DNA of 64,000 nt. Origin: Aureispira sp. CCB-E. GTDB lineage: Bacteria > Bacteroidota > Bacteroidia > Chitinophagales > Saprospiraceae. The notes beneath the pieces are model-generated. The model ran no database searches. It was not told where the DNA came from and worked only from the letters and a program-made list of their open reading frames with translations. The stretch covers positions 2,046,001-2,110,000 of the forward strand of contig NZ_CP133671.1 in the NCBI RefSeq assembly GCF_031326345.1, given 5' to 3'. The translations under genes were made by a program, and so were the position numbers. Shown one piece after another: positions 1-64,000 of the stretch; the first letter of the stretch is position 1, and each line of letters opens with the position of its first letter.

Positions 1-18
1 ATGTTAGGCAGTAACAAC

Positions 19-210
19 CTAAGCTACTCGTACATTTACAGCATTAGGACCTTTGCGACCATCCTCGATATCATAGCTAACTTTGTCACCTTGTGCTATC
101 TCGTCAATTAATCCATTTGCATGGACAAATACATCTCTACCTCCGTCGTCAGGAGTAATGAATCCATATCCTTTAGAATCATTGAAGAATTTTACTGTTC
201 CGTTGTTCAT
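19..210 (-). CDS. Cold-shock domain protein (CspA family)
   Basis: A 63-residue protein that is a single cold-shock domain. It carries the RNP1-like KGYGFI and RNP2-like DVFVH motifs, the aromatic surface that binds single-stranded RNA or DNA. Family members act as RNA chaperones that melt structure in mRNA, often at low temperature. The length is normal for the family (60-70). The ATG at 210 opens directly into the domain, so the start is secure. Upstream lies a strong -7 promoter element at 362-369, which would give a leader of about 145 bases, a usual feature of cold-regulated csp genes. The next gene on the same strand is a DEAD-box RNA helicase, a frequent functional partner. Which csp paralogue this is cannot be told from the sequence. 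Confidence 0.95.
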   Translation of the reverse strand: MNNGTVKFFNDSKGYGFITPDDGGRDVFVHANGLIDEIAQGDKVSYDIEDGRKGPNAVNVRVA

Positions 211-361
211 TAGTAATAAAAATTTTAAATAAAAAGAGATTAGATTGGTTTAAAATTGTATTCTGATGCACTAACAATTAGTTTTCTACGCAAATGAGTA
301 ACATCGGTAATACAAGCCAACTATTGATGCGGATAGAATCCATTTTTAAAATGTTCCATTA

Positions 362-369
362 CAAATATA
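362..369 (-). promoter_or_regulatory. Bacteroidota -7 element upstream of the csp gene
   Basis: On the minus strand this reads TATATTTG, matching TAnnTTTG exactly. No clear TTG -33 element is seen at the usual distance. If used, transcription would begin about 145 bases before the csp start codon. Confidence 0.45.
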
Positions 370-481
370 ATAGTATATTCAGTAAAATATAATTTTGCTT
401 AACTTTTTTACGCTTAGCTAAGGCAAAAGGGTACTGAGTATAAAATAATAAGGACAGTTTACACCAATAACAAACCGTAGT

Positions 482-1777
482 TTAACCTTTTTTTCTGCTA
501 GGAGATGAACGATGTTTTTTGTAGTTATTTCTTTTTTTGTGTTTAAAGTTCTTATTAGATCCAGAACGTTTGTTTCGATTGGATCGAGCACCTTGAGGTT
601 TGTGTGTTTTTTTAGGACTAGCATCCGTGACCACTTCTACATAAGGGTGCTCTTCAATAACGTTAATATCTTGCTTAATTAATTTTTCAATATCTCTTAA
701 ATACGTGCGTTCGTCCTTATCACAAAAAGAGAGCGCAATACCACTAGCACTAGCGCGCCCTGTCCGACCAATTCTATGCACATAAGTTTCCGACACATTA
801 GGCAAATCGTAATTAATGACCAAAGACAACTCATCTACATCAATACCACGGGCAGCGATATCGGTTGCCACCAAAACATCGATTTTACCACTTTTGAACT
901 CTTTGAGTGTTCGTTGTCTTGCCCCTTGCGACTTATTGCCGTGAATGGCTGCTGATTTAATATCCGATTTTTTGAGCCAGCGAACAATTTTGTCTGCTCC
1001 AAACTTAGTTCTAGAAAACACCAAAACCGATTGAGCGGGTTCTGATTGAAGTAGATGAAGTAGCAATTTTCGTTTGTCAGATTTACTAACAAAATAAACC
1101 GCCTGTTCTACTCGTTCTGCTGTGGCTTGCTCAGGTTTGATGGTAACACTGTCGTAATCTCCAAGTATTTTTTGAGAGAGATTGACAATGGCAGGAGGCA
1201 TGGTTGCGGAGAAGAAAAGAGATTGACGTTTTTCAGGGATTTTGGCAATAATTTTTCGAATATCGTGTATAAACCCCATATCTAGCATATGATCTGCTTC
1301 ATCAAGAACAAAATACTCAATGTGCTTTAGGCTAATAAACCCCTGTTGCATCAAATCCAAAAGACGTCCAGGTGTTGCGACTAAAACATCAACCCCTTTT
1401 TTTAAAGCCTGTGTTTGATTGCCTTGCTTTACACCACCAAAAATAACCGTATTCTTAATATGGGTGTAACGAGCATAAGCTGTAAAGTTCTCGCCAATTT
1501 GAATCGCCAATTCTCTGGTAGGAGTGACGATTAGTGCTTTTATTTTTCTAAATCCTTTTTTTCGAGGGGGATTTTGTTGATCAAGGTAGATGTTTTGCAA
1601 AACGGGAATTGAAAAAGCTGCTGTTTTTCCTGTCCCTGTTTGAGCACAGCCTAGCAAGTCCTTGCCTCGTAATAAAATAGGGATAGATTGAGCTTGAATT
1701 GGGGTTGGAGAAGTATAACCTTGGGCTTTTAGTGCTTTTAGTATGGGAGGAACTATTCTTAAATCTTCAAATGTCAT
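482..1777 (-). CDS. rhlE: DEAD-box ATP-dependent RNA helicase, RhlE-like
   Basis: A 431-residue helicase that unwinds short RNA duplexes using ATP. It acts in ribosome assembly or RNA turnover. Motifs appear in order: Q motif with PTPIQ, motif I AQTGTGKT at residues 45-52, PTRELA, TPGRLLD, DEAD, SAT, the second RecA domain with ARGID, and HRIGRTGR. A lysine- and arginine-rich tail of about 60 residues follows, as in RhlE-type proteins, and probably adds RNA affinity. The start at 1777 (MTFEDL) was chosen because the Q motif begins there; an upstream in-frame extension to 1834 has no conserved content. The leader upstream contains an inverted repeat at 1879-1905, which could form a hairpin in the transcript. 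Confidence 0.9.
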   Translation of the reverse strand: MTFEDLRIVPPILKALKAQGYTSPTPIQAQSIPILLRGKDLLGCAQTGTGKTAAFSIPVLQNIYLDQQNPPRKKGFRKIKALIVTPTRELAIQIGENFTAYARYTHIKNTVIFGGVKQGNQTQALKKGVDVLVATPGRLLDLMQQGFISLKHIEYFVLDEADHMLDMGFIHDIRKIIAKIPEKRQSLFFSATMPPAIVNLSQKILGDYDSVTIKPEQATAERVEQAVYFVSKSDKRKLLLHLLQSEPAQSVLVFSRTKFGADKIVRWLKKSDIKSAAIHGNKSQGARQRTLKEFKSGKIDVLVATDIAARGIDVDELSLVINYDLPNVSETYVHRIGRTGRASASGIALSFCDKDERTYLRDIEKLIKQDINVIEEHPYVEVVTDASPKKTHKPQGARSNRNKRSGSNKNFKHKKRNNYKKHRSSPSRKKG

Positions 1778-2301
1778 TCGTTGTATAAAGTTAGTGTATA
1801 GGTTTTCATAAAATACGCAAAAATTACTTGGCAATTGGTCGCCTTTGACCTAAACACACTTTGTCAAATCTTAGTATAATGAACGTTGATTATCAGTAAA
1901 CGTTCACTAAAAATCTTGTATAAAAAACAACGTCACTTAATCGTTGGTGTATCAGTGAGATTTAAGATTTAGTGGTTTTACGAAAAACCTAATAAAGCTA
2001 CAAAGGTAGTGTAATTGTTGGTATAATTTGCTTTTTGTTGTAATTATCGTTCAATTAATCCTTTGTGTAGATGAATAGAGGTGTTTAAAAAATGATAATG
2101 CCTACTGTTATACTAGATATTTAAAGAGCGTTTTTGAGTAGGGCAAGCAACGTATTGAGAGGTGTTATCGTTTTGTTAATAGATCATTGTATATGTTCTA
2201 TTTTTATAACAAAAAGAAACAAACGACCCACTGAGGAAAGTGTAATGCTTTCCGAGCAAGTTTCAGCAAACTATTTTTTTACGCACTAAAATAACTACCC
2301 T
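1778..2301. other. Intergenic region with rhlE leader and hairpins
   Basis: About 520 bases without a convincing gene. On the minus strand TACCTTTG at 2001-2008 fits the -7 consensus and would give rhlE a leader of about 220 bases. TGAACGTT near 1879 pairs with AAACGTTCA ending near 1905. A GGAAAG/CTTTCC hairpin lies at about 2234-2252, upstream of the broken adhesin gene. Confidence 0.4.
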
Positions 2302-2469
2302 ATGATTCATTCTTTGAAAAGATGTCTACTCCTGTGGACAAGCATTCTTCTATGCACTATATCAACTTCTTTAGAATTAAATGCGACACATATTAGAGGC
2401 TGGAATATAACGTACACTTGCCTAGGACCAAGTGTTGGAGGGATGCATTATGCAGTTAGCATATTGTAA
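2302..2469 (+). pseudogene. Detached N-terminus of an adhesin-type protein
   Basis: A 55-codon reading frame starts with a good signal peptide (basic start, then LLLWTSILLCTIS) and continues with ATHIRGWNITYTCLG. This closely resembles the opening of many Bacteroidota surface proteins, which begin THIVGG-E-ITYxCLG right after signal cleavage. It then stops at 2467-2469. The large repeat protein downstream continues in another frame from 2460 and has no signal peptide or ATG of its own. I read the pair as one ancestral gene that lost an internal segment and its frame. A separate short secreted peptide is possible but less likely. Confidence 0.5.
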
Positions 2470-2495
2470 ACGTTCCTTCTACTCTTAGTCCCAAT

Positions 2496-5099
2496 TTGTC
2501 TTCCACAGATGTGACTTGCAATGATAATGGACTGGTAAATGCTTCTTTTAATACAGGAAGTTATCATTTTGTGTGGTCCAATGGAATCGTAGATACCAAT
2601 ATTGGAAACAGTACTGCACATAATCTAAATATTGGAATCCATTGTGTAAGTATCACCGATTTGTCTACAGGATGTTTGGATACTTTTTGTGTACAAGTAA
2701 ATCTTGATACGACAGCTCCTGGAGTCCAAACGAATACAACTTCTATTAGTTGTTTTGGAGCAGCTGATGGTTGTGTTACGATAGAAACAATCAATGGAAC
2801 TGCTCCGTACACGTATGTATGGGATACCGTAATTCTTGGAAGCCAAGTAACAACTTCTACCAATTATACTGTCTGTAATTTGCCACCTAAATTATATACT
2901 GTCACCTCGACCGATGCCGCTGGATGCAATTCAGTAGCTAGTTTTGAGGTGGTAAGCCCAAGCCCTTTGGATATTGTAGTTAGAGATACCGTTCATCCTA
3001 TATGTGGTAGTAATGGGCGAATTGAGGTAGAAGTGTTTGGAGGAACAGGAACACTAGATTATACTTGGTCTACGGGAGATAGTACCTTAGTACTAGAAAA
3101 TCTAGCCGCTGGGCAATATTGTATGACAGCAACGGATGCTAATCATTGTTCAACCGTTCTTTGCTTAGATTTAATACAACAACAAACGTTAACAGCAACA
3201 GCAAATTTGCTTAGAGCTATAGACTGTTATGGTGATTCGGCTTGTATCGATGTGCAAGTTGTAGGCGGTTCGGGGAATTATACATATACAATTCATCAAC
3301 CAAATCTATTGAGTCAGACAGATAGCGTATTCTGCTATTTACCAGCAGATACAACTCCTTACCAGATTACGATAATAGATAGTAATTACAATTGTATGGC
3401 GACCACAAGCATTTTAATAGCAGAATCAAGTCCTTTAGCCGCAACGCTTGTTAGTAGTAATGGGATTAATTGTCATGGTGATTCTACAGGAAGTATTACT
3501 GTGGCAGGAACTGGAGGAACAGTTGCAACAGATTATACTTATGATTGGAGTACAGGTGACAGTACGCCCGCAATCAGCAACTTACGAGCTAATGTGCCCT
3601 ATTGTGTGACCGTGACCGATGATAATGGATGTTTTGCAACGGTTTGTCACAGCTTAACAGAACCTAATGCAGCCCTGTCTTTGACGATTATAGAGCAAAG
3701 TGGAATTAGTTGTCATGGTGGATCAGATGGGGTAGTGGAAGCAATTGCCTTGGGGGGTACAGGTGGTTTATCTTATATTTGGGATGCCAATGTGGGAAGT
3801 GCCACATCTAGTCTTGCGACAGGTTTGGGAGCTGGGACTTATTGTGTGACCGTAACGGATTCTTTAGGATGCATGCTTGACCGTTGTATTACAATCGGAG
3901 AGCCTAGTGCTTTAGTCGCAACGGTTGTTAGTAGTAGTGGAATTAATTGCCATGGCGATTCTACAGGAAGTATCACTGTGGCAGGAACTGGAGGAACAGT
4001 TGCAACAGATTATACTTATGATTGGAGTACAGGTGACAGCACACCCACAATCAGCAACTTACGAGCTAATGTGCCCTATTGTGTGACCGTGACCGATGAT
4101 AATGGATGTTTTGCAACGGTTTGTCATAGCTTAACAGAACCTAATACAGCCCTGTCTTTGACGATAATAGAGCAAAGTGGAATTAGTTGTCATGGTGGAT
4201 TAGATGGAGTAGTGGAAGCGAATGCTTTGGGAGGTACAGGTGGTTTATCTTATGTTTGGGATGCCAATGCAGGAGGAGGTATTTCTAATATTGTGACAGG
4301 CTTGGGAGCAGGGACTTATTGTGTGACCGTAACGGACTCTTTAGGATGTGTGCTTGATCGTTGTATTACAATTGGAGAACCTAGTCCATTGATACTAGTT
4401 GTTGATTCTGTCAATCATGTTAATTGTAATGGAGGATGCACTGGAGCCATAGGAGTTACAGGAGTAGGAGGTGTTGGTGGCTATGCTTACAGTTGGAGCA
4501 CTGGGGATAGTGTTGCTACAATAATTAACTTATGTGCAGGAGGATATGTTGTTAGTATGACAGATTCCAATGGATGTGTAGTGTTAGACAGTGTACTGCT
4601 TACAGAACCACTGACTCCTTTGTCTGGTGGAATTGTAGATAATGGAGATGGAACTGCAACAGCATTTGCTATGGGAGGAACGGCAGGATATACCTATCAG
4701 TGGGGTACCTTGACAGGAAACCAAACGACAGCTACGGCAACGGGTTTAGTCCACAATGGGACGTATCACCTAACCATTACAGATGCAAATGGCTGTGCAG
4801 TAGGGGCGTCTATTACTGTTAATATTGTAGGACTAGAATCAATTAATAACCTAACCCACTTTGCTATTTTCCCAAATCCTAATGATGGACGTTTTAGGGT
4901 GGAAGTTGCTTTTTCTAAATCCCAAACGACTACTATACGTTTGACCAATGTATTGGGGCAAATAGTGAAAGAGCATACTTATTCTGCATCAAGTTTTGAC
5001 TTGCTATTGGACTTGAGAGACCAAGCTAGTGGTGTATATTTATTGACACTTGAAGTCGACCAACAATATCAAAGTCAAAAAGTAATTATTGCAAAATAA
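2496..5099 (+). CDS. SprB-repeat surface protein with T9SS C-terminal sorting domain (5' broken)
   Basis: About 867 residues, mostly SprB-like repeats with the pattern S-C-x-G-x-x-[DN]-G, then Y-x-W-S-x-G, then G-x-Y-x-V-x-V-T-D-x-x-G-C. Such repeats occur in gliding adhesins and other cell-surface proteins. The last 85 residues form a T9SS type A sorting domain (FPNPNDG, then GVYLLTLE and a basic end), so the intact protein would be exported and anchored by the type IX system. A 477-bp block (3430-3906) is repeated almost exactly at 3907-4383. There is no ATG near the 5' end (the frame opens with TTG), and the signal peptide lies in a different frame just upstream. The copy is therefore probably non-functional unless there is a sequencing error or programmed frameshift. 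Confidence 0.75.
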   Translation: MSSTDVTCNDNGLVNASFNTGSYHFVWSNGIVDTNIGNSTAHNLNIGIHCVSITDLSTGCLDTFCVQVNLDTTAPGVQTNTTSISCFGAADGCVTIETINGTAPYTYVWDTVILGSQVTTSTNYTVCNLPPKLYTVTSTDAAGCNSVASFEVVSPSPLDIVVRDTVHPICGSNGRIEVEVFGGTGTLDYTWSTGDSTLVLENLAAGQYCMTATDANHCSTVLCLDLIQQQTLTATANLLRAIDCYGDSACIDVQVVGGSGNYTYTIHQPNLLSQTDSVFCYLPADTTPYQITIIDSNYNCMATTSILIAESSPLAATLVSSNGINCHGDSTGSITVAGTGGTVATDYTYDWSTGDSTPAISNLRANVPYCVTVTDDNGCFATVCHSLTEPNAALSLTIIEQSGISCHGGSDGVVEAIALGGTGGLSYIWDANVGSATSSLATGLGAGTYCVTVTDSLGCMLDRCITIGEPSALVATVVSSSGINCHGDSTGSITVAGTGGTVATDYTYDWSTGDSTPTISNLRANVPYCVTVTDDNGCFATVCHSLTEPNTALSLTIIEQSGISCHGGLDGVVEANALGGTGGLSYVWDANAGGGISNIVTGLGAGTYCVTVTDSLGCVLDRCITIGEPSPLILVVDSVNHVNCNGGCTGAIGVTGVGGVGGYAYSWSTGDSVATIINLCAGGYVVSMTDSNGCVVLDSVLLTEPLTPLSGGIVDNGDGTATAFAMGGTAGYTYQWGTLTGNQTTATATGLVHNGTYHLTITDANGCAVGASITVNIVGLESINNLTHFAIFPNPNDGRFRVEVAFSKSQTTTIRLTNVLGQIVKEHTYSASSFDLLLDLRDQASGVYLLTLEVDQQYQSQKVIIAK
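3430..4383 (+). repeat. Two tandem 477-bp copies inside the adhesin gene
   Basis: Copy one covers about 3430-3906 and copy two about 3907-4383, with a 477-base (159-codon) offset and only scattered differences. Each unit encodes two SprB-like modules. The period is a multiple of three, so copy number can change without breaking the frame. Confidence 0.85.
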
Positions 5100-5138
5100 T
5101 GATCTTATAGATTACAAATATTGAACATTCTAAATATA

Positions 5139-5180
5139 AAAAAGCAAGTATGCTTCATTTGAGAAGTATACTTGCTTTTT
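5139..5180 (+). terminator. Rho-independent terminator after the adhesin gene
   Basis: AAAGCAAGTAT at 5141-5151 pairs with ATACTTGCTTT at 5168-5178. A further CTTC/GAAG pairing lies inside, and a T run follows. Confidence 0.8.
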
Positions 5181-5217
5181 GCAACTTACGTTTATATGCT
5201 CTTGCTTGGGTACTAAA

Positions 5218-5251
5218 CAAAAACTGCTTGTAGAGCTCTACAAGCAGTTTT
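5218..5251 (-). terminator. Long perfect palindrome, likely terminator for the 117-residue gene
   Basis: AAAAACTGCTTGTAGAG is followed directly by its reverse complement, giving a perfect palindrome flanked by A and T runs. It lies just past the stop of the minus-strand gene and could also back up termination from the left. Confidence 0.7.
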
Positions 5252-5275
5252 TCTATTCGTGCAGAAAAACAATCT

Positions 5276-5629
5276 TTACAAAGAATGGATTAAAGCATCG
5301 ATATTGTTATCTTCTACTAATTTTTTAGTAAAGATTTTGTGTCCTTTAGGTGCAAAAAGGTGCAATTGTCCTTTCTTCACAGAAGCCATTGTACTTAATA
5401 ACTTCCAACGCGTAACTAATTTCCTAGTATTATCACATTTTAAAGCTATTTCTGAATAATGAGTAGCATCATCAATGGTAAAAGACACATCTGGTTGTAC
5501 TTGGTCTTTAGTTGATTGATTCGTGAAAATTTTAGGGTCATCATATCCTTCGGAAGTTGTTTGGATGGAGCTAATTTTTCTTTTCTCGACCCAAGTGATT
5601 ACCTTGTCTATATACTTATCCTTACTCAT
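5276..5629 (-). CDS. Conserved hypothetical protein, possible PD-(D/E)xK fold
   Basis: A 117-residue protein with no signal peptide or membrane segment. I do not recognise a named family. Residues 45-64 contain QPDVSF followed after about a dozen residues by SEIALK. That order of P-D, a strand, then E-x-x-x-K recalls the core of restriction-endonuclease-like nucleases, although the last part is spaced differently from the classic E-x-K. The C-terminal half is basic and ends in alternating strand and helix. It stands alone between a terminator palindrome and a 600-base gap. The fold suggestion is inference only. Confidence 0.7.
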   Translation of the reverse strand: MSKDKYIDKVITWVEKRKISSIQTTSEGYDDPKIFTNQSTKDQVQPDVSFTIDDATHYSEIALKCDNTRKLVTRWKLLSTMASVKKGQLHLFAPKGHKIFTKKLVEDNNIDALIHSL

Positions 5630-6241
5630 ATACTCTTTTGTTCTTTTATTGTTTAATGGTGTAAATTTAGCACTTTTTGTCTAAAATACGATGTCTAAGC
5701 CGTAATATTTGCACATTTTGTTTGTTTCTCGGTAATAATTGGATCATTTATGCTATTAAAATATAAATTGTAAGAGAATTATACTAGGCTGATAATCAAT
5801 ATGCTTTGATTTTGAGTTTTAAGTTGTAAGTGGTTGTTTATCATTATTTTATGATGAGATTATTTATTCTTGTATGGTAAAAATAAAAATAAGTAGAAAA
5901 GGAATTAACCCTTCTTCAAAATAAACATTTTCCTAAATTTGCTATTAATAACAAGATATACCATACTAAAAGGAAATAGATTTGAGCAATCATGAAACAA
6001 ACAATTAAGAAATTTTAATTCCCAAAAGCATTTTATTTTAGTGCTTATATGTCTTATATTAGAGGGTGTCAACATAACTTATTTGTCACAAATAAGTTTT
6101 GAACATTTAAAATGACTTACCTGATTTTTATACAAATTTTACTCTTGTACATAACTATCTTCACCAATCGACTCCCAATCGAAGATAAATTCCCAACTTT
6201 ATTAGATTTAGATCAAAATAACTAACAAACTCTTTTTTACA
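5630..6241. other. Intergenic region with an operator-like palindrome
   Basis: About 610 AT-rich bases with no gene that I can support. The only clear structure is the inverted repeat at 6076-6098, listed separately. Confidence 0.5.
6076..6098. promoter_or_regulatory. Perfect inverted repeat upstream of the secreted protease
   Basis: AACTTATTTG and CAAATAAGTT are separated by TCA. The 10-bp perfect arms lie about 145 bases before the protease start, with no T run, so an operator is more likely than a terminator. Confidence 0.4.
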
Positions 6242-9220
6242 ATGAAAAGAATCGTATTTTTTTTACTCTTTTTTTGCGAATTATCTTTGGGACAAACTGC
6301 AACTTCAGTTTTAGAAGATTTAACTCCGTCAGATGGAATCAACGCACCACTAAAGGTGGGAGATGTTATTCCTACGAATTTTCAAACAGCGCATCCTTAT
6401 AATCCTAGTGGGGTAGCAGATGTTATTTACGAAAAAGAATTTTACAACAAGTATTCTTCGTACATAAAAATTTATTTCAAAAATTTTGATCTAGCACCAG
6501 GAGACTATGTAGAGATAACTGCCGTGAATACTGGCGAAACCATTATATACGCAGGACGAGGTAAAATCATTGATCAGAATATGACAATGATTAGTGATTT
6601 TTGGACGCAAGTATTGTTTGACGAACGAGTTGTTGTTCGGTTGCATTCAGAAACAGGGTCGAATCACTATGGTTTTGATATTACAGAGGTTGCTTATGGG
6701 TACCCACAAGCACAAATAGATGCTTTATTAGCTACGAAGTCTATTTGTGGAACAGATGATAAAGAGCCTGTTATTTGTTATAATGGTACTACAATGTATG
6801 ATAAAGGTAGAGCTGTTTGTCGCTTATTAATTGGCGGTGGAGGTCTTTGTACAGGATGGTTACTGGGCTGTGATGGACATGTGATGACGAACGAACATTG
6901 TATCGGGACAGCTGCAGAGGCTGCTAATACAGATTTTATGTTCAATTATCAATATACTAATTGTAATGGTACTGGAAATTCAGTGTCTGATCTTGTGGCA
7001 ACTTCTGCTACATTTATAAAGACAAGTGCCGCGTTGGATTATACTCTAGTCCAGTTACCTGTAAACCCAACTTCAACATATGGCTATCTAAGTTTAAGTT
7101 CAAGCCCTCCGGTAGTTGGCGATCGTATCTATATAGTCGGACATCCAGGAGGTAGAAGAAAAGAAATCACGGTAGTAACAGACCAAGGAGGTGATGCGAA
7201 TGGGAATGCTATTATCAATCAGATTACAGCAACAGGTGCCCGTTATTTTGCTGATACAGAAGGAGGAAGTTCGGGGTCTCCAGTTTTGGATTTTAATTCT
7301 AATTTAGTAGTTGCAATTCACAACACAGGAGGTTGTACCAATGGTTCTAGTGGTAGAAGTGATCAATTGATTGCCGATATTGGGCTTGATATGCCCAACT
7401 GTGGAATTGATAGTTCGGGTGGGGCAATTCCAGTCCCTTGTGGCACAACGATCACGAGTTTTCCTTATACAGAGGGCTTTGAGAATACATTTGGTGCTTG
7501 GTCACAAGCAACAACGGATGATTTTGACTGGACAGTTTTGTCAGGAGCAACAGTTTCGACCAATACAGGACCTACGGCAGCCAATGAAGGTAGTTATTAT
7601 GCCTATATGGAAGCTTCTGCGCCCAACAACCCTAGCAAAAACGCTTTGTTGTTAAGCCCTTGCTTTAACTTGATGGGAGTTACTTATCCGCAGGTAACCT
7701 TTGATTATCACATGTATGGAACAACAATGGGAACCTTATCTTTAGAAGTGAGCACCAACGGTTCTACATGGACTACTTTGTGGACAAGAACGGGTAACCA
7801 AGGAGCGAATTGGATTTCAGATACAGTTGATTTGAATGCCTATACGAATGAAACTTCTTTGAGAATTCGTTTTAATGGCACGACAGGAAGCGATTTTGAA
7901 TCAGATATTGCTATTGATGCATTTGGTATTAGTTCAGGAACGCCTAATTGCACAATTATAAATACTTTTCCTTACAACGAAAGCTTTGAAAATACATTTG
8001 GAGATTGGGTTCAAAATACGGGAGATGATTTTGATTGGGCTACACTTTCTGGTGCAACACAATCTTCGAATACAGGACCAACAACAGCCAATGATGGTAA
8101 CTACTATGCTTACATGGAGGCTTCGGCACCTAATAATCCTAATAAGAGAGCTATATTAGAGAGTCCTTGTTTCGATTTGACTAGTGTTTTATTTCCTGAA
8201 TTGAAATTTATGTATCATATGTACGGAGCAGATATGGGGGAGTTGGAGCTAGAAATAAGTACTGGTGGAGGAACATGGGTAAGTGTTTGGTCAAAAGTAG
8301 GCGATCAAGGCGATGGTTGGCTGTCGGCAACAATTGATTTGTCTCCGTATACCAATGCAACGGATTTGAGAATACGATTTAATGGGGTGACTGGTAGTTC
8401 TTGGGGTTCAGATATTGCTATTGATGCTGTATCAATTGCAGATGTTGTTTATACTTGCCCAACAACAACCGCGATCTTTCCTTATAATGAAAGTTTTGAA
8501 AATACCCTAGGCGATTGGGTACAAGATAGTGATGATGATTTGGATTGGACTATATTCTCTGGAGCAACACCGTCAAACAATACAGGACCAACAGCAGCTA
8601 ACGATGGAACATACTATATTTATGTAGAAGCTACTACTCCTAACTTTCCTTCCAAAACAGCGATTATAGAAACCCCTTGTTTTAATCTGACAACCATAAC
8701 AGATCCTCAAATGACCTTTGATTATCATATGTATGGGGCAAATATGGGAAGGTTAGATGTTCAAGTAAAAACGGCTACTACGAACTGGAATACTTTGTTG
8801 ACTAGAATTAATGATTATGGAGACAACTGGTTGAGCATTACTCTTAATCTTGCTGCTTATGCTAATGCGACCGACTTGAAGGTTCGTTTTAAAGCTTCTA
8901 CTGGAAGTGGTTTTGCTTCTGATATTGCGATTGATGCTTTTTCAATTCGTTCTGCAACGGTAACGACCAATATATCAACAACCAACCCAAAAGATGCCTT
9001 TTTGAAAGTTGCACCGAATCCATTTAGAGATTATTTAGAAGTTGCTACGAATATGCAAGGTATTTCTGATTATATTATAACCAATGTTCAAGGTCAAAAT
9101 ATGCAGGTTGGTTCAATAGAGAATAAAATGATACCAGTTGGTAATCTGGCACCTGGTGTTTATTTTATCAGTTTCACGAATGGTCAAGAGCATATTACTA
9201 GAAAGATAGTAAAACATTAA
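6242..9220 (+). CDS. Secreted trypsin-like serine endopeptidase with three MAM-like domains and T9SS sorting domain
   Basis: A 992-residue secreted protein with a signal peptide ending near LSLGQ. Residues about 190-390 form a chymotrypsin-fold protease. The triad is visible: His219 in TNEHC, Asp266 in LDYTLVQL and Ser344 in GGSSGSP. Cysteine-rich flanks resemble bacterial lysyl-endopeptidase-like enzymes. Three repeats of about 165 residues follow, each starting FPY-[TN]-E-[GS]-FENT and ending SDIAIDA; they look like MAM/jelly-roll adhesion domains. The last 75 residues are a T9SS type A sorting domain (VAPNPFRD, then GVYFISF and RKIVKH). The protein is probably exported and either surface-bound or released to digest protein. 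The repeats differ enough to be old duplications. Substrate specificity cannot be read from the sequence. Confidence 0.9.
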   Translation: MKRIVFFLLFFCELSLGQTATSVLEDLTPSDGINAPLKVGDVIPTNFQTAHPYNPSGVADVIYEKEFYNKYSSYIKIYFKNFDLAPGDYVEITAVNTGETIIYAGRGKIIDQNMTMISDFWTQVLFDERVVVRLHSETGSNHYGFDITEVAYGYPQAQIDALLATKSICGTDDKEPVICYNGTTMYDKGRAVCRLLIGGGGLCTGWLLGCDGHVMTNEHCIGTAAEAANTDFMFNYQYTNCNGTGNSVSDLVATSATFIKTSAALDYTLVQLPVNPTSTYGYLSLSSSPPVVGDRIYIVGHPGGRRKEITVVTDQGGDANGNAIINQITATGARYFADTEGGSSGSPVLDFNSNLVVAIHNTGGCTNGSSGRSDQLIADIGLDMPNCGIDSSGGAIPVPCGTTITSFPYTEGFENTFGAWSQATTDDFDWTVLSGATVSTNTGPTAANEGSYYAYMEASAPNNPSKNALLLSPCFNLMGVTYPQVTFDYHMYGTTMGTLSLEVSTNGSTWTTLWTRTGNQGANWISDTVDLNAYTNETSLRIRFNGTTGSDFESDIAIDAFGISSGTPNCTIINTFPYNESFENTFGDWVQNTGDDFDWATLSGATQSSNTGPTTANDGNYYAYMEASAPNNPNKRAILESPCFDLTSVLFPELKFMYHMYGADMGELELEISTGGGTWVSVWSKVGDQGDGWLSATIDLSPYTNATDLRIRFNGVTGSSWGSDIAIDAVSIADVVYTCPTTTAIFPYNESFENTLGDWVQDSDDDLDWTIFSGATPSNNTGPTAANDGTYYIYVEATTPNFPSKTAIIETPCFNLTTITDPQMTFDYHMYGANMGRLDVQVKTATTNWNTLLTRINDYGDNWLSITLNLAAYANATDLKVRFKASTGSGFASDIAIDAFSIRSATVTTNISTTNPKDAFLKVAPNPFRDYLEVATNMQGISDYIITNVQGQNMQVGSIENKMIPVGNLAPGVYFISFTNGQEHITRKIVKH

Positions 9221-9320
9221 ATGAATCGTTAGCTGGACTGCTATTGCATGATATTTTGTGAGTGTTGTGCAATTAATGATCAATCTTTTAAGATTTTTAG
9301 TAATTAAACTATAAAAAAGG

Positions 9321-9360
9321 AAAACTCTTATTGACATTTAGTTGATAGGAGTTTTTTTTA
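9321..9360 (+). terminator. Terminator after the protease gene
   Basis: AAAACTCTTAT pairs with ATAGGAGTTTT (one G-U pair), followed by eight T. Confidence 0.75.
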
Positions 9361-9361
9361 T

Positions 9362-9419
9362 CAATAGTTAGCTGTGCTGCTACTACATGGTCGTTGAAAA
9401 GCTTTATTAGTTTGATAAT
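9362..9419 (+). repeat. Interspersed palindromic element, partial copy A
   Basis: Reads CAATAGTTAGCTGTGCTGCT and on through GTCGTTGAAAAGC to TTTATTAGTTTGATAAT. It matches, in the opposite orientation, the segment 23909-23958, and shares its inner arm with the copy at 18854-18993. Confidence 0.7.
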
Positions 9420-9622
9420 AATGCAAAAAAATAGGAACGTATTAAATGAAATATGATGACCTTAGGAGTAAAAGAGTGTAGGTTGTGACAAAGTTTTTAA
9501 AGAGATTGAGCTTAACATTTAGTCATCAATACTACAGTGTTTATTATTAGTTTAGGTAGTTAATCGTTCAAACAGAATTATGCAAATCACGTAGAGCAGT
9601 GTTGCTAATTAATATTCAAAAT

Positions 9623-9653
9623 AAAAAAGTAGGCTACCCAAAGAGTAGCCTAC
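9623..9653 (-). terminator. Terminator of the M43 protease gene
   Basis: GTAGGCTAC at 9629-9637 and GTAGCCTAC at 9645-9653 form a perfect 9-bp stem. On the minus strand it is followed by six T. Confidence 0.85.
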
Positions 9654-9748
9654 CGTTGTGCGAATTAGATAGCATTTAGAATTTTAGTTGTTGCATTATA
9701 AAGCACCATAAAATGGAGTCCCTTCCTTATAATACGCCTTATGATCAT

Positions 9749-11662
9749 CTAGCCCTTTTTGATGAATTTTTTAGTAACCATAGTTCCATCTTCTTTAACA
9801 GCATTGAAGTAGTAAATACCTGTTGCTAATTGATTTAGATTAACTTGGTTGTTGCCTTTTTCAAGATCTCCAGTCCACAAGGTCTTGCCAGTTGCATCCA
9901 TAATGCGACCGATACAAGTTCCATCATGATTTAGGATGTCAATATTTAACACATTGTTTGCAGGATTTGGATATAAGTTCATTTCCATTGTTGCTGCTTC
10001 GTCAGCAATAGTAGTTTGGTTGGTTGTACGAGCATTGGTTCCCACACAAATTTGTTTTGTTTCGCTAGAGCCAAATGAACCACCATTAGCTAGTGTATTA
10101 CCATTAGAAACAAGGCTATAAGAGCCGTTGCCATACGCACAGCAAATACCATCACCATAACTATCGTTGATTGTGAAATCATAACAACCGTCAGGCAAAC
10201 AGAATGTTTCGCTAACATTAGGACTGTTATTGGTATATCCATTGCCACTATAAAGCTCTTGTCCAGCACTATTTTTTAGAGACCAAGATGTTTCAGAACC
10301 ATATCTATCAAAGTTTAAGTTCAAGGTAACATCGGTGCAAGTTGGACCAGAAGGAGAGCCAACACAGATTTGTTGTGTCTCTGTAGAGGTAAATGAAGCA
10401 CCGCTAGCCAAGTTGGTACCATCAGCAGCAACTAAATTGTAAGAGCCATTGCCATACGAACAGCAGATACCATCACCATAGCTGTCGTTGATTGTAAATT
10501 CATAACAACCATCGGGCAAGCAGAATGTTTCAGTTGTTGCATTATCTCCATTGGAGTATCCTCCGCCAGAGTAAACCGTTTGACCAGCACTATTTTTCAA
10601 AGTCCAAGTAGTTTCAGAAGCGTAGTTGTCAAAGTCCAAATTTAAGGTAACTTCGTTGTCGCTACAAGTAGAGCCTCCTCCACCGCCACCGCCACCAGAA
10701 CCTGAGGTTCCTAGTTGATCGCGAGAAGTGTTTAAGCAAGCCCACATTCTAGCTTCTTGACCTGCTGAAAACATAAACATACAGTTGTCGTCTACATAAT
10801 CCATGTAGTTCATAAACATATCTCTTTTGCCTCCACTACAAGAGTTCGTGTTAGAATTAGGACAGCCATAATTCGGGTTGCCTGCGATAGGAGTATCATC
10901 TACAAAGTCATCGGCGCTACAATTACCATCTCCCCAAATGTGACGTAGATTTAAATAATGACCAACTTCATGAGTTGTTGTACGACCTTTGTTGAAAGGT
11001 GCGGAAAGGTAGAAGCCACTGCCATAGTTAACACTACCAAAGTATTGTGGAGACATTACAACACCGTCTGTTGAAGATGAACCACCAGGAAATTGTGCAT
11101 ATCCTAAGATTCCTCCTCCGATGTTACAAACCCACATGTTTAAATGTGTGGTTGGTGTAACTGGAGCAACCCCTCCTCTTGATGGTTTCTTCATGTCGTC
11201 GTTGGTTCCCCAAGAACTCTTTGACGTTTGTGTTCGTGTTACTCCTGCTAATGTAAATTGAATGCCCGTGCTTCCTGCAGCTACAGAACTGAAATCAGAA
11301 GGAGGGTTGTAATCTGCATTAGTACCAGCATAATCAGCATTTAATTGGTCTAACTGAGATTGAATTTGGGCATCGCTGATATTTTCTTGACTGGTTCTAT
11401 AAAGAACGTGAACATAAACTGGGATGCTACGGGTCTGATTACGAGCTTGACCATGTGTTTGAAGATAACGTTGGGTGGTATTTTCTAGGTCGTTCATGCG
11501 TCTTTGAAGAACAGGATCTTGTTGCATTTGTTCTTGTAGTTTGTCGTGCGCATAACAAGATCTTCCAGGTGTGTGATTATGGCTACTGTGTTGAGCATTA
11601 ATTGGTCCGAATAATAACGAGCAGAGTCCGACAACTGCTCCTATTTTTTTTATTGTAAACAT
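9749..11662 (-). CDS. Secreted M43-family zinc metalloprotease (cytophagalysin-like) with T9SS sorting domain
   Basis: A 637-residue preproprotein. The start at 11662 gives a clean signal peptide (MFTIKKIGAVVGLCSLLFG, then NAQ). A propeptide of about 75 residues follows, then a pappalysin/cytophagalysin catalytic domain with zinc ligands His231, His235 and His241, catalytic Glu232, and the WGD sequence typical of this family. A later MNYMDY corresponds to the Met-turn. A polyglycine linker leads to two copies of an approximately 100-residue module with the signature DSYGDGICC, possibly calcium-binding, and then a T9SS type A domain (LYPNPANN, basic KKFIKKG end). An in-frame extension to 11779 adds residues without signal character. 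It is a secreted degradative enzyme, transcribed alone. Confidence 0.9.
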   Translation of the reverse strand: MFTIKKIGAVVGLCSLLFGPINAQHSSHNHTPGRSCYAHDKLQEQMQQDPVLQRRMNDLENTTQRYLQTHGQARNQTRSIPVYVHVLYRTSQENISDAQIQSQLDQLNADYAGTNADYNPPSDFSSVAAGSTGIQFTLAGVTRTQTSKSSWGTNDDMKKPSRGGVAPVTPTTHLNMWVCNIGGGILGYAQFPGGSSSTDGVVMSPQYFGSVNYGSGFYLSAPFNKGRTTTHEVGHYLNLRHIWGDGNCSADDFVDDTPIAGNPNYGCPNSNTNSCSGGKRDMFMNYMDYVDDNCMFMFSAGQEARMWACLNTSRDQLGTSGSGGGGGGGGSTCSDNEVTLNLDFDNYASETTWTLKNSAGQTVYSGGGYSNGDNATTETFCLPDGCYEFTINDSYGDGICCSYGNGSYNLVAADGTNLASGASFTSTETQQICVGSPSGPTCTDVTLNLNFDRYGSETSWSLKNSAGQELYSGNGYTNNSPNVSETFCLPDGCYDFTINDSYGDGICCAYGNGSYSLVSNGNTLANGGSFGSSETKQICVGTNARTTNQTTIADEAATMEMNLYPNPANNVLNIDILNHDGTCIGRIMDATGKTLWTGDLEKGNNQVNLNQLATGIYYFNAVKEDGTMVTKKFIKKG

Positions 11663-12160
11663 TTTTAGCGTGTGTTTTTTTTTAAGCGTGATTAAATCAA
11701 TGCTCTGCAGAAGCACACACAATGTTAGGCAGAAAAAGTACTTCTCGCAAAATTTTATTTTAAAAAATAGTGTACTCAAAAAATGGATTTCTCAGCACTA
11801 AGCGAACACAGTTTTGTTATATTTTGTAAGCTTATACGTTGTTTTTGAGGAAATTAAATTCGGGTTTTAAAGTGAGTTTAAGGCGTTTTTTTATCAAAAA
11901 GGACTTTTTTTAGCTTTTTAGGAAAATATTATTTTATTCCCTATGTTTTTAAAAAAAAGTAGTCTAAAGGTTAAAAATAAAATAAAATGAGTGCTTTAAA
12001 TTTAATTTTTGGTTAAAAAAAAGCTAAAAAATAGTTTGTTTAGACTGTACGTTTGTTATTTATTTGGTTGTTTTGTTGTTTTGCAAAATTATCACTTGTA
12101 TCCATATTTTATTTTAATTGAAACCTGTTTTGCCATTAAGTATTTGGGTTTGTTTTTTTT
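11663..12160. other. AT-rich intergenic region
   Basis: About 500 bases, largely A/T runs. I see no gene, RNA or clear promoter. Confidence 0.5.
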
Positions 12161-12211
12161 AAAAAAACTCTACTAGATAGAACAATTAATGGGAGTCCTT
12201 TTCTAGTAGAG
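12161..12211 (-). terminator. Terminator of the small lipoprotein gene
   Basis: CTCTACTAGA (12168-12177) pairs with TCTAGTAGAG (12202-12211) across a 24-base loop, with seven T following on the minus strand. Confidence 0.6.
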
Positions 12212-12286
12212 ATTTATGTTTTGTCTGTATGCCATATCTCTACATTAGAGATTAAGAATATACAAACTCAATTAGTATTAAAAAAA

Positions 12287-12571
12287 CTATTTTTTTAAGA
12301 GCTTCTCTTTATTGTATTTAGCTCTTATTTTTTTTCGTCTTTCTTTTTCCTTTGCCAAATCTTTGTAGCGATAATGACTGCGGTTTTTCCCTTTTAGACG
12401 AATTGTAGAATCAGATGCGGTGTCTTTAGGAACAATTGTACTATCTATCAATGGATGATCATTTTGTTCTTGTTCAGACGCAACATCATTAGAATTACTT
12501 GGTTGGTTATATGCCATGCAGGCAACTAACATACAAGTAGAAAATGAAGCAACGATGAATCGTTTACTCAT
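12287..12571 (-). CDS. Small hypothetical lipoprotein
   Basis: A 94-residue protein with a lipoprotein signal: basic start MSKRF, a hydrophobic stretch, and LVAC as lipobox with Cys at about residue 18. The mature part is hydrophilic, first acidic and serine-rich, then strongly basic with repeated K, R and E over the last 40 residues. No family is recognised. It should be lipid-anchored in the inner or outer membrane. It stands alone, with its own terminator downstream. Confidence 0.65.
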   Translation of the reverse strand: MSKRFIVASFSTCMLVACMAYNQPSNSNDVASEQEQNDHPLIDSTIVPKDTASDSTIRLKGKNRSHYRYKDLAKEKERRKKIRAKYNKEKLLKK

Positions 12572-12962
12572 AACGAAAATAAAAATTAATTAGATAATTG
12601 ATTGATTAAAAACAGGTTAGTCAACTAATATGCCAAAGATTTCTACTTGATTATTTTAATATAACCTTAGTGTTTTGAAATAAATCTGTTAAAAATTGTT
12701 ACTATATTCTATTTTATTTCGAGTAGATTTGGTGAAGAAACAGAATATATGGATTATTGTTTTTATAATAAGATATTGTTGTGCTTGGATGGTGAGTAAC
12801 GTGTGGGTTTTGAAAAGATTTATACACTTTTAGGGAGATTAGTAATAGCTACATATGCCCCTTTCAAACCTTTGTATTTATCTAAAAATAAGCTTAAAAC
12901 ACTTTTTAAATATATTTATCTACATCGTTAGAAATGCTGCAATTTAATAAATAAACAGAGCT
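12572..12962. other. Intergenic region, nothing recognised
   Basis: About 390 AT-rich bases between divergent genes. I see no gene, repeat copy or convincing promoter. Confidence 0.5.
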
Positions 12963-13412
12963 ATGAAATGGAAAAAACGTCTCTTTGGGTATATCACATT
13001 GATGTTGATGCTAGGCGGAATTTGCTCGTTCAAAAAATTACCTAAGGACTATTGGTGGTTATTAGAAACAACAAGAGAAGAATCTGCTTATACAACAACA
13101 GGAGATTTTTATTGGAAAATTACCTTTTCGGATCAAGTAAAGCAGTGGGATGGCAAGAAAATAAGTTTAAAGGGTTACTTTTATACCTATAAGGATACCT
13201 CAATTACTTTATTAACAAAAAACAAGCAACCTTTTTATGGTTGTTCTGCAGATCCTAAAATAACAATGATAGAGCTAAATGATGCTCAAAAGTTGGTGTT
13301 TAAATTAGGAAAAAGATATAAGATAGAAGGCGTGTTAGAATTGAATCATGCCTTTCATGATTCCAACTCTTATACATTTCCTTATCGGTTGACGAATGTA
13401 AAAATCCTTTAG
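12963..13412 (+). CDS. Exported hypothetical protein related to the DUF3299-like gene at 14119
   Basis: A 149-residue protein whose N-terminal hydrophobic segment (FGYITLMLMLGGICSF) is a signal peptide or anchor. The core has W-D-GKKISLKGYF followed by a strand-rich region and a closing V-L-E-L motif. The same skeleton (DGKKI-x-LKG, C-x-x-x-P, then a V-x-E line) is seen in the protein at 14119, so the two are distant paralogues. The C-x-F-C pair of that protein is reduced to a single Cys here. Its stop codon abuts the stop of the next gene on the opposite strand with no spare base. Function unknown. Confidence 0.7.
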   Translation: MKWKKRLFGYITLMLMLGGICSFKKLPKDYWWLLETTREESAYTTTGDFYWKITFSDQVKQWDGKKISLKGYFYTYKDTSITLLTKNKQPFYGCSADPKITMIELNDAQKLVFKLGKRYKIEGVLELNHAFHDSNSYTFPYRLTNVKIL

Positions 13413-13919
13413 TTAGCGCAAACTTGCCATGCGTTTCCAAAGCAGATGTAAGGTGCTTAAACACAGTAGCGCAAAAAGCCCTAGTTGCCATGGCTGATTG
13501 AAACTAATAATGTGCAATTTCATGATAATGAGCAAGGATGCAAAGGTGATAATTAGTAAAACTAAAAATTCGTATAACTCTCCTGTCCATGGCAAACGGC
13601 GAATAGAAACTCGTTTCTTTTTAAGTATATAAATGCAAAGAACCATGATAATAACAGGCAGGTAGTAAATAAAGAAAGGAAGTTGCCAGAGAGCTTTGCG
13701 TTCAAAAAACATCGAGTATATCCATAAGGTAATAGATAGAACGCCTGGGATGCAAACCTCAAAAAGCAACATGGAGTATAGGTAAGAATATGGCTTTTCC
13801 AGACTTCGCCCACGGGAAATCGCTGTAATAATAATTGTTAAAATGGGCAATAAAATAAAGAATAGGAATAGAGCAGTTTTATCATTAGTAATATAGGTGA
13901 GTAAGTCTTCTATTGTCAT
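13413..13919 (-). CDS. Hypothetical integral membrane protein
   Basis: A 168-residue protein with about five hydrophobic segments (residues about 16-38, 48-70, 80-100, 120-140, 143-160) and short loops. It is therefore an inner-membrane protein, and no family is recognised. The convergent arrangement with zero bases between the two stop codons is unusual and leaves no room for a separate terminator. Confidence 0.65.
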   Translation of the reverse strand: MTIEDLLTYITNDKTALFLFFILLPILTIIITAISRGRSLEKPYSYLYSMLLFEVCIPGVLSITLWIYSMFFERKALWQLPFFIYYLPVIIMVLCIYILKKKRVSIRRLPWTGELYEFLVLLIITFASLLIIMKLHIISFNQPWQLGLFALLCLSTLHLLWKRMASLR

Positions 13920-14118
13920 CTTAAAAATCTTTGTGAATAAAGTTTAGTTTTCAAAAACTAAAACTGGCACTATTTTTTTATACTTTTGTACAACTAGTTT
14001 ATCGTAGCAATCCAGTTAATCTTAAAAATACAAATAACCCTATATAAATAACAACTCCTTTATATGAAAATTTAGAAACGAGTCTTGTTTTGTAGGTTAT
14101 AAGGATAAAATAATTAAA

Positions 14119-14592
14119 ATGAAAAATATACTATTGTTATTGGTTGTTATCTTGACATACAGCGTACAAGTAGATGCACAACGCAAAAAAGAAGTGAATT
14201 ATTGGGAGGAAATGATGGATGTAACACTTAAAAATAAATTTGATCCTGTTACAGAACAATTTACCAATACTCCCATGTTTGGTAAGAAAATTCTGAAATT
14301 AGATGGCAAGAAAATCTATTTAAAAGGATTTATTATTCCCGCAGATTTAACTAAGGGAAGAATGACCTTGTCGAAGTTTTCCTACAGTTCTTGTTACTTT
14401 TGTGGTGCAGCAGGTCCCGAATCTGTTATTGAGATTGTAGCCAAAAATCCAATTATTTATAGAATGGACAAACCGATTATATTGGAGGGGACATTACGTA
14501 TTAATAGAAAAACAGATGATCAAGAATACGATCCTTTTCGTTTGCTGTACATTTTGGAGGATGCAACGTACTACTCAGAGGATGAAGGGTAA
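14119..14592 (+). CDS. Exported DUF3299-like protein
   Basis: A 157-residue protein with a clear signal peptide (MKNILLLLVVILTYS, cleaved after VDAQ). The mature part carries DGKKIYLKGFIIP, then SSCYFCGAAGPESVIEI. That C-x-F-C-G-x-A-G-P-E-S block is characteristic of a widespread exported bacterial family often found near metal or respiratory-maturation genes; the two Cys could bind a metal or form a disulfide. The biochemical role is not established. It lies just upstream of the MscS gene, but a terminator separates them. Confidence 0.75.
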   Translation: MKNILLLLVVILTYSVQVDAQRKKEVNYWEEMMDVTLKNKFDPVTEQFTNTPMFGKKILKLDGKKIYLKGFIIPADLTKGRMTLSKFSYSSCYFCGAAGPESVIEIVAKNPIIYRMDKPIILEGTLRINRKTDDQEYDPFRLLYILEDATYYSEDEG

Positions 14593-14671
14593 CAAAAAAT
14601 AAAAAAGTAAGTAGATATTTTATATTTATAGACTGTTTTCTTCTTTAAAATATAGACCTTTGTGTCAAATT

Positions 14672-14703
14672 AGCTTTCTAATTGAATTTAGAAAGCTTTT
14701 TTA
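14672..14703 (+). terminator. Terminator between the DUF3299-like gene and mscS
   Basis: AGCTTTCTAA pairs with TTAGAAAGCT, followed by TTTTTTA. Confidence 0.8.
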
Positions 14704-14733
14704 TTTTTATCATAAAAATTATCTCAAAAGAAG

Positions 14734-16413
14734 ATGTTACGGAATATACTAATTGGATTGATGTGTTTCTTGTATTGGGGCAATCTCATAGCACAAACAG
14801 AACAGGAAGAACCAGCAGGGAATTTATCTACTCCTCAAGAGGTAGCACATCAGCACATTTATTATTTAAACGAAGAATTTTACGACCTAGATAAAGCTGC
14901 TGCTGCTTTGGTTGGAGATCCTAAAAAAGTAACCGATAAGATACGAGATTATGCAATTAAGTTGAAACAAATATTTGATGGCAAAGGGTTGATGGTTCGA
15001 GAAGATTTGATCCCTGACAACCCAGACTATATTGATTCTACTAGTGGAAATGCTGTCTATGTATTGTTTCCAGATGAACTACCTGAAATATACATCACAA
15101 GACCAATGGTTGGGAAAAATAAACGAGCCAAGCAATATGCAGATTATTGGCGTTATGACCCTGCTAGTATTAAGCTAATTCCAGAATTACATCGAGCAGT
15201 CTATCCTTTGGGAAGCCATTATTTATTAGAATTATTGCCACAAGGAGGCAGCAGCTTTTTGGGAATAAAAACATGGCAATACTTGGCAATACTAGTGTTG
15301 GGTTTAATTGCCGTCCTCTTAAATTTTGTAATTTGGCGTTTGTTAAATATTATTTTTAAAGTATTGGCAAATACCCAGTTGGGGAGAAATCATTTTGATT
15401 CTAATATTATTACCAAGATATCGCGTATTATTAGTTATTTGGTAGTTGCTTATGTCGTATTTATTTTCTTCCCTGTTTTGATGTTGCCTGTTTGGATTAG
15501 TTACTACTTCCTAGCCTTTCTCAGAGTATTTAATACAATATGTGCTGTGTTTGTTGTTTTGAATACAGTAGAATTAGCACGTTCTTATTTTGAAGCAATT
15601 GTATCCAAAACAGAAAGCACGTCTGACGACCAGCTTTTGCCCATCTTTATTCGCATTCTCAAAGTGGTTATTATTGTAATAGGAGCGATCTATGTTTTGG
15701 ATGTATTTAGTGTTGACTTGACCGCTTTGATTGCAGGTTTGTCTATTGGTGGTTTGGCGATTGCCTTAGCTGCCCAAGATACCGTAAAGCATCTGATTGG
15801 TTCTGTGATGATTTATGCTGACCGACCATTTCAGTTGGGAGATTTTATTAGTAGTGGAGACATTATAGGAACCGTAGAAGATATTGGATTTCGTTCTACT
15901 AGAATTCGTACTCCTGATAGTTCTCTAATTTCTGTGCCTAATGGTTCGTTGGTAGATATGGTGGTCAACAATATGGGAAGTCTCAAATACCGACGGTTTA
16001 ATACAACAATAGGCGTTGCTTATTATACGCCACCTGTTTTGATTGAGAAATTTATCGAAGGTTTACGAGCAATTAATGAAGCACATCCAAGAACTAAAAA
16101 TGACACCTCTTTTATTCATCTAAACAACATGGGTGGGTCTTCTTTAGATATTTTGTTTGTCGTCTTTTTTGACACCACAGATTATGCCGACAACTTAAAG
16201 TTCAAAGAAGAAATCATTTTTAGCATTTTAAATCTAGCAGCAGCGATGAATGTTCATATTGCCTTTCCATCTACTTCGGTTTATATCGAAAGTATGCCAG
16301 AGAAAGAAGGGCAGATGCCAAGTTATGGAGCGGCTGAACTATCAGAGGCAGATCAACAAATGCAACAGTTTTTGAGTGATTTTAGGAAAAAATACCCCGA
16401 TGCTGGCGCTTGA
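14734..16413 (+). CDS. Mechanosensitive ion channel, MscS family
   Basis: A 559-residue protein with a signal peptide (cleaved near NLIAQ), a periplasmic region of about 140 residues, then several membrane helices. The pore helix region is rich in Gly and Ala (LIAGLSIGGLAIALAAQD), as in MscS TM3. The beta domain follows, with RPFQLGDFI, and VPNGSLVDMVVNNM close to the family pattern IPN. MscS channels open under membrane tension to release solutes in osmotic downshock. Here the protein is longer than E. coli MscS (286 residues) because of the N-terminal periplasmic part. The TonB receptor gene follows after 84 bases on the same strand, so cotranscription is possible. Confidence 0.9.
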   Translation: MLRNILIGLMCFLYWGNLIAQTEQEEPAGNLSTPQEVAHQHIYYLNEEFYDLDKAAAALVGDPKKVTDKIRDYAIKLKQIFDGKGLMVREDLIPDNPDYIDSTSGNAVYVLFPDELPEIYITRPMVGKNKRAKQYADYWRYDPASIKLIPELHRAVYPLGSHYLLELLPQGGSSFLGIKTWQYLAILVLGLIAVLLNFVIWRLLNIIFKVLANTQLGRNHFDSNIITKISRIISYLVVAYVVFIFFPVLMLPVWISYYFLAFLRVFNTICAVFVVLNTVELARSYFEAIVSKTESTSDDQLLPIFIRILKVVIIVIGAIYVLDVFSVDLTALIAGLSIGGLAIALAAQDTVKHLIGSVMIYADRPFQLGDFISSGDIIGTVEDIGFRSTRIRTPDSSLISVPNGSLVDMVVNNMGSLKYRRFNTTIGVAYYTPPVLIEKFIEGLRAINEAHPRTKNDTSFIHLNNMGGSSLDILFVVFFDTTDYADNLKFKEEIIFSILNLAAAMNVHIAFPSTSVYIESMPEKEGQMPSYGAAELSEADQQMQQFLSDFRKKYPDAGA

Positions 16414-16497
16414 TTTTTACTAATAGAAAATTCGAAATGAATTAAAAAAATATTTTTGACATACACTTATTCACCTGCATTACAACTCAATTTATTA

Positions 16498-18726
16498 ATG
16501 AAACATTTCTATTTATTTTGCCTCGTGCTATTTTCAGTAGAGGTATTGGGGCAACAAACTATTATTGGGAAAGTTGTTGATGTTAATAATCAAGCAATTG
16601 ATTATGTTAATGTTATCAATGTGCAAACAGCAATGCATGCCCATACAGACAATAAAGGGCAATTTGTATTAGAGGGCAATTCAGTTGGAGACACCCTCGA
16701 AATTTCGCATTTAGCTTATGATAATTTATTTGTCGTACTAACCGAACAATCTTTTTTAACCGAACAAACCTTTCAACTAAAAGGCAATAATTTTAGCATT
16801 AGTGAAGTGCTTGTGAAAAACGATATTCAAAGTTTGAATGTTATTACAGCAATTCGATTGGAAACAAACCCTGTTAATTCTTCGCAAGAGTTGCTGCGTC
16901 AAGTACCTGGACTGGTGATCGGGCAACACGCTGGGGGAGGAAAAGCAGAACAAATTTTCTTGCGTGGTTTTGATATTGACCATGGAACGGATATTCGTAT
17001 TAGTGCAGACGGAATGCCTGTTAATATGGTTTCTCATGCACATGGACAAGGATATGCAGATTTGCATTTTATTATTCCAGAAACGGTCAAAAGTATTGAT
17101 TTCGGAAAAGGACCCTATTACACACAACAAGGAAATTTTACAACAGCAGGTTATGTTGATTTTCAGACCAAAGAGACTTTGGAGTATAGCAGTGTTGGGG
17201 TAGAATATGGGAGTTTTAATACCATGCGAGTTAAGGGCTTGTTTAACTTGCTTAAAAAAGTGAAGCAGCACGATGCTTATATTGCTGCTAGCTATAATTT
17301 ATCCGATGGCCCATTTGAGAGTAGTCAAAACTTTAATCGAATTAATTTATTTGGAAAGTATACTGGGCATTTGCCCAAAGGGGACAAGATATCGTTGCAA
17401 GCGGGTTATTTTTATAGCAAATGGGATGCTTCAGGACAAATTCCAGTACGAGCAGTAGAAGGTGGTTTGATCAGCCGATTTGGAGCTATTGACGATACTG
17501 AAGGTGGACAAACTAGCCGTGGAAATGTACAGTTTGAGCATACCAAATTATTAAGCAATCATTCCAGTATTCAGTCAAAGTTATACTATTCTAATTATAA
17601 TTTTGAATTGTATTCTAACTTTACATTCTTTAACAACGATTCTATCAATGGCGATCAAATTAAGCAATACGAACAGCGCCATTTGTTTGGAGGGCAGACC
17701 GAATTAAATCATCTTTGGTCTTGGAATAAAGTAGAGTTACAGGTAAAAGGGGGATTAGGATTTCGTTATGATGATAGTAATGATAATGAATTATCTCATA
17801 CTAAAAATCGTCAAGAGGTACTAGCGTATTTAAAATTGGGGAATATTGATGAAACCAATATTGGTGCTTGGGTTGATGGAAATTTAACCGTTGATAAATG
17901 GCGATTTAACTTGGGCGCAAGGGTAGATTATTTTAGGTTTAATTATGTAGATTTACTAGATAGCGTTTACCAATTACAAGCCGTTGACCAAGCTGTTGTT
18001 AGCCCTAAATTAAATATAATGTATAGTCCCAATACGAATTTACAACTATACTTAAAAACAGGGATTGGGTTTCACAGCAACGATACTAGGGTAGTTGTTG
18101 CCGCACAGACTGCCAAAACATTGCCTGCTGCCTATGGTGCAGATTTAGGTGTCTTGTGGAAACCTTTTTCTAGATTGGTACTTGATGCTGCCGTATGGAT
18201 GCTTTTTTCAGAACAAGAAATGGTATATGTTGGAGACGAAGCTATTGTAGAACCTAGTGGTAGTAGTTTCAGAACAGGGGTAGACTTAGGGATACACTAT
18301 CAAATTTGGGATTGGTTGTATTTAGATGCGAATGCTACCTATGCCTATGCTCGTAGCATTGATGAACCGGAAGGTAACAATTACATACCTTTAGCTCCTA
18401 ATTGGACTTCTTCTGGTGGTGTAGCCATACAACATCCAATAGGTATAAATGCAGGCTTGCGTTATCGATATATTCACGACCGACCTGCCAATGAGGACAA
18501 CAGCATTGTAGCAACAGGTTATGGAGTGTTTGATTTAAATGCAAGTTATCAGTGGCGAGCGTTTAAATTTGGTGTTGTGATTCAAAATTTATTTAATACG
18601 GAGTGGAACGAGACGCAGTTTGCAACAGAATCTAGATTAAAAGGAGAATTAAACAGTGTTGAGGAAATCCATTTTACGCCTGGGACACCTTTTGCAATTA
18701 GGGGGCAAATAGAATATAGGTTTTAA
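16498..18726 (+). CDS. TonB-dependent outer-membrane receptor
   Basis: A 742-residue outer-membrane transporter. It has a signal peptide (MKHFYLFCLVLFSV, then LGQQ), an N-terminal carboxypeptidase-regulatory-like domain (residues about 20-105, with IIGKVVDVNNQAIDYVNV), a plug domain (about 110-220) and a beta-barrel ending in the usual terminal Phe (GQIEYRF). The plug contains FLRGFDIDHGTDIRIS and SHAHGQGYADLHF. These histidine-rich lines mark a particular TonB receptor subfamily whose substrate I cannot name, though a metal or metal chelate is a reasonable guess. Energy would come from TonB-ExbBD encoded elsewhere. The ATG at 16498 is preferred over an upstream TTG at 16456 because the signal peptide starts there. 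Confidence 0.9.
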   Translation: MKHFYLFCLVLFSVEVLGQQTIIGKVVDVNNQAIDYVNVINVQTAMHAHTDNKGQFVLEGNSVGDTLEISHLAYDNLFVVLTEQSFLTEQTFQLKGNNFSISEVLVKNDIQSLNVITAIRLETNPVNSSQELLRQVPGLVIGQHAGGGKAEQIFLRGFDIDHGTDIRISADGMPVNMVSHAHGQGYADLHFIIPETVKSIDFGKGPYYTQQGNFTTAGYVDFQTKETLEYSSVGVEYGSFNTMRVKGLFNLLKKVKQHDAYIAASYNLSDGPFESSQNFNRINLFGKYTGHLPKGDKISLQAGYFYSKWDASGQIPVRAVEGGLISRFGAIDDTEGGQTSRGNVQFEHTKLLSNHSSIQSKLYYSNYNFELYSNFTFFNNDSINGDQIKQYEQRHLFGGQTELNHLWSWNKVELQVKGGLGFRYDDSNDNELSHTKNRQEVLAYLKLGNIDETNIGAWVDGNLTVDKWRFNLGARVDYFRFNYVDLLDSVYQLQAVDQAVVSPKLNIMYSPNTNLQLYLKTGIGFHSNDTRVVVAAQTAKTLPAAYGADLGVLWKPFSRLVLDAAVWMLFSEQEMVYVGDEAIVEPSGSSFRTGVDLGIHYQIWDWLYLDANATYAYARSIDEPEGNNYIPLAPNWTSSGGVAIQHPIGINAGLRYRYIHDRPANEDNSIVATGYGVFDLNASYQWRAFKFGVVIQNLFNTEWNETQFATESRLKGELNSVEEIHFTPGTPFAIRGQIEYRF

Positions 18727-19122
18727 ATCGTAGTAGTTCGCTGTACTTATGAACCGAAGTGAATGAAATAAATACCATAGAGTAGTAGTGCCGTTAACTA
18801 AAAGCAAAGTGCTCAACGAGATATTACTCTAATTAATAAAGTAACTTGCTCAATAGTTCGTTGAAAAACTTTATTAGTTTGATAATCAATAAATTATTAT
18901 TTCAATACATTCTGTGGCAAAATTTTGATTATCAAACTAATATGAATGTGCTTTTTTATCTTTTTGGTAAAAAAGTAAAAAATCAACGAACTACTAAAGG
19001 TTATGCATGTAAAAAGTTATGGGAATAGTTACTATATCTTTTGGTTTTTAACAGTAGGGAATAGTTTACTCCTCTGTCCTTCTTTTCTTGATAAAAGAAG
19101 CAAAATCAAGACCCAACACTAC
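18727..19122. other. Intergenic region containing palindromic element copy C
   Basis: No gene is seen. The stretch at 18731-18850 contains several fragments related to the interspersed family (GTAGTAGTTCGCTG, GTAGTAGTGCCGTTAAC), and the full element follows at 18854-18993. Confidence 0.5.
18854..18993 (+). repeat. Interspersed palindromic element, complete copy C
   Basis: Outer arms TAGTTCGTTGA (18854-18864) and TCAACGAACTA (18983-18993) are exact reverse complements. Inner arms TATTAGTTTGATAATCAA (18872-18889) and TTGATTATCAAACTAATA (18925-18942) are an exact 18-bp inverted repeat. The segment between the right-hand arms is A/T runs with GTGCTTTTTT. The structure shows no reading frame. Confidence 0.85.
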
Positions 19123-19217
19123 GATTAGATGATTTTTGCTGCTTGTTTGCTGAACTAGCTTGCATGCTTCGCCAAGCTAGTTCGGACGCAAAGCTGCGCA
19201 GAAATCATTGTCTAATC
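19123..19217 (+). repeat. Nested hairpin element
   Basis: GATTAGATGATTT at 19123 pairs with AAATCATTGTCTAATC ending at 19217. Inside it, AACTAGCTTG (19153-19162) and CAAGCTAGTT (19173-19182) form a perfect 10-bp arm pair. No T run follows, so it is not a simple terminator. It may be a mobile palindromic unit or a structured RNA. Confidence 0.6.
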
Positions 19218-19316
19218 TCCGTTAACGGTCATTTTTATTGCTCATACAAAATTTACTTAAATAACCTTTACTAGCTAATAGACTGACAATAAAAGAATCT
19301 TTAAAATATAGATAAT

Positions 19317-19745
19317 ATGGAACACGAATATCCAGGCGATGAAGTATTTGACCGAATAGAGGAACTTTGTGATAGAGGAGATGAGTATATGGAGCAAGAA
19401 AAATATCGTCCTGCATTAAAAAAGTTTTGGAAAGCATTTGATTTATTGCCAGAACCCAAAACGCAATATCCCTCAGGAACATTTTTATTGGTTTCTATTG
19501 GTGATATTAATTTTCAAGTAGGAAATTACAAAGGGGGAGTCGAGAATTTGAATAGAGCTAAAGCCTTCCCAGAGGGCGAAGGCAATCCGTTTTTGCATTT
19601 CCGCTTGGCTCAATGTTACTTAGAGGAAGGCAATGAAAAATTAGCAATGGAAGAGTTTGAAATTGCGTTTAAAGAAGAGGGAAGTGCCATTTTTGAAGAT
19701 GAAAATCCAAAGTATTGGGACTTTTTTCAAACAAATCGCTCTTAG
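19317..19745 (+). CDS. Tetratricopeptide-repeat protein
   Basis: A 142-residue, acidic, soluble protein. Residues about 8-115 show TPR-like helical pairs (A-L-x-x-F-W-K-A-F, then G-D-I-N-F-Q-V-G-N-Y, then L-A-Q-C-Y-L-E-E-G). Related short TPR proteins are common in Bacteroidota and some serve as immunity or scaffold proteins next to toxins. No toxin gene is adjacent here, so the role is open. It is flanked by repeat-rich gaps and is probably monocistronic. Confidence 0.8.
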   Translation: MEHEYPGDEVFDRIEELCDRGDEYMEQEKYRPALKKFWKAFDLLPEPKTQYPSGTFLLVSIGDINFQVGNYKGGVENLNRAKAFPEGEGNPFLHFRLAQCYLEEGNEKLAMEEFEIAFKEEGSAIFEDENPKYWDFFQTNRS

Positions 19746-19794
19746 GGGATTTTATTGATTGCACGGCTATCTTTGTTTTGCCTTACTTTAAATC

Positions 19795-19865
19795 ATGCAG
19801 TAGTCGCACAGCTAACTAAAAGCAAATCGCTCACGAAGTAAACTAACATGAATGTGCTTTTTTGC
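19795..19865 (+). repeat. Interspersed palindromic element fragment K
   Basis: GCAGTAGTCGCACAGCTAAC followed by CTCACGAAGTAAACTAACATGAATGTGCTTTTTT matches parts of copies C and E. Confidence 0.5.
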
Positions 19866-19932
19866 CTTACGGGAACCAATGGACTGGAATGAATAGTCGG
19901 TTCAAAAAAAATTACGATTGTACAAAAAAAGA

Positions 19933-19963
19933 ACGCAGCCTTTCAATTAAGCTGCGTTTTTTT
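19933..19963. terminator. Bidirectional terminator (serves the sulfotransferase gene)
   Basis: ACGCAGC pairs with GCTGCGT. There is an A run on the left and a T run on the right, so it can act for either strand. Confidence 0.8.
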
Positions 19964-19986
19964 ATTTAGAAGTTGTTTAACAACTT

Positions 19987-21153
19987 TTACTTAACAACAC
20001 TAGTTGGAATGGTATTGTCTTTATATTCCAAATCGTACCCATATTCTTTAAACATAAAGCCCCACTCGTTTTGAATGCGTTTAACCATAACAGGATCAAT
20101 AGGAATAAAACGATTTTTTTTGTATCCTTCTTTTGAGGCTAAGTACTCTTTGATAGTAGGAGCGACTTTTTCCCAGTCTCCTAAAGAAAGTGTTTCATAG
20201 ATGTTTTTAAAGATGTCTATTTCATTTTCACTACCAATGTCCTCATAGGCAACCTCAATCAAAGAACCTTTAGGAACTAAATCCCTAGTTTCAAGATAGC
20301 CTTGGTTGATTAGACGGTAGTTTTCTAAAATCATATTATCTTCTTCTTCTTCGCTGATCTCTTGTAGGCGTTGATCTCTCAAGACAGCTCTATGCAAATG
20401 TTTGGTAGAAAGGTATACTCGGAATGGATTGCGATGAATGTAAACAAATTTTGCATTAGGAAACAATTCGAGCAACTGTTTAATACGAGCGGTATTATTA
20501 GGATTTTTTAATAATAAGCGCCCTTCTCCATTTAGTTTATAAATTAACTTCAGTATATACGAGTAGTCTTTTTTCCATCGAGCATATTCTTTATCAGAGA
20601 TACCTTTGAACAAATTAAACTTATAAAAGTAAGAGCGATTCTTAGGGAAATAAAAACTATTAACCCCTGCTGTTGTACTAATATTACTCAATACTTGTTC
20701 CTCTTCTTGCGGTTTGCCCAGCGTCATTTCCATATTGTCCATGGGACGAGTACTAGGTACTAAGGGAGCTAATAGGCGATTGAACCACTGCATTTTGGAC
20801 ATACAAATGTTGAAGAAAAAACTCTGAAAGTTATTCAAATAAACAAATTGCTTATCTTGAGCCAAGGTGTAGTGAAGGTGTGTTGTACCACTACGCCAGT
20901 GCCCTAAAATAAAAACAGGAGCCGTTTTAGATAAATCAACATTTCGTAATTTGAATCTAAAAACCAATCGTTGTAACCACTGTAAAGGAGTGGATAAGAT
21001 AGAAAAAAAGTAGATTCTAAATTTTAAGAAACGTCTACTTTTATCGGTTTTGTTCGCACTGAATAAACGCCATAAATTGCTAACTCTAGTAACATAGAGT
21101 TGACTACCTGGAATTTTATAATTTGCTTTAGGATTTTCCTTTATTTTTGCCAT
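19987..21153 (-). CDS. Sulfotransferase family protein
   Basis: A 388-residue cytoplasmic or membrane-associated enzyme. The 5'-phosphosulfate loop is visible as HWRSGTTHLH (near residue 86), and the 3'-phosphate-binding segment as FVYIHRNPFRVYLST. Both are hallmarks of PAPS-dependent sulfotransferases, which move sulfate from PAPS to a hydroxyl or amine. Short hydrophobic patches around residues 45-65 may associate with the membrane. The acceptor (lipid, glycan or small molecule) cannot be inferred. The start at 21153 (MAKIKENPK) is preferred over an extension to 21213. Confidence 0.85.
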   Translation of the reverse strand: MAKIKENPKANYKIPGSQLYVTRVSNLWRLFSANKTDKSRRFLKFRIYFFSILSTPLQWLQRLVFRFKLRNVDLSKTAPVFILGHWRSGTTHLHYTLAQDKQFVYLNNFQSFFFNICMSKMQWFNRLLAPLVPSTRPMDNMEMTLGKPQEEEQVLSNISTTAGVNSFYFPKNRSYFYKFNLFKGISDKEYARWKKDYSYILKLIYKLNGEGRLLLKNPNNTARIKQLLELFPNAKFVYIHRNPFRVYLSTKHLHRAVLRDQRLQEISEEEEDNMILENYRLINQGYLETRDLVPKGSLIEVAYEDIGSENEIDIFKNIYETLSLGDWEKVAPTIKEYLASKEGYKKNRFIPIDPVMVKRIQNEWGFMFKEYGYDLEYKDNTIPTSVVK

Positions 21154-21380
21154 TTTTCTTTTTCTCACTGGACTATATAATTTTAACTGCAAAGATAGAA
21201 AGTACTCCAACAATATGAAACTAGACTACAAATATGATGTTTGCAAGGCTAAATTTTTCAATATTCTAGTACGTTTTGTGGGTATATCATCTTTTTTAAC
21301 AACCAAATAATTCATTTTGTTGTGGAATTCGACTTGGGAGATTCGTAGTTATATAAACGAGAGTCTGGCAAAAAGAGTTA

Positions 21381-22562
21381 CTATTGAACGGTTAAATAAG
21401 GTTTGACCTTTTGAAATGTTCCTTTACCATCATCAAATTCTGTCAAAATTTGGATTAAATCAACACTTTTCCAAGGTCCTTCTGTTTCTCGATAATGAAT
21501 AATTGCTTTGGCGTGAAACCAACGAAGATAAGGATGTGCCTTTAGTTCGTCCAAGGTAGCAGTATTGATATTGATTTTTCGAACCTCAATGGGCGCACAT
21601 TCGAGATAGGGCAACATTGATTGGAAGGTAGAATCTGGCAATTTATATAGCTCTCCGACTTGTTGGCTATTAAGGAAGCCTCCTAAGCTCTCTTTTAGCT
21701 TTAGAATACGTTTGGCATAAGAAGGACCAATTCCCCTAAATTGTTGAAAGTCTTCTAAACTAGCAGTATTAATATCAATTTTCTGATACGTTTTTGGGGA
21801 GTACGTCTTTGAAGAAGCATAGGTGGGTTGCTGGACAATTTTAATATGGGCTTTGAGATGTTGGTAAACACTATCAGGTAACGTATATATTTTCTTAAAA
21901 TCTTCTATTTGTCTGAATCGCCCTCCTTTTTCTCGGTAGTTTAAGATACTTCGAATGGTGTTGCTCGCCAAGCCTAAAGCTTCGAAATGTTCGCCTGTGG
22001 CTGTATTGGGATCAAAATCAAATGCGGGGGGAAGTGGTTTGGAAATTGTTGATGCTGTAGCTGTTTTTTGCGTCAACACTTCTGCTCTGCTTTTTAGGTC
22101 TATAAATGGATACAATTGTTGATAATGTTCGGAGGACAAGGTGTATATTTTTTCTAAAGATTCTTTGTCTTTAAATTGACCACCTTTAGCTCTATATTTC
22201 AATATACTTGTGATTGTTTTAACAGGCAATCCCATGGCTTCCAAATCCATTGCATCTACTGTATTGGGATTAAATTTTTGAGGTTTTAGAGTAGTGACAG
22301 CTTCTTTTTCGCCTCTAATTGCCTTCATGTTCCAGTTTTGGGTCTTTTGGGTTGTAGAATGTTTAGCAATTGGTTTTTGCGAAATTCCTTCTTCAAATGC
22401 CTCGATGTCTGCTTTCCAGTCGGTAAAGTCTGTTAGAGGAGGGGTAACAAAAAAAGTATAGGTATAAGGCAAAAAAATTAACAAAAGTAGAATAACAAGT
22501 AAGGTAATTACACCATTGCGTTCGATTCGAGAATAATAAAAAAAGTCTTTGAGGTGGTTCAT
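21381..22562 (-). CDS. Helix-hairpin-helix (ComEA-like) repeat protein
   Basis: A 393-residue protein with one N-terminal membrane segment (GVITLLVILLLLIFLPYTYTFF) and then four ComEA-type helix-hairpin-helix units, each with N-T-x-x-x-x-x-L, [GP]-[IL]-x-x-x-x-A/T-x-x-I-L-x-[YL]-R/K. The third (KIDINTASLEDFQQFRGIG) is the most canonical. Such domains bind DNA non-specifically; ComEA anchors incoming DNA in competence. The anchored architecture fits a periplasmic DNA-binding role, but Bacteroidota proteins of this shape have not been assigned a firm function. No competence genes are adjacent. Confidence 0.85.
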   Translation of the reverse strand: MNHLKDFFYYSRIERNGVITLLVILLLLIFLPYTYTFFVTPPLTDFTDWKADIEAFEEGISQKPIAKHSTTQKTQNWNMKAIRGEKEAVTTLKPQKFNPNTVDAMDLEAMGLPVKTITSILKYRAKGGQFKDKESLEKIYTLSSEHYQQLYPFIDLKSRAEVLTQKTATASTISKPLPPAFDFDPNTATGEHFEALGLASNTIRSILNYREKGGRFRQIEDFKKIYTLPDSVYQHLKAHIKIVQQPTYASSKTYSPKTYQKIDINTASLEDFQQFRGIGPSYAKRILKLKESLGGFLNSQQVGELYKLPDSTFQSMLPYLECAPIEVRKININTATLDELKAHPYLRWFHAKAIIHYRETEGPWKSVDLIQILTEFDDGKGTFQKVKPYLTVQ

Positions 22563-22967
22563 AATTTTATTAAAGTAATCAACAATGTATAAAATATACT
22601 GTTGAAGGAGTTGAAAGATTCTTATAGTGAAATTGCATTAATATAATTATTATCTGTTAATAATAATTATGTATGTTGTTGTTAAATAGAGGTTTGTTTA
22701 AATTGGTTGTTGGGGCTATTCTGTTGATTATCAATTTGGTATAATTTAAAAATAAACTATTAATAATTCAAAAATTAAGATAATAAGAATAATTGTATAT
22801 GCCTTACCGTAGATTAGTTTTTAGAGGTTGTGATGGCAAGTTTTTGATAATCAAAAGTTTTAGAGAGAGGAATGACGTTTTTGTATGCAATTTTGCTGGT
22901 TGCTTTCTTTCGCTGTAAGAGACTAGCTTTTGTCAATTAGAAAATATAGGGAATTGTTATAAATCAT
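22563..22967. other. AT-rich intergenic region
   Basis: No gene is supported. TAATTATTATCTGTTAATAATAATTA near 22640-22670 is a loose palindrome. The region leads into palindromic element D. Confidence 0.4.
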
Positions 22968-23130
22968 TACTCCGTTGAAAAATCGTATTAGTTTGATTAT
23001 CAGTAAGATGTGTTTTTTTTATTGACCTTTGCACTAAAAGGCTGGTAATCAAACTAATGCAAGATGCTTTTTTACGTTTTTACTTCGTGAGCCTGCGGGT
23101 TCGTAGAAAAACTAAAAAATCAACGGAGTA
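22968..23130 (+). repeat. Interspersed palindromic element, complete copy D
   Basis: Outer arms TACTCCGTTGA (22968-22978) and TCAACGGAGTA (23120-23130) are exact reverse complements. Inner arms at 22985-23003 and 23042-23060 pair over 19 bases with two G-U type differences. The layout equals copy C, but the outer-arm triplet GTT is CTC here, with the matching change in the other arm. Confidence 0.85.
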
Positions 23131-23208
23131 CTAATAAATTAAAACGAATGTTTTTTAAGCGTGCCAATCGGATAGAAAACAGTTGTTGGTAAACCTAAAA
23201 AAGAATAT

Positions 23209-23619
23209 ATGCCAATATTTGATACTACTCATAATCTTCGCAAAACAGTTGAAGCAATGAATGCATTGATGGGGAAATCTTTTCCGTTTTTATATCGAAT
23301 CAGACAAGGTGGTATTGGCTCTAAACGGATGATTATCGAGGCATCTAGCCCTGTGTTTTTACCTTATATTAATCCATCACATTATCTGACTTATAGCAAT
23401 ATAGAGATACGACCGAATGGTATTTTAGTACACATTCATAAGTCTTTGGATAATTTTGCTTGGGCTATCCTATTCAAAGATTTGCACTTGGTTTTTGTAG
23501 AGGATGATGTTCGGATTGAAGGAGAGGGAGAGTATATCTTATTTAGGACGGGGTATAAAATCAATAAAAACTTTTTTGATAAATTGGCTGTCTTAGCAGA
23601 ACAGCAAAAGGATTTGTAA
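23209..23619 (+). CDS. Conserved hypothetical protein
   Basis: A 136-residue soluble protein, no signal peptide, no known motif that I recognise. It alternates beta-strands and short helices (FLYRIRQGGIGSKRMIIEA, IEIRPNGILVHIHKS), suggesting a compact alpha/beta domain. It lies between two copies of the interspersed palindromic element and is probably transcribed alone. Confidence 0.65.
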   Translation: MPIFDTTHNLRKTVEAMNALMGKSFPFLYRIRQGGIGSKRMIIEASSPVFLPYINPSHYLTYSNIEIRPNGILVHIHKSLDNFAWAILFKDLHLVFVEDDVRIEGEGEYILFRTGYKINKNFFDKLAVLAEQQKDL

Positions 23620-23734
23620 AGAAAATGAGATAGAACGGAACAAATAAGATATAGTAAGGTGTTGTAAGAGTATTGTATCAAATAATACTTCGTAGATTTT
23701 TTTTGAACACAAAAAAACGGAGTGTTAATTAAAA

Positions 23735-23958
23735 TAGTAGTTCGTTGCTTTTTTACTTTTTTAGCTCGCTGCGCTCGTGAGATCGCAAGCTTAGTTACCA
23801 AAAAGATAAAAAAGCACATTTATACTAGCTTGATAATTAAAGTTTTAATACGAAACACAGCAAAGGTGTAACTTGCTGATTATCAACTGCGCAGCACTCA
23901 CGAAGTAAATTAATAAAGTTTTTCAACGACCACGTAGTAGCAGCGCAGCTAACTATTG
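23735..23958 (+). repeat. Interspersed palindromic element, long divergent copy E
   Basis: Begins TAGTAGTTCGTTG and ends CAACGACCACGTAGTAGCAG through CTAACTATTG. Inner segments TACTAGCTTGATAATTAAAG and CTTGCTGATTATCAACTGCG correspond to the inner arms of copies C and D. The last 50 bases are an inverted copy of 9362-9419. Confidence 0.65.
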
Positions 23959-23973
23959 TTAAAACTCAATACC

Positions 23974-24189
23974 ATGAAAATGAATAAAAAACGACGACAA
24001 AGCAACGTTCAAAAGTCTAAACGAAAGCAGTTGTTGGCAGTAGCTGTAGATTTGGAAAAAGCATTAGGAGCCGCAGAGAGAGAACGCTATCTAGAAGAAA
24101 ATCCGCATGGATATAGCAAAATAAATCACATTCATAAAAGCAAAAAAGAATACACTCGAAAAAAGAAACATAAACATTGCTACGAATGA
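23974..24189 (+). CDS. Small highly basic protein
   Basis: A 71-residue protein starting at the ATG at 23974 (MKMNKKRRQ); an in-frame TTG 18 bases upstream is less likely. It has no Pfam-type motif I know. It is about one third Lys and Arg, with a central helical stretch (LLAVAVDLEKALGAAERERYL) and a His/Lys-rich C-terminus, so nucleic-acid or ribosome association is plausible. It is followed within 15 bases by a strong terminator, which supports a real short transcript. Confidence 0.55.
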   Translation: MKMNKKRRQSNVQKSKRKQLLAVAVDLEKALGAAERERYLEENPHGYSKINHIHKSKKEYTRKKKHKHCYE

Positions 24190-24200
24190 GTAGAATACTA

Positions 24201-24238
24201 AAAAGGGGATGATGCTAAACACCATCCCCTTTTTATAT
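24201..24238. terminator. Bidirectional terminator between convergent genes
   Basis: AAAAGGGGATG (24201-24211) pairs perfectly with CATCCCCTTTT (24223-24234 region). A and T flanks allow function on both strands. Confidence 0.9.
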
Positions 24239-24241
24239 GTT

Positions 24242-25720
24242 TTATTGAATGATTAATCGACGAACAAAATGTGTATTTGCTGTCTCCACCAACACCTGAT
24301 AAACTCCTGGTGATAAGTGCTCAATATTAAGATCATGTCTATTTTGATGCACTTGTTCTTCCATCAAAAGCCGCCCACACATATCAATAATTCTTAGTTG
24401 TAAGGGCTCTTTTATCAATGTGTTTACTTTAACACTGACTGTATTAGAGTGGTGAACAGGATTGGGGTAGACCAAGATATTGGCATCTAAATTACAATCA
24501 GTAAGTTTAGTTGTAACAATGGGAGAGTAACTAAAGCTCCCATCAAAATCTACTTGTCGAAGCCTAAAATAGTTCTGGACAAATATTTCCTTGAAAAGAA
24601 AATCATAATGTTGTGTTTCTGTACTGTTGCCTCTACTAGGAACTTGACCAATTTTAGTCCAGTTGATTCCATCCACACTGTGCTCTATTTGGAAATAGTT
24701 GTTGTTGAGTTCCATTGCAGTACTCCAACTCAACTGCGTCTGTTCGCAATCACTAAATGCTGTAAAAGATGAAAGTTCGATAGGGAACGTAATGTCTTCA
24801 TCTAGAATAGTATACCTTGTAGAACGATTGGCTTGTGCATCACAGTTGGCATCACTAATGATTAATCCTCCTTGCGGATTAGCAAGTGTAAGAACGACAT
24901 CTTCGTCTGGTTCATCTATAAAATCGTCGTTGACACTAAAATTGGGCGCAATACTTACCACCGAACTAGGAGAACCATCATAATTTCCTTCAGGAATGAT
25001 AAAAGTAGTGGTATGGTTGAAGTCATTTGAAGAAGATGCAGAACCACCGGTTATATTCAAATCGACACCCAAACCACCAGATGGAACACGACCATTTACA
25101 ATCAAATTAGGAATATTGCCACCGCTAGCTTCTGTGTCACTATAAGCATTTTTTTCAAATTCTACGACAGGAGCTAGTCCTGTAATTTCTACCAAATCTA
25201 TAAAGTTGCCAACAGTTTGATTTCCTGAAGCCGTACTAATGGGCTGCAAGAGGATTCTAATTAGAGTGTTACCATGTGTATTGGTATAATTTCCAGAGTA
25301 TTGGACCCAATTCGTATTTCCTGTTCCAAAACGAAGTATTTGGACTTCAGCGCCAGGAGGACCAATTAACAAACGAGCACTATCTAAGCCAGAACGACCT
25401 CGATGGTAAAATGACCATGTAAAAGATTCATTGTTGAACATACAAATTTCAACATACAAATCCGAAGGTTGTGTTGCATTTAATTCGATGTGTTGCTGAC
25501 CACTAGCAGAGGTTACCCCATTAAAAGGACTTCTCCAAAATTCCATCAACCCAGAACTAGAAGTACTGCTCCAACCATCTACTAGGGAATGATGGTAGAA
25601 TCTAAAGGAATTGGGGGGATTGGTGGGGGTTTCAAAATCAGAATTTAGAATAACACGAGCCTGGCTGAACATGGTTAGGGGCATGCAGCAGACTAATAAC
25701 GAGACGATTAGAACTTTCAT
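24242..25720 (-). CDS. Secreted Calx-beta-like protein with T9SS sorting domain, copy 1
   Basis: A 492-residue secreted protein. It has a signal peptide (MKVLIVSLLVCCMPLTMFSQ), then an N-terminal jelly-roll-like region of about 155 residues (DFETP, then WSFYHRGRSGLDSARLLIGP). A Calx-beta-like domain follows (about 180-310, with INEPDEDVVLTLANPQGG-type ending), then an approximately 85-residue linker domain beginning PIELSSF. It ends with a T9SS type A domain (VYPNPVHHSN, GVYQVLVE, RRLIIQ). Adhesive or glycan-binding roles are typical of such layouts, with no catalytic residues visible. It is a close paralogue of the protein at 26094, same strand, 373 bases away. Confidence 0.85.
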   Translation of the reverse strand: MKVLIVSLLVCCMPLTMFSQARVILNSDFETPTNPPNSFRFYHHSLVDGWSSTSSSGLMEFWRSPFNGVTSASGQQHIELNATQPSDLYVEICMFNNESFTWSFYHRGRSGLDSARLLIGPPGAEVQILRFGTGNTNWVQYSGNYTNTHGNTLIRILLQPISTASGNQTVGNFIDLVEITGLAPVVEFEKNAYSDTEASGGNIPNLIVNGRVPSGGLGVDLNITGGSASSSNDFNHTTTFIIPEGNYDGSPSSVVSIAPNFSVNDDFIDEPDEDVVLTLANPQGGLIISDANCDAQANRSTRYTILDEDITFPIELSSFTAFSDCEQTQLSWSTAMELNNNYFQIEHSVDGINWTKIGQVPSRGNSTETQHYDFLFKEIFVQNYFRLRQVDFDGSFSYSPIVTTKLTDCNLDANILVYPNPVHHSNTVSVKVNTLIKEPLQLRIIDMCGRLLMEEQVHQNRHDLNIEHLSPGVYQVLVETANTHFVRRLIIQ

Positions 25721-26093
25721 TACAAGTTGGGAATTTGATATAATAGTTTATTCAAATTTTCTCTAATTTTCTTGTGGGGTAGGGACGAAAGAAAATTAGA
25801 TACAATTACAGTTAAAAAATAATATTCTTAAACCTATAGACAATGGAAACGCCAAATGGTTGCAAGGTTAGTATGTCTCCAATAAACTTTAACAATCTGT
25901 TTTTGGGGCAAATGAATAGGAGGAAAATAGTTTATTTTTGCTGTAATACTGCTAGGTACTAGGATTGAGAGAAAGTTTGATTTTTAATTTAGTAATCAAT
26001 GTGTTATAAAAAAAATATGAAATTGGGAGCTTTTGTTAACACAATGACTATAAAAAATGAATCAATGAAAAATGCTAACATAGCTCTAGAACC
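25721..26093. other. Intergenic region between the paralogue pair
   Basis: About 370 bases with no gene, terminator or clear promoter that I can point to. Confidence 0.4.
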
Positions 26094-27575
26094 CTATTGA
26101 ATGATTAATCGACGGATAAAATGACTATTGGTAGTTTCAATAACAACTTGATAAACTCCCGAAGGCAAGTTTTGGGTACTGAGTAGATGGTGATGGGAGT
26201 CTACTTTTTCTTTAAATAATGTTCGCCCACAAACATCAATTACTTTTACTTGTAAAGGACTTATTGATGCCGTGTTGATGGCTAGATGTACCATATTTTG
26301 TTTTATAACAGGATTAGGATAAAGGGCTATATTGGTATTTAAGTTACAATTAGGAGCAGCTCTTGAAACAATGGGAGAATGGCTAAAACTTCCATCAAAA
26401 TCAATTTGAGTAAGTCTATAGTAACTTTGACTAAATACTTGCGAATGCATATATTGATAATATTGAGTTTGGGTGCTATTCCCTTGACCAAGTATTTTGC
26501 CTATTGTTGCCCAGCTGCTTCCATCCAGACTATGTTCTATTTTAAAATAGTTATTGTTTAGTTCAGACGTAGTACTCCATTGTAATAGCGTTTGTTGGCA
26601 GTCGCTTGACGCTTCAAAAGAAGAAAGTTCTATTGGCAAGGTAGCATCATCATCAAGAATGGTATAAGTCGTTACGCGATTAATTTGCCCATTGCAGTTA
26701 GCATCGTTAATTAGCAAGTTCCCTTGTGGATTGGCAAGCGAAATTTCGATAGTTTCATCAGGTTCGTTTAGGTTATCATCACTGATACTCAAATTACTTT
26801 GAATACTAAGAGCTGTGTTGGATGTCCCATCGTAAATACCTTCGGGGATTATAAACCGTTGTGTATGATTATAATCCAAACCCAATTGTGCATTTCCTCC
26901 TGTTATCACCAAATCAATAGATAAGCCCCCAGATGGTATGGCACCATTGACCAGAAGTTTTGGGATATTGCCACCGCTATTTTCGGTATCGTTATATTGA
27001 ATTTGCTCAAACTCTACTAGAGGAGCCAATCCCGTAACTTCTACTTTGTCAATAAAATTTCCTATTGTCAAGTTATTAGAAGCAGTATGAAGAGGTTGAA
27101 GCTTAAAACGAATGCTAGCGTTTCCATGTGTATTGGTATAACTACCTGCATATTGTATCCAGCTCGTATTGTTGGTTCCAAATCGGATGATTTCTACCTC
27201 GGCATTGGGCGGACCAATTAATAAACGGGCACTGTCTATTCCTGACCTTCCCCTATGATAAAAAGACCAGTTTAGGGATTCATTATCAAACATACAAACA
27301 TCGAAATACAAATCTGCGGGCTCGGTTGCATTCATTTCGATGTGCTGTTGACCACTTGCAGCAGTAACCCCATTGTGAGCATTTCGCCAAAACTCTATTA
27401 AGTTAGAACTAGCGGTTGTGCTCCAACCATCTACCAATGAGTCCTGAAAAAGAAAGAAACTGTTGGCGGTACCAATGACAGGTGTTTCAAAATCCGAATT
27501 TAATAAAGAACGTGCTTGTCCGAATAGACTGTGGCTGAAAGCAACACACCATATTATTATTAGGGGAAATCTCAT
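26094..27575 (-). CDS. Secreted Calx-beta-like protein with T9SS sorting domain, copy 2
   Basis: A 493-residue paralogue of the upstream-numbered neighbour at 24242, aligned end to end with very few gaps. It has a signal peptide (MRFPLIIIWCVAFSHSLFGQ), the same jelly-roll region (SWSFYHRG corresponds to NWSFYHRG), a Calx-beta-like segment, a PIELSSF linker domain and a T9SS sorting domain (LYPNPVIKQN, GVYQVVIE, RRLIIQ). The pair arose by tandem duplication. No terminator is evident between them, and each has a large upstream gap, so independent promoters are likely. Confidence 0.85.
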   Translation of the reverse strand: MRFPLIIIWCVAFSHSLFGQARSLLNSDFETPVIGTANSFFLFQDSLVDGWSTTASSNLIEFWRNAHNGVTAASGQQHIEMNATEPADLYFDVCMFDNESLNWSFYHRGRSGIDSARLLIGPPNAEVEIIRFGTNNTSWIQYAGSYTNTHGNASIRFKLQPLHTASNNLTIGNFIDKVEVTGLAPLVEFEQIQYNDTENSGGNIPKLLVNGAIPSGGLSIDLVITGGNAQLGLDYNHTQRFIIPEGIYDGTSNTALSIQSNLSISDDNLNEPDETIEISLANPQGNLLINDANCNGQINRVTTYTILDDDATLPIELSSFEASSDCQQTLLQWSTTSELNNNYFKIEHSLDGSSWATIGKILGQGNSTQTQYYQYMHSQVFSQSYYRLTQIDFDGSFSHSPIVSRAAPNCNLNTNIALYPNPVIKQNMVHLAINTASISPLQVKVIDVCGRTLFKEKVDSHHHLLSTQNLPSGVYQVVIETTNSHFIRRLIIQ

Positions 27576-27986
27576 GGAACGTTAAAAATTATGGAGATTA
27601 TATGAATTATTGATGAATATAGGTATGAACGATTAAGTAAAGGAAAAAGATGATATTGGCAGCTACAAATTTTATCCTCTAATTTGTTCCGTATGAAGTT
27701 CTTGCTTATTTTTTATTCCAAAGAATGAAGTTTGTGTCTAAAAAGTTGCTTTAATTATAGTTTTTTTTTGTTAATTATTTGAATAATAGTGTTTTATGTG
27801 TGTTTTTTTTGTTGTTTTAAAAATTAAATAAGCAAAGATTATATTTTAGATAATTCGTTTTTTTAAAGGATGAAAATTGAAATAATTCGTGTTCATTTGG
27901 AGCATAGTACACTATTTTTTTTGTAATATTGTGAATAGAGAAAAGTCGGGCGCAAACGGCATTATCAAAAGAATAAATCAAATAAG
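27576..27986. other. Divergent intergenic region
   Basis: About 410 AT-rich bases between the paralogue and pdxH. No gene, repeat or confident promoter was seen. Confidence 0.4.
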
Positions 27987-28649
27987 ATGGACGAAAATAA
28001 AATGAATATAGAGGACTTACGAGAAGACTATAGTTTAGATGTTTTAGAAGAGTCAGATGTTTTTGAATCGCCAATTCGTCAATTTAAAAAATGGTTTAAA
28101 GAGGCACAGGATACGAAGACAGGAGAACCTAATATAATGACCTTAGCAACAGCAAACAAAGAAGGGGTTCCTTCTGCTCGTATTGTTTTATTGAAAGGAG
28201 TGAGCGAAGATGGCTTTTGTTTTTATACCAATTATGACAGCCACAAAGGACAAGAATTAAAAGAAAACCCCAATGTATCTTTGGTCTTTTTTTGGGAGGC
28301 ATTGCAACGACAAGTTCGCATTCAAGGAATGGCTTACCAACTAACCGAAGAACAATCTACAAAATATTTTCAAAGTCGCCCCAAAGGAAGTCAAATCGGA
28401 GCTTGGGCATCGCCACAAAGCCAAGTCTTGGAGAATCGAGATATTTTGGAAAAAAATGTGGTTCAGTTATCAGAACAATACGCCAATACCGACAAGTTAC
28501 CCAAACCGCCACATTGGGGAGGTTATATCGTAAAACCATATAAAGTAGAGTTTTGGCAGGGTAGAAGTAGCCGCTTGCACGATCGTTTATTATACACATT
28601 AACTGATTTAAATCCTGCAAAGTGGACCATAGAGCGTTTGGCTCCCTAA
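27987..28649 (+). CDS. pdxH: Pyridoxamine 5'-phosphate oxidase
   Basis: A 220-residue FMN enzyme that oxidises pyridoxine or pyridoxamine 5'-phosphate to pyridoxal 5'-phosphate, the last step of vitamin B6 salvage and synthesis. Family lines are plain: PSARIVLLKGV and F-Y-T-N-Y-D-S-H-K-G for FMN binding, FFWEALQRQVRI-x-G, SRPKGSQIGAWASPQS, and the C-terminal EFWQGRSSRLHDR with R/H substrate contacts, ending ERLAP. The length is normal. A membrane protein gene follows after 10 bases, forming a probable two-gene operon. Confidence 0.97.
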   Translation: MDENKMNIEDLREDYSLDVLEESDVFESPIRQFKKWFKEAQDTKTGEPNIMTLATANKEGVPSARIVLLKGVSEDGFCFYTNYDSHKGQELKENPNVSLVFFWEALQRQVRIQGMAYQLTEEQSTKYFQSRPKGSQIGAWASPQSQVLENRDILEKNVVQLSEQYANTDKLPKPPHWGGYIVKPYKVEFWQGRSSRLHDRLLYTLTDLNPAKWTIERLAP

Positions 28650-28659
28650 CCCTATTGGT

Positions 28660-29262
28660 ATGAAATTTAAAATTGATATGTTGATTGATTTTATTGTCCG
28701 TAGTTATAGTAAAAGAAATCTCTGGGTACTATTTATAGGAACTTGTTCTTGTGCTCTAACCTTGGCGGTTGCTGCTTTATTTGTTGGAGTTGGTCAAAAA
28801 ATGGAGGAAGGGAATACAAGGATACAATTATTAGATGCCATGTTTAACTATACTCCACAAATGGCATACGCACAGATAGAAGCTTATGGAGTAAGCGGTC
28901 GAACTATTTGTGTCTTTAGTACTTTAATTTTAGATAGTTTATTCCCTTTATTGTATGGGGCGTTTATGAGTTTGATCTTGGTGTTTTTGTTTAGAGCAAC
29001 CAAATATCGTATGCTGATTCTATTGCCATTGGTGGTTATTTTAGTTGATTATATAGAAAATACACACATTGCATTTTTATTGATTTCTTTCCCAAAACAA
29101 TTGCCTATGGTTGTCTATTCTAGCAATATAGCCACATTGACGAAATGGGTTTTGATAGGATTGGTATTTATGTCGATAAGCTTTGGCTTTTTCTTACGCA
29201 ACCGAAAAAATTTTTTGTTAGAAGTCGAGCGACGAAGAGCTGATTTTTATGAAAAAGATTAG
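28660..29262 (+). CDS. Hypothetical four-helix membrane protein
   Basis: A 200-residue protein with hydrophobic segments at about residues 22-44, 85-110, 117-135 and 155-180, followed by a charged cytosolic tail. No family is recognised. The segment DYIENTHIAFLLISFP between helices three and four looks conserved in character. It starts 10 bases after pdxH and is probably cotranscribed, but nothing ties it to B6 metabolism. Confidence 0.7.
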   Translation: MKFKIDMLIDFIVRSYSKRNLWVLFIGTCSCALTLAVAALFVGVGQKMEEGNTRIQLLDAMFNYTPQMAYAQIEAYGVSGRTICVFSTLILDSLFPLLYGAFMSLILVFLFRATKYRMLILLPLVVILVDYIENTHIAFLLISFPKQLPMVVYSSNIATLTKWVLIGLVFMSISFGFFLRNRKNFLLEVERRRADFYEKD

Positions 29263-29273
29263 GCGTTTTACGA

Positions 29274-29690
29274 TTATTTAATAGCCTTCATAGAAGCGGG
29301 AACATAAATGGTATAAACAACGCTTTCGGCACATATTTCTCCTTTTACAACAATGACGTTTTTATCTTTTTTAGTTTCTAACAATAGTTCTCGTTTAGAA
29401 ACATCTTTAGTTTGTACCAATTCATAGCGCCCATTGCCTATGACAAAATTTAGCAACGCATCATTGGGAACAGATAGCTTAATAGCTGTTTCAACCAAGA
29501 TACGAGTCCCTTTGGTTTCTTTTAGTTCCACAGTGGCATCTTCGATATTAAGTCTAAGAACGTCTATATCACTTGCTATAATTGTTTGGTATGTCTTCTT
29601 ACTTACTTGTGCAATGCATAGGTGGGTAAGAAAGAAACAAAGTAAACAGGTAAATAATAGTTTGCTACTAATATTTTCGGGTTGAATCAT
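29274..29690 (-). CDS. Exported hypothetical protein
   Basis: A 138-residue protein with a signal peptide (LLFTCLLCFFLTHLCIAQ). The mature part is rich in beta-strands (VLRLNIEDATVELKET, ILVETAIKLSV), reminiscent of the auto-transporter-like putative adhesin (DUF4097) repeats seen in Bacteroidota, but it is short. It is convergent with the membrane protein gene, with an 11-base gap. Function unknown. Confidence 0.6.
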   Translation of the reverse strand: MIQPENISSKLLFTCLLCFFLTHLCIAQVSKKTYQTIIASDIDVLRLNIEDATVELKETKGTRILVETAIKLSVPNDALLNFVIGNGRYELVQTKDVSKRELLLETKKDKNVIVVKGEICAESVVYTIYVPASMKAIK

Positions 29691-30171
29691 AATGTACTAC
29701 GCATAGAATTAATACAGTGTCTTTAATAAAGAACTGTACAGGAGAATATAATTTCTATTTAGGGACTATATACAATAAAATAAGTGGGGTACACTAAAAG
29801 TCAAATGTTTACACAACCCTAATATACTATTTTGTTCTGACAAAACAAAAAAGACTACTCACCTAACGTAAGTAGGGTGGTTTAAATTGTAAATGTGGCT
29901 TTAATAAGTCTATTACCAATTGTTGATAGATAAGCGAGAGCTACTGGTTGATTTTTGTATAATGTGGTAGTGTTTATTTCTGAGCGCATAGGACTTAACG
30001 CTGCATTCACATCCTTTTATAATCTGCTATAAACGCTTGTCTTGTGATAACTGTTTGTATGGTTTGACTCTTTTGCTGTCATTTACTTCCATTAAGTAAA
30101 CAAAAATATAAAATGGTGTACCATTTCACGGAGGGGGTATTTGCATATGAATATTAGTAGCAAGAACCTTT
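29691..30171. other. Intergenic region before the tRNA-like locus
   Basis: About 480 bases with no supported gene. Arms AAATGGT and ACCATTT around 30111-30126 form a short palindrome. The terminator of the minus-strand RNA unit follows. Confidence 0.4.
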
Positions 30172-30212
30172 CCAAAAAAAAAGGTGGCAGCCGCTCTTAC
30201 CTTGCGACTGCC
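30172..30212 (-). terminator. Strong terminator of the tRNA-like transcription unit
   Basis: On the minus strand GGCAGTCGC pairs with GCGGCTGCC (9 bp, one G-U), followed by ACC and a run of nine or more T. It begins within three bases of the last tRNA-like module and marks the end of the RNA unit. Confidence 0.85.
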
Positions 30213-30213
30213 A

Positions 30214-30294
30214 TGCTCTAGGCAGGACTCGAACCTGCATTTATTTCTAATTTGTTCTTCAGACAAACGCCTTTACCAATTTGGCCACAAGAGC
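30214..30294 (-). tRNA. Atypical tRNA, anticodon GAA (Phe) on a Leu-like body
   Basis: The 81-base cloverleaf is complete. The acceptor is GCTCTTG with CTAGAGC (one U-U mismatch), discriminator A and no encoded CCA. The D arm is GCC/GGC with a loop containing TTGGT. The anticodon stem TTTGT/ACAAA holds the loop CTGAAGA, giving anticodon GAA. The T arm is GCAGG-TTCGAGT-CCTGC. Two things are odd: the variable region is 12 bases, longer than in tRNA-Phe, and the D-arm sequence GGCCAAATTGGTAAAGGC resembles tRNA-Leu. It could be an accessory or degenerate tRNA rather than the cell's main tRNA-Phe. It lies between a permuted-looking tRNA and a strong terminator. Confidence 0.6.
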
Positions 30295-30315
30295 GAACCT
30301 AAAATTCTTAAGAAT

Positions 30316-30482
30316 ATTATTTTCCTTTATGAACAGAAACCCTTGCTCTGCCACTGAGCTACCGCTCCAATTGAGTAAAATTTTTTCAAAGCTGAATTGT
30401 ATATTAAAAAACAATATACATATTCGTAATCGTGGAGCAGACAAGAATCGAACTTGTGCACTAGGCTTTGAGGAAATATAAT
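30316..30482 (-). ncRNA. Circularly permuted tRNA-like gene (3' half precedes 5' half)
   Basis: Transcribed leftward. First comes a tRNA 3' half: AGCCT, variable AGTGC, T arm ACAAG-TTCGATT-CTTGT (30441-30457), acceptor CTGCTCC (30434-30440), discriminator A. After a spacer of about 64 bases with an AT hairpin comes a tRNA 5' half: acceptor GGAGCGG (30362-30368), TA, D arm GCTC-AGTGGCA-GAGC, then AAGGGT. The two acceptor strands pair over all seven positions (one G-U). The 5' anticodon-side strand AGGGTTT pairs with AAAGCCT (one mismatch). Beyond it, AGGAAAATAAT pairs with ATTATATTTCCT (one bulge), giving a helix-bulge-helix like that of permuted tRNA precursors. The anticodon is uncertain. 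Alternatives: two decayed tRNAs, or another structured RNA. Confidence 0.45.
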
Positions 30483-30655
30483 TTTCTAAAGAAAGTTTTA
30501 AACTATAAAGCTGCAGAGCGAAAGACTAAAACTGACTCCCCGAATCATGGACAACATTTATTGGAGTCACATGAGTTCGATGGTAATAACAATTCATCTA
30601 ATGCTAAGACTAGCTCTGTTATTGCTACGCCGCAAAGCAGCGGTCATTGCCTTGA
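30483..30655 (-). ncRNA. Structured non-coding leader of the tRNA-like unit
   Basis: This segment starts right after the stop codon of the 249-residue protein. It holds an 8-bp stem (GTAATAAC with GTTATTGC, one wobble), a CCGC/GCGG hairpin near 30630-30643, and a 7-bp stem TGACTCC/GGAGTCA (30532-30571 region). On the minus strand the last reads TGACTCCA, 22 bases, then GGAGTCA, the same order of acceptor-like arms as in the permuted tRNA downstream. No T arm or D arm can be fitted here, so it is at most a degenerate second unit. No tmRNA-type tag frame was found. Confidence 0.35.
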
Positions 30656-31405
30656 TTATAAAATATCTTTATGGATAAAATTAAATACTTTTTTAGCCAA
30701 CTTAATATTTTTGACATCAACATTATTGGCTTTAGAACGAGCGACTTTAGTTGCTTCTAGAAGTTGATTCACACGTTGAACCATTTCATTTTTTTGCGCT
30801 AAAGGAATACGTCCAGAAGTATAAATGGTTTCGTATTTACCCACCTGAAAATCTAAATACAACAATTCTGTTTGTGCAGGGTGTTCCTTAGTCGCTTCGT
30901 ATTTTACAATTACTTTAGGGCGTTTGACAGAACGAAATTTGACCTCTTCTTCTGTTTTATAAATACCCTGTTGTGTATCCAAATGCCATTTTTTAGTAGT
31001 TTCTAATACTGGAATTTGAGTATATAGGTCTTTTAGTTTATTCAAATGACTTTCTAGTGCTAACAATGAAGTTGCAGAGAAAGAACCAAATTTTGTATCT
31101 CCAACGATCAATTCAGCTTGAGCAACTCCAGAAGCATTGGTTTCTTCTTTAGATAGGTGGGCATCAATTCCTTTGGAGATAATTTCAATAGCCTCTTCTA
31201 AGCTGGTTTTAACCGTTGTGACAATTTCTTTGCGCTCGTCAGGAATTTGCTCAGAGTTTTCTTCCATTGGAATATAACGCTTGGTCATTCCATCAAAATG
31301 AGGTGCTTTTTTTTCAAATAGCTTTTTAGTCTCACCAATAGCTTGGTTGCCTTTGTTTTTGCGATCTTGTTCTAATGCTAGCAACTCATGTAGTTTGTTT
31401 GCCAT
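30656..31405 (-). CDS. Conserved hypothetical protein linked to tRNA-like RNA
   Basis: A 249-residue soluble protein without a signal peptide. The pattern (start MANKLHELLALEQ, a central GDTKFGSFSATSLLALESHLNKL, then YEATKEHPAQTELLYLDFQVG and a helical end QVNQLLEATKVARSKANN with small substitutions) matches my memory of an uncharacterised but widespread bacterial family, which I believe is catalogued as DUF7873; this should be verified. No catalytic residues are known to me. The stop codon is immediately followed by the structured RNA and tRNA-like modules on the same strand, with no terminator between, so protein and RNA probably share a transcript. A role in handling that RNA is an inference from position only. 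Confidence 0.75.
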   Translation of the reverse strand: MANKLHELLALEQDRKNKGNQAIGETKKLFEKKAPHFDGMTKRYIPMEENSEQIPDERKEIVTTVKTSLEEAIEIISKGIDAHLSKEETNASGVAQAELIVGDTKFGSFSATSLLALESHLNKLKDLYTQIPVLETTKKWHLDTQQGIYKTEEEVKFRSVKRPKVIVKYEATKEHPAQTELLYLDFQVGKYETIYTSGRIPLAQKNEMVQRVNQLLEATKVARSKANNVDVKNIKLAKKVFNFIHKDIL

Positions 31406-31646
31406 GATATATAATTAATTTTAAGGGTTTTTTAGTGGTATCCTTACTCTATTGCTTTTTTTATTTTCATAAAAAACAATGAAGTAGTATTTATACGTTT
31501 ATAATTTTTAGAATGCTTGTTGAAGCAGTTCGAGAAATTAAACTATGAAAAATGAAAAATAATTCATTCGGAGCCCAAAAAAATAAAAATAATTTTGTAG
31601 TCCAAAGAAGGAAAACCAGAAACAAATGCGTCGTATTTCGCTTTAG

Positions 31647-32645
31647 TTACAGTTTGGTGGACTTGTAATAAATTCGTTTGCTAGCTTGTTTGCTAGGCTT
31701 TTCAACCCATTGATAAAGAAGCCAAGCGGCTCCTACACTAACAGCATAACCCAAGAGAATAACGAGGATTTTTTGATAAGGAAGTCGATAGGTATGCGAT
31801 AAAAAATTAACGAGTGCTTGTCCAATAATTAAATGAATCAAATAAATGGAGTAAGATATTTTTCCAAGCCAATTGCTATACTTTGGATTGTAGTTAGGAA
31901 AATAATGAACGATGATTAAAGTAAAGATAGCAACCACTAAATTAGGGATGCCCAATAAGTAGTAGGTGAGACCCAAGGAAAAGATAGAAATGGTGAAATA
32001 TTCTTTTAATGAGATGATGCTATATTGCTTTAATACATACAGAATGCCAACTAAAAATAAGGGCAACCAACGGAATAAAAGTGCTTTCTCATGACTTATA
32101 AAGGAAACTCCAAAGATGAATACATACATTGCCCAGCGACGATACCACAAATGATCTTTTAAAAAAATCAATGCTACACTTAAAAAAAGGTAAAATTGAA
32201 ATTCTACCGCCAACGACCAATAGATGGGATTGATCCATTCTTGCCCTTTTACAAATGGTATGAGATAACCCAAATGCAGTAGGAAATTGAAAAGAGAAAA
32301 TTCAATAGTGCCATAGTGTCGATATGTTTGAAATAGTAGATACATCGTAGCTAATACTAATGATGCTAGATAAGGTGGCTCTAGTCGAACTAAACGCTTG
32401 GTTATGAAGTTAGTCCAATGCTTGAGTATATAATTGTTTTTGAGCATAGTCCAAGGCAAGACAATCCCTGAAATGACAAAGAACAAAGGGACACCATATT
32501 GACCATAATAAAAGAAGGTTCTTATCCATGTTTCTTCCACATAGTTTGCTGTACTCAAAACAAAATGATAAAAGCAAATAGCAGTAGCTGCAATTCCTCG
32601 TAGACTATTGATTACTGGCAAATATGTTGGCAAAGAACTAGACAA
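31647..32645 (-). CDS. Acyltransferase 3 family membrane protein
   Basis: A 332-residue inner-membrane protein with about ten helices. The N-terminus has the family signature: INSLRGIAATAICFYH, with the R-G-I and catalytic-type His, then YGVPLFFVISG. SLAVEFQFYL is the third conserved line. Members (OafA-like) transfer acyl groups, usually acetyl, onto cell-surface sugars. Its start lies 8 bases after the stop of the EamA transporter gene, so the two are very likely cotranscribed. The acceptor glycan is unknown. Confidence 0.9.
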   Translation of the reverse strand: MSSSLPTYLPVINSLRGIAATAICFYHFVLSTANYVEETWIRTFFYYGQYGVPLFFVISGIVLPWTMLKNNYILKHWTNFITKRLVRLEPPYLASLVLATMYLLFQTYRHYGTIEFSLFNFLLHLGYLIPFVKGQEWINPIYWSLAVEFQFYLFLSVALIFLKDHLWYRRWAMYVFIFGVSFISHEKALLFRWLPLFLVGILYVLKQYSIISLKEYFTISIFSLGLTYYLLGIPNLVVAIFTLIIVHYFPNYNPKYSNWLGKISYSIYLIHLIIGQALVNFLSHTYRLPYQKILVILLGYAVSVGAAWLLYQWVEKPSKQASKRIYYKSTKL

Positions 32646-32653
32646 AAGAGTAT

Positions 32654-33616
32654 CTATTTTTGGACTAAATGAGGCAATAAGTCTTCTTCATCTTCTTCTA
32701 CAGATGAAGGAACCGTTTCTACTTTAGGGCGTTTGGAAACTAAAAAGACACCAATAAAAATTAGGAAACCTGCTAGAACCATCATCAAGGTAATTTCATC
32801 TTTTCCTGCGGCAACGGCTATGATGCTTGCCAACAAGGGTTGCAAGTAAATATAGGTACTAGATACCGATGCCTTGACAATAGATAGGGCAGAGCCATTT
32901 AGCAAATAAGCCAAATAGGTAACAAAGAATAATACAAAAGCAATGCTCCAAACAATAGAAGGTGGTAATGCAGGGTAATCAACGGCTAACATTTGATTCC
33001 ATCCAAAGGGGATGACATAAATAGTTCCAAATAAAAAGACCCATTTTAAAGTTGTAATAGGGGAATATTTGGACATCAATGGCTTTACTAAAACCAGATA
33101 GACGGCGTAAAAAGCGGCGTTGATGGCAACAAAAATATTTCCTAGCATAGGGTTTGGAGCATCGGGAATGTCTGTTTTGTTACTTAGAATTAATAGCATA
33201 GCTCCAGACAAACCTAGAACGATTCCTCCGCCTTTCATACCAGTTAGTTTTTCTTTAAAAACAAGCATTGAGAGCAGCAAAACAAGGATGGGAGTGGTTA
33301 GCATAATTAAAGCTCCATTGATGGGGGTGGTGAGGTTAAGTCCATAAAAAAAAGATAGCTGATTTCCTGCAACACCACAAGCTCCACAAATTGCTAGCCT
33401 CCAAATATCTTTTCTATCAATTCGTTCTCGAATAAAAAAGAAATGTGTTAACCAAAACAAACTAGTGGCTGCTAAAACACGCATCATAATAAATCCAAAT
33501 GGTTGTACATAAGGCGTTGATCCTGCCATTACTGGTTTAGCAATCGTAAAATTAGAGGCATAAATTAGGGCAACACAAAACATCGCAATGTGTGCTAAAA
33601 TAAACTTCTTATTCAT
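32654..33616 (-). CDS. EamA/DMT-superfamily transporter
   Basis: A 320-residue inner-membrane transporter with two EamA repeats of five helices each. Typical elements are the N-terminal ALIYASNFTIAKP, the INGALIMLTTPILVLLLS line of repeat one, and SVSSTYIYLQPLLASIIAV of repeat two. A charged cytosolic tail rich in Glu ends the protein. DMT proteins export or import small metabolites. First gene of a probable operon with the acyltransferase. Substrate unknown. Confidence 0.92.
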   Translation of the reverse strand: MNKKFILAHIAMFCVALIYASNFTIAKPVMAGSTPYVQPFGFIMMRVLAATSLFWLTHFFFIRERIDRKDIWRLAICGACGVAGNQLSFFYGLNLTTPINGALIMLTTPILVLLLSMLVFKEKLTGMKGGGIVLGLSGAMLLILSNKTDIPDAPNPMLGNIFVAINAAFYAVYLVLVKPLMSKYSPITTLKWVFLFGTIYVIPFGWNQMLAVDYPALPPSIVWSIAFVLFFVTYLAYLLNGSALSIVKASVSSTYIYLQPLLASIIAVAAGKDEITLMMVLAGFLIFIGVFLVSKRPKVETVPSSVEEDEEDLLPHLVQK

Positions 33617-34244
33617 GCGAACAATACTAGTTGAAATAGTTATTAAAATATCTTTTTTTATTGGTTCGCCAACCTGTAGCGAGTAGTTGCAAGATTAGGC
33701 AAAATATTTAATTATCTGCCCTCTTTTTGTTAGAATTCTTTAGCAAAAAAAAGGGTTAAAGTTAGAAGCTCTAATAGATGGTTTTGTAGTTTTTTTCATT
33801 ATAAGAACTTCATTACATGAAGGAACGAGCAATACCAATAAGAGATTCAGATAGAACGTGAGCCAATGCAATTAGGTTGCTCTTTAAGTGTCAATTTTTA
33901 AAATTTTACATATTTCAAGGCTTTGTGAGAAAATTGATGCAAAGGTGCTTTTTGGTTTTTACGATCGAAAAACAAAAAATCTACGAAGTGCTAATGTTTT
34001 TTATGTTATATATTTCTAATATGTCTGCTCTTTGTATTAATTTGAGATTAATAATAATTTTTAGCATTTTATAGCTGAGAAAAATCATCACTTTTATTAA
34101 ACAGAATGAGCCACTCAATTGACATTACAATACTGAATTAAGCCCTGCGAGGTTTACAGTAGCAGCGCAGCTAATTATTGCAGTAGGAAAGCGTAACTAA
34201 TACCTTTCGATGTAATTAGTGGGTTAAAACAAACAAAAACTATT
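33617..34244. other. Intergenic region with palindromic-element fragments
   Basis: About 630 bases with no supported gene. Fragment F at 34157-34180 and a weak relative around 33920-33995 (GGTGCTTTTT, CTACGAAGTGCTAATG) belong to the interspersed family. Confidence 0.5.
34157..34180 (+). repeat. Interspersed palindromic element end fragment F
   Basis: CAGTAGCAGCGCAGCTAATT followed by ATTG. It matches the end of copy E with two differences and lies 65 bases before the lipoprotein gene. Confidence 0.6.
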
Positions 34245-34910
34245 ATGAAAATTTATCTTTTGCTAATTGTAGCCGCTTGTATTTTGAGTGCTTGCGAAAA
34301 AGAGAACTTAGAAATCACACCAACAGATGAATTGGATGCCGTTGCACAAGTGCAAGTTAGCGATAATCAGGCAAGCTTTCGAAAGGGGGGGACACCTGTA
34401 ACTTCAGGGACGACGTACACTTATGATATAAGTAATCTGACGACTTGTAATAATTTATATTTGCCAACGATGCCCAACGCTTCTAGCTGGACAGTAGGCA
34501 ATCAAACTCAAGCAGGGTACATTGATTACGATTTGGAACAGGTATTTCATTGTGATCCTGTGTTTAGTGGTTGTACTTATCGACCTCCAGGACCTTTAGT
34601 AGAGCAAGAAATTGTTGTTTATGAATTATTGGACAATGGACACGAGGTTTTTGATCCTAATCTGGGATTTGTAACAGCGTACTATTTGGATAATTCTATT
34701 AGTCCAATAGAAGCCGATGCGCTAAAAGAACATTTTGCTTGTGAAATTTTGAGCACACAGCCTTCTCGTCCAAATCTTAGTGGTAAGATTGTTAACGTGG
34801 AGTTTGAAGGAGATGCCCTGTTGTGCACTTGCCCTAGTGGTCAAACACATTATTTGAGAGCTACAGTGACCTTCAATTTTTATTCGCAAGGAATAAACCA
34901 GCCTTTTTAG
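34245..34910 (+). CDS. Hypothetical lipoprotein
   Basis: A 221-residue lipoprotein: signal MKIYLLLIVAACILSAC with lipobox L-S-A-C. The mature part has no recognised domain but many Cys (about six, including HCDPVFSGC and LLCTCPSG), suggesting disulfides in an envelope or exported setting. A strong terminator at 35001 closes the unit. Function unknown. Confidence 0.7.
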   Translation: MKIYLLLIVAACILSACEKENLEITPTDELDAVAQVQVSDNQASFRKGGTPVTSGTTYTYDISNLTTCNNLYLPTMPNASSWTVGNQTQAGYIDYDLEQVFHCDPVFSGCTYRPPGPLVEQEIVVYELLDNGHEVFDPNLGFVTAYYLDNSISPIEADALKEHFACEILSTQPSRPNLSGKIVNVEFEGDALLCTCPSGQTHYLRATVTFNFYSQGINQPF

Positions 34911-35000
34911 GACAACATTACTATAAAAATAAGAACATGAATTATTCTAAATTTTTAGAAACATAGGTTTTATTAGAAAGAATAGTGTTGGTGCAATAAA

Positions 35001-35045
35001 AACAGGACAAACTTTGAATAAAGGTTTGTCCTGTTATTGTTTTAG
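35001..35045 (+). terminator. Terminator of the lipoprotein gene
   Basis: AACAGGACAAAC pairs perfectly with GTTTGTCCTGTT, followed by a T-rich stretch. Confidence 0.85.
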
Positions 35046-35550
35046 AACTTTCTATAAATAAAAGTTTCTAAGGAGTTGTTATTTTTTATAGCAAATTGTC
35101 AAATTCCCATATTTGTTGAGCTATAGAAAATTAGGAATGATTCATCATTATATCTTTACTTTTGAATATATCTTATAACAAAAATAATGTATTTCTTATC
35201 AGTATTGGTGTTGTTCGGAACATTTTTTTTTATGCCCCAAAAAAATCTTATACATTAGTTTTCAATGTTTAAGTAATAATTATTTGAAATGTTTTTAATG
35301 AGATATCTCAATCAAAACCAATAAATGATAATCGAAGGAATTGTAGAGGTTATTGTTTAAATAAATAGTTCGTTGATTAGAAGTACAGCTAACTATTGGT
35401 TTAGAGATAAAGATATATTTATGGTGGTTAGAATCTACAATAGGAGAGAATTCAAATAGGTCGTTTTTTCGTTTTGATCAAATAAATATTGTGTGTTCAT
35501 TATCTTCAGAATATTTCAGATAATTTTTTTTATCAAAAAAATCAAATTTT
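35046..35550. other. AT-rich intergenic region with element G
   Basis: No gene is seen. At 35364-35399 AATAGTTCGTTGATTAG and CAGCTAACTATTGG form a short relative of the interspersed palindromic family. Confidence 0.5.
35364..35399 (+). repeat. Interspersed palindromic element, short copy G
   Basis: Both ends of the family are joined with almost nothing between them: AATAGTTCGTTGA followed by ACAGCTAACTATTGG. It looks like a solo-end deletion product. Confidence 0.55.
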
Positions 35551-36831
35551 ATGTCTATTAATTTGTCATTTGGAGATATCCAAATTGCAGACAAGCATAG
35601 CTATGTCAGCCAGAAACTAACTACTTTTTTTAAAGAAGATGAAGTAAAAGAACTTACAGAACAAGTACTTGACTCTCATGGAAAGGGTGCTGTACCCTGT
35701 GCCAGTCAAGCACAAATTGACAGTTTGCAGCATTTAGAGAATGAAGAGGTTCGCATTAAGAAAGTTTGTTTTATTAAAAAAGTAGATGAACTTTTTTCTT
35801 TAGGTAAAGAAGAAAAAATTGTAGAAGATCGTATCAGTTTTTTAACAGATGATTATCTCAGTTATAAAAAAGGAACCGGTGTTTTAACCCGAAAAACCAA
35901 TCAGGCTACTTTATATTATTTTGCCCCACTCATACAATTCAACGGTAATCAGTTAATAGATGTACCTAGTAAGAGTTTGCTAAAATTGGGAGAAGTTTCT
36001 GACGAGCCTAAAAAAACAACAGCATCAAGTTTATTAGTCCTTTTTGCAGAGGCATTAATAGGTGCAGCAGGCGAATCTATTGGAGGGGCAATAGGAACAG
36101 CAATTATTGAGACCATATTGGGAACTAGCCCAGGCATTGATTATGCACAACTGATTTCTGATATTAAAAAAATTATCAAAGAAGCGAATGAAGAACAAAC
36201 CGTGCAAGAACAAGGCGGAAAAGTGCAATCGGTTAGTCAACGCATCAGAAATTATTATATTCCCAGAAAAGCATCAGCTAGCAAGGAAGAACTTTATGAT
36301 ATTTTAGAAAAATACTATGATGAGTTATCAGATGTTTCTAAAACCTTAGAACAAGAACTCTTTCAGAAAAAAGGGTTACCAATTTTTATACAGTGTGAGA
36401 CCATCAAATTATGTGTATTACAGGAAATGGCTCTACAAGATCCTGATGCTAGCACTCCTTATGATTCATCTATATTGGAAACTATTAAATTATTATTGAC
36501 TGGTAAGAATGATAATGGTTCAATTGCTTATATCAAAGAACGGCATCAAGCCATGCTTAAAGAGCGATTAGATCAAATAAGCGCAATTAGTAATGATTAT
36601 CAAGATTGTAGACATGGTGCATGTACTCACTATTATGCTTTTGATGATTATTTTACGGAAATCCGCTACCATGATACAGCAAAGAGTTCGGCTAAAAAAG
36701 AAGAGATCATAGCGAATTTAGAAGCGCAACGCAAACAACTCGAGGCATCTTTGACAGAAGATATGAGTTGGATGACTAAAATTATTAATAATTGGGAAAA
36801 ATTAGCTAAAAATCCGCTACCTACTTGTTAA
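35551..36831 (+). CDS. Protein resembling the pore-forming domain I of Cry delta-endotoxins
   Basis: A 426-residue, mostly helical protein with no signal peptide. A hydrophobic, Gly/Ala-rich helix pair (residues about 158-192, SSLLVLFAEALIGAAGESIG then GAIGTAIIETILGTSPG) is followed by an amphipathic helix (YAQLISDIKKIIKEANEEQ). Further long helices follow. This order recalls the central hydrophobic helix alpha-5 and its neighbours in Cry toxin domain I, and similar stand-alone proteins occur outside Bacillus. The C-terminal half has conserved-looking Cys/His (CRHGACTHYYAFDDYF). It could be a helical pore-former, with no receptor-binding beta-domains visible. Assignment is tentative; it might also be an unrelated membrane-active helical protein. 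It has its own terminator. Confidence 0.6.
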   Translation: MSINLSFGDIQIADKHSYVSQKLTTFFKEDEVKELTEQVLDSHGKGAVPCASQAQIDSLQHLENEEVRIKKVCFIKKVDELFSLGKEEKIVEDRISFLTDDYLSYKKGTGVLTRKTNQATLYYFAPLIQFNGNQLIDVPSKSLLKLGEVSDEPKKTTASSLLVLFAEALIGAAGESIGGAIGTAIIETILGTSPGIDYAQLISDIKKIIKEANEEQTVQEQGGKVQSVSQRIRNYYIPRKASASKEELYDILEKYYDELSDVSKTLEQELFQKKGLPIFIQCETIKLCVLQEMALQDPDASTPYDSSILETIKLLLTGKNDNGSIAYIKERHQAMLKERLDQISAISNDYQDCRHGACTHYYAFDDYFTEIRYHDTAKSSAKKEEIIANLEAQRKQLEASLTEDMSWMTKIINNWEKLAKNPLPTC

Positions 36832-37139
36832 ACAACTTCATTATAACATACAGCGGAAAAAATTAAGAATACAAACATAAGTTATCCAAAATTTTTCGGG
36901 ATGACTTATGTTTATTTTTTACAAGATGCCCGTGTTTATACATCAATCCACTCAAAGATTGGGCAACAATAGAAGCATCGCCATTATTTTGAACACTATC
37001 GGCATCTAGCCAAATGTATATTTGACAAGCAATTATATGTATTAATAAGTTGTATGTGTGTATTGTGAAAAAACAATATTAATACTTAGCAGCATTATGA
37101 GGCAAATAACATAGAAATAGATAAGTATTCAAACAAAAC
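36832..37139. other. Intergenic region with a terminator and a possible gene remnant
   Basis: A terminator lies at 36873-36920. On the minus strand about 36920-37065 there is an open stretch without a good start that reads protein-like (IYIWLDADSVQNNGDASI and onward). It could be the relic of a longer gene, but this is weak. Confidence 0.3.
36873..36920 (+). terminator. Terminator of the toxin-like gene
   Basis: AAACATAAGT pairs with ACTTATGTTT, with additional ATCC/GGGAT pairing inside, then six T. Confidence 0.8.
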
Positions 37140-38918
37140 TTAACCATTCAAAGCATAGGCAGTTTCAACCATTTCTTTATAATGACCATTTTCTATTTGT
37201 AACAACTCTTGGTGTGATCCAATTTCTTTTACCTTTCCTTTTTCCAATACCATAATTTTATCGGCATGTTGAATGGTAGATAGGCGGTGCGCAATAATAA
37301 TCGACGTACGTTTGGCGATTAATTTTTCGATAGCATATTGAATAATACTTTCTGTTTCAGGATCAATAGAGGAGGTTGCTTCGTCCAAAATCAAAATATC
37401 GGGATTAAAAACCAATGCTCGAACAAAAGAGATCAGTTGGCGTTGTCCCATCGAAAGCGTAGCCCCTCGTTCCATAACTTGATAGTCATAACCATTGGGC
37501 AGTTTTTCAATAAAAGGATGTGCCCCAATCATCTTAGCTGCCTCGACAACTTCTTCTCTAGTAATATGTGGTGCTTTTAATGTGATGTTATCTAGAACCG
37601 AACCTGAAAATAAAAACACATCTTGCAGAACAACAGCAATTCGCCCACGCAAACCAAACAGTTCATAATCTTTGATATTGAGCCCATCAATCGTAATTTC
37701 ACCTTGATGGGTTTCGTAAAAACGATTCAATATATTAATAATAGTCGATTTCCCTGCCCCAGTACTGCCGACAATAGCCATGGTTTCTCCTGCTTTGATT
37801 TTAAAACTAACACCATTTAAAATCCACTCCTTAATTTCAGAAGCAGCCAAATCTTGTTGATAAGAAAAATGCACGTTATCAAAACAGACATCTCCTTTTA
37901 GATGTGTCGGAACAATACTTCCTGAATTTTCAATTACATTGGTATTGTCCAAAACTTTGAAAATTCGTTTGGCAACAATCAACCCCATTTGCAAGGTATT
38001 GAATTTATCAGCCAAAATTCGGATAGGACGAAATAGCATTCCAATATACAAAGGAAAGGCAACCAATACACCTAAGGTAACTTCGCCACCAATGACCCCT
38101 TTGGCACCATACCAAACCATCAATCCCAAAGACGTTGCAGACAAAATTTCTACAGTAGGGAAGAAGATCGCATAGTAAAAGATAGAATTGATATTGGCTT
38201 TTGCGTACTTTTTATTGATAACTTTGAAGTTTTCAAGCTCTTTCTCTTCAGCATTAAAAATTTGAACGATTCGCATTCCTGTAATGCGTTCTTGTAAGAA
38301 CGCATTCATCATAGATACTTGTGTTCGAACTACTTCGTAGGCTTTTTTGACAGCCTCCTTAAACCAGTATGTTGCTAAAACAAGTAGTGGAATCGTGATC
38401 AAACAAACCAAGGTAACTTTCCAACTAGTCCAAAGCATAATACCTAAGACAAACAATAAGGTAAGAATATCAGCAATGATTGTAATAAACCCTTGTGAAA
38501 AAACGGTGTTAATTGTCTCTACATCGTTGATGGTTCTAGTTGTAGAAGTTCCGATTGGCGTTTTGTCAAAATAAGATAAACGCAAGCTATTGATGTGATC
38601 AAAAACTCGTGTTCTCAAATCTCTAATAACCGATTGTCCCAACCAACTAGTCGAGTATGAGAAGATATAATACAAAATTCCTTGAAGTACTAAAACTCCA
38701 AATAGCAAACTAATCATAAACAATAGCCCTTCGCCATTGCTATTAATAATACAATCATCTACCGTACGTTGTACCAAATAAGGGCGCAAAATAGAGATGG
38801 GAGCCAATATGATTGACAATGTTGCTGCGAGAAAAAATATCCCACGATAAGGCATTGCTAGCCCTATGATTCGTTTAGCAAGGGGCCAGTCGGCATATTT
38901 TTGATTTGGTTCGCTCAA
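37140..38918 (-). CDS. ABC transporter, fused permease and ATPase (exporter type)
   Basis: A 592-residue half-transporter that should work as a homodimer or heterodimer. Six membrane helices in residues about 20-310 are followed by the nucleotide-binding domain: Walker A GSTGAGKST, Q-loop VLQDVFLFSG, signature LSMGQRQL, Walker B ILILDEA, H-loop AHRLS. The signature has Met where most have Gly (LSGGQ); this LSxGQ form is common in heterodimeric MdlA/MdlB-like exporters and still functional. No partner gene is adjacent. Substrate (lipid, drug or peptide) unknown. Confidence 0.93.
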   Translation of the reverse strand: MSEPNQKYADWPLAKRIIGLAMPYRGIFFLAATLSIILAPISILRPYLVQRTVDDCIINSNGEGLLFMISLLFGVLVLQGILYYIFSYSTSWLGQSVIRDLRTRVFDHINSLRLSYFDKTPIGTSTTRTINDVETINTVFSQGFITIIADILTLLFVLGIMLWTSWKVTLVCLITIPLLVLATYWFKEAVKKAYEVVRTQVSMMNAFLQERITGMRIVQIFNAEEKELENFKVINKKYAKANINSIFYYAIFFPTVEILSATSLGLMVWYGAKGVIGGEVTLGVLVAFPLYIGMLFRPIRILADKFNTLQMGLIVAKRIFKVLDNTNVIENSGSIVPTHLKGDVCFDNVHFSYQQDLAASEIKEWILNGVSFKIKAGETMAIVGSTGAGKSTIINILNRFYETHQGEITIDGLNIKDYELFGLRGRIAVVLQDVFLFSGSVLDNITLKAPHITREEVVEAAKMIGAHPFIEKLPNGYDYQVMERGATLSMGQRQLISFVRALVFNPDILILDEATSSIDPETESIIQYAIEKLIAKRTSIIIAHRLSTIQHADKIMVLEKGKVKEIGSHQELLQIENGHYKEMVETAYALNG

Positions 38919-39025
38919 TTATTTACTATTTTTATACTTAAGTAAGAAGACAGAAAAAACGCTCTATTAGGCAGCCATTTTTTTCTAAACCATTACTCAT
39001 AATTAAAGTAGATGCTGCTTGATCA

Positions 39026-39343
39026 CTAATCTACAATTTCGATAACTTCTTCGTAAACACGTAAAGTTTTGAGAAGTTCAAAATCTGCCAAGTTTTTACA
39101 TTTTACAATCAATCCTTTGAAATTAGGATTCTCATGTTGGTTGATAAAACTAGTGTGTAGAACCTCCAATATTTCCCATTTGCCAATCTCCATACCACTT
39201 TCTAGGGATACTTTAATAGACATTCCATCTTCTACTTTTCCCGATTTTAATTCTCCTAAAAGAACAATTTTTAGCTTCTCTTTAAAGCCATAAACCACTC
39301 GGATTTTGTAGGTATTTAGTGTTTTTTTATTCTTTTTAGCCAT
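39026..39343 (-). CDS. Hypothetical protein with a beta-barrel-like core
   Basis: A 105-residue basic protein. The segment KLKIVLLGELKSGKVEDGMS then IKVSLESGMEIGKWEILEV resembles the beta-barrel of translation-factor domain 2 (I-x-G-x-V-x-x-G line), followed by a conserved-looking HENPNFKGLIVKCKNLADFE. Small stand-alone proteins of this type occur in Bacteroidota but have no assigned role. It lies 107 bases upstream of the ABC gene on the same strand. The fold idea is inference. Confidence 0.6.
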   Translation of the reverse strand: MAKKNKKTLNTYKIRVVYGFKEKLKIVLLGELKSGKVEDGMSIKVSLESGMEIGKWEILEVLHTSFINQHENPNFKGLIVKCKNLADFELLKTLRVYEEVIEIVD

Positions 39344-39471
39344 TTTTTAGATCGTTTTAGTTGGATTGCAAAAGTAAGGGAATCCTTTTAGAATAAGTTA
39401 TGGCTTTGTTTATTTTTTATAATTTTTATCCATAAGCCCATAGGAAATAGATATGATTTAGAGTACAAAAA

Positions 39472-41061
39472 TCAATAAACAACTATTTTTTCAATGCCAA
39501 TGCCACCACTTGTAACGACTTGAAGACTATAGGTGCCAGCAGTTACCTTACTTAAAGGGATGTGGGGGGTATTACCTGATAGTATAATTTGACCATTTAG
39601 GTTGTACAGGTTCCAAAGCCTAATGTCACCATTATCACAGGTTAACAAAGCTGAATCTTTGGCTGGGTTGGGAGTAATTGTTATGTCAACCAGTTGAAAA
39701 GTTGGAGATACTACCGTATTTACTAAAGCTGGCAGAGGAGCAATGACTAAGAAACCAGATGAAAATCCACTTGCCTGAATGGATAAACTGTCTATTGACA
39801 TTGACGCTTGAAAACCACCGACAGAAATTAATTGCCCACTAGGATGTATTGCTTGTGCTTTGATTAAATCAAAACCACTTCCTGTCCAAGAACTAGAAGA
39901 CAAGGTTTGTCCCAAGGTATCCATCATAATTTGAAAGGTTTCACTCCCTTCAATTGCTAGATGCTGTTTTTGTTGCCAATGGAGCGAATCTAAGTAATGC
40001 CCGCAAAGTAGTACCTTGTCTTGATAAAGAGTAATGTCCTCCAAAAAACAATCTGAGTCGGTGTTGCTTTGTACAGCCCAATTGGGGCTGCCATCTGCGT
40101 TAAGTTGGACAACAAAAGCATCAAAATGCCTAAAAGCAGTCACCAGTCGAACCGATCCAATGTCCAAGACTCCCATAAAGCTTCCACCTAGATACAAATG
40201 TTGGTTAGCCCATTTGAGGCTTGTACAAGTATTGTTATAAGCCCCTCCATAATGTTGCTGCATTAACGTTGTTCCATTACTATCTAGCTGGACTAAAAAT
40301 AAGTCATTGTAAATCCAATGCGCTCTAATGCTATCCGTAGAACAAGCAAAAAAACCTTTAAATTGACCCGCCCAATACAATTCGTTTCGAGGGCTTAGTG
40401 CCAAGGCGATACCACTACCTTCATCAGCAGTCTCAGGGGTTTTTGCCCAGAGAACATTCCCTGTTGGATCTAATTTGATGACAAAAGGAGTGTTTTTGGC
40501 ATTTCCAACTAATAAGTGGGTACTATCGACCCAAAAACTATCCTGAAAAGCTCCTGTTACATAACTATTGTCTTGTACATCGCTAATAATATCTTCTGTT
40601 ATGACTAAACTTTGTCCTTGAAGCGTTTTGACCCAATTCAATTGACCAGAAATTTGATGTTGGGTTATAAAGACAGCAGGACGATTGCTGTATATAAACG
40701 TATCTTGTCTACCTAAAAAAAGACTATCGCTGAAGGTGCCCGTACTAAAAATAGATCCTGTAGGGGAGCAGTCAATAGCTTTTAGGTGGTCATTGTTAGA
40801 GCTACCTAAAGCATATTCCCAAATTAACTGTCCTTGCAAGTCATATTGTTGTAAAAAAATATCACTGCCACCTCTACTCCAAGTGTTGTTTAAATCTTGT
40901 TGGAAGGTGCCACCAAGGATGACGTGATGATGATATGTGGCTACATCAATTACCTCATCACCCCCTGATCCTCCTATGGGAAAGGCAGCTTGGGCAAAGG
41001 TCTTGTAGTTGCCAAGTGTTAGCAGAATACAAAAAAATGTTATTTCCTTATTAAAAATCAA
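39472..41061 (-). CDS. Secreted beta-propeller-like (SBBP-type) repeat protein with T9SS sorting domain
   Basis: A 529-residue secreted protein. It has a signal peptide (FFCILLTLGNYKTFAQ), then about eight repeats of the form GSD-x-F-[LV]-x-[QK]-x-[DN]-x-x-G-x-x-x-W, the bacterial SBBP/seven-bladed-propeller pattern. The C-terminus is a T9SS type A domain (ITPNPAKDS, GTYSLQVV, ends KIVVY). No catalytic motif. Divergent from ccmE across a 240-base gap. Confidence 0.85.
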   Translation of the reverse strand: MIFNKEITFFCILLTLGNYKTFAQAAFPIGGSGGDEVIDVATYHHHVILGGTFQQDLNNTWSRGGSDIFLQQYDLQGQLIWEYALGSSNNDHLKAIDCSPTGSIFSTGTFSDSLFLGRQDTFIYSNRPAVFITQHQISGQLNWVKTLQGQSLVITEDIISDVQDNSYVTGAFQDSFWVDSTHLLVGNAKNTPFVIKLDPTGNVLWAKTPETADEGSGIALALSPRNELYWAGQFKGFFACSTDSIRAHWIYNDLFLVQLDSNGTTLMQQHYGGAYNNTCTSLKWANQHLYLGGSFMGVLDIGSVRLVTAFRHFDAFVVQLNADGSPNWAVQSNTDSDCFLEDITLYQDKVLLCGHYLDSLHWQQKQHLAIEGSETFQIMMDTLGQTLSSSSWTGSGFDLIKAQAIHPSGQLISVGGFQASMSIDSLSIQASGFSSGFLVIAPLPALVNTVVSPTFQLVDITITPNPAKDSALLTCDNGDIRLWNLYNLNGQIILSGNTPHIPLSKVTAGTYSLQVVTSGGIGIEKIVVY

Positions 41062-41300
41062 TCTAAATAAAAGGTTTAAGGATGAGATAAAGAAGGTCTG
41101 CTTAAAAATTCGTATTTTTGTGAAAAATTAAAAAAGAAAAGAAGACCTCTTTCGTTTTTTTTAAAACAAAATTACAGAGTAAGTTGTTCTTTTTTCTTTT
41201 TAGTTCGCTACGCTTGTTTGCTTGTACTAAAAGCAAGCATGATATAGCAATTTATAAATGAAAGATATTCTAATTCAAAAATATAATCTGTACAAAAATC

Positions 41301-41708
41301 ATGAAAAAAACGCATATTATAGGATTAATTGCAATCGCAATTGCAATCGCTTCATTAATTGCGATTGCAGGAGACGCAAGTACTTATACTGATTTTGCTA
41401 CTGCACTAGAAAATCCGAATGCAGTACACCAGGTTGTTGGACATTTATCAATAGATAAAGAAGTTGTATACAACCCCGAAGCAGACGCTAATTCGTTTAC
41501 TTTTTTTATGAAAGATGAGAAAGGTAAAGAAATGAAGGTACTTTGCCAAAAAGAAAAACCAGCAGAATTTGAACGCTCTGAACAAATTGTTCTAAAAGGA
41601 CAGATGAAAGGCGATTTATTTGTCGCTCATGATATCTTGCTAAAGTGTCCGTCCAAGTATCAAGATGAAAAGCTCCAGAACGAAAATATTATCTACGGAG
41701 ATGCTTAA
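41301..41708 (+). CDS. ccmE: Cytochrome c maturation heme chaperone CcmE (CxxxY type)
   Basis: A 135-residue membrane-anchored periplasmic protein with one N-terminal helix (GLIAIAIAIASLIAIAG) and an OB-fold beta-barrel. CcmE holds heme covalently and passes it to the CcmF/H lyase. The classic heme-binding histidine of H-x-x-x-Y is replaced by Cys116 in CPSKY (Cys116 and Tyr120), the variant form known from some archaea and bacteria. The 5' coding end has a tandem ATTGCAATCGCA repeat encoding the Ile-Ala helix. ccmF follows 181 bases downstream. Confidence 0.88.
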   Translation: MKKTHIIGLIAIAIAIASLIAIAGDASTYTDFATALENPNAVHQVVGHLSIDKEVVYNPEADANSFTFFMKDEKGKEMKVLCQKEKPAEFERSEQIVLKGQMKGDLFVAHDILLKCPSKYQDEKLQNENIIYGDA

Positions 41709-41889
41709 TTCAGTAGCGTCTTGTAGTCCTGTAATTGGGCGTTGTGCATAAGATGTCAATTACAGTCTAGCTGTGTTGGGGGAATTTTTTGACGGCCATT
41801 TTCGAAATAATGAAAGAGCAAATGGTTATAGTAGAATAGGGTAGCAATCAGTAAATTGCTACAAACAACAATATAATAAATAAACTAGA

Positions 41890-44715
41890 ATGATAGAGTA
41901 TATAGGGGAGCACCTCTGGGTAGGGCAATTAGGGCAGTTTTTGATTTTTTTGGCTTTTGCCACTGCTGTATTGGCTACAATTAGTTATGCTTTGGGAACC
42001 AATGAGCAAAATGAAAACCAGAAAAAGAGCTGGAAAACAATTGGTCGTGCAGCATTTATAACACATGGTATTTCTATTATTAGCGTGATTGTTCTCATCT
42101 TTTTTATGATGATTAACAAGTATTATGAATACGATTATGTGTGGAGTCATGTCTCCGATACATTGCCGTTTCGATATACGTTTGCTGCTTTTTGGGAAGG
42201 ACAAGAAGGAAGTTTTTTGTTGTGGTTGTTTTGGCACTCTATATTGGGATTTGTATTAATAAAAACAGCCAAAGAATGGGAACAACCTGTTATGGCTGTC
42301 TTGTCGTTTGCACAAATTTTCTTTGTATTTTTTATTTTAGGACTCTATTTCTATGGCGGAGATCCAGAAAGTACAAGCTATGCGTTTTTGGGCAACTTAT
42401 ACGGTCGCAGCGGTTTTGTATGGCTTGTATTAACAACCCTATTTAGTGTTTTGATATTTAGAGGTCCCAAGCATTTGCAAGGTGTTTTTAAGATAGCAGC
42501 ATTATTACCAACATTGGTTTTGTTGAGTTTAGTTTTAATGGGCTGTTATCATTTGGGCGAGATTCGTATAGGAGGAAGCCCATTTATGTTGTTGAGAGAT
42601 GTTCATTTTGCTCCAATTTTTAATACAGCTAATTATCTAGAATCTATAGAAGGAACTGGTTTGAATCCATTGTTACAAAACTATTGGATGACCATACATC
42701 CGCCTACCTTGTTTTTGGGCTTTGCCACTACTATTGTGCCTTGTGCTTATGCAATTGCAGGCTTATGGAAAGGAGATCATAAAAGTTGGATGGCGCCCGC
42801 TTTGAAGTGGGCTTTGTTTAGTGGAGCGGTTTTAGGAACAGGAATTTTTATGGGAGGTGTTTGGGCGTACGAAGCGTTGAGTTTTGGCGGTTATTGGGCT
42901 TGGGATCCTGTAGAAAATGCCTCTTTGGTGCCTTGGATTACTTTAGTAGCAGGTATTCATACCACCTTAGTTGCTAGAGCAACAGGCTATTCGACAAAGA
43001 GCACATACTTTTTCTATCTAAGCACATTCTTTCTAATTGTTTATTCTACGTTCCTAACTCGTAGTGGAATTTTAGGCGAAACATCGGTTCATGCCTTTAC
43101 CGAAATGGGCTTAGAGTGGCAAATGATTATTTTTATGGGGGCTCTGGCATTTTTTGGAACAGGATTTTATGCTTATCGTCGAAAAGAAATTCCTGCCCCT
43201 AAAAAGGAAGAAAGTGCTTATTCTCGTGAATTTTGGATGTTTGTTGGCGCTTTGGTCTTGCTATTTTCTTCGGGATTGATTACGGTAACAACGTCAATTC
43301 CTGTTATCAATGCTCTTGTTGTCATTGAACCTTTTGATACTCTAGTAGATTGGGGAGTAAGCTTGTTGAGTTCGGTGGAAGGTGTTGTTGTTTTAGATAG
43401 TTTTTATAACTTCTTTGTAACATTAGACGGTGGAAATATTGCTCCTCCAGAAGATGTGGTCGCGCATCATAATAATTTCCAATTGTGGATAGGAATATTG
43501 GTGGCATTACTTTCTGGTGTCGTTCAATTTTTGGCTTACCGAAAAGAAACGATGACAGGACAGTATGGAGAGCGATTTAGCTTATATATATTAGGTGCTA
43601 CACTCGGTAGTATTGCGTTAACGGTTCCAATTATGTGGGCAAGTGGCATTGTAGCATGGCAATATTGGTTATTGGTTGGTTGTGGTATTTTTGCTGTGAT
43701 AACCAACACTAGTTATTTGTTGGGGGTGTTGAAAGGCAACATGAAACTGGCGGGATCTGCTTTATCTCATGTAGGTTTTGGATTAATGTTAGTAGGAGTT
43801 GTCTTTTCAGGGGCTTTAAAACATGCACTTGCTGATCCTTTTGCTTCTCAAGAGCTGGACGGCTTGCTAGGGGATTTGAACAAACAAACGAATAAAAATA
43901 TTTTGGTTCCTTATGGACAAACAGTGCAGTTGACCAATGGCTTTTCGGTTAGTTATACTAAAAATTGGACAGAAGGAAATGCGCAATATTTTGAACTCAA
44001 TTTCTTGAAAAAGGATGTAGATGGAAATATTGTGGATAGGTTTATTACGACACCGAATGTCTTGCACGATACTTTGCCCAATCGAAGCTTGAAATTCCGA
44101 GCGGCTAATCCTAATACCAAACATTATATTCACCAAGATGTGTTTACATTAGCTGTACCACATTGGGCATTTGTAGATCCTGAAGCAGAGGCTAAAGCAG
44201 ATACCACCTCTTGGCAACCTAAATATATTGCAGTGGGGGATACTTTTTATACCAACCGCTACTATGTTATCTACAGATCAAACGATACAGAAACATACGA
44301 CCATCCAGATTATAAATACGAAGCAGGAGATATTCCTGTCACCGCTATTTTGGACATTCATGATATTAATACCAAAGAAGTCCATGAAGCAAGAGCGTTG
44401 TATTACATTCGTGGACGCCAGCAATTTAACTTGCCAACCAAACTAGATCGTTTAGGTTTAGAATTTAAATTGACCAATATATTGCCAGAAGAAGGCAAAG
44501 TATTGTTGCAAGTAAAAGATAAGACGCCAAAACGAGAATATGTTGTTGTGCAAGCCTTGATTTTCCCTGGCATACAGTTGGTATGGGTTGGTTGCATTAT
44601 GATGATGTTTGGGCTATTGTTCAGTGGTTTGCAACGAATTAAGATGAAAGGAACCAAAAGACAAGCAAATGCTACAGATATAGAGCCTTTGGTAGAATTG
44701 AAGCAAGAGGCTTAG
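41890..44715 (+). CDS. ccmF: Cytochrome c heme lyase subunit CcmF
   Basis: A 941-residue membrane protein, larger than E. coli CcmF (about 650) because of a periplasmic C-terminal extension (about residues 630-900). It has the tryptophan-rich heme-handling segment (GGYWAWDPVENASLVPWI), the HPPTLFLGFA line with His, and about 14-15 helices. With CcmE it supplies heme to apocytochrome c in the periplasm (system I). The usual CcmA-D and CcmH genes are not in the window. The next gene starts 32 bases after the stop and may be cotranscribed. Confidence 0.93.
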   Translation: MIEYIGEHLWVGQLGQFLIFLAFATAVLATISYALGTNEQNENQKKSWKTIGRAAFITHGISIISVIVLIFFMMINKYYEYDYVWSHVSDTLPFRYTFAAFWEGQEGSFLLWLFWHSILGFVLIKTAKEWEQPVMAVLSFAQIFFVFFILGLYFYGGDPESTSYAFLGNLYGRSGFVWLVLTTLFSVLIFRGPKHLQGVFKIAALLPTLVLLSLVLMGCYHLGEIRIGGSPFMLLRDVHFAPIFNTANYLESIEGTGLNPLLQNYWMTIHPPTLFLGFATTIVPCAYAIAGLWKGDHKSWMAPALKWALFSGAVLGTGIFMGGVWAYEALSFGGYWAWDPVENASLVPWITLVAGIHTTLVARATGYSTKSTYFFYLSTFFLIVYSTFLTRSGILGETSVHAFTEMGLEWQMIIFMGALAFFGTGFYAYRRKEIPAPKKEESAYSREFWMFVGALVLLFSSGLITVTTSIPVINALVVIEPFDTLVDWGVSLLSSVEGVVVLDSFYNFFVTLDGGNIAPPEDVVAHHNNFQLWIGILVALLSGVVQFLAYRKETMTGQYGERFSLYILGATLGSIALTVPIMWASGIVAWQYWLLVGCGIFAVITNTSYLLGVLKGNMKLAGSALSHVGFGLMLVGVVFSGALKHALADPFASQELDGLLGDLNKQTNKNILVPYGQTVQLTNGFSVSYTKNWTEGNAQYFELNFLKKDVDGNIVDRFITTPNVLHDTLPNRSLKFRAANPNTKHYIHQDVFTLAVPHWAFVDPEAEAKADTTSWQPKYIAVGDTFYTNRYYVIYRSNDTETYDHPDYKYEAGDIPVTAILDIHDINTKEVHEARALYYIRGRQQFNLPTKLDRLGLEFKLTNILPEEGKVLLQVKDKTPKREYVVVQALIFPGIQLVWVGCIMMMFGLLFSGLQRIKMKGTKRQANATDIEPLVELKQEA

Positions 44716-44747
44716 TTGATTTGTATGATTAGAAAAAATAGAATTGA

Positions 44748-45251
44748 ATGAAAATAGGCTTAATGTCTGATACGCATAGTCACATTGACGAAGATGTATT
44801 TAAATTCTTCAAAGATTGTGACCAAATATGGCATGCAGGTGATATTGGAAATGTAGAAACTGCTGATCGTTTGGAAGCCTTCAAGCCTTTTAGAGCTGTT
44901 TATGGGAATATTGACGGGCATGAATTGAGGGCACGTTATCCTAAGGAATTGCATTTTGAGTGTGGAGGTATAACTGTTTGGATGACGCATATAGGTGGCT
45001 ATCCCGGCAAATATCCCAAATATATTCATGGTCGTCTAAAATGGTATCGCCCTACACTGTTTATTTGTGGGCACTCTCATATTTTGAAAGTAATGCGTGA
45101 TAAAGAATTGGGAACATTACACATGAACCCTGGTGCTTGTGGCGTTTATGGATTTCACCGAGTAAAAACATTATTGCGTTTTTCAATTATCAACCAACAA
45201 ATCAAAAATCTAGAAGCCATAGAATTGGGTTTGCGTGGTGCCATTAAGTGA
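44748..45251 (+). CDS. Metallophosphoesterase, YfcE/MJ0936-like
   Basis: A 167-residue enzyme with the full di-metal motif set: GLMSDTHSH, HAGDIGN, GNIDGH, MTHIGG, GHSHI, and NPGACG. Members hydrolyse phosphodiesters in the cytoplasm, and the true substrate is often unknown. Length is normal for the family (about 160-180). Starts 32 bases after ccmF. A hairpin at 45285-45330 could end the unit. Confidence 0.92.
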   Translation: MKIGLMSDTHSHIDEDVFKFFKDCDQIWHAGDIGNVETADRLEAFKPFRAVYGNIDGHELRARYPKELHFECGGITVWMTHIGGYPGKYPKYIHGRLKWYRPTLFICGHSHILKVMRDKELGTLHMNPGACGVYGFHRVKTLLRFSIINQQIKNLEAIELGLRGAIK

Positions 45252-45757
45252 TTTTTTTCATTTGTACATAGAAAAATAAGTAATAGGAGTTTTGAGAAAA
45301 AAAGTATTTTTCATAAACAAAAACTCCTCTTTCCTGTTGTTATAGATGAGCAGGCAATAGAATAATACCCAATTAACAATTAATATAAATTACTGTCGCC
45401 TGTCGTCAAATATTCTAAATTAGGTCTTTGCCACTTGGTGGTTATAGCTTAATAAGACCTTAACCTTTTGTAAATGAAGATGCAATCCACCTTTGAGGAT
45501 TGTCAGAAATTTTAGCTAAAAATTTTTGGTGTATGTGGCTTTGTGCAAAGTGCAATACACAACAAAAGGGAAAAAAGAATAAATACATATTTAAAATCTA
45601 ATCCTATTGCTTGGGTAGAGTGTGTAGGAATTTAATCGTAGTATTTGTTTTGTTAGACAAATGATTACAGTCAATCTGTATGTCTTTTTGTCTGGTATTA
45701 ATAATTACATGTATTAATTGGTTTTAATTTTTTTTCACTTTTAAAACAAACGGAAAC
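45252..45757. other. Intergenic region
   Basis: About 500 bases. AGGAGTTTT (45285) pairs with AAAACTCCT (ends 45328), a probable weak terminator. Otherwise no gene is seen; the rest is AT-rich upstream sequence of the OmpA-like gene. Confidence 0.5.
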
Positions 45758-46657
45758 ATGAATTTTAAGTATTTAATAGTCTTTTTGGCACTAGGGTTCG
45801 GTTTGACTTCTTGTGTAGGTAAGAAAAAATATACAAGCTTACAAACTACTTTAGAAGCTTCTAATAAAGATGTAGATCGCTTAACAAAAGAGTTGAGCAA
45901 AATGATGAGAAATCTGGATGAGTGTAAAGCAATGGCATCGGCAGATGCTCAGGAGTTAATGTTGCGCCAAGAACAAATTAAAGATTTGAGAAATCAAATT
46001 GCAGATTTGAAAAAACAAAGACAACAACAATATAGCACTGTTGGCGATTTGACTGTCTTGTCAAAGTCGGCTAATGAAAATATGAAAGAAACATTGCGCC
46101 AATTAGAAGAAAAAGATGAATACATCAAATATATACAAGCTGCTAGGACCAAAGCAGACTCTTTAAATTTAGCATTGGCTGTTAACTTGAAAAGTGTATT
46201 GAAAGATGGTATTGAAGATGAGGATATTGATGTTCAGGTTGACAAAACAGTTGTATTTGTCAATTTATCAGATAAAATGTTGTACAACTCAGGAAGTTAT
46301 GAATTGACGGATAGAGCTTCAACGGTATTAGGAAAAATTGCTAAAATTGTTAAAGCAAAACCTAATTTTGAAGTAATGGTTGAAGGGTATACGGACAATG
46401 TGCCAATGAATGGAAAGTGTGTGACAGACAATTGGGATTTGAGTGTCAAACGTTCAACTTCTGTTGTTAGAGCGTTACAAGAAGAACATAATGTAGATCC
46501 CAATCGTTTGATTGCCGCAGGTAGAGGAGAGTACAATGCTTTAGTTTCGAACGATACATCAGAAGGTAGAGCAACCAACAGACGTACGAGAATTATAATT
46601 CTACCTAAGTTGGACCAATTTTATGAATTATTGAACCCAAAGGAAATGCCTAACTAA
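45758..46657 (+). CDS. OmpA-family peptidoglycan-binding lipoprotein, copy 1
   Basis: A 299-residue outer-membrane lipoprotein. The signal peptide ends in lipobox LTSC (Cys19). A coiled coil follows (residues about 30-120, heptads such as LRNQIADLKKQRQQQ), then an OmpA C-terminal domain (about 160-285) with the peptidoglycan-binding pattern N-F-E-V-M-V-E-G-Y-T-D-N and N-x-x-L-S-x-x-R-S-x-x-V. It should tie the outer membrane to the cell wall. It is a close paralogue of the gene at 47135. A terminator follows at 46736. Confidence 0.92.
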   Translation: MNFKYLIVFLALGFGLTSCVGKKKYTSLQTTLEASNKDVDRLTKELSKMMRNLDECKAMASADAQELMLRQEQIKDLRNQIADLKKQRQQQYSTVGDLTVLSKSANENMKETLRQLEEKDEYIKYIQAARTKADSLNLALAVNLKSVLKDGIEDEDIDVQVDKTVVFVNLSDKMLYNSGSYELTDRASTVLGKIAKIVKAKPNFEVMVEGYTDNVPMNGKCVTDNWDLSVKRSTSVVRALQEEHNVDPNRLIAAGRGEYNALVSNDTSEGRATNRRTRIIILPKLDQFYELLNPKEMPN

Positions 46658-47134
46658 TAAGTTTTTTTTAGCATGATTATTCCTTGTTAGAGGGTATATA
46701 GGCTTGATGAGAAGTCACGCCATAAAAAAGAGAAGGTTACTTGAAGTTTTGTAGAAACTTTGAGTGACCTTTTTTGTTGTAATAAGGGATTTAAAAACAT
46801 TTTGCTGTTATAGAAAGATCGTTCTAAATTTAGCATTATCTGTAGAAATCTAACTACATTTGTTATATAGTAGGCTCAAAAGAGCATACCTAGAACCTTG
46901 ATAGCTTTTTTGTTATATCATTACTTTGTGGAAACCACGTAGCACCTTGAATCAGTGTAGTAATACCATCAAGTATTGTGCACAGAGTACCTATTTTACT
47001 TATAAAATAGGTAAGACGATAAGTTTTATGACTTTGGAGTATTGTATGAACTTACTGCCTTTATCTGTGGTTTTAGTAGACAAAATGGCTGTTGAAATGT
47101 ATTCATATTACCTTATTACTAAACAAATTTAGAC
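46658..47134. other. Intergenic region between the OmpA-like paralogues
   Basis: Contains the terminator at 46736-46778 and otherwise no supported feature. Confidence 0.5.
46736..46778 (+). terminator. Terminator after OmpA-like copy 1
   Basis: AAGGTTACTTGAAGTTT pairs with AAACTTTGAGTGACCTT with a few mismatches, followed by six T. Confidence 0.8.
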
Positions 47135-48043
47135 ATGAACATTAAGTATTTAGTTTTATTTTTAGCTATCGTTGTAGGATTGAGTTCCTGTGTAGGCAAG
47201 AAAAAATATACCAGCTTACAGAATACCTTGGAAGCATCTAATAAAGATGTGAATCGCTTGACAAAGGAAATGAGTAAGTTGATGAAAGATTTAGAATCTT
47301 GTAATGCAAAATTGACGGCTGCAAAAGTAGATGCCAAAGAGTTGAATTTGCGCCAAGAACAAATCGAAGATCTAAAAGGACAAATTGAGGATTTGAAGAA
47401 ACAACGTGATCAGCAGTACAATACCGTTGGCGATTTGACTGTCTTGTCAAAGTCGGCTAACGAAAATATGAAAGAGACGTTGAGTCAATTGGAGAAAAAA
47501 GATAAGTACATCAAGTATGTACAAGCTGCTCGTACCAAGGCAGATTCTATGAATTTGGTATTGGCTGTTAATTTAAAAAGTGTTTTGAGAGAAGGGATTG
47601 AAGACCAAGATATTGAGGTTAAAGTTGACAAAACAGTAGTTTTTATTAATTTGTCAGATAAGATGTTATACAACTCAGGAAGTTACAAACTGACTCCCAA
47701 AGCATCGGAAGTATTGGGCAAAATTGCTAAAATAGTAGAGTCTAAACCTAACTTTGAGGTAATGGTAGAAGGATATACGGATAACGATCCTATTAGCAAG
47801 GAATGTATAGAAGATAATTGGGATTTGAGTGTTAAACGTTCTACTTCTGTAGTAAGAGAACTGCAAATGAAGTACAACATCAATCCTGATCGTTTGATTG
47901 CCGCAGGTAGAGGGGAGCACAATACTTTAGTTCCTAATGATAGTCCTGAAAACAAAGCAATCAACAGACGTACAAGAATTATAATTCTTCCTAAATTGGA
48001 TCAATTTTATGATTTGTTGAGTCCGAGTAGTATGCCTAAATAA
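47135..48043 (+). CDS. OmpA-family peptidoglycan-binding lipoprotein, copy 2
   Basis: A 302-residue paralogue of the gene at 45758 with the same plan: lipobox LSSC, coiled coil, OmpA C-terminal domain. Identity is high throughout, including the DNA (GTTGGCGATTTGACTGTCTT is shared exactly), so the duplication is fairly recent. Each copy has its own upstream gap and terminator, implying separate transcripts, perhaps for different conditions. Confidence 0.92.
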   Translation: MNIKYLVLFLAIVVGLSSCVGKKKYTSLQNTLEASNKDVNRLTKEMSKLMKDLESCNAKLTAAKVDAKELNLRQEQIEDLKGQIEDLKKQRDQQYNTVGDLTVLSKSANENMKETLSQLEKKDKYIKYVQAARTKADSMNLVLAVNLKSVLREGIEDQDIEVKVDKTVVFINLSDKMLYNSGSYKLTPKASEVLGKIAKIVESKPNFEVMVEGYTDNDPISKECIEDNWDLSVKRSTSVVRELQMKYNINPDRLIAAGRGEHNTLVPNDSPENKAINRRTRIIILPKLDQFYDLLSPSSMPK

Positions 48044-48063
48044 GATAATTTTTATATAAAAGG

Positions 48064-48102
48064 GTTGCTTGAGTCTTTGCGAATGATTCAAGCAACTTTT
48101 TT
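48064..48102 (+). terminator. Terminator after OmpA-like copy 2
   Basis: GTTGCTTGA pairs perfectly with TCAAGCAAC, followed by six T. Confidence 0.85.
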
Positions 48103-48204
48103 ATTTAGGGAATAAATAAATTGGGCGGATAATGGTTTGTAAGTGACAATAGCAAGACTATGGAAGAGAGTATCTTAATTAAGTGATTATTGATGTAGTT
48201 TTGA

Positions 48205-48229
48205 TTCGTAGCAGCGCAGTTAACTATTG
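48205..48229 (+). repeat. Interspersed palindromic element end fragment H
   Basis: TTCGTAGCAGCGCAGTTAAC followed by TATTG, the family end seen in copies E and F. It lies 37 bases before the next gene. Confidence 0.6.
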
Positions 48230-48265
48230 TTTGATGTATCAAAAGGTTTAAATAATAAATGGTTT

Positions 48266-49882
48266 ATGAAACTGAACAGGATGAATTGGGAGAGGTGCCC
48301 TCTTATTTGGATGATTATAGTGGGAACAGTAGCAACTGCTTGCTGTCAAAAAATAAAATGGAGTGCGAATTATGAAATGAGCTCTATTTTTAATAAAAAT
48401 GAAATTATTCAGGTTACTAGAGATGGTTTTTATGTTCTAGAACAGTATAAGGATGCCAATTATTATTACCAAAGAAAAGTAAGTTTTTACGATTGGAATT
48501 TTAATAAAAAAGAAGGTGCTAATACCATTGATTTCTCTTATCATGGTACAAAAGGAAGCCCTCCGCAAGGAATTTCGATAAAAGAAAAACCATATGTCTG
48601 GGGTGTTGTGAATGATGAAAATAAGCCAATGAAGTATCTGTGGTTGAATGGTATTGATACAGGAACATTGGATTTAAACAAAGCCACGTATTTTATAGAT
48701 TCAGTAGGTTACGAGGAACTGATCAATCCTAAAGAACCATTTCGTTCCTGTCGCTCATTGGATCAATCAAAAATTCTCTTTTATGGAGAACAACCACATA
48801 GGAAAAGAGCAACTGCAAATCTTGGAGCTTTGTTGGTAGACGTAGAAATGAAACAGGTGTGGAAGAAGGAAATATCTTTACCGCAAAAGGCGGGAATATT
48901 TACGACCGATGATGTTGTGGATGCTGTTGTAAGTGATGCAGGTGATGCTTATTTGTTGTGTAAATTATACAAAGGAAAAGACAAGAAGGAGGAAAAAAAG
49001 ATTGGAACTCGATTTGTGTACAGTGTAGTATATATGGGCAAGCAAGGAAGTCCTAACGCGATAGATACGTTAAAGGTATTGTCCCCTAAAGATAGTGCTA
49101 TTGTGGTATCGGCTAAATTATCTGTCGATCCATCTACAGGAAAAGTTATTTGTATAGGAACTTATAAATTGCCAAGAAAAAAAGCAGGTCTATTTAGTTT
49201 AAACTTAAATTCTAATTTCTCTGAACAGCCTGTTGTGATTGATTATCCTAGTGAAATTCTTGAAATGGAGGCAAAAATTCCTAGAAAAATAAAGAAGAGA
49301 AAGCATCTGAGCCTCAAAAACTATAAAATAAAGTCTGTCTTTGAACAAAGTAAAGCGGGGCGAATTCTGGTTGCAGAGCAACATTATGTAAATGCTTATT
49401 GGGACAAATCAGAGGGACGACAAGAATTGCATGAGCTTAATAATTTGTTGATAGCCAAAGTCATTGGTGATCAGGTAGAATGGGCGACAGTACTACCAAA
49501 ACGCCAAAAAGCAGGTGGAGAAGGATATACCAATGTTCCAGAAAAACTATACTCATTTTATGCTTGTGAGCGGGGAGGGTACTTGCACTTGTTGTACAAT
49601 GAGTTGAAAGAAAACTTGGATGTTATTGATGAATTTCAATTAAAAAAGGGGTATTATAACAAGCCTAAAAACTGCCATTTGGTACATTGTAAGATAAATT
49701 TGAAGACAGGAACATTGGAATCAAAAAAATCGATCTTGGGGCTAAAAGAGGATGGGATTGCCATTTATCCCAAGGCAACAAAGTTATTAGAAGATGGCAA
49801 TTTATTATTATTAGGAGAAAAACCAGCATATAATTTGAAAGAACCTGCTTACATTCGATTTGGTCATTGGACTTGGGAGTAA
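48266..49882 (+). CDS. Hypothetical lipoprotein
   Basis: About 538 residues. The start at 48266 (MKLNRMNWERC) or the Met five codons later gives a basic N-region, a hydrophobic core (LIWMIIVGTVATA) and a Cys (TAC-C) fitting a lipoprotein signal. The mature protein alternates short strands and turns over its whole length (many aromatic and Lys residues), suggestive of a beta-propeller, but I recognise no family. It is very basic, with many Lys-Lys pairs. A terminator hairpin lies just past the convergent marC gene. Confidence 0.65.
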   Translation: MKLNRMNWERCPLIWMIIVGTVATACCQKIKWSANYEMSSIFNKNEIIQVTRDGFYVLEQYKDANYYYQRKVSFYDWNFNKKEGANTIDFSYHGTKGSPPQGISIKEKPYVWGVVNDENKPMKYLWLNGIDTGTLDLNKATYFIDSVGYEELINPKEPFRSCRSLDQSKILFYGEQPHRKRATANLGALLVDVEMKQVWKKEISLPQKAGIFTTDDVVDAVVSDAGDAYLLCKLYKGKDKKEEKKIGTRFVYSVVYMGKQGSPNAIDTLKVLSPKDSAIVVSAKLSVDPSTGKVICIGTYKLPRKKAGLFSLNLNSNFSEQPVVIDYPSEILEMEAKIPRKIKKRKHLSLKNYKIKSVFEQSKAGRILVAEQHYVNAYWDKSEGRQELHELNNLLIAKVIGDQVEWATVLPKRQKAGGEGYTNVPEKLYSFYACERGGYLHLLYNELKENLDVIDEFQLKKGYYNKPKNCHLVHCKINLKTGTLESKKSILGLKEDGIAIYPKATKLLEDGNLLLLGEKPAYNLKEPAYIRFGHWTWE

Positions 49883-49900
49883 CGTTGGTAGAAAAAAACT

Positions 49901-49933
49901 GAATGCCCAATACTTGTTGAGCATTGGGCATTC
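49901..49933 (-). terminator. Terminator of the MarC gene
   Basis: GAATGCCCAAT and ATTGGGCATTC form a perfect 11-bp stem. On the minus strand it is followed by AG and seven T. Confidence 0.85.
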
Positions 49934-49956
49934 AATTAGCAACTTGCGTTCATGGA

Positions 49957-50538
49957 TTAAATACCTGTAAACAAGTTCTCTCTAAAAATTTTAACAGAGA
50001 TTGCCAACAAAATAATTCCAAAAACTTTTCGCAGAATAGCCTCTCCACCTCGACCAATCTTTCGCTCAATCCAGTTAGAAAGTTTTAAGACAATAAATAC
50101 TAAAATAAGGTTTAAAATAATTCCAACAAAGATATTAGAAGTATCATAAGCGGCTTTTAATGTCAAAATGGTGGTCATGGTACCAGCTCCCGCAATTAAT
50201 GGAAAGGCAATAGGAACGACCGATGCAGAGCGTGCTAAAGTTTCGTCTTCTTTGAAAATAGAAATGCCGAGAACCATTTCTAAACCTAGTAAAAAGATGA
50301 CAATTGCACCTGCTACAGCAAACGATTGAACATCTAAGTGGAATAAACCAAGAATAGATTCACCAAGAAATAAGAATAGAATCATCAAGATGCCTGCAAC
50401 AATTGTTGCTTTTCCAGATTGAATATGCCCTCCAGCCTTTTTTTTAAGATCTATAATGATTGGAATAGAACCAAAAATATCAATCACTGAGAACAGAATT
50501 AAGGAAACAGATACAATTTGGTTTAAGCTGAAATCCAT
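49957..50538 (-). CDS. MarC-family integral membrane protein
   Basis: A 193-residue protein with six helices. The start at 50538 (MDFSLNQIVSV) was chosen because it matches the usual MarC N-terminus. Family lines include LFSVIDIFGSIPIII, VFLLGLEMVLGI-type segment and PIAFPLIAGAGTMTTIL. MarC proteins are inner-membrane proteins whose transport role remains unproven; the old link to antibiotic resistance was withdrawn. Transcribed alone with its own terminator. Confidence 0.92.
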   Translation of the reverse strand: MDFSLNQIVSVSLILFSVIDIFGSIPIIIDLKKKAGGHIQSGKATIVAGILMILFLFLGESILGLFHLDVQSFAVAGAIVIFLLGLEMVLGISIFKEDETLARSASVVPIAFPLIAGAGTMTTILTLKAAYDTSNIFVGIILNLILVFIVLKLSNWIERKIGRGGEAILRKVFGIILLAISVKIFRENLFTGI

Positions 50539-51533
50539 GCTTTTTTTTATTTTGTAAAATGGTTTAAAAAGTGTATTATTAACGAATAGTATAACGAAAA
50601 GATGATAGATCACCTTTAACATTAAGAATTAGTATTAAGTGCCTGATTTAAACAAATAATAATCTGTTGACAGCTAAATTTTGCGATGAACTACTTTAAA
50701 AGCTTCTTGATAGCTCGCTATTACTTTGCTTTTGTCTTGTTAGTACTAAAATTTATGGCAAGATTACTTACTATTTATTCTAGATATTCCTTCTAAATAA
50801 CGCAATGTATAGAGTAGTCTGCTAATTATCTTATTCCTTGTTCTATTACAAAAAACATAAAAAACTCGTAAGGCATTAATGTTATCTCAATAGGAGCAAG
50901 GTCAATCTCTAATATGGTTTAACGTTAGTACTAAGCATATGGTTTTAGCGAACTATTACACATTGACTTTAATTACTAGCGTGTATAAACTTATATTACT
51001 GCGTTGAAACCACATAGTAGCAGCGAACCGAGCATAGCGAGCTCACGACAGTAAGGAGTAACAAACCCAGCTTGCGCTCTCATGAACGTAGCGAATAATA
51101 ATCAACGAAGTTTAAACTTATAGTCAAAGTACAAAGGTATGTATTTATAAATCGATTGAAGAAGGTCTATAACCCTTTTTCTAAAAAGTTGTTTTAAAAT
51201 GGGGATGGTATTGAAAATAATAGCCTGTTAATTGTTTATGGTATGACTTTACGATAGCCTGCTATGTTTATGAACAGTACCTTTGTGTTATTGGTTCAAG
51301 CTAATTTGGCAAGCGTATGAACAAAAAGATAAAAAGTAGCCCCCACTTTAATTCCATACTCTAAGGAATATATGGAAGCGTTGAATGGTATTGTGTAGCA
51401 GGAAAAAACTCAATCAATAGATGATAATTGGTAATAAGTAGCTCACTTTATTGTATGGTTTAATTTCGTGAATTACTTAACTATCTCGAATAGTGACTAA
51501 AATAAGATACTAGACAATTCTAAATAATTAAGA
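50539..51533. other. Large intergenic region with palindromic element I
   Basis: Almost 1 kb without a supported gene. It contains a divergent interspersed element at 50998-51110 and another weak relative near 50690-50760 (CTTGATAGCTCGCTATTACT). The remaining sequence is AT-rich with stops in all frames. Confidence 0.5.
50998..51110 (+). repeat. Interspersed palindromic element, divergent copy I
   Basis: ACTGCGTTGAAACCACATAG then TAGCAGCG on the left, ATAATCAACGAAG on the right. The GCGTTGA/TCAACG arms and the CACATAGTAGCAGCG end match copies A and E. Confidence 0.55.
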
Positions 51534-53723
51534 ATGAAACTCCCTTTAAAAATTTTATGGGTCAAGGAAGCGGATTCTACTACAGCAAAGGGGATGGCAT
51601 TGCTGGAAAGTGAATACAACGTAATCTCAACTTTCGCCAAGACAGTATCAACTTTTAAGGATGCTGTAGAGAATGAAAAGTTTGATGTTGTAATCGTTCA
51701 GTTACCATTGTCTGAGTGTTATGCGTCTGTTATTGGGGAGGTTTTAAAAAGGCAATTGACAGGGATACCTTGTCTTGTTGTTGGTGCAATTACAAAGCAA
51801 GCTAAATTGGAGTGGATAAAGGCAGGAGCCCGTGATTGCATCCTTGCGGATGAATTAGAATTATTGCCCATCTTAGTAGAACGGCAAATGATCCTAGCTG
51901 CTCAACACGCAGCCACTAAGCTAGAATTAGAGCGAAAAGAAATAGAATACGCTGCGTTGTTTTACAACAGCCCAGAAGCAATTTTAATTCACGATTTTAA
52001 AGCTATAAAGCAAGTCAATTCTGCTTTTTTATTTCAGTTAGGGTATTGGGATGAAGATGAGTTAATCGGAAAGGAACCTTTGGTAACATTAATTCATCCC
52101 AAAGATATTACGTTGTTAAATTTAACAGAAGGAGAGCGAACTTCTGAGTCGGTTGTCATTATTCCAGATATTCGAGTATTAAAAAAAGATGGAACCTACC
52201 TAAAATGTGATTTTAGGATTGTATCTATGTATTGGGAGGGAACTTGGTATTCTCAAATTATATTACAACAATTAGTTAATAAAAAAAGCATTCAAGCTTA
52301 CTTGGCTGCTAAAGAACAAAGTGAAATGTTCTTGCGACATGCCGAACAGGTTCCAGGTGTGATTTATCAGTTTCAACTATTTCCAGATGGCACGTATTGT
52401 TTTCCTTTTGTGAGTAGTAGTGTGTACAAAACACATGGTATTACTGCTCAAGAATTGATGGAAGATGGAACGAAATATTTTGAACACATGCCCGAAGAAG
52501 ACATTGAATTGTTTCGAGAAGAAGGGGTTCGGTCACGCGAAACGTTGAAAAATTGGAACTTAGATTATCGGTTGATTATACCAGGCAAAGGCGTGCGATG
52601 GATGCGAGGAACTTCTACCCCTGTTCAAATGCCAGATGGATCTACATTGTGGTATGGTTATGTTGCTGATATTACAAAAGATAAAGTTGCTAGTGCTGCT
52701 TTAAAGGACAAGGAAGAACAGGTGCGTACCATCTTTAAATATGCACCCGATGCTATTGTTATTTTAAAAATAGATGGAACCATCGTAGAGTGGAATCCCA
52801 AAGCAGTTGATATCTTTGGATGGACAAAAGAAGAAGCCATAGGGCAATTGCTGTATAAATTGATTGGTCCAGAAAGGAATTATTCGAAATATAAGGCATT
52901 TGTGAATAGTTATAAAAGAAACGGCAGTGGAATTACTTTAAATCAAGCCTTGGAGGTTTGTGCTGTTCATAAAAATGGAAAAGAATTTTCTATTACAATG
53001 GCATTGTCGGAAATGACCTTAAAAGGGGCTCAATATTTTATTGGTTTTATTAGTGACATTACAAAACGCAAAAATGCTGCTGAAAGACTCAAAGAATCTT
53101 TACTAGAAAAAGAGGTGTTGCTAAAAGAAATTCACCATCGAGTCAAAAATAATATGCAAGTTATCACTAGCTTGTTGAGTTTGCAGTCAAGTTTTATCGA
53201 GAATGAAGCTGTCAAGGAGATTTTTAGGAACAGTCAATACCGAATTAATGCTATGGGAATGGTTCATGAAATGTTGTATCAATCCGATGATATTTCTAAG
53301 ATTAATTATGGTTCTTATTTGAAACGATTGGTAGAAGGGTTAATTTTGGCAATGAAAGGAACTGAAAGCCCTATTGGACTCGAACTGGAAACACCTAATA
53401 TTTCTTTAAATGTAGATACTGCGATTCCTTTAGGTTTGATAGTGAATGAATTAGTTACAAATGCTTTAAAATATGCTTTTCCAAACGAACAAAAAGGAAG
53501 TATTTGCGTAAAACTAAGCTGCTTAGAGTATCCAAATTTTAGATTAGAAATTGGTGATGATGGAATTGGTTGTTTTAGTAAAGATATTTTAGAAACAACA
53601 AAATCTTTAGGGCTTATGTTGGTAAGAAGATTAGCCATTCAGTTAAGAGGATCCATTCGACATTTAAAAACCGAAAAAGGAACGCATTACGAATTATTGT
53701 TTCAGGAAGTTTTTCAGGTTTAA
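51534..53723 (+). CDS. PAS-domain sensor histidine kinase (HisKA_2 type)
   Basis: A 729-residue soluble kinase. Residues 1-125 form a receiver-like domain (ILWVKEADSTTA, VVIVQLP, GARDCILADE) lacking a clear full phospho-acceptor pocket. Three PAS domains follow (about 140-255, 275-390, 400-520), then a HisKA_2 dimerisation domain with the phospho-accepting His in LKEIHHRVKNNMQVI, and an ATPase domain with N-box NELVTNALKYAF and GDDGIG. No membrane helix, so it senses an internal signal, perhaps through a PAS-bound cofactor or another response regulator. No response-regulator gene is adjacent. Confidence 0.92.
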   Translation: MKLPLKILWVKEADSTTAKGMALLESEYNVISTFAKTVSTFKDAVENEKFDVVIVQLPLSECYASVIGEVLKRQLTGIPCLVVGAITKQAKLEWIKAGARDCILADELELLPILVERQMILAAQHAATKLELERKEIEYAALFYNSPEAILIHDFKAIKQVNSAFLFQLGYWDEDELIGKEPLVTLIHPKDITLLNLTEGERTSESVVIIPDIRVLKKDGTYLKCDFRIVSMYWEGTWYSQIILQQLVNKKSIQAYLAAKEQSEMFLRHAEQVPGVIYQFQLFPDGTYCFPFVSSSVYKTHGITAQELMEDGTKYFEHMPEEDIELFREEGVRSRETLKNWNLDYRLIIPGKGVRWMRGTSTPVQMPDGSTLWYGYVADITKDKVASAALKDKEEQVRTIFKYAPDAIVILKIDGTIVEWNPKAVDIFGWTKEEAIGQLLYKLIGPERNYSKYKAFVNSYKRNGSGITLNQALEVCAVHKNGKEFSITMALSEMTLKGAQYFIGFISDITKRKNAAERLKESLLEKEVLLKEIHHRVKNNMQVITSLLSLQSSFIENEAVKEIFRNSQYRINAMGMVHEMLYQSDDISKINYGSYLKRLVEGLILAMKGTESPIGLELETPNISLNVDTAIPLGLIVNELVTNALKYAFPNEQKGSICVKLSCLEYPNFRLEIGDDGIGCFSKDILETTKSLGLMLVRRLAIQLRGSIRHLKTEKGTHYELLFQEVFQV

Positions 53724-53802
53724 TGCTTTTCCTTTGCCCAACTAAGCCGTTATTACTCAAAAATAACCAGTTGTGATTCTTGAGCGCATGTTAAAAAATA
53801 AA

Positions 53803-55080
53803 ATGGAGAAGAAGATTGGAAATGAGTTTAGTTATGGAACTCAATTAAACAAAGAAGATAAAATAGTCCAAGAGAAAGCTATTGACTTATATCGGACACA
53901 TTTTGAGAAGGCACAACAATTAAAAAAGGAGTTTGCAGTTTTTTTGGATACCAACGTCTTGTTAGGTTATTATCAAATGCCTCTAGCTGCTCGAAAGGCA
54001 TTGTACGCCTTTTTAGAAGACCATCAAGGACAAATTTACATCCCCAACCAAGTTGCGCGAGAACACAAAAAGCACCTCAAAAAAGTGCGTCAAAACTATA
54101 GTCGACAACTCTACTTAAATCAACCGAGCAAGCATCAACAAAAGGTTGAACAACAATTAAGAGATTATTTGGAGGAGAATGAAGATGTATTAGAAGCTTA
54201 TCCTGAGTTTAAGAAGGATTTGGAGAGGGCTTATGCAAATAGTAGTAATATATTGAATCTACTGAACGTATTCTCCAAAGAACGTACGGCACGTTGCAAA
54301 AAACAATTACGTCGGTACGATTTAGAAAATTTGCTACCAAAATTCAACCATTTAGAGCCTCTACAAAAACAAGAGTTTAAGTTTCTGAAAGCTGAATTTG
54401 ACGTTTTAAAGCAAGTAATTGATCAAGTTGATCAAAAGAATTTTGAGCACAAAGTGGATGCTTATTTATATCAAAATCCTAATAAAGTCTTTCCAGGAAT
54501 AGGAGATCTTATTCAAAAACCTGAATCCCCTTATGGTGATTATTGTATTTATCATGAAATGCTAAAATGGACGGCAATCAACCAACCTCAATTGCCAATT
54601 ATATTCTTGACCAATGATGTTACTAAACGAGATTGGGTAGACTGGGACAAGCGGGCTTACATTCATTACTTAGAGAACTTTTACCACAATACAGGCAATG
54701 TCTTCTACGTATTGCATGCCGAGGCTATTTTTTCTAGTGTATTAGAAATGCCATGCGAACATTTGGTTACACCCAACGAAATATGGGAGGATGTAGAGGC
54801 AGATGTGTTGGCAACCGACACCAACTGGCTAACAGTAACGCAATTGCAGGGATTATTGGAAGAGTTGTATCCTAATAGAAAAAAAGTAGATGAACCTTTA
54901 GCATTTTGGGAGACCTTGATAGAGGACTTGGCAGAGGAGTATAGTTTAGAAACTTATTGGGAATTAAAAATAGAGTTATTAGAACATTATCATCTATTGA
55001 TTGATTTAGAGTTGTCTAGGTATCGGATTTATAACCAATTGGAAGCTTTGGAAATGACATTGGATTTGATTTATGAATAG
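53803..55080 (+). CDS. PIN-like domain protein (DUF4935-type), putative RNase
   Basis: A protein of 425 residues from the ATG at 53803; starts at 53788 (ATG) or 53773 (GTG) are possible. The N-terminal domain has FAVFLDTNVLLGYY, a typical first PIN strand with its metal-binding Asp, then a helical insertion of about 170 residues, and LPIIFLTNDVTKRDWVDWD, the second acidic PIN cluster. PIN-like proteins cut RNA; larger ones of this kind occur in defence-associated and toxin-like settings. The C-terminal 100 residues are acidic and helical. Starts 79 bases after the kinase gene. Confidence 0.8.
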   Translation: MEKKIGNEFSYGTQLNKEDKIVQEKAIDLYRTHFEKAQQLKKEFAVFLDTNVLLGYYQMPLAARKALYAFLEDHQGQIYIPNQVAREHKKHLKKVRQNYSRQLYLNQPSKHQQKVEQQLRDYLEENEDVLEAYPEFKKDLERAYANSSNILNLLNVFSKERTARCKKQLRRYDLENLLPKFNHLEPLQKQEFKFLKAEFDVLKQVIDQVDQKNFEHKVDAYLYQNPNKVFPGIGDLIQKPESPYGDYCIYHEMLKWTAINQPQLPIIFLTNDVTKRDWVDWDKRAYIHYLENFYHNTGNVFYVLHAEAIFSSVLEMPCEHLVTPNEIWEDVEADVLATDTNWLTVTQLQGLLEELYPNRKKVDEPLAFWETLIEDLAEEYSLETYWELKIELLEHYHLLIDLELSRYRIYNQLEALEMTLDLIYE

Positions 55081-55140
55081 TAGTAGTTTTTTGTAATTTT
55101 GACCACTTGAAGAAGTATTAGAAGTAGGTAGTTTTGTTAA

Positions 55141-55185
55141 GAATAGTTTGTTGAAAGGACACCATAGAAGCCGAGCTAACTACTA
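55141..55185 (+). repeat. Interspersed palindromic element, short copy J
   Basis: GAATAGTTTGTTGAAAGGAC through ACCATAGAAGCCGAGCTAAC and TACT. AGTTTGTTGA and the GAGCTAACTACT end fit the family. It lies 20 bases before topB. Confidence 0.5.
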
Positions 55186-55204
55186 ATAAATAGAAAATTA
55201 ATAA

Positions 55205-57523
55205 ATGAAAGTTTGTATTGCTGAAAAACCGAGTGTTGCTAGAGAGATCGCAGCTATTATAGGTGCTAAAGATAAAAAAGAGGGCTATTATGAAGGAAAT
55301 GGATATGCAGTAACTTGGACCTTTGGGCATTTTTGTACGCTGTATGCGCCAGATGATTATGATGCTAAATGGAAACAGTGGAACTTGGAAAACCTTCCAA
55401 TGTTGCCTGAACGATTTGAAACTCGATTAATGGACAATGGAGGGGTACAAAAGCAATTTAAGATTATCAAAGACTTATTTAAAAAAGCTTCTGTGGTAAT
55501 TAATTGTGGTGATGCTGGACAAGAAGGGGAGTTGATTCAACGTTGGGTTATCAAAGAAGCCCAATACCAAGGCAAGGTGCTCCGTTTATGGATTTCTTCC
55601 TTAACCCCAGAGGCAATTAGAGATGGCTTTAAAGACCTAAAAGATGCATCCAATTATGATAATTTATATTATGCGGGCAGTTCACGTGCAATAGGAGATT
55701 GGCTGTTGGGTATGAATGCGACGCGTTTGTTTACACTGCGTTATGGTGGGTACAAACAAGTCTTGTCGATTGGACGAGTACAGACACCAACACTGGCTAT
55801 GCTGGTTAAACGGCATTTAGAAATCCAAAATTTTAAGCCTGAGCCTTACTGGGAATTGCAAACGCTATATAGAGAAACAACATTTAGCTGTACAGAGGGA
55901 AAGTTCTTTAAAAAAGAAGATGGAGAAGCTTTGTTTAAAAAGGTGGAAGGGAAACCTTTTGAGGTCACCAAAGTGACCAAGAAAAATGGAAAAGAGTTAC
56001 CCCCAAAACTGTTTGATTTAACCAGCTTACAGGTTTATTGTAATAATAAATTTGGATTTTCGGCTGACCATACACTCAAAATTGTACAAAAACTTTATGA
56101 ACAGAAGTTGGTGACCTACCCAAGGGTTGATACAACTTTTCTGCCGAATGATGTTTATCCTAAAGTTGCAGGTATTTTGCAGAAGTTAAGTCATTATAAC
56201 ACTTATACTCAACCATTGCTAGGGAAAAAAATTCGTAAATCAAAAAAAGTGTTCAATGACAATAAAGTGACCGATCATCATGCTATTATTCCAACAGGTT
56301 ATCAAAAAGGTTTGGGGCAGGGAGAACAGCAAGTTTATGATATTATTACTCGTCATTTTATTGCAGCATTCTACCCAGATTGTTTGGTAGCCAATACTAC
56401 TGTTTTGGGAGAAGTAGAACAAGTGAAGTTTAAAGCTACTGGAAAAGAAATCTTAGAAGAAGGGTGGCGAGTTGTTTTAAAGGCTGTACGAAGTAAAAAG
56501 AAATCGGATGAGGATAAAACTTTGCCTACTTTTGTAAAAGGAGAGACAGGACCTCATGTGCCTTCTTTTGTTGAGAAGCAAACACAACCCCCTAAAATGT
56601 ATACGGAAGCAAGCCTGTTGCGTGCGATGGAAACAGCAGGCAAGCAAGTGGACGATGATAAACTTCGAGAAGTACTAAAGGCAAATGGGATTGGTCGTCC
56701 TTCGACAAGGGCAGCAATTATAGAGACCTTATTCAAGCGAAAATACATTCAACGCAAAAAAAAATTGTTGGTTCCTACAGAAGTTGGATTGCAATTGATT
56801 GAAATTATCCAAAATGAATTGCTTAAATCAGCAGAATTGACAGGACAATGGGAAAAGCAATTGAAAGAAATTGAGGATGGTGAATATAATGCAGCGAAGT
56901 TTATTTATGACATGAAGCGTATGGTGCATCAATTGGTAGCCGAAGTGAAGGCTGCTCGCTACGTTCGTCGTTTATCGGCGCCTTCCAAAACTAGCAAAGT
57001 AAGCGTACCCAAGCCTACATCTACCACTAAAAAAGCTACTAAATCGGTAGGCATTTTAGAACAAACTTGTCCTAAATGCAAAAAGGGAACTTTGCTGAAA
57101 GGAAAAACGAGTTATGGTTGTAGTGACTGGAAAGCGGGTTGTACCTTTCGACTTCCTTTTGAGTTCTTAAAAAAGAAGTTATCAGAAAAACAACTGGTTC
57201 GCTTAGTTTCAAAAGGTTCAACTGTCAAATTGAAAGGTTTTAAGAAGGATACAGAGAAAGTTGATGGGGTGCTTGTTTTTGATGATAATTTCAATTTGAA
57301 GTTGGAAGCAGCTGTTCCAAAACCTAACAAAAATACTTCTCAATCTGATGCAATTCTATGTCCAAAGTGCGGAAAAGGAACGGTTTTAAAGGGACAAAAA
57401 GCTTATGGTTGTAGTGACTGGAAAGCTGGTTGTGACTTTCGTTTCGAGTTTGAGGAAATTCGAAAGCAGGCAGCAGGTAGGAAGATGACCAAGGAATTGG
57501 TGTTGGAAATATTAAAAGGGTAA
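55205..57523 (+). CDS. topB: DNA topoisomerase III
   Basis: A 772-residue type IA topoisomerase that relaxes and decatenates DNA by single-strand passage. Toprim domain at the N-terminus (VCIAEKPSVAREIA, then INCGDAGQEGELIQ with the metal-binding acidic residues), catalytic Tyr305 in VTYPRVDT, and IGRPSTRAAIIETL near the end of the core. The tail carries two repeated zinc-ribbon units, each CPKC-x-KGT-x-L-KG...YGCSDWKAGC (starting about residues 621 and 719), used for DNA binding. Length is usual. Probably constitutive; no operon partners are obvious. Confidence 0.96.
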   Translation: MKVCIAEKPSVAREIAAIIGAKDKKEGYYEGNGYAVTWTFGHFCTLYAPDDYDAKWKQWNLENLPMLPERFETRLMDNGGVQKQFKIIKDLFKKASVVINCGDAGQEGELIQRWVIKEAQYQGKVLRLWISSLTPEAIRDGFKDLKDASNYDNLYYAGSSRAIGDWLLGMNATRLFTLRYGGYKQVLSIGRVQTPTLAMLVKRHLEIQNFKPEPYWELQTLYRETTFSCTEGKFFKKEDGEALFKKVEGKPFEVTKVTKKNGKELPPKLFDLTSLQVYCNNKFGFSADHTLKIVQKLYEQKLVTYPRVDTTFLPNDVYPKVAGILQKLSHYNTYTQPLLGKKIRKSKKVFNDNKVTDHHAIIPTGYQKGLGQGEQQVYDIITRHFIAAFYPDCLVANTTVLGEVEQVKFKATGKEILEEGWRVVLKAVRSKKKSDEDKTLPTFVKGETGPHVPSFVEKQTQPPKMYTEASLLRAMETAGKQVDDDKLREVLKANGIGRPSTRAAIIETLFKRKYIQRKKKLLVPTEVGLQLIEIIQNELLKSAELTGQWEKQLKEIEDGEYNAAKFIYDMKRMVHQLVAEVKAARYVRRLSAPSKTSKVSVPKPTSTTKKATKSVGILEQTCPKCKKGTLLKGKTSYGCSDWKAGCTFRLPFEFLKKKLSEKQLVRLVSKGSTVKLKGFKKDTEKVDGVLVFDDNFNLKLEAAVPKPNKNTSQSDAILCPKCGKGTVLKGQKAYGCSDWKAGCDFRFEFEEIRKQAAGRKMTKELVLEILKG

Positions 57524-57728
57524 ACAATTACTTGAAAGGACAACTTAAAATAAGTTGCTTGTGCTGTATCAATTGTTTTATCAAAGTATTATTGCTGATT
57601 AAACTTTTTATAAAAAAAACATAAAAAATATTTTTTTAATAAGGCTTTGATAGTCAGTTGTTATGATGGTTTACTTGGAAAGGGGTATTAAAAAAAATTA
57701 AAAAAATATTGAAAAATAAGCTCAAAAG

Positions 57729-57759
57729 TTTGCAGAATTAAAAAAGTGCCGTATATTTG
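57729..57759 (+). promoter_or_regulatory. Promoter of the tRNA-Leu gene
   Basis: TTTG at 57729-57732 and TATATTTG at 57752-57759 with 19 bases between them form the cleanest Bacteroidota promoter in the window. It places the transcription start a few bases downstream, about 25-30 bases before the tRNA. Confidence 0.8.
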
Positions 57760-57793
57760 CAATCGCTTCTACGAAGGAGCACAACACCAAAAA

Positions 57794-57877
57794 GCCCTGA
57801 TGGCGGAACTGGTAGACGCGCTGGATTCAAAATCCAGTTCCCGCAAGGGAGTGGGGGTTCGATTCCCCCTCGGGGCA
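57794..57877 (+). tRNA. tRNA-Leu(CAA)
   Basis: The 84-base class II tRNA is complete: acceptor GCCCTGA/TCGGGGC, D arm with CTGGTAGACGC, anticodon stem CTGGA/TCCAG with loop TTCAAAA (anticodon CAA), long variable arm TTCCCGCAAGGGAG, T arm GGGGG-TTCGATT-CCCCC, discriminator A. CCA is not encoded. Its 3' end is followed by an integrase gene, so it is the probable attachment site of the element that fills the rest of the window. Confidence 0.97.
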
Positions 57878-57903
57878 CTCAAGGTGCTTTACATTGCTAC
57901 CAG

Positions 57904-57958
57904 AAAGTAGTAAAAAGTTAGGTTTCATCGCTGTTTGAACCGCTTTTTACTACTTTTT
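57904..57958 (+). terminator. Terminator after tRNA-Leu
   Basis: AAAGTAGTAAAAAG pairs with CTTTTTACTACTTT across a 25-base loop, followed by more T. It may have been brought in by the integrated element or belong to the tRNA. Confidence 0.75.
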
Positions 57959-57976
57959 TACTTTTGGGGTATTTGC

Positions 57977-58027
57977 TTCTTCTACATTCTTCTACACGGC
58001 TTTTTGTTCTCCGTTTGTTCCCCGTTT
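57977..58027 (+). repeat. Tandem 10-bp and 11-bp direct repeats between tRNA-Leu and the integrase
   Basis: TTCTTCTACA occurs twice without a gap (57977-57996). Then GTTCTCCGTTT and GTTCCCCGTTT follow in tandem (58006-58027). Ordered short repeats next to an attachment site are typical of integrase arm-type or accessory-factor sites. Confidence 0.55.
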
Positions 58028-58067
58028 AGATTGTTTTTTATGTAACTTTCTAAAAAAAGGGAAACTC

Positions 58068-59231
58068 ATGATTCAATTTTCAGTAGTTTATAACTACAAA
58101 AACAAACTCCGTAAAAACGGAACAGGATTAATTCAAATTAGAGCCTACTCTAAAGGCAAATGCAAATATTTCTCAACAAATATTTACGTTACTCCCTTTC
58201 AGTGGAGCAAAAAATTAAACCAGGTAATTGACCACCCAAACACTTTTCAATACAATGCTGAAATAAGGCGCCAACTCAACGAACTAGAAGCTTACACGTA
58301 CAAGTGGATCGAGAAGCATGGGAGCATGACTTTACAGCAAGTTGTCGATTTTTATCGTTACGAAGATGTTCAATCGTTCACAGCTTTTTGGAAGTACGAG
58401 TTGGAGCACGACACCAAATTGACCAAAGAAACCAAGAAAAAACACAAAACAGCACTCAACTACTGGACGCAATTTAGGGAAGATGTCAAGTTCTCAGAAT
58501 TGAATTTTAATTTGATCCACGATTTTGACAGTTTTCTATTTGGCAAAAACTTGCACACCAATACTGTTTATACCCATCACAAACAAGTTCGGAAGTACAT
58601 CAATTTAGCCATTAGTAAGGAACTAATGGATGTAAATAAGAATCCTTACATTCGATTTACTCCCAAAACAAAGCCGACAGAGCGTATTGTCTTGACTCAA
58701 GAAGAGGTAAAAAGGATTGAGGCGTTAACTTTTGAGGAAGAGAATCATTTCTTAAGAATGGTACGAGATATGTTTTTGTTCTCTTGTTATACTGGGCTTC
58801 GTTTCTCTGATACTAAAAATATTCGTTTTAAGAACATCGAAAAGGATAGGGAAGGCTACTCACTTAATATTATCTCCAAAAAGACGAATAAGCAGTTAAT
58901 TTTGCCCCTGTATCGTCTATATGAGAAAAAGCCTGAGCAGCTGCTTCAGAGATATGAAGTAGATAAAGCTTCACCGAATGGTTTGGTCTTTTATGGCTAC
59001 AGCAACCAGTACTTTAATCGGGCATTAAAGTCTTTGGCCAAGTTGGCTAATATTGATAAACCAATCACGAGCCATGTGGCTCGACATACTTTTGCCACGC
59101 ATTTGGCTGCGCAAATCCCTATTCATGTTTTGAAGTCGATTTTGCAGCATTCTGAGATTGAAACAACCATGGTTTATTTGCATCTATCGAATAAAATTGT
59201 GAATGATGCTTTGGATAATGTTCGTTGGTAG
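58068..59231 (+). CDS. Tyrosine-type site-specific integrase of a mobile element
   Basis: A 387-residue recombinase. It has an N-terminal arm-binding-like domain (residues 1-90), a SAM-like core-binding domain (about 105-200), and a catalytic domain with all expected residues: Arg245 in TGLRFSD, His336 and Arg339 in HVARH, His361 in LQHSE, Tyr370 in TTMVYLH. This is the Bacteroidota mobile-element type used by ICEs and islands. It starts 191 bases after tRNA-Leu in the same direction, the classic placement for an element integrated into a tRNA 3' end. Confidence 0.95.
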   Translation: MIQFSVVYNYKNKLRKNGTGLIQIRAYSKGKCKYFSTNIYVTPFQWSKKLNQVIDHPNTFQYNAEIRRQLNELEAYTYKWIEKHGSMTLQQVVDFYRYEDVQSFTAFWKYELEHDTKLTKETKKKHKTALNYWTQFREDVKFSELNFNLIHDFDSFLFGKNLHTNTVYTHHKQVRKYINLAISKELMDVNKNPYIRFTPKTKPTERIVLTQEEVKRIEALTFEEENHFLRMVRDMFLFSCYTGLRFSDTKNIRFKNIEKDREGYSLNIISKKTNKQLILPLYRLYEKKPEQLLQRYEVDKASPNGLVFYGYSNQYFNRALKSLAKLANIDKPITSHVARHTFATHLAAQIPIHVLKSILQHSEIETTMVYLHLSNKIVNDALDNVRW

Positions 59232-59268
59232 AGTAGGAGGGGCAAACTGTAAATGATTTATGATAGAG

Positions 59269-59300
59269 TGAGCTTCTTTTTTGAAGTTTGCTCATTTTTT
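59269..59300 (+). terminator. Terminator after the integrase gene
   Basis: TGAGCTTC pairs with GAAGTTTGCTCA imperfectly, followed by six T. Confidence 0.65.
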
Positions 59301-59433
59301 GTTTTGTAGAATGATTTTATGTATGTATTAGAGAGATTCTACCTGCTAAAAATGCTAATAAAATAATCTATTGGAATTTCTAGATTAGAATTTTTGTTAA
59401 AAAAATACAAAAATAAACTTATAAATTGATTTT

Positions 59434-60009
59434 ATGCAAGTTATTCATATCTTCGCTATTATAGAAGAAAGCTTATTAGCTGTTCAATTTGAGTCAGAAA
59501 AGTCAGATGAATTTTCATTAATTTTTAATAAATGGAATGATGTAGAATATTTAGAAGAGTTCTTTGAAGAAAATAAAGCAGACTTGCAAAGTGGTTTTTG
59601 GGGAGATATTACGGTTGCTGAAGCGGTGTTTCAAACAATCGATGAGGCAGAAGAATTTGAACGTTTTATTAAAAAAATTGCAGAGGATGGAAAAGTAAAT
59701 TCCGAAGTATCTTTGCAAGAAATTGTTTTTACTCCTTTGAGTAAAAATAATACGTCGATAGAGCATTTAGAAATGAAAGCTTATGGAGTGGATTATAAAA
59801 GTTGGTTAAGAATTTATGCCGTGGAAATAGCAAGTAATTTATATGTTGTGAGTGGTGGAGCAATTAAGTTGACTAAAATAATGAATGATCGAGAGCATCT
59901 TCAGAAAGAATTAAGAAAATTAAAATTAACAGTTGAATACTTGAAATCAATTGGTCTTTATGAAAAAGAAGATTATGGATTTATAGAAATAAGAACATAT
60001 GAAAAATAA
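59434..60009 (+). CDS. Putative toxin of a toxin-antitoxin-chaperone operon (HigB/RelE-like C-terminus)
   Basis: A 191-residue soluble protein. The C-terminal half contains LRIYAVEIASNLYVVSGGAI then KLTK, a strand-turn-strand line that resembles the core of RelE/HigB-superfamily interferases (L-R-x-Y-x-I, then V-x-x-G-G-G-x-K). The N-terminal 90 residues are acidic. It is the first of three genes with overlapping ends: its stop overlaps the start of the XRE gene by 11 bases, the standard HigB-then-HigA order. No catalytic residues can be asserted. The toxin role is inferred from the gene order and the C-terminal pattern. Confidence 0.6.
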   Translation: MQVIHIFAIIEESLLAVQFESEKSDEFSLIFNKWNDVEYLEEFFEENKADLQSGFWGDITVAEAVFQTIDEAEEFERFIKKIAEDGKVNSEVSLQEIVFTPLSKNNTSIEHLEMKAYGVDYKSWLRIYAVEIASNLYVVSGGAIKLTKIMNDREHLQKELRKLKLTVEYLKSIGLYEKEDYGFIEIRTYEK

Positions 60010-60472
60010 AGATAAAATTTTAGAAATACTTGGTAATAAAGTTTCGAAAGAAGAAAGTCAATGGCACAAAGAATCTGAGTTCAGAGCTTTGAATAAAAAA
60101 TGGTTGAAACGCTCTCAGGCTGTGGCATTGAAGATTTTACAAACAATTAGAAAACAAGGTATCAGCCAAAAAGAACTGGCAAAAAGAATGGGAGTGAAAC
60201 CTCAACAAGTGAATAACTGGGTCAAAGGAAAGAATAATTTTACTTTTGAAACAATTGCCAAGATTGAAACAGCTTTAGGTGTTGAGTTAATGAATATTCC
60301 TTTGGAGAGAAAAGAAAAAAAGGAAGTCTCTGCATTAGAAGTTGTAACGGCTATTTACGTAGTTCCTTCATCGCAGCCTACACCCGCAACACATATAAGT
60401 ACTAGTTCTAAAAGTATGTCTATTGAAAGCTTAACAACTTGGTCTAATGATACTCAAAAATATGTAAATTAA
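59999..60472 (+). CDS. XRE-family helix-turn-helix antitoxin (HigA-like)
   Basis: A 157-residue protein with a central XRE helix-turn-helix (residues about 54-100, GISQKELAKRMGVKPQQVNN then WVKGKNNFTFETIAKIE). The N-terminal arm of about 45 residues is basic, as in HigA-type antitoxins that sit after their toxin gene. The last 40 residues are Ser/Thr-rich and look disordered, a property expected of the chaperone-addiction tail in SecB-linked antitoxins. It overlaps the toxin gene by 11 bases and the next gene by one (TAATG), so translation is coupled. It probably represses its own operon. Confidence 0.8.
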   Translation: MKNKDKILEILGNKVSKEESQWHKESEFRALNKKWLKRSQAVALKILQTIRKQGISQKELAKRMGVKPQQVNNWVKGKNNFTFETIAKIETALGVELMNIPLERKEKKEVSALEVVTAIYVVPSSQPTPATHISTSSKSMSIESLTTWSNDTQKYVN

Positions 60473-60912
60473 TGAAAGTTGAGACAATGAAATTTGGCTT
60501 GAGAAAAATTAATACCATAGAATTTGCAACTACGATTGAACCAACAGTTAGTGAGCATGAAAAAATGGAATTAAAAGCCAATATAATGTTAGGAATCAAT
60601 GAAAATCTTAGGTTCATTATTACTTCTATTAAATTTCAATTTGAGATTGATAATTCGCCTTTTATTATTCTTAATATGAGTTGTGAATTCGAAATAGAGG
60701 AAGATGTTTGGAATCAATCTATAGACAAAGAGGGGAGTTCTATTTCTTTTCCAAGAAATTTTTTGCTTCACCTTGTTGCTACAACTGTAGGAACAGCAAG
60801 AGGAATTCTTTATACCAAAACAGAACATACGCCATTTAATAAATATTTATTACCAATGCTTAATATTAATGAACTGGTTAAAGAAGATCAAGTTTTTCAA
60901 TTGAAAAACTAA
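60472..60912 (+). CDS. SecB-like chaperone of the toxin-antitoxin operon
   Basis: A 146-residue protein. The C-terminal half has PRNFLLHLVATTVGTARGIL then KTEHTPFNKYLLPMLNI, very similar in form to the SecB-family region that ends the fold (A-x-x-T-x-R-G-x-x-x-x-x-T-x-x-x-P-F-x-x-x-x-L-P-x-x-N). SecB-like chaperones in TAC modules protect an unstable antitoxin from degradation and aggregation. The strand-rich N-terminal half fits the same fold. It starts within the stop codon of the antitoxin gene, which supports one functional unit. A bidirectional terminator follows. The family match rests on pattern reading. Confidence 0.65.
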   Translation: MKVETMKFGLRKINTIEFATTIEPTVSEHEKMELKANIMLGINENLRFIITSIKFQFEIDNSPFIILNMSCEFEIEEDVWNQSIDKEGSSISFPRNFLLHLVATTVGTARGILYTKTEHTPFNKYLLPMLNINELVKEDQVFQLKN

Positions 60913-60938
60913 AATGGGAACCCTATTCTAAAACAAAG

Positions 60939-60973
60939 AGCGACAAAAGGAAAAATTCTTTTTGTCGCTTTCT
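60939..60973. terminator. Bidirectional terminator between convergent units
   Basis: AGCGACAAAA (60939-60948) pairs with TTTTGTCGCT (60960-60969), flanked by A and T runs. Confidence 0.8.
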
Positions 60974-60992
60974 TACTTTGGTAGTACAGCAA

Positions 60993-61145
60993 TTACGTAT
61001 CGGGGAGATACTTCTGGAAGATCGAAGCAATAATCTTGAAGAGCTTCTTTTCTTCTTTAGAATTGGAGAGTTGTTGGCTTTGCTCTTTGAGCTTTTGGAG
61101 ATCATTTTTCAGAGGGGAATCAGAATCAATTGTTCTAATAGGCAT
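60993..61145 (-). CDS. Very small hypothetical protein
   Basis: A 50-residue reading frame starting at the ATG at 61145 (MPIRTIDSDSP). It is a charged, helical peptide (KNDLQKLKEQSQQLSNSKEE then KKLFKIIASIFQKY) with natural codon use and ends at 60993, just before the shared bidirectional terminator. Length is below usual cut-offs, so I hold it as probable rather than certain. It belongs to the mobile element and is convergent with the toxin-antitoxin operon. No function suggested. Confidence 0.5.
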   Translation of the reverse strand: MPIRTIDSDSPLKNDLQKLKEQSQQLSNSKEEKKLFKIIASIFQKYLPDT

Positions 61146-61357
61146 GGATTTTTAGATAGTTAAAAAAATAAGATTGCCTATATTCTACACTAAAATAATC
61201 GCTTAGGTTTCATATTTTTAATGTTAATATTGAATTTATTTTTTGGTTATTTATAATAATCAGATGGTCAAATTATTGTATTTAACCATTTTTTTAGTGC
61301 AATAAAAGTAATATTAATTTTTGCTGAAACGCTGCTATAGTCGGAGTTCTGTGACTT
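61146..61357. other. Intergenic region
   Basis: About 210 AT-rich bases without recognised features, between the small minus-strand gene and the repressor. Confidence 0.4.
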
Positions 61358-61771
61358 TTAGTTGTTGTGTTTTTTTAATTTAGCTTTTGTGTCGGCTAAT
61401 TCTTGCTCCAGGTTCTTCACCTTTTCCTCAACGACCTCTAAGTATTTTTCCATGAGCTTTGCATTCTTTTCTCTTAGTTCTAGAGATTTTTCTAAAGATT
61501 CTACAGTATTTTTTAATAGTAATAAGTCCTGATTGGCTATAGCTGTTGAGTTTTCAGGGAATAACATTGGTTCTTGACCTGCTAACAACCAGTTTAGATT
61601 AATAGAAGGATATACTTCTACGAGGGGGGTTAATATTTTACCACTTGGTTGAGTATCCTTTGTTATGATAGAATGAAAGGCTTGAGCACTAACATTTACA
61701 TCTTTTGCTAATTTAGTAGGATTTGTATTTAAAGCTTTTAATAATATTTTAAAGCGCTCTTTTACAGACAT
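61358..61771 (-). CDS. XRE-type repressor with C-terminal coiled coil
   Basis: A 137-residue protein. Residues about 1-65 form a phage-repressor-like helix-turn-helix (LAKDVNVSAQAFHSIITKDT), followed by a short line INLNWLLAGQEPML typical of Bacteroidota phage-type regulators. Residues 85-135 form a coiled coil (LEKSLELREKNAKLMEKYLE) ending in Lys/His. It is divergent from the plus-strand genes at 62217 onward, and a perfect palindrome (61829-61848) sits just upstream, so it likely controls element excision or transfer genes. Confidence 0.85.
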   Translation of the reverse strand: MSVKERFKILLKALNTNPTKLAKDVNVSAQAFHSIITKDTQPSGKILTPLVEVYPSINLNWLLAGQEPMLFPENSTAIANQDLLLLKNTVESLEKSLELREKNAKLMEKYLEVVEEKVKNLEQELADTKAKLKKHNN

Positions 61772-61828
61772 TTGAAGTCGTTGTGTGTATGGTTTATTAG
61801 AAATGCACAGTAAAATTAATTTAAATTA

Positions 61829-61848
61829 TATCATAATTGTTTATGATA
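61829..61848. promoter_or_regulatory. Operator palindrome for the XRE repressor
   Basis: TATCATAA and TTATGATA are separated by TTGT (61829-61848). The right arm overlaps a plus-strand -7 element TATTTTTG at 61847-61854. The palindrome is about 60 bases upstream of the repressor start, a standard autoregulation position. Confidence 0.6.
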
Positions 61849-61956
61849 TTTTTGCAATTAAATGAAATATATCGTAATATTGTTTTTGTAAGGATGTTTA
61901 CAATAAGTAAGAAATATTAAAAATGTTCAAATAAATTATACTTTCACTGCACTCTT

Positions 61957-61986
61957 ATGTAGATAAATGTAGATAAATGTAGACAA
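61957..61986 (+). repeat. Three tandem 10-bp repeats
   Basis: ATGTAGATAA, ATGTAGATAA, ATGTAGACAA without gaps. They share TGTAGA and a 10-bp period with the inverted repeats near the integrase (TGTAGAAGAA twice on the minus strand at 57977-57996). Possible integrase or excisionase arm sites, or replication iterons. Confidence 0.55.
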
Positions 61987-62216
61987 AAAACATAAAAACA
62001 GATTTAAAAATTAAAGTTCATACTAGGATGAATGGTTTTGGACGTACTCAAGGTAGTATTGTTTTTAATTTGTGGGGACATTTTAAATGCAACTGGAAGG
62101 TAACTTCTGGCGTCCAACTATTTTTATCTAGTGTATAAAAATCCCATTTATTAATTTGTAAAGTTTCGATACCATGTAAAGCATGGCATGGCGAAGCTTT
62201 GCCCAAAACCAAACAA

Positions 62217-62486
62217 ATGCCAAGAAACACAGACAACGACACACAAAGATTTTACCAATACGTGTTGAATACCTTGTCAGCAGCTGATTTTAACACCTTA
62301 CACGACCAACTCAGTTTGAGCAAACGCATGACAACAATTCGATTGCAAAAGCCAAATTTGATGGATAAAAATATGATTCAAAAACTAGCTAAAATACTGA
62401 ATTATGATTTGGTAAAGCTAGTCCATGAATATGAGTTAGGATATGACATTCTAACTGTTCGAGAATATAATCAATTAGTCAACTAA
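62217..62486 (+). CDS. Small hypothetical protein of the mobile element
   Basis: An 89-residue protein from the ATG at 62217 (MPRNTDN); an in-frame TTG at 62199 is less likely. Mostly helical (QRFYQYVLNTLSAADFNTLH), with MIQKLAKILNYDLVKLVHEY resembling part of a helix-turn-helix without a clear recognition helix. It is followed 10 bases later by the excisionase-like gene, so an operon is likely. No family recognised. Confidence 0.6.
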   Translation: MPRNTDNDTQRFYQYVLNTLSAADFNTLHDQLSLSKRMTTIRLQKPNLMDKNMIQKLAKILNYDLVKLVHEYELGYDILTVREYNQLVN

Positions 62487-62496
62487 ACGGGAATAT

Positions 62497-62763
62497 ATGG
62501 AGGAACTAGAAGCCGAAAATAGAAGATTAAGAGCATTACTGGAGAAGTTCGTAGAAGCAAACAGAATTCTTCAGGAAACACACGTCACAACAAAGGAAGC
62601 AGCGACTTTTTTGGGCGTAGAACCTAGGACAATGCGGAAGTACAATGAAGATCAAAGAATCAATGGTCGAAAGTATCTGAAAGGAAACAAATTGTACTTC
62701 TTGGTAAAGGAATTAAGAGAATTCCAAAAAAATAACCTAGTACATTCAGCGTATGTTGGATAA
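62497..62763 (+). CDS. MerR/excisionase-type helix-turn-helix protein
   Basis: An 88-residue protein: an N-terminal coiled coil (MEELEAENRRLRALLEKF), then a helix-turn-helix of the excisionase kind (VTTKEAATFLGVEPRTMRKY, then W-free GRKYLKGNKLYFLVKELREF). Such proteins in Bacteroidota mobile elements help the integrase excise the element or regulate its genes. Good context match with the integrase upstream. Confidence 0.8.
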   Translation: MEELEAENRRLRALLEKFVEANRILQETHVTTKEAATFLGVEPRTMRKYNEDQRINGRKYLKGNKLYFLVKELREFQKNNLVHSAYVG

Positions 62764-62768
62764 AATAA

Positions 62769-62876
62769 CTTGTAGGAGCTTGATCGCTCCTATGAGTTCA
62801 AGGAAGCAAGTATGACTTGCGAGTTACGGCGACTTATATGCCGATTGGGTGCGGCTCTGAGCGGCACCCTATTTTT
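62769..62876 (+). ncRNA. Chain of four hairpins ending in a terminator
   Basis: Four stems follow one another: TAGGAGC/GCTCCTA (62773-62792), GCAAG/CTTGC (62806-62820), CGGC/GCCG (62827-62843), and GGGTGC/GCACCC (62847-62869) followed by TATTTTT. An outer CTTG/CAAG pair encloses the first. The row is much more structured and GC-rich than its surroundings. It might be an attenuator, a small RNA or simply a complex terminator before the next gene at 62904. Confidence 0.5.
62847..62876 (+). terminator. Terminator after the excisionase-like gene
   Basis: GGGTGC (62847-62852) pairs with GCACCC (62864-62869), followed by TATTTTT. Confidence 0.7.
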
Positions 62877-62903
62877 AAACCATACATTATAACAAACACA
62901 CAA

Positions 62904-64000
62904 ATGGTTGGAGAACCCCAATTAACAAAATTTCATGAATGGTCAATGTATGATCTATTGGACAGAAATGCAACCTTAGAAAAAGCCTACGACTTGATGG
63001 AAATCTATCAACGAAAATGGCTGCGCACACACAAACGAGGTGGCATGGTAGCCAGTGTTCACGATGTTTTACAAGCCATTCTTTCTATTCTGCCTCGTAC
63101 GATGGAGGACATGAAAAAAGAACAGCCCAATGTATTTGGATGGGCAGTATATAGCCAAGAGTTTTTCTGTTTTACGAACAACGAATACCTGGCTTCGATG
63201 GTCAATAAACAAGCGGCTCGACCGATTTTACAAATCAGTGGTCGCACGGTTCGAAATTGCATTAAAAAGCTCTTAGAAGCTCAAATTTTGACACAAAAGG
63301 TGAACTTTGTGCACACAGGAAAGAACTATCCAGAGCCGATGCATGAAGATCCTAACGGGCGAGGTTATTTCAAATTAGTTGTAAATAAAGACATCTTGGT
63401 TTGGGGCGAAACGATGGCAGAAGTGGCGGGAGAAGCGGCTCAATCGGACAGTCCTGGAACCCCGATAAATACTAATACTGTACCATCTTTTCCGCAGATG
63501 TATTCTATATTAGATAATAAGGATACATTAAAACAATATAAAACACCAGCTGCAATTGTGAATAAGGCTTCTGCTGTCGCAGAGCTGAATTCTTTGGCTA
63601 ATGAGGGTACAGAGCAAGGAAGCAAATTGAACTTGCCTACTGTTTCAACTAATTTGCCTGTTAATTTTGCGCCAAAAGTATTTATTCCGACCAAAACCAC
63701 GGATAAAGAAGAATTTTTTGCTCAACAACTGTTCGAACAAGCTCGAGTGGCACTTTGGGGCGGCAAAAACTTCAATGCGCTTCAACAAATACAAGCCATT
63801 GACTTTTTGAGATCCCACTTGAGACTAACTCGAGATTTTGTACAACACTTTAGAAAACAAAAGATTGAAGCCTTTAAAGATTCCGATTATTATCAAAAAC
63901 AAGGCAAAAACCCCAAACGTCAATGGAAGATATTAAACGAGTGGTTTGTCTCCAAACTTCCCCCAACAGAGCTGTCAGCGGTTCGAATAGTGGCCGAAGC
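62904..64000 (+). CDS. Winged-helix-like protein of the mobile element, incomplete at the window edge
   Basis: An open frame from the ATG at 62904 (MVGEPQLTKFHEW) to the last base, at least 365 residues, with no stop. Residues about 95-160 look like a winged helix (ISGRTVRNCIKKLLEAQILT, then a wing with GRGYFKLVVNK). A low-complexity linker follows, then a helical region (FFAQQLFEQARVALWGG). Replication-initiator or regulatory proteins of Bacteroidota mobile elements have such layouts, but I cannot name the family. It is preceded by the hairpin chain. GC content is higher than in the chromosomal part. Confidence 0.75.
   Translation, partial: MVGEPQLTKFHEWSMYDLLDRNATLEKAYDLMEIYQRKWLRTHKRGGMVASVHDVLQAILSILPRTMEDMKKEQPNVFGWAVYSQEFFCFTNNEYLASMVNKQAARPILQISGRTVRNCIKKLLEAQILTQKVNFVHTGKNYPEPMHEDPNGRGYFKLVVNKDILVWGETMAEVAGEAAQSDSPGTPINTNTVPSFPQMYSILDNKDTLKQYKTPAAIVNKASAVAELNSLANEGTEQGSKLNLPTVSTNLPVNFAPKVFIPTKTTDKEEFFAQQLFEQARVALWGGKNFNALQQIQAIDFLRSHLRLTRDFVQHFRKQKIEAFKDSDYYQKQGKNPKRQWKILNEWFVSKLPPTELSAVRIVAE

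Follow-up and report, generated by a model that had tools for sequence, protein, structure and literature searches.

The window analysed here is a stretch of 64,000 nucleotides from Aureispira sp. CCB-E, on whose minus strand a gene for a 249-residue DUF7873 protein (31405-30656; PF25283, 266 bits against a cut-off of 27, E 4.5e-79) is followed, in this order, by a 5′ domain (about 30618-30514), a permuted tRNA-like module (30457-30345), a tRNA-like unit in ordinary order (30294-30214) and a hairpin plus T run (30213-30174). The initial annotation had singled out the module for its inverted halves, a T arm with the acceptor 3′ strand preceding the acceptor 5′ strand with the D arm, and the minus strand does read this way. 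The upstream half (30457-30434), supported by sequence, strict scan, covariation and the covariance model R1 (see below), consists of the T arm ACAAG-TTCGATT-CTTGT (30457-30441) and the acceptor 3′ strand CTGCTCC (30440-30434). The discriminator A (30433) and the loop closing the acceptor stem together span 65 nt (30433-30369), compared with 6 to 238 nt in homologues. The downstream half (30368-30345; sequence, strict scan and covariation) carries the acceptor 5′ strand GGAGCGG (30368-30362), then TA, and the D arm GCTC-AGTGGCA-GAGC (30359-30345). The two acceptor strands pair at all seven positions (7/7), as had been claimed, and the outer ends pair as well: the strand at 30482-30471, which forms the 5′ side of a module-closing helix supported by covariation among homologues, pairs with 30326-30316. 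The segment 30344-30316 holds this 3′ strand of the closing helix together with a stub, AGG (30343-30341), that pairs with CCT (30465-30463).

To describe such modules we used a strict pattern with at least four of five pairs in the T stem, 7/7 acceptor pairs of which at least five are Watson-Crick, and a D stem of at least three pairs. Scanned over both strands of the whole window, this pattern returns two sites, namely the minus-strand module and one AT-rich plus-strand site whose T arm is poorer. The covariance model R1, built from 38 modules including one from the close relative L038, scores 54.4 bits at the window module, its top match genome-wide. In the window, the only entries from ARAGORN and from Rfam at gathering score are a tRNA-Phe at 30294-30214 and a tRNA-Leu near 57794-57878; the permuted module itself is absent from both listings, and the RNA of about 450 nt as a whole has no Rfam family at gathering score.

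The 5′ domain (30618-30514) comprises a helix, P1, formed by CAGAGC (30618-30613) with GCTCTG (30519-30514) around part of a period-6 tract (TAGTCTTAGCATTAG); its support comes from an anchored search and from lag-6 periodicity, an unanchored search for P1 being uninformative. Taking the best of several candidates at each site, the anchored search finds P1 as a 5/5 helix in 19 of 21 Bacteroidota sites with several two-sided changes (e.g., AGAGC/GCTCT, TGGAG/CTCCA, GAAGC/GCTTC and TGAAC/GTTCA); P1 is doubtful in L051, and none is found in L150 and L165. The period-six tracts, roughly NAGRCT, raise the lag-6 identity of the RNAs to 0.309 versus 0.259 (z 15.1), with the peak at lag 6 and with lags 3 and 9 slightly under shuffles. 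At least three NRRNYT units occur in 18 of 35 loci versus 8 of 700 shuffles. In the DUF7873 coding sequences, used as a control, lag 6 is also raised (0.287, z 8.6) and lags 3 and 9 are higher still (0.298 and 0.296), as codons predict.

The ordinary-order tRNA-like unit (30294-30214; RF00005, 62.1 bits) is called by ARAGORN as tRNA-Phe with a GAA anticodon, on what we take to be a leucine-like body; further tRNA-Phe genes of this genome lie at L025 (one) and in an array (two). An ordinary-order tRNA follows the module in all eight Bacteroidota loci that have the RNA in cis, with anticodons GAA (three), GCC (two), CAT, CCT or unreadable, and also in L070, L128, L129, L134 and L135; in L034, L065, L066 and L133 ARAGORN tRNAs occur within 700 nt, placed 3′ of the hairpin. 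The 3′ hairpin, TGGCAGTCGC-AAGGTAAGA-GCGGCTGCCA (30213-30185), is followed by the T run (to 30174), and together they are likely the terminator and the end of the RNA. Hairpins of at least 10 bp with a GG(N)TA loop lie 3′ of the last module in 26 of 35 loci versus 5/700 shuffles and 7/390 upstream segments; the 10-bp limit was adopted because a 6-bp test had a high background (157/700 shuffles).

We then placed the module among 52 loci with a DUF7873 homologue, some of them close kin, drawn from 26 genome contigs, 11 viral contigs, phage records (11/52) and plasmid records (4/4), the window's own record being L036. Within 650 nt downstream of the DUF7873 gene the strict module occurs in 35 of the 52 regions, versus 4 of 590 control windows taken from these loci, and mononucleotide shuffles yield it once in 2600; the permuted module in the window is not a chance arrangement. 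Seventeen loci fail the strict test downstream (11 of Bacteroidota plus L061, L062, L065, L066, L130 and L132). L130 has two strict modules at 603 and 780 nt, beyond the 650-nt limit, and in L062 (35.0 bits) and L066 (27.3 bits) R1 finds weaker modules immediately after the gene; the sequence after the gene is short in L050 (310 nt) and L059 (400 nt). To remove the selection for paired acceptors that the strict test imposes, modules were re-chosen by their T and D arms alone: their acceptors pair 7/7 in 38 of 48 (mean 6.1), versus 45 of 2226 cross-locus combinations put through the same test (mean 3.6), and no 7/7 pairing appears at offsets of 1 or 2.

Covariation among homologues, the check that the initial annotation had proposed, bears out the pairing of the acceptors. 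All seven acceptor positions show at least three pair types each, and two-sided changes occur at 15 of 16 module pairs in an alignment (A5) of 38 of the 45 modules (loops up to 36 nt, L055 left out), in which the percentage paired is inflated by selection and the two-sided changes are not. For instance, both acceptor strands changed together in L037 and L038 (CTGTTCC/GGAACGG); a bulged normal-order pairing put forward earlier as a rival (GGAG-T-CAG near 30529-30537) has other bases in these same two loci, which speaks against it. A 12-sequence alignment of last modules with their flanks (A3; L060 and L131 dropped from 14) folds into the module plus two closing helices and an internal loop, with two-sided changes at 27 of 32 pairs, and the equivalent closing helices covary across these actinobacterial, planctomycete, plasmid and phage RNAs. 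The 35 loci hold 45 modules, ten loci having two in tandem (L033, L034, L035, L057, L063, L131, L133, L136, L137 and L138).

The module and the DUF7873 gene are linked in Bacteroidota, Actinomycetota, Planctomycetota, Verrucomicrobiota, plasmids and phages, and in phages L032, L033, L034 and L133 the DUF7873 gene lies within a tRNA array. In Bacteroidota the RNA adjoins the gene in 8 of 19 loci. In eight of the other 11 genomes (G398, G399, G400, G401, G404, G405, G409 and G412) it is located elsewhere, and these copies retain the 5′ domain, module, ordinary tRNA and hairpin. Among the loci examined no RNA copy was seen in G402, G407 and G411; the best R1 match in G402 is a tandem tRNA pair, and those in G407 and G411 are modules of another, TROVE-side kind on TROVE contigs. 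Among 39 relatives, searched with R1 at E 1e-9 (a search that recovered the window module) and with PF25283, DUF7873 is present in four, the RNA in the same four and in none of the 35 others; R1 would miss long-loop copies such as L049. R1 matches in five other genomes of this set are tandem tRNAs or other tRNA-like modules. The four-of-four co-occurrence, which is in cis and includes three genomes of one genus, would have a chance probability of about 1e-5 if the genomes were independent, which they are not fully. A phylum-wide R1 search gave matches at E ≤1e-9 in 47 of 395 genomes, and the 30 loci returned were 13 tandem tRNAs, 6 free modules that by eye are without the surroundings of this RNA, and 11 failing the strict test; we treat this as a weak negative because its stricter filters missed the window's own module.

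The DUF7873 protein of the window has a 100% match in Aureispira sp. CCB-QB1. Alignment A1 combines the window with 31 of 36 other related loci (L040, L045, L046, L050 and L052 left out), and alignment A2, the basis of the structure, also drops L038, L041 and L053 (X residues). The AlphaFold2 model reaches a mean pLDDT of 87 and a pTM of 0.72 and has no significant structural match in the PDB, so RNA binding draws no support from structure. The literature searched yielded no mention of DUF7873 and no description of this tRNA-mimic RNA.

Taken together, sequence and covariation indicate an RNA with a 5′ domain bearing period-6 repeats and a pairing 5′ helix, followed by one or two modules predicted to fold acceptor, T and D arms from inverted halves, with a helix into the rest of the RNA at the place of the anticodon arm, and then, in many loci, by an ordinary-order tRNA-like unit, plus a 3′ hairpin. 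The permuted module thus forms one part of a larger RNA, unannotated so far, that bacteria and phages have in common. The reading that we favour, and consider fairly probable, is that of a Y-RNA-like tRNA-mimic scaffold RNA for DUF7873, found also in large phages, with both partnership and function being putative.

The initial annotation had called the site a permuted tRNA or a tRNA-derived RNA of new type; the second description fits, and the first does not. Permuted tRNA genes of algae and archaea likewise place the 3′ half before the 5′ half (PMC3978253, PMC3218864), and a true gene of this kind, with its ends spliced into a translating tRNA, would agree with the inverted halves, the pairing of acceptors and outer ends, and the two RtcB-family genes in the genome. 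We nevertheless regard it as very improbable and rejected it. The absence of a firm anticodon, admitted at the outset, proves to be the absence of any readable anticodon arm, by eye a 3-bp stub, an internal loop and a long helix that continues into further domains of the larger RNA; homologues share no anticodon loop, ten of the 35 loci carry tandem modules, and the tRNA splicing endonuclease (PF01974) has no match in the genome, with four of 14 controls, all archaea, positive. Unlike for the algal and archaeal genes, no joined tRNA is expected here, and the RNA probably does not become a working tRNA. The statement that no bacterial case was established also needs amending, the tRNA-like module of YrlA being an inverted-order bacterial precedent: according to PMC11472068, bacterial Y RNA can be superposed on tRNA once a circular permutation is allowed for, and YrlA is described as combining an Rsr-tethering stem with a tRNA-like domain on which DusA and TruB act and which binds PNPase (PMC8394870), with phage occurrences also on record (PMC12282133). 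The consensus line of its Rfam family, RF02553, runs T arm, acceptor hairpin and D arm inside a stem, which here likewise closes at the anticodon-arm position. This identical build, with RF02553 matches in several homologous RNAs (18.6-37.1 bits; e.g., 35.9 in L032, 37.1 and 21.0 in L034), might suggest an ordinary Ro60-bound Y RNA lying beside DUF7873 by coincidence, which we hold to be quite unlikely. All these scores are under the gathering score of 69, the window is without a match at E up to 10, and only L136 of nine loci matches at E ≤0.05 (28.3 bits). Weak whole-genome matches were discounted because 12 of the 14 control genomes also give RF02553 matches at E up to 1, probably where ordinary tRNA genes in tandem imitate the inverted order. 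TROVE (PF05731) has no match in this genome or in any of the eight Bacteroidota genomes with the RNA in cis, and is present in 13 of 41 DUF7873-bearing genomes or records. The Ro-binding motif, which we take to be GNCGAAN0-1G in the stem, is not enriched (6/35 RNAs versus 131/700 shuffles), a weak test in that only one of seven TROVE-side stretches shows it on the strand of the module; these seven stretches give no period-6 signal (z 0.9, from 2915 bases only). Plain Y RNA identity was rejected on the sub-gathering RF02553 scores and the lack of TROVE, and we claim no YrlA membership because, in addition, the window is unmatched. With DUF7873 in place of Ro60/Rsr, a period-6 5′ domain, a GG(N)TA 3′ hairpin and tandem modules or an added ordinary-order tRNA, the likeness to YrlA appears to lie in module construction and not in family membership.

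Two other readings turn on what the modules might do. If RNase P and 3′ processing were to cleave the modules in the acceptor loop, the RNA would consist of two pieces and expose a free CCA end that might be aminoacylated, as in permuted tmRNA, which shares inverted acceptor strands with a loop between. CCA stands immediately 3′ of the discriminator in 19 of 45 modules, as against about 1 in 64 by chance, and the permuted tmRNA family RF04321 gives weak matches in the window (17.4 bits) and L034 (19.3 bits). These scores are far under the gathering score of 47, the window module reads ACGAT and has no CCA, only two of ten second modules have one, and the discriminators are mixed (A 19, T 14, G 8, C 4). 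The modules also possess a D stem, and tmRNA lacks one. We judge the two-piece form unlikely and keep it open because a closed-loop mimic leaves the CCA after the discriminator unexplained. Alternatively, the anticodon-less tRNA surface may act as a decoy that occupies tRNA-cleaving or tRNA-binding enzymes of host defence, an idea also raised for YrlA (PMC7790460) and in keeping with phage copies inside tRNA arrays (L032, L033, L034 and L133) and with a module that offers no anticodon arm to cut. We see this as unlikely, given that the window copy is chromosomal, with no phage family among seven neighbouring genes scanned, and that a decoy alone explains neither DUF7873 nor the period-6 tract. 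The large structured RNAs GOLLD and ROOL lie near tRNA genes and resemble the present RNA in this respect. They too belong to bacteria and phages (PMC12286853), whereas the RNA described here is smaller and composed of tRNA-like modules, and the window and 12 homologous loci gave no Rfam match to either.

On the favoured scaffold reading, a non-coding tRNA-mimic RNA of about 450 nt would be made as part of the DUF7873 transcript or next to it. DUF7873 would bind it, as the genomic linkage suggests, with the period-6 tract as the probable binding site; the tRNA-shaped modules may recruit or occupy a tRNA-acting enzyme, much as the YrlA tRNA-like module does in Ro60 particles. In phages the RNA might help maintain or protect the pool of tRNAs, and the copy in this chromosome could be a domesticated or shared version. 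A more specific model, speculative and unlikely, is a new class of ribonucleoprotein in which a DUF7873 multimer sits on the period-6 repeats, each subunit covering six nucleotides, and displays an array of two or three tRNA-shaped modules, of which some would have processed CCA ends. This array would serve phages and bacteria as a Ro60-free platform for capturing, charging or protecting enzymes that handle tRNA. If the scaffold reading is true, this would be a second lineage of permuted tRNA-mimic RNAs that does not depend on Ro60, has a protein partner of its own and ranges widely across bacteria and large phages; the unannotated gap next to DUF7873 in several phage tRNA arrays would also be accounted for. 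The scaffold reading also makes the function of DUF7873 testable and provides a system for asking why phages carry tRNA mimics.

Several further tRNA-like sites came to light. In this genome, which has no TROVE match, two more permuted tRNA-like R1 matches (42.9 and 41.2 bits) lie on the minus strand at G000:C1:1967841-1968082 (L179), preceding an rtcB gene by about 1.3-1.5 kb; one of the two satisfies the strict pattern (module 6017-6077), and a 722-residue protein nearby has no Pfam match over cut-off. At G000:C1:1563874-1567468 (L075) the genome has about 24 tRNA genes of many isotypes, like phage tRNA arrays. A different conserved tRNA-like RNA of Bacteroidota, found in L155 and L158 (TROVE contigs of G407 and G411), L185, L189, L190 and L195, has GTGCCGTAGA...TACTTCG ahead of a permuted module and lies partly beside TROVE genes; these are probably Ro60-bound Y RNAs of Bacteroidota. 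In Rhizobium phage RHph_TM21B (L032, 9764-10568) a TROVE gene is immediately preceded by three permuted modules, of which two coincide with weak YrlA matches; this phage carries both kinds of RNA. Tandem ordinary tRNA genes mimic the permuted order and match the module models (control genomes; L180-L209; L213, L217 and L219), and are thus a source of false permuted-tRNA calls. Gordonia phage Phendrix (L034, 3063-3591) shows an unannotated tmRNA match (RF00023, 89 bits) inside its tRNA array. Elsewhere in the window, the minus strand at 24242-25720 and 26094-27575 encodes tandem, paralogue-like proteins of 492 and 493 residues.
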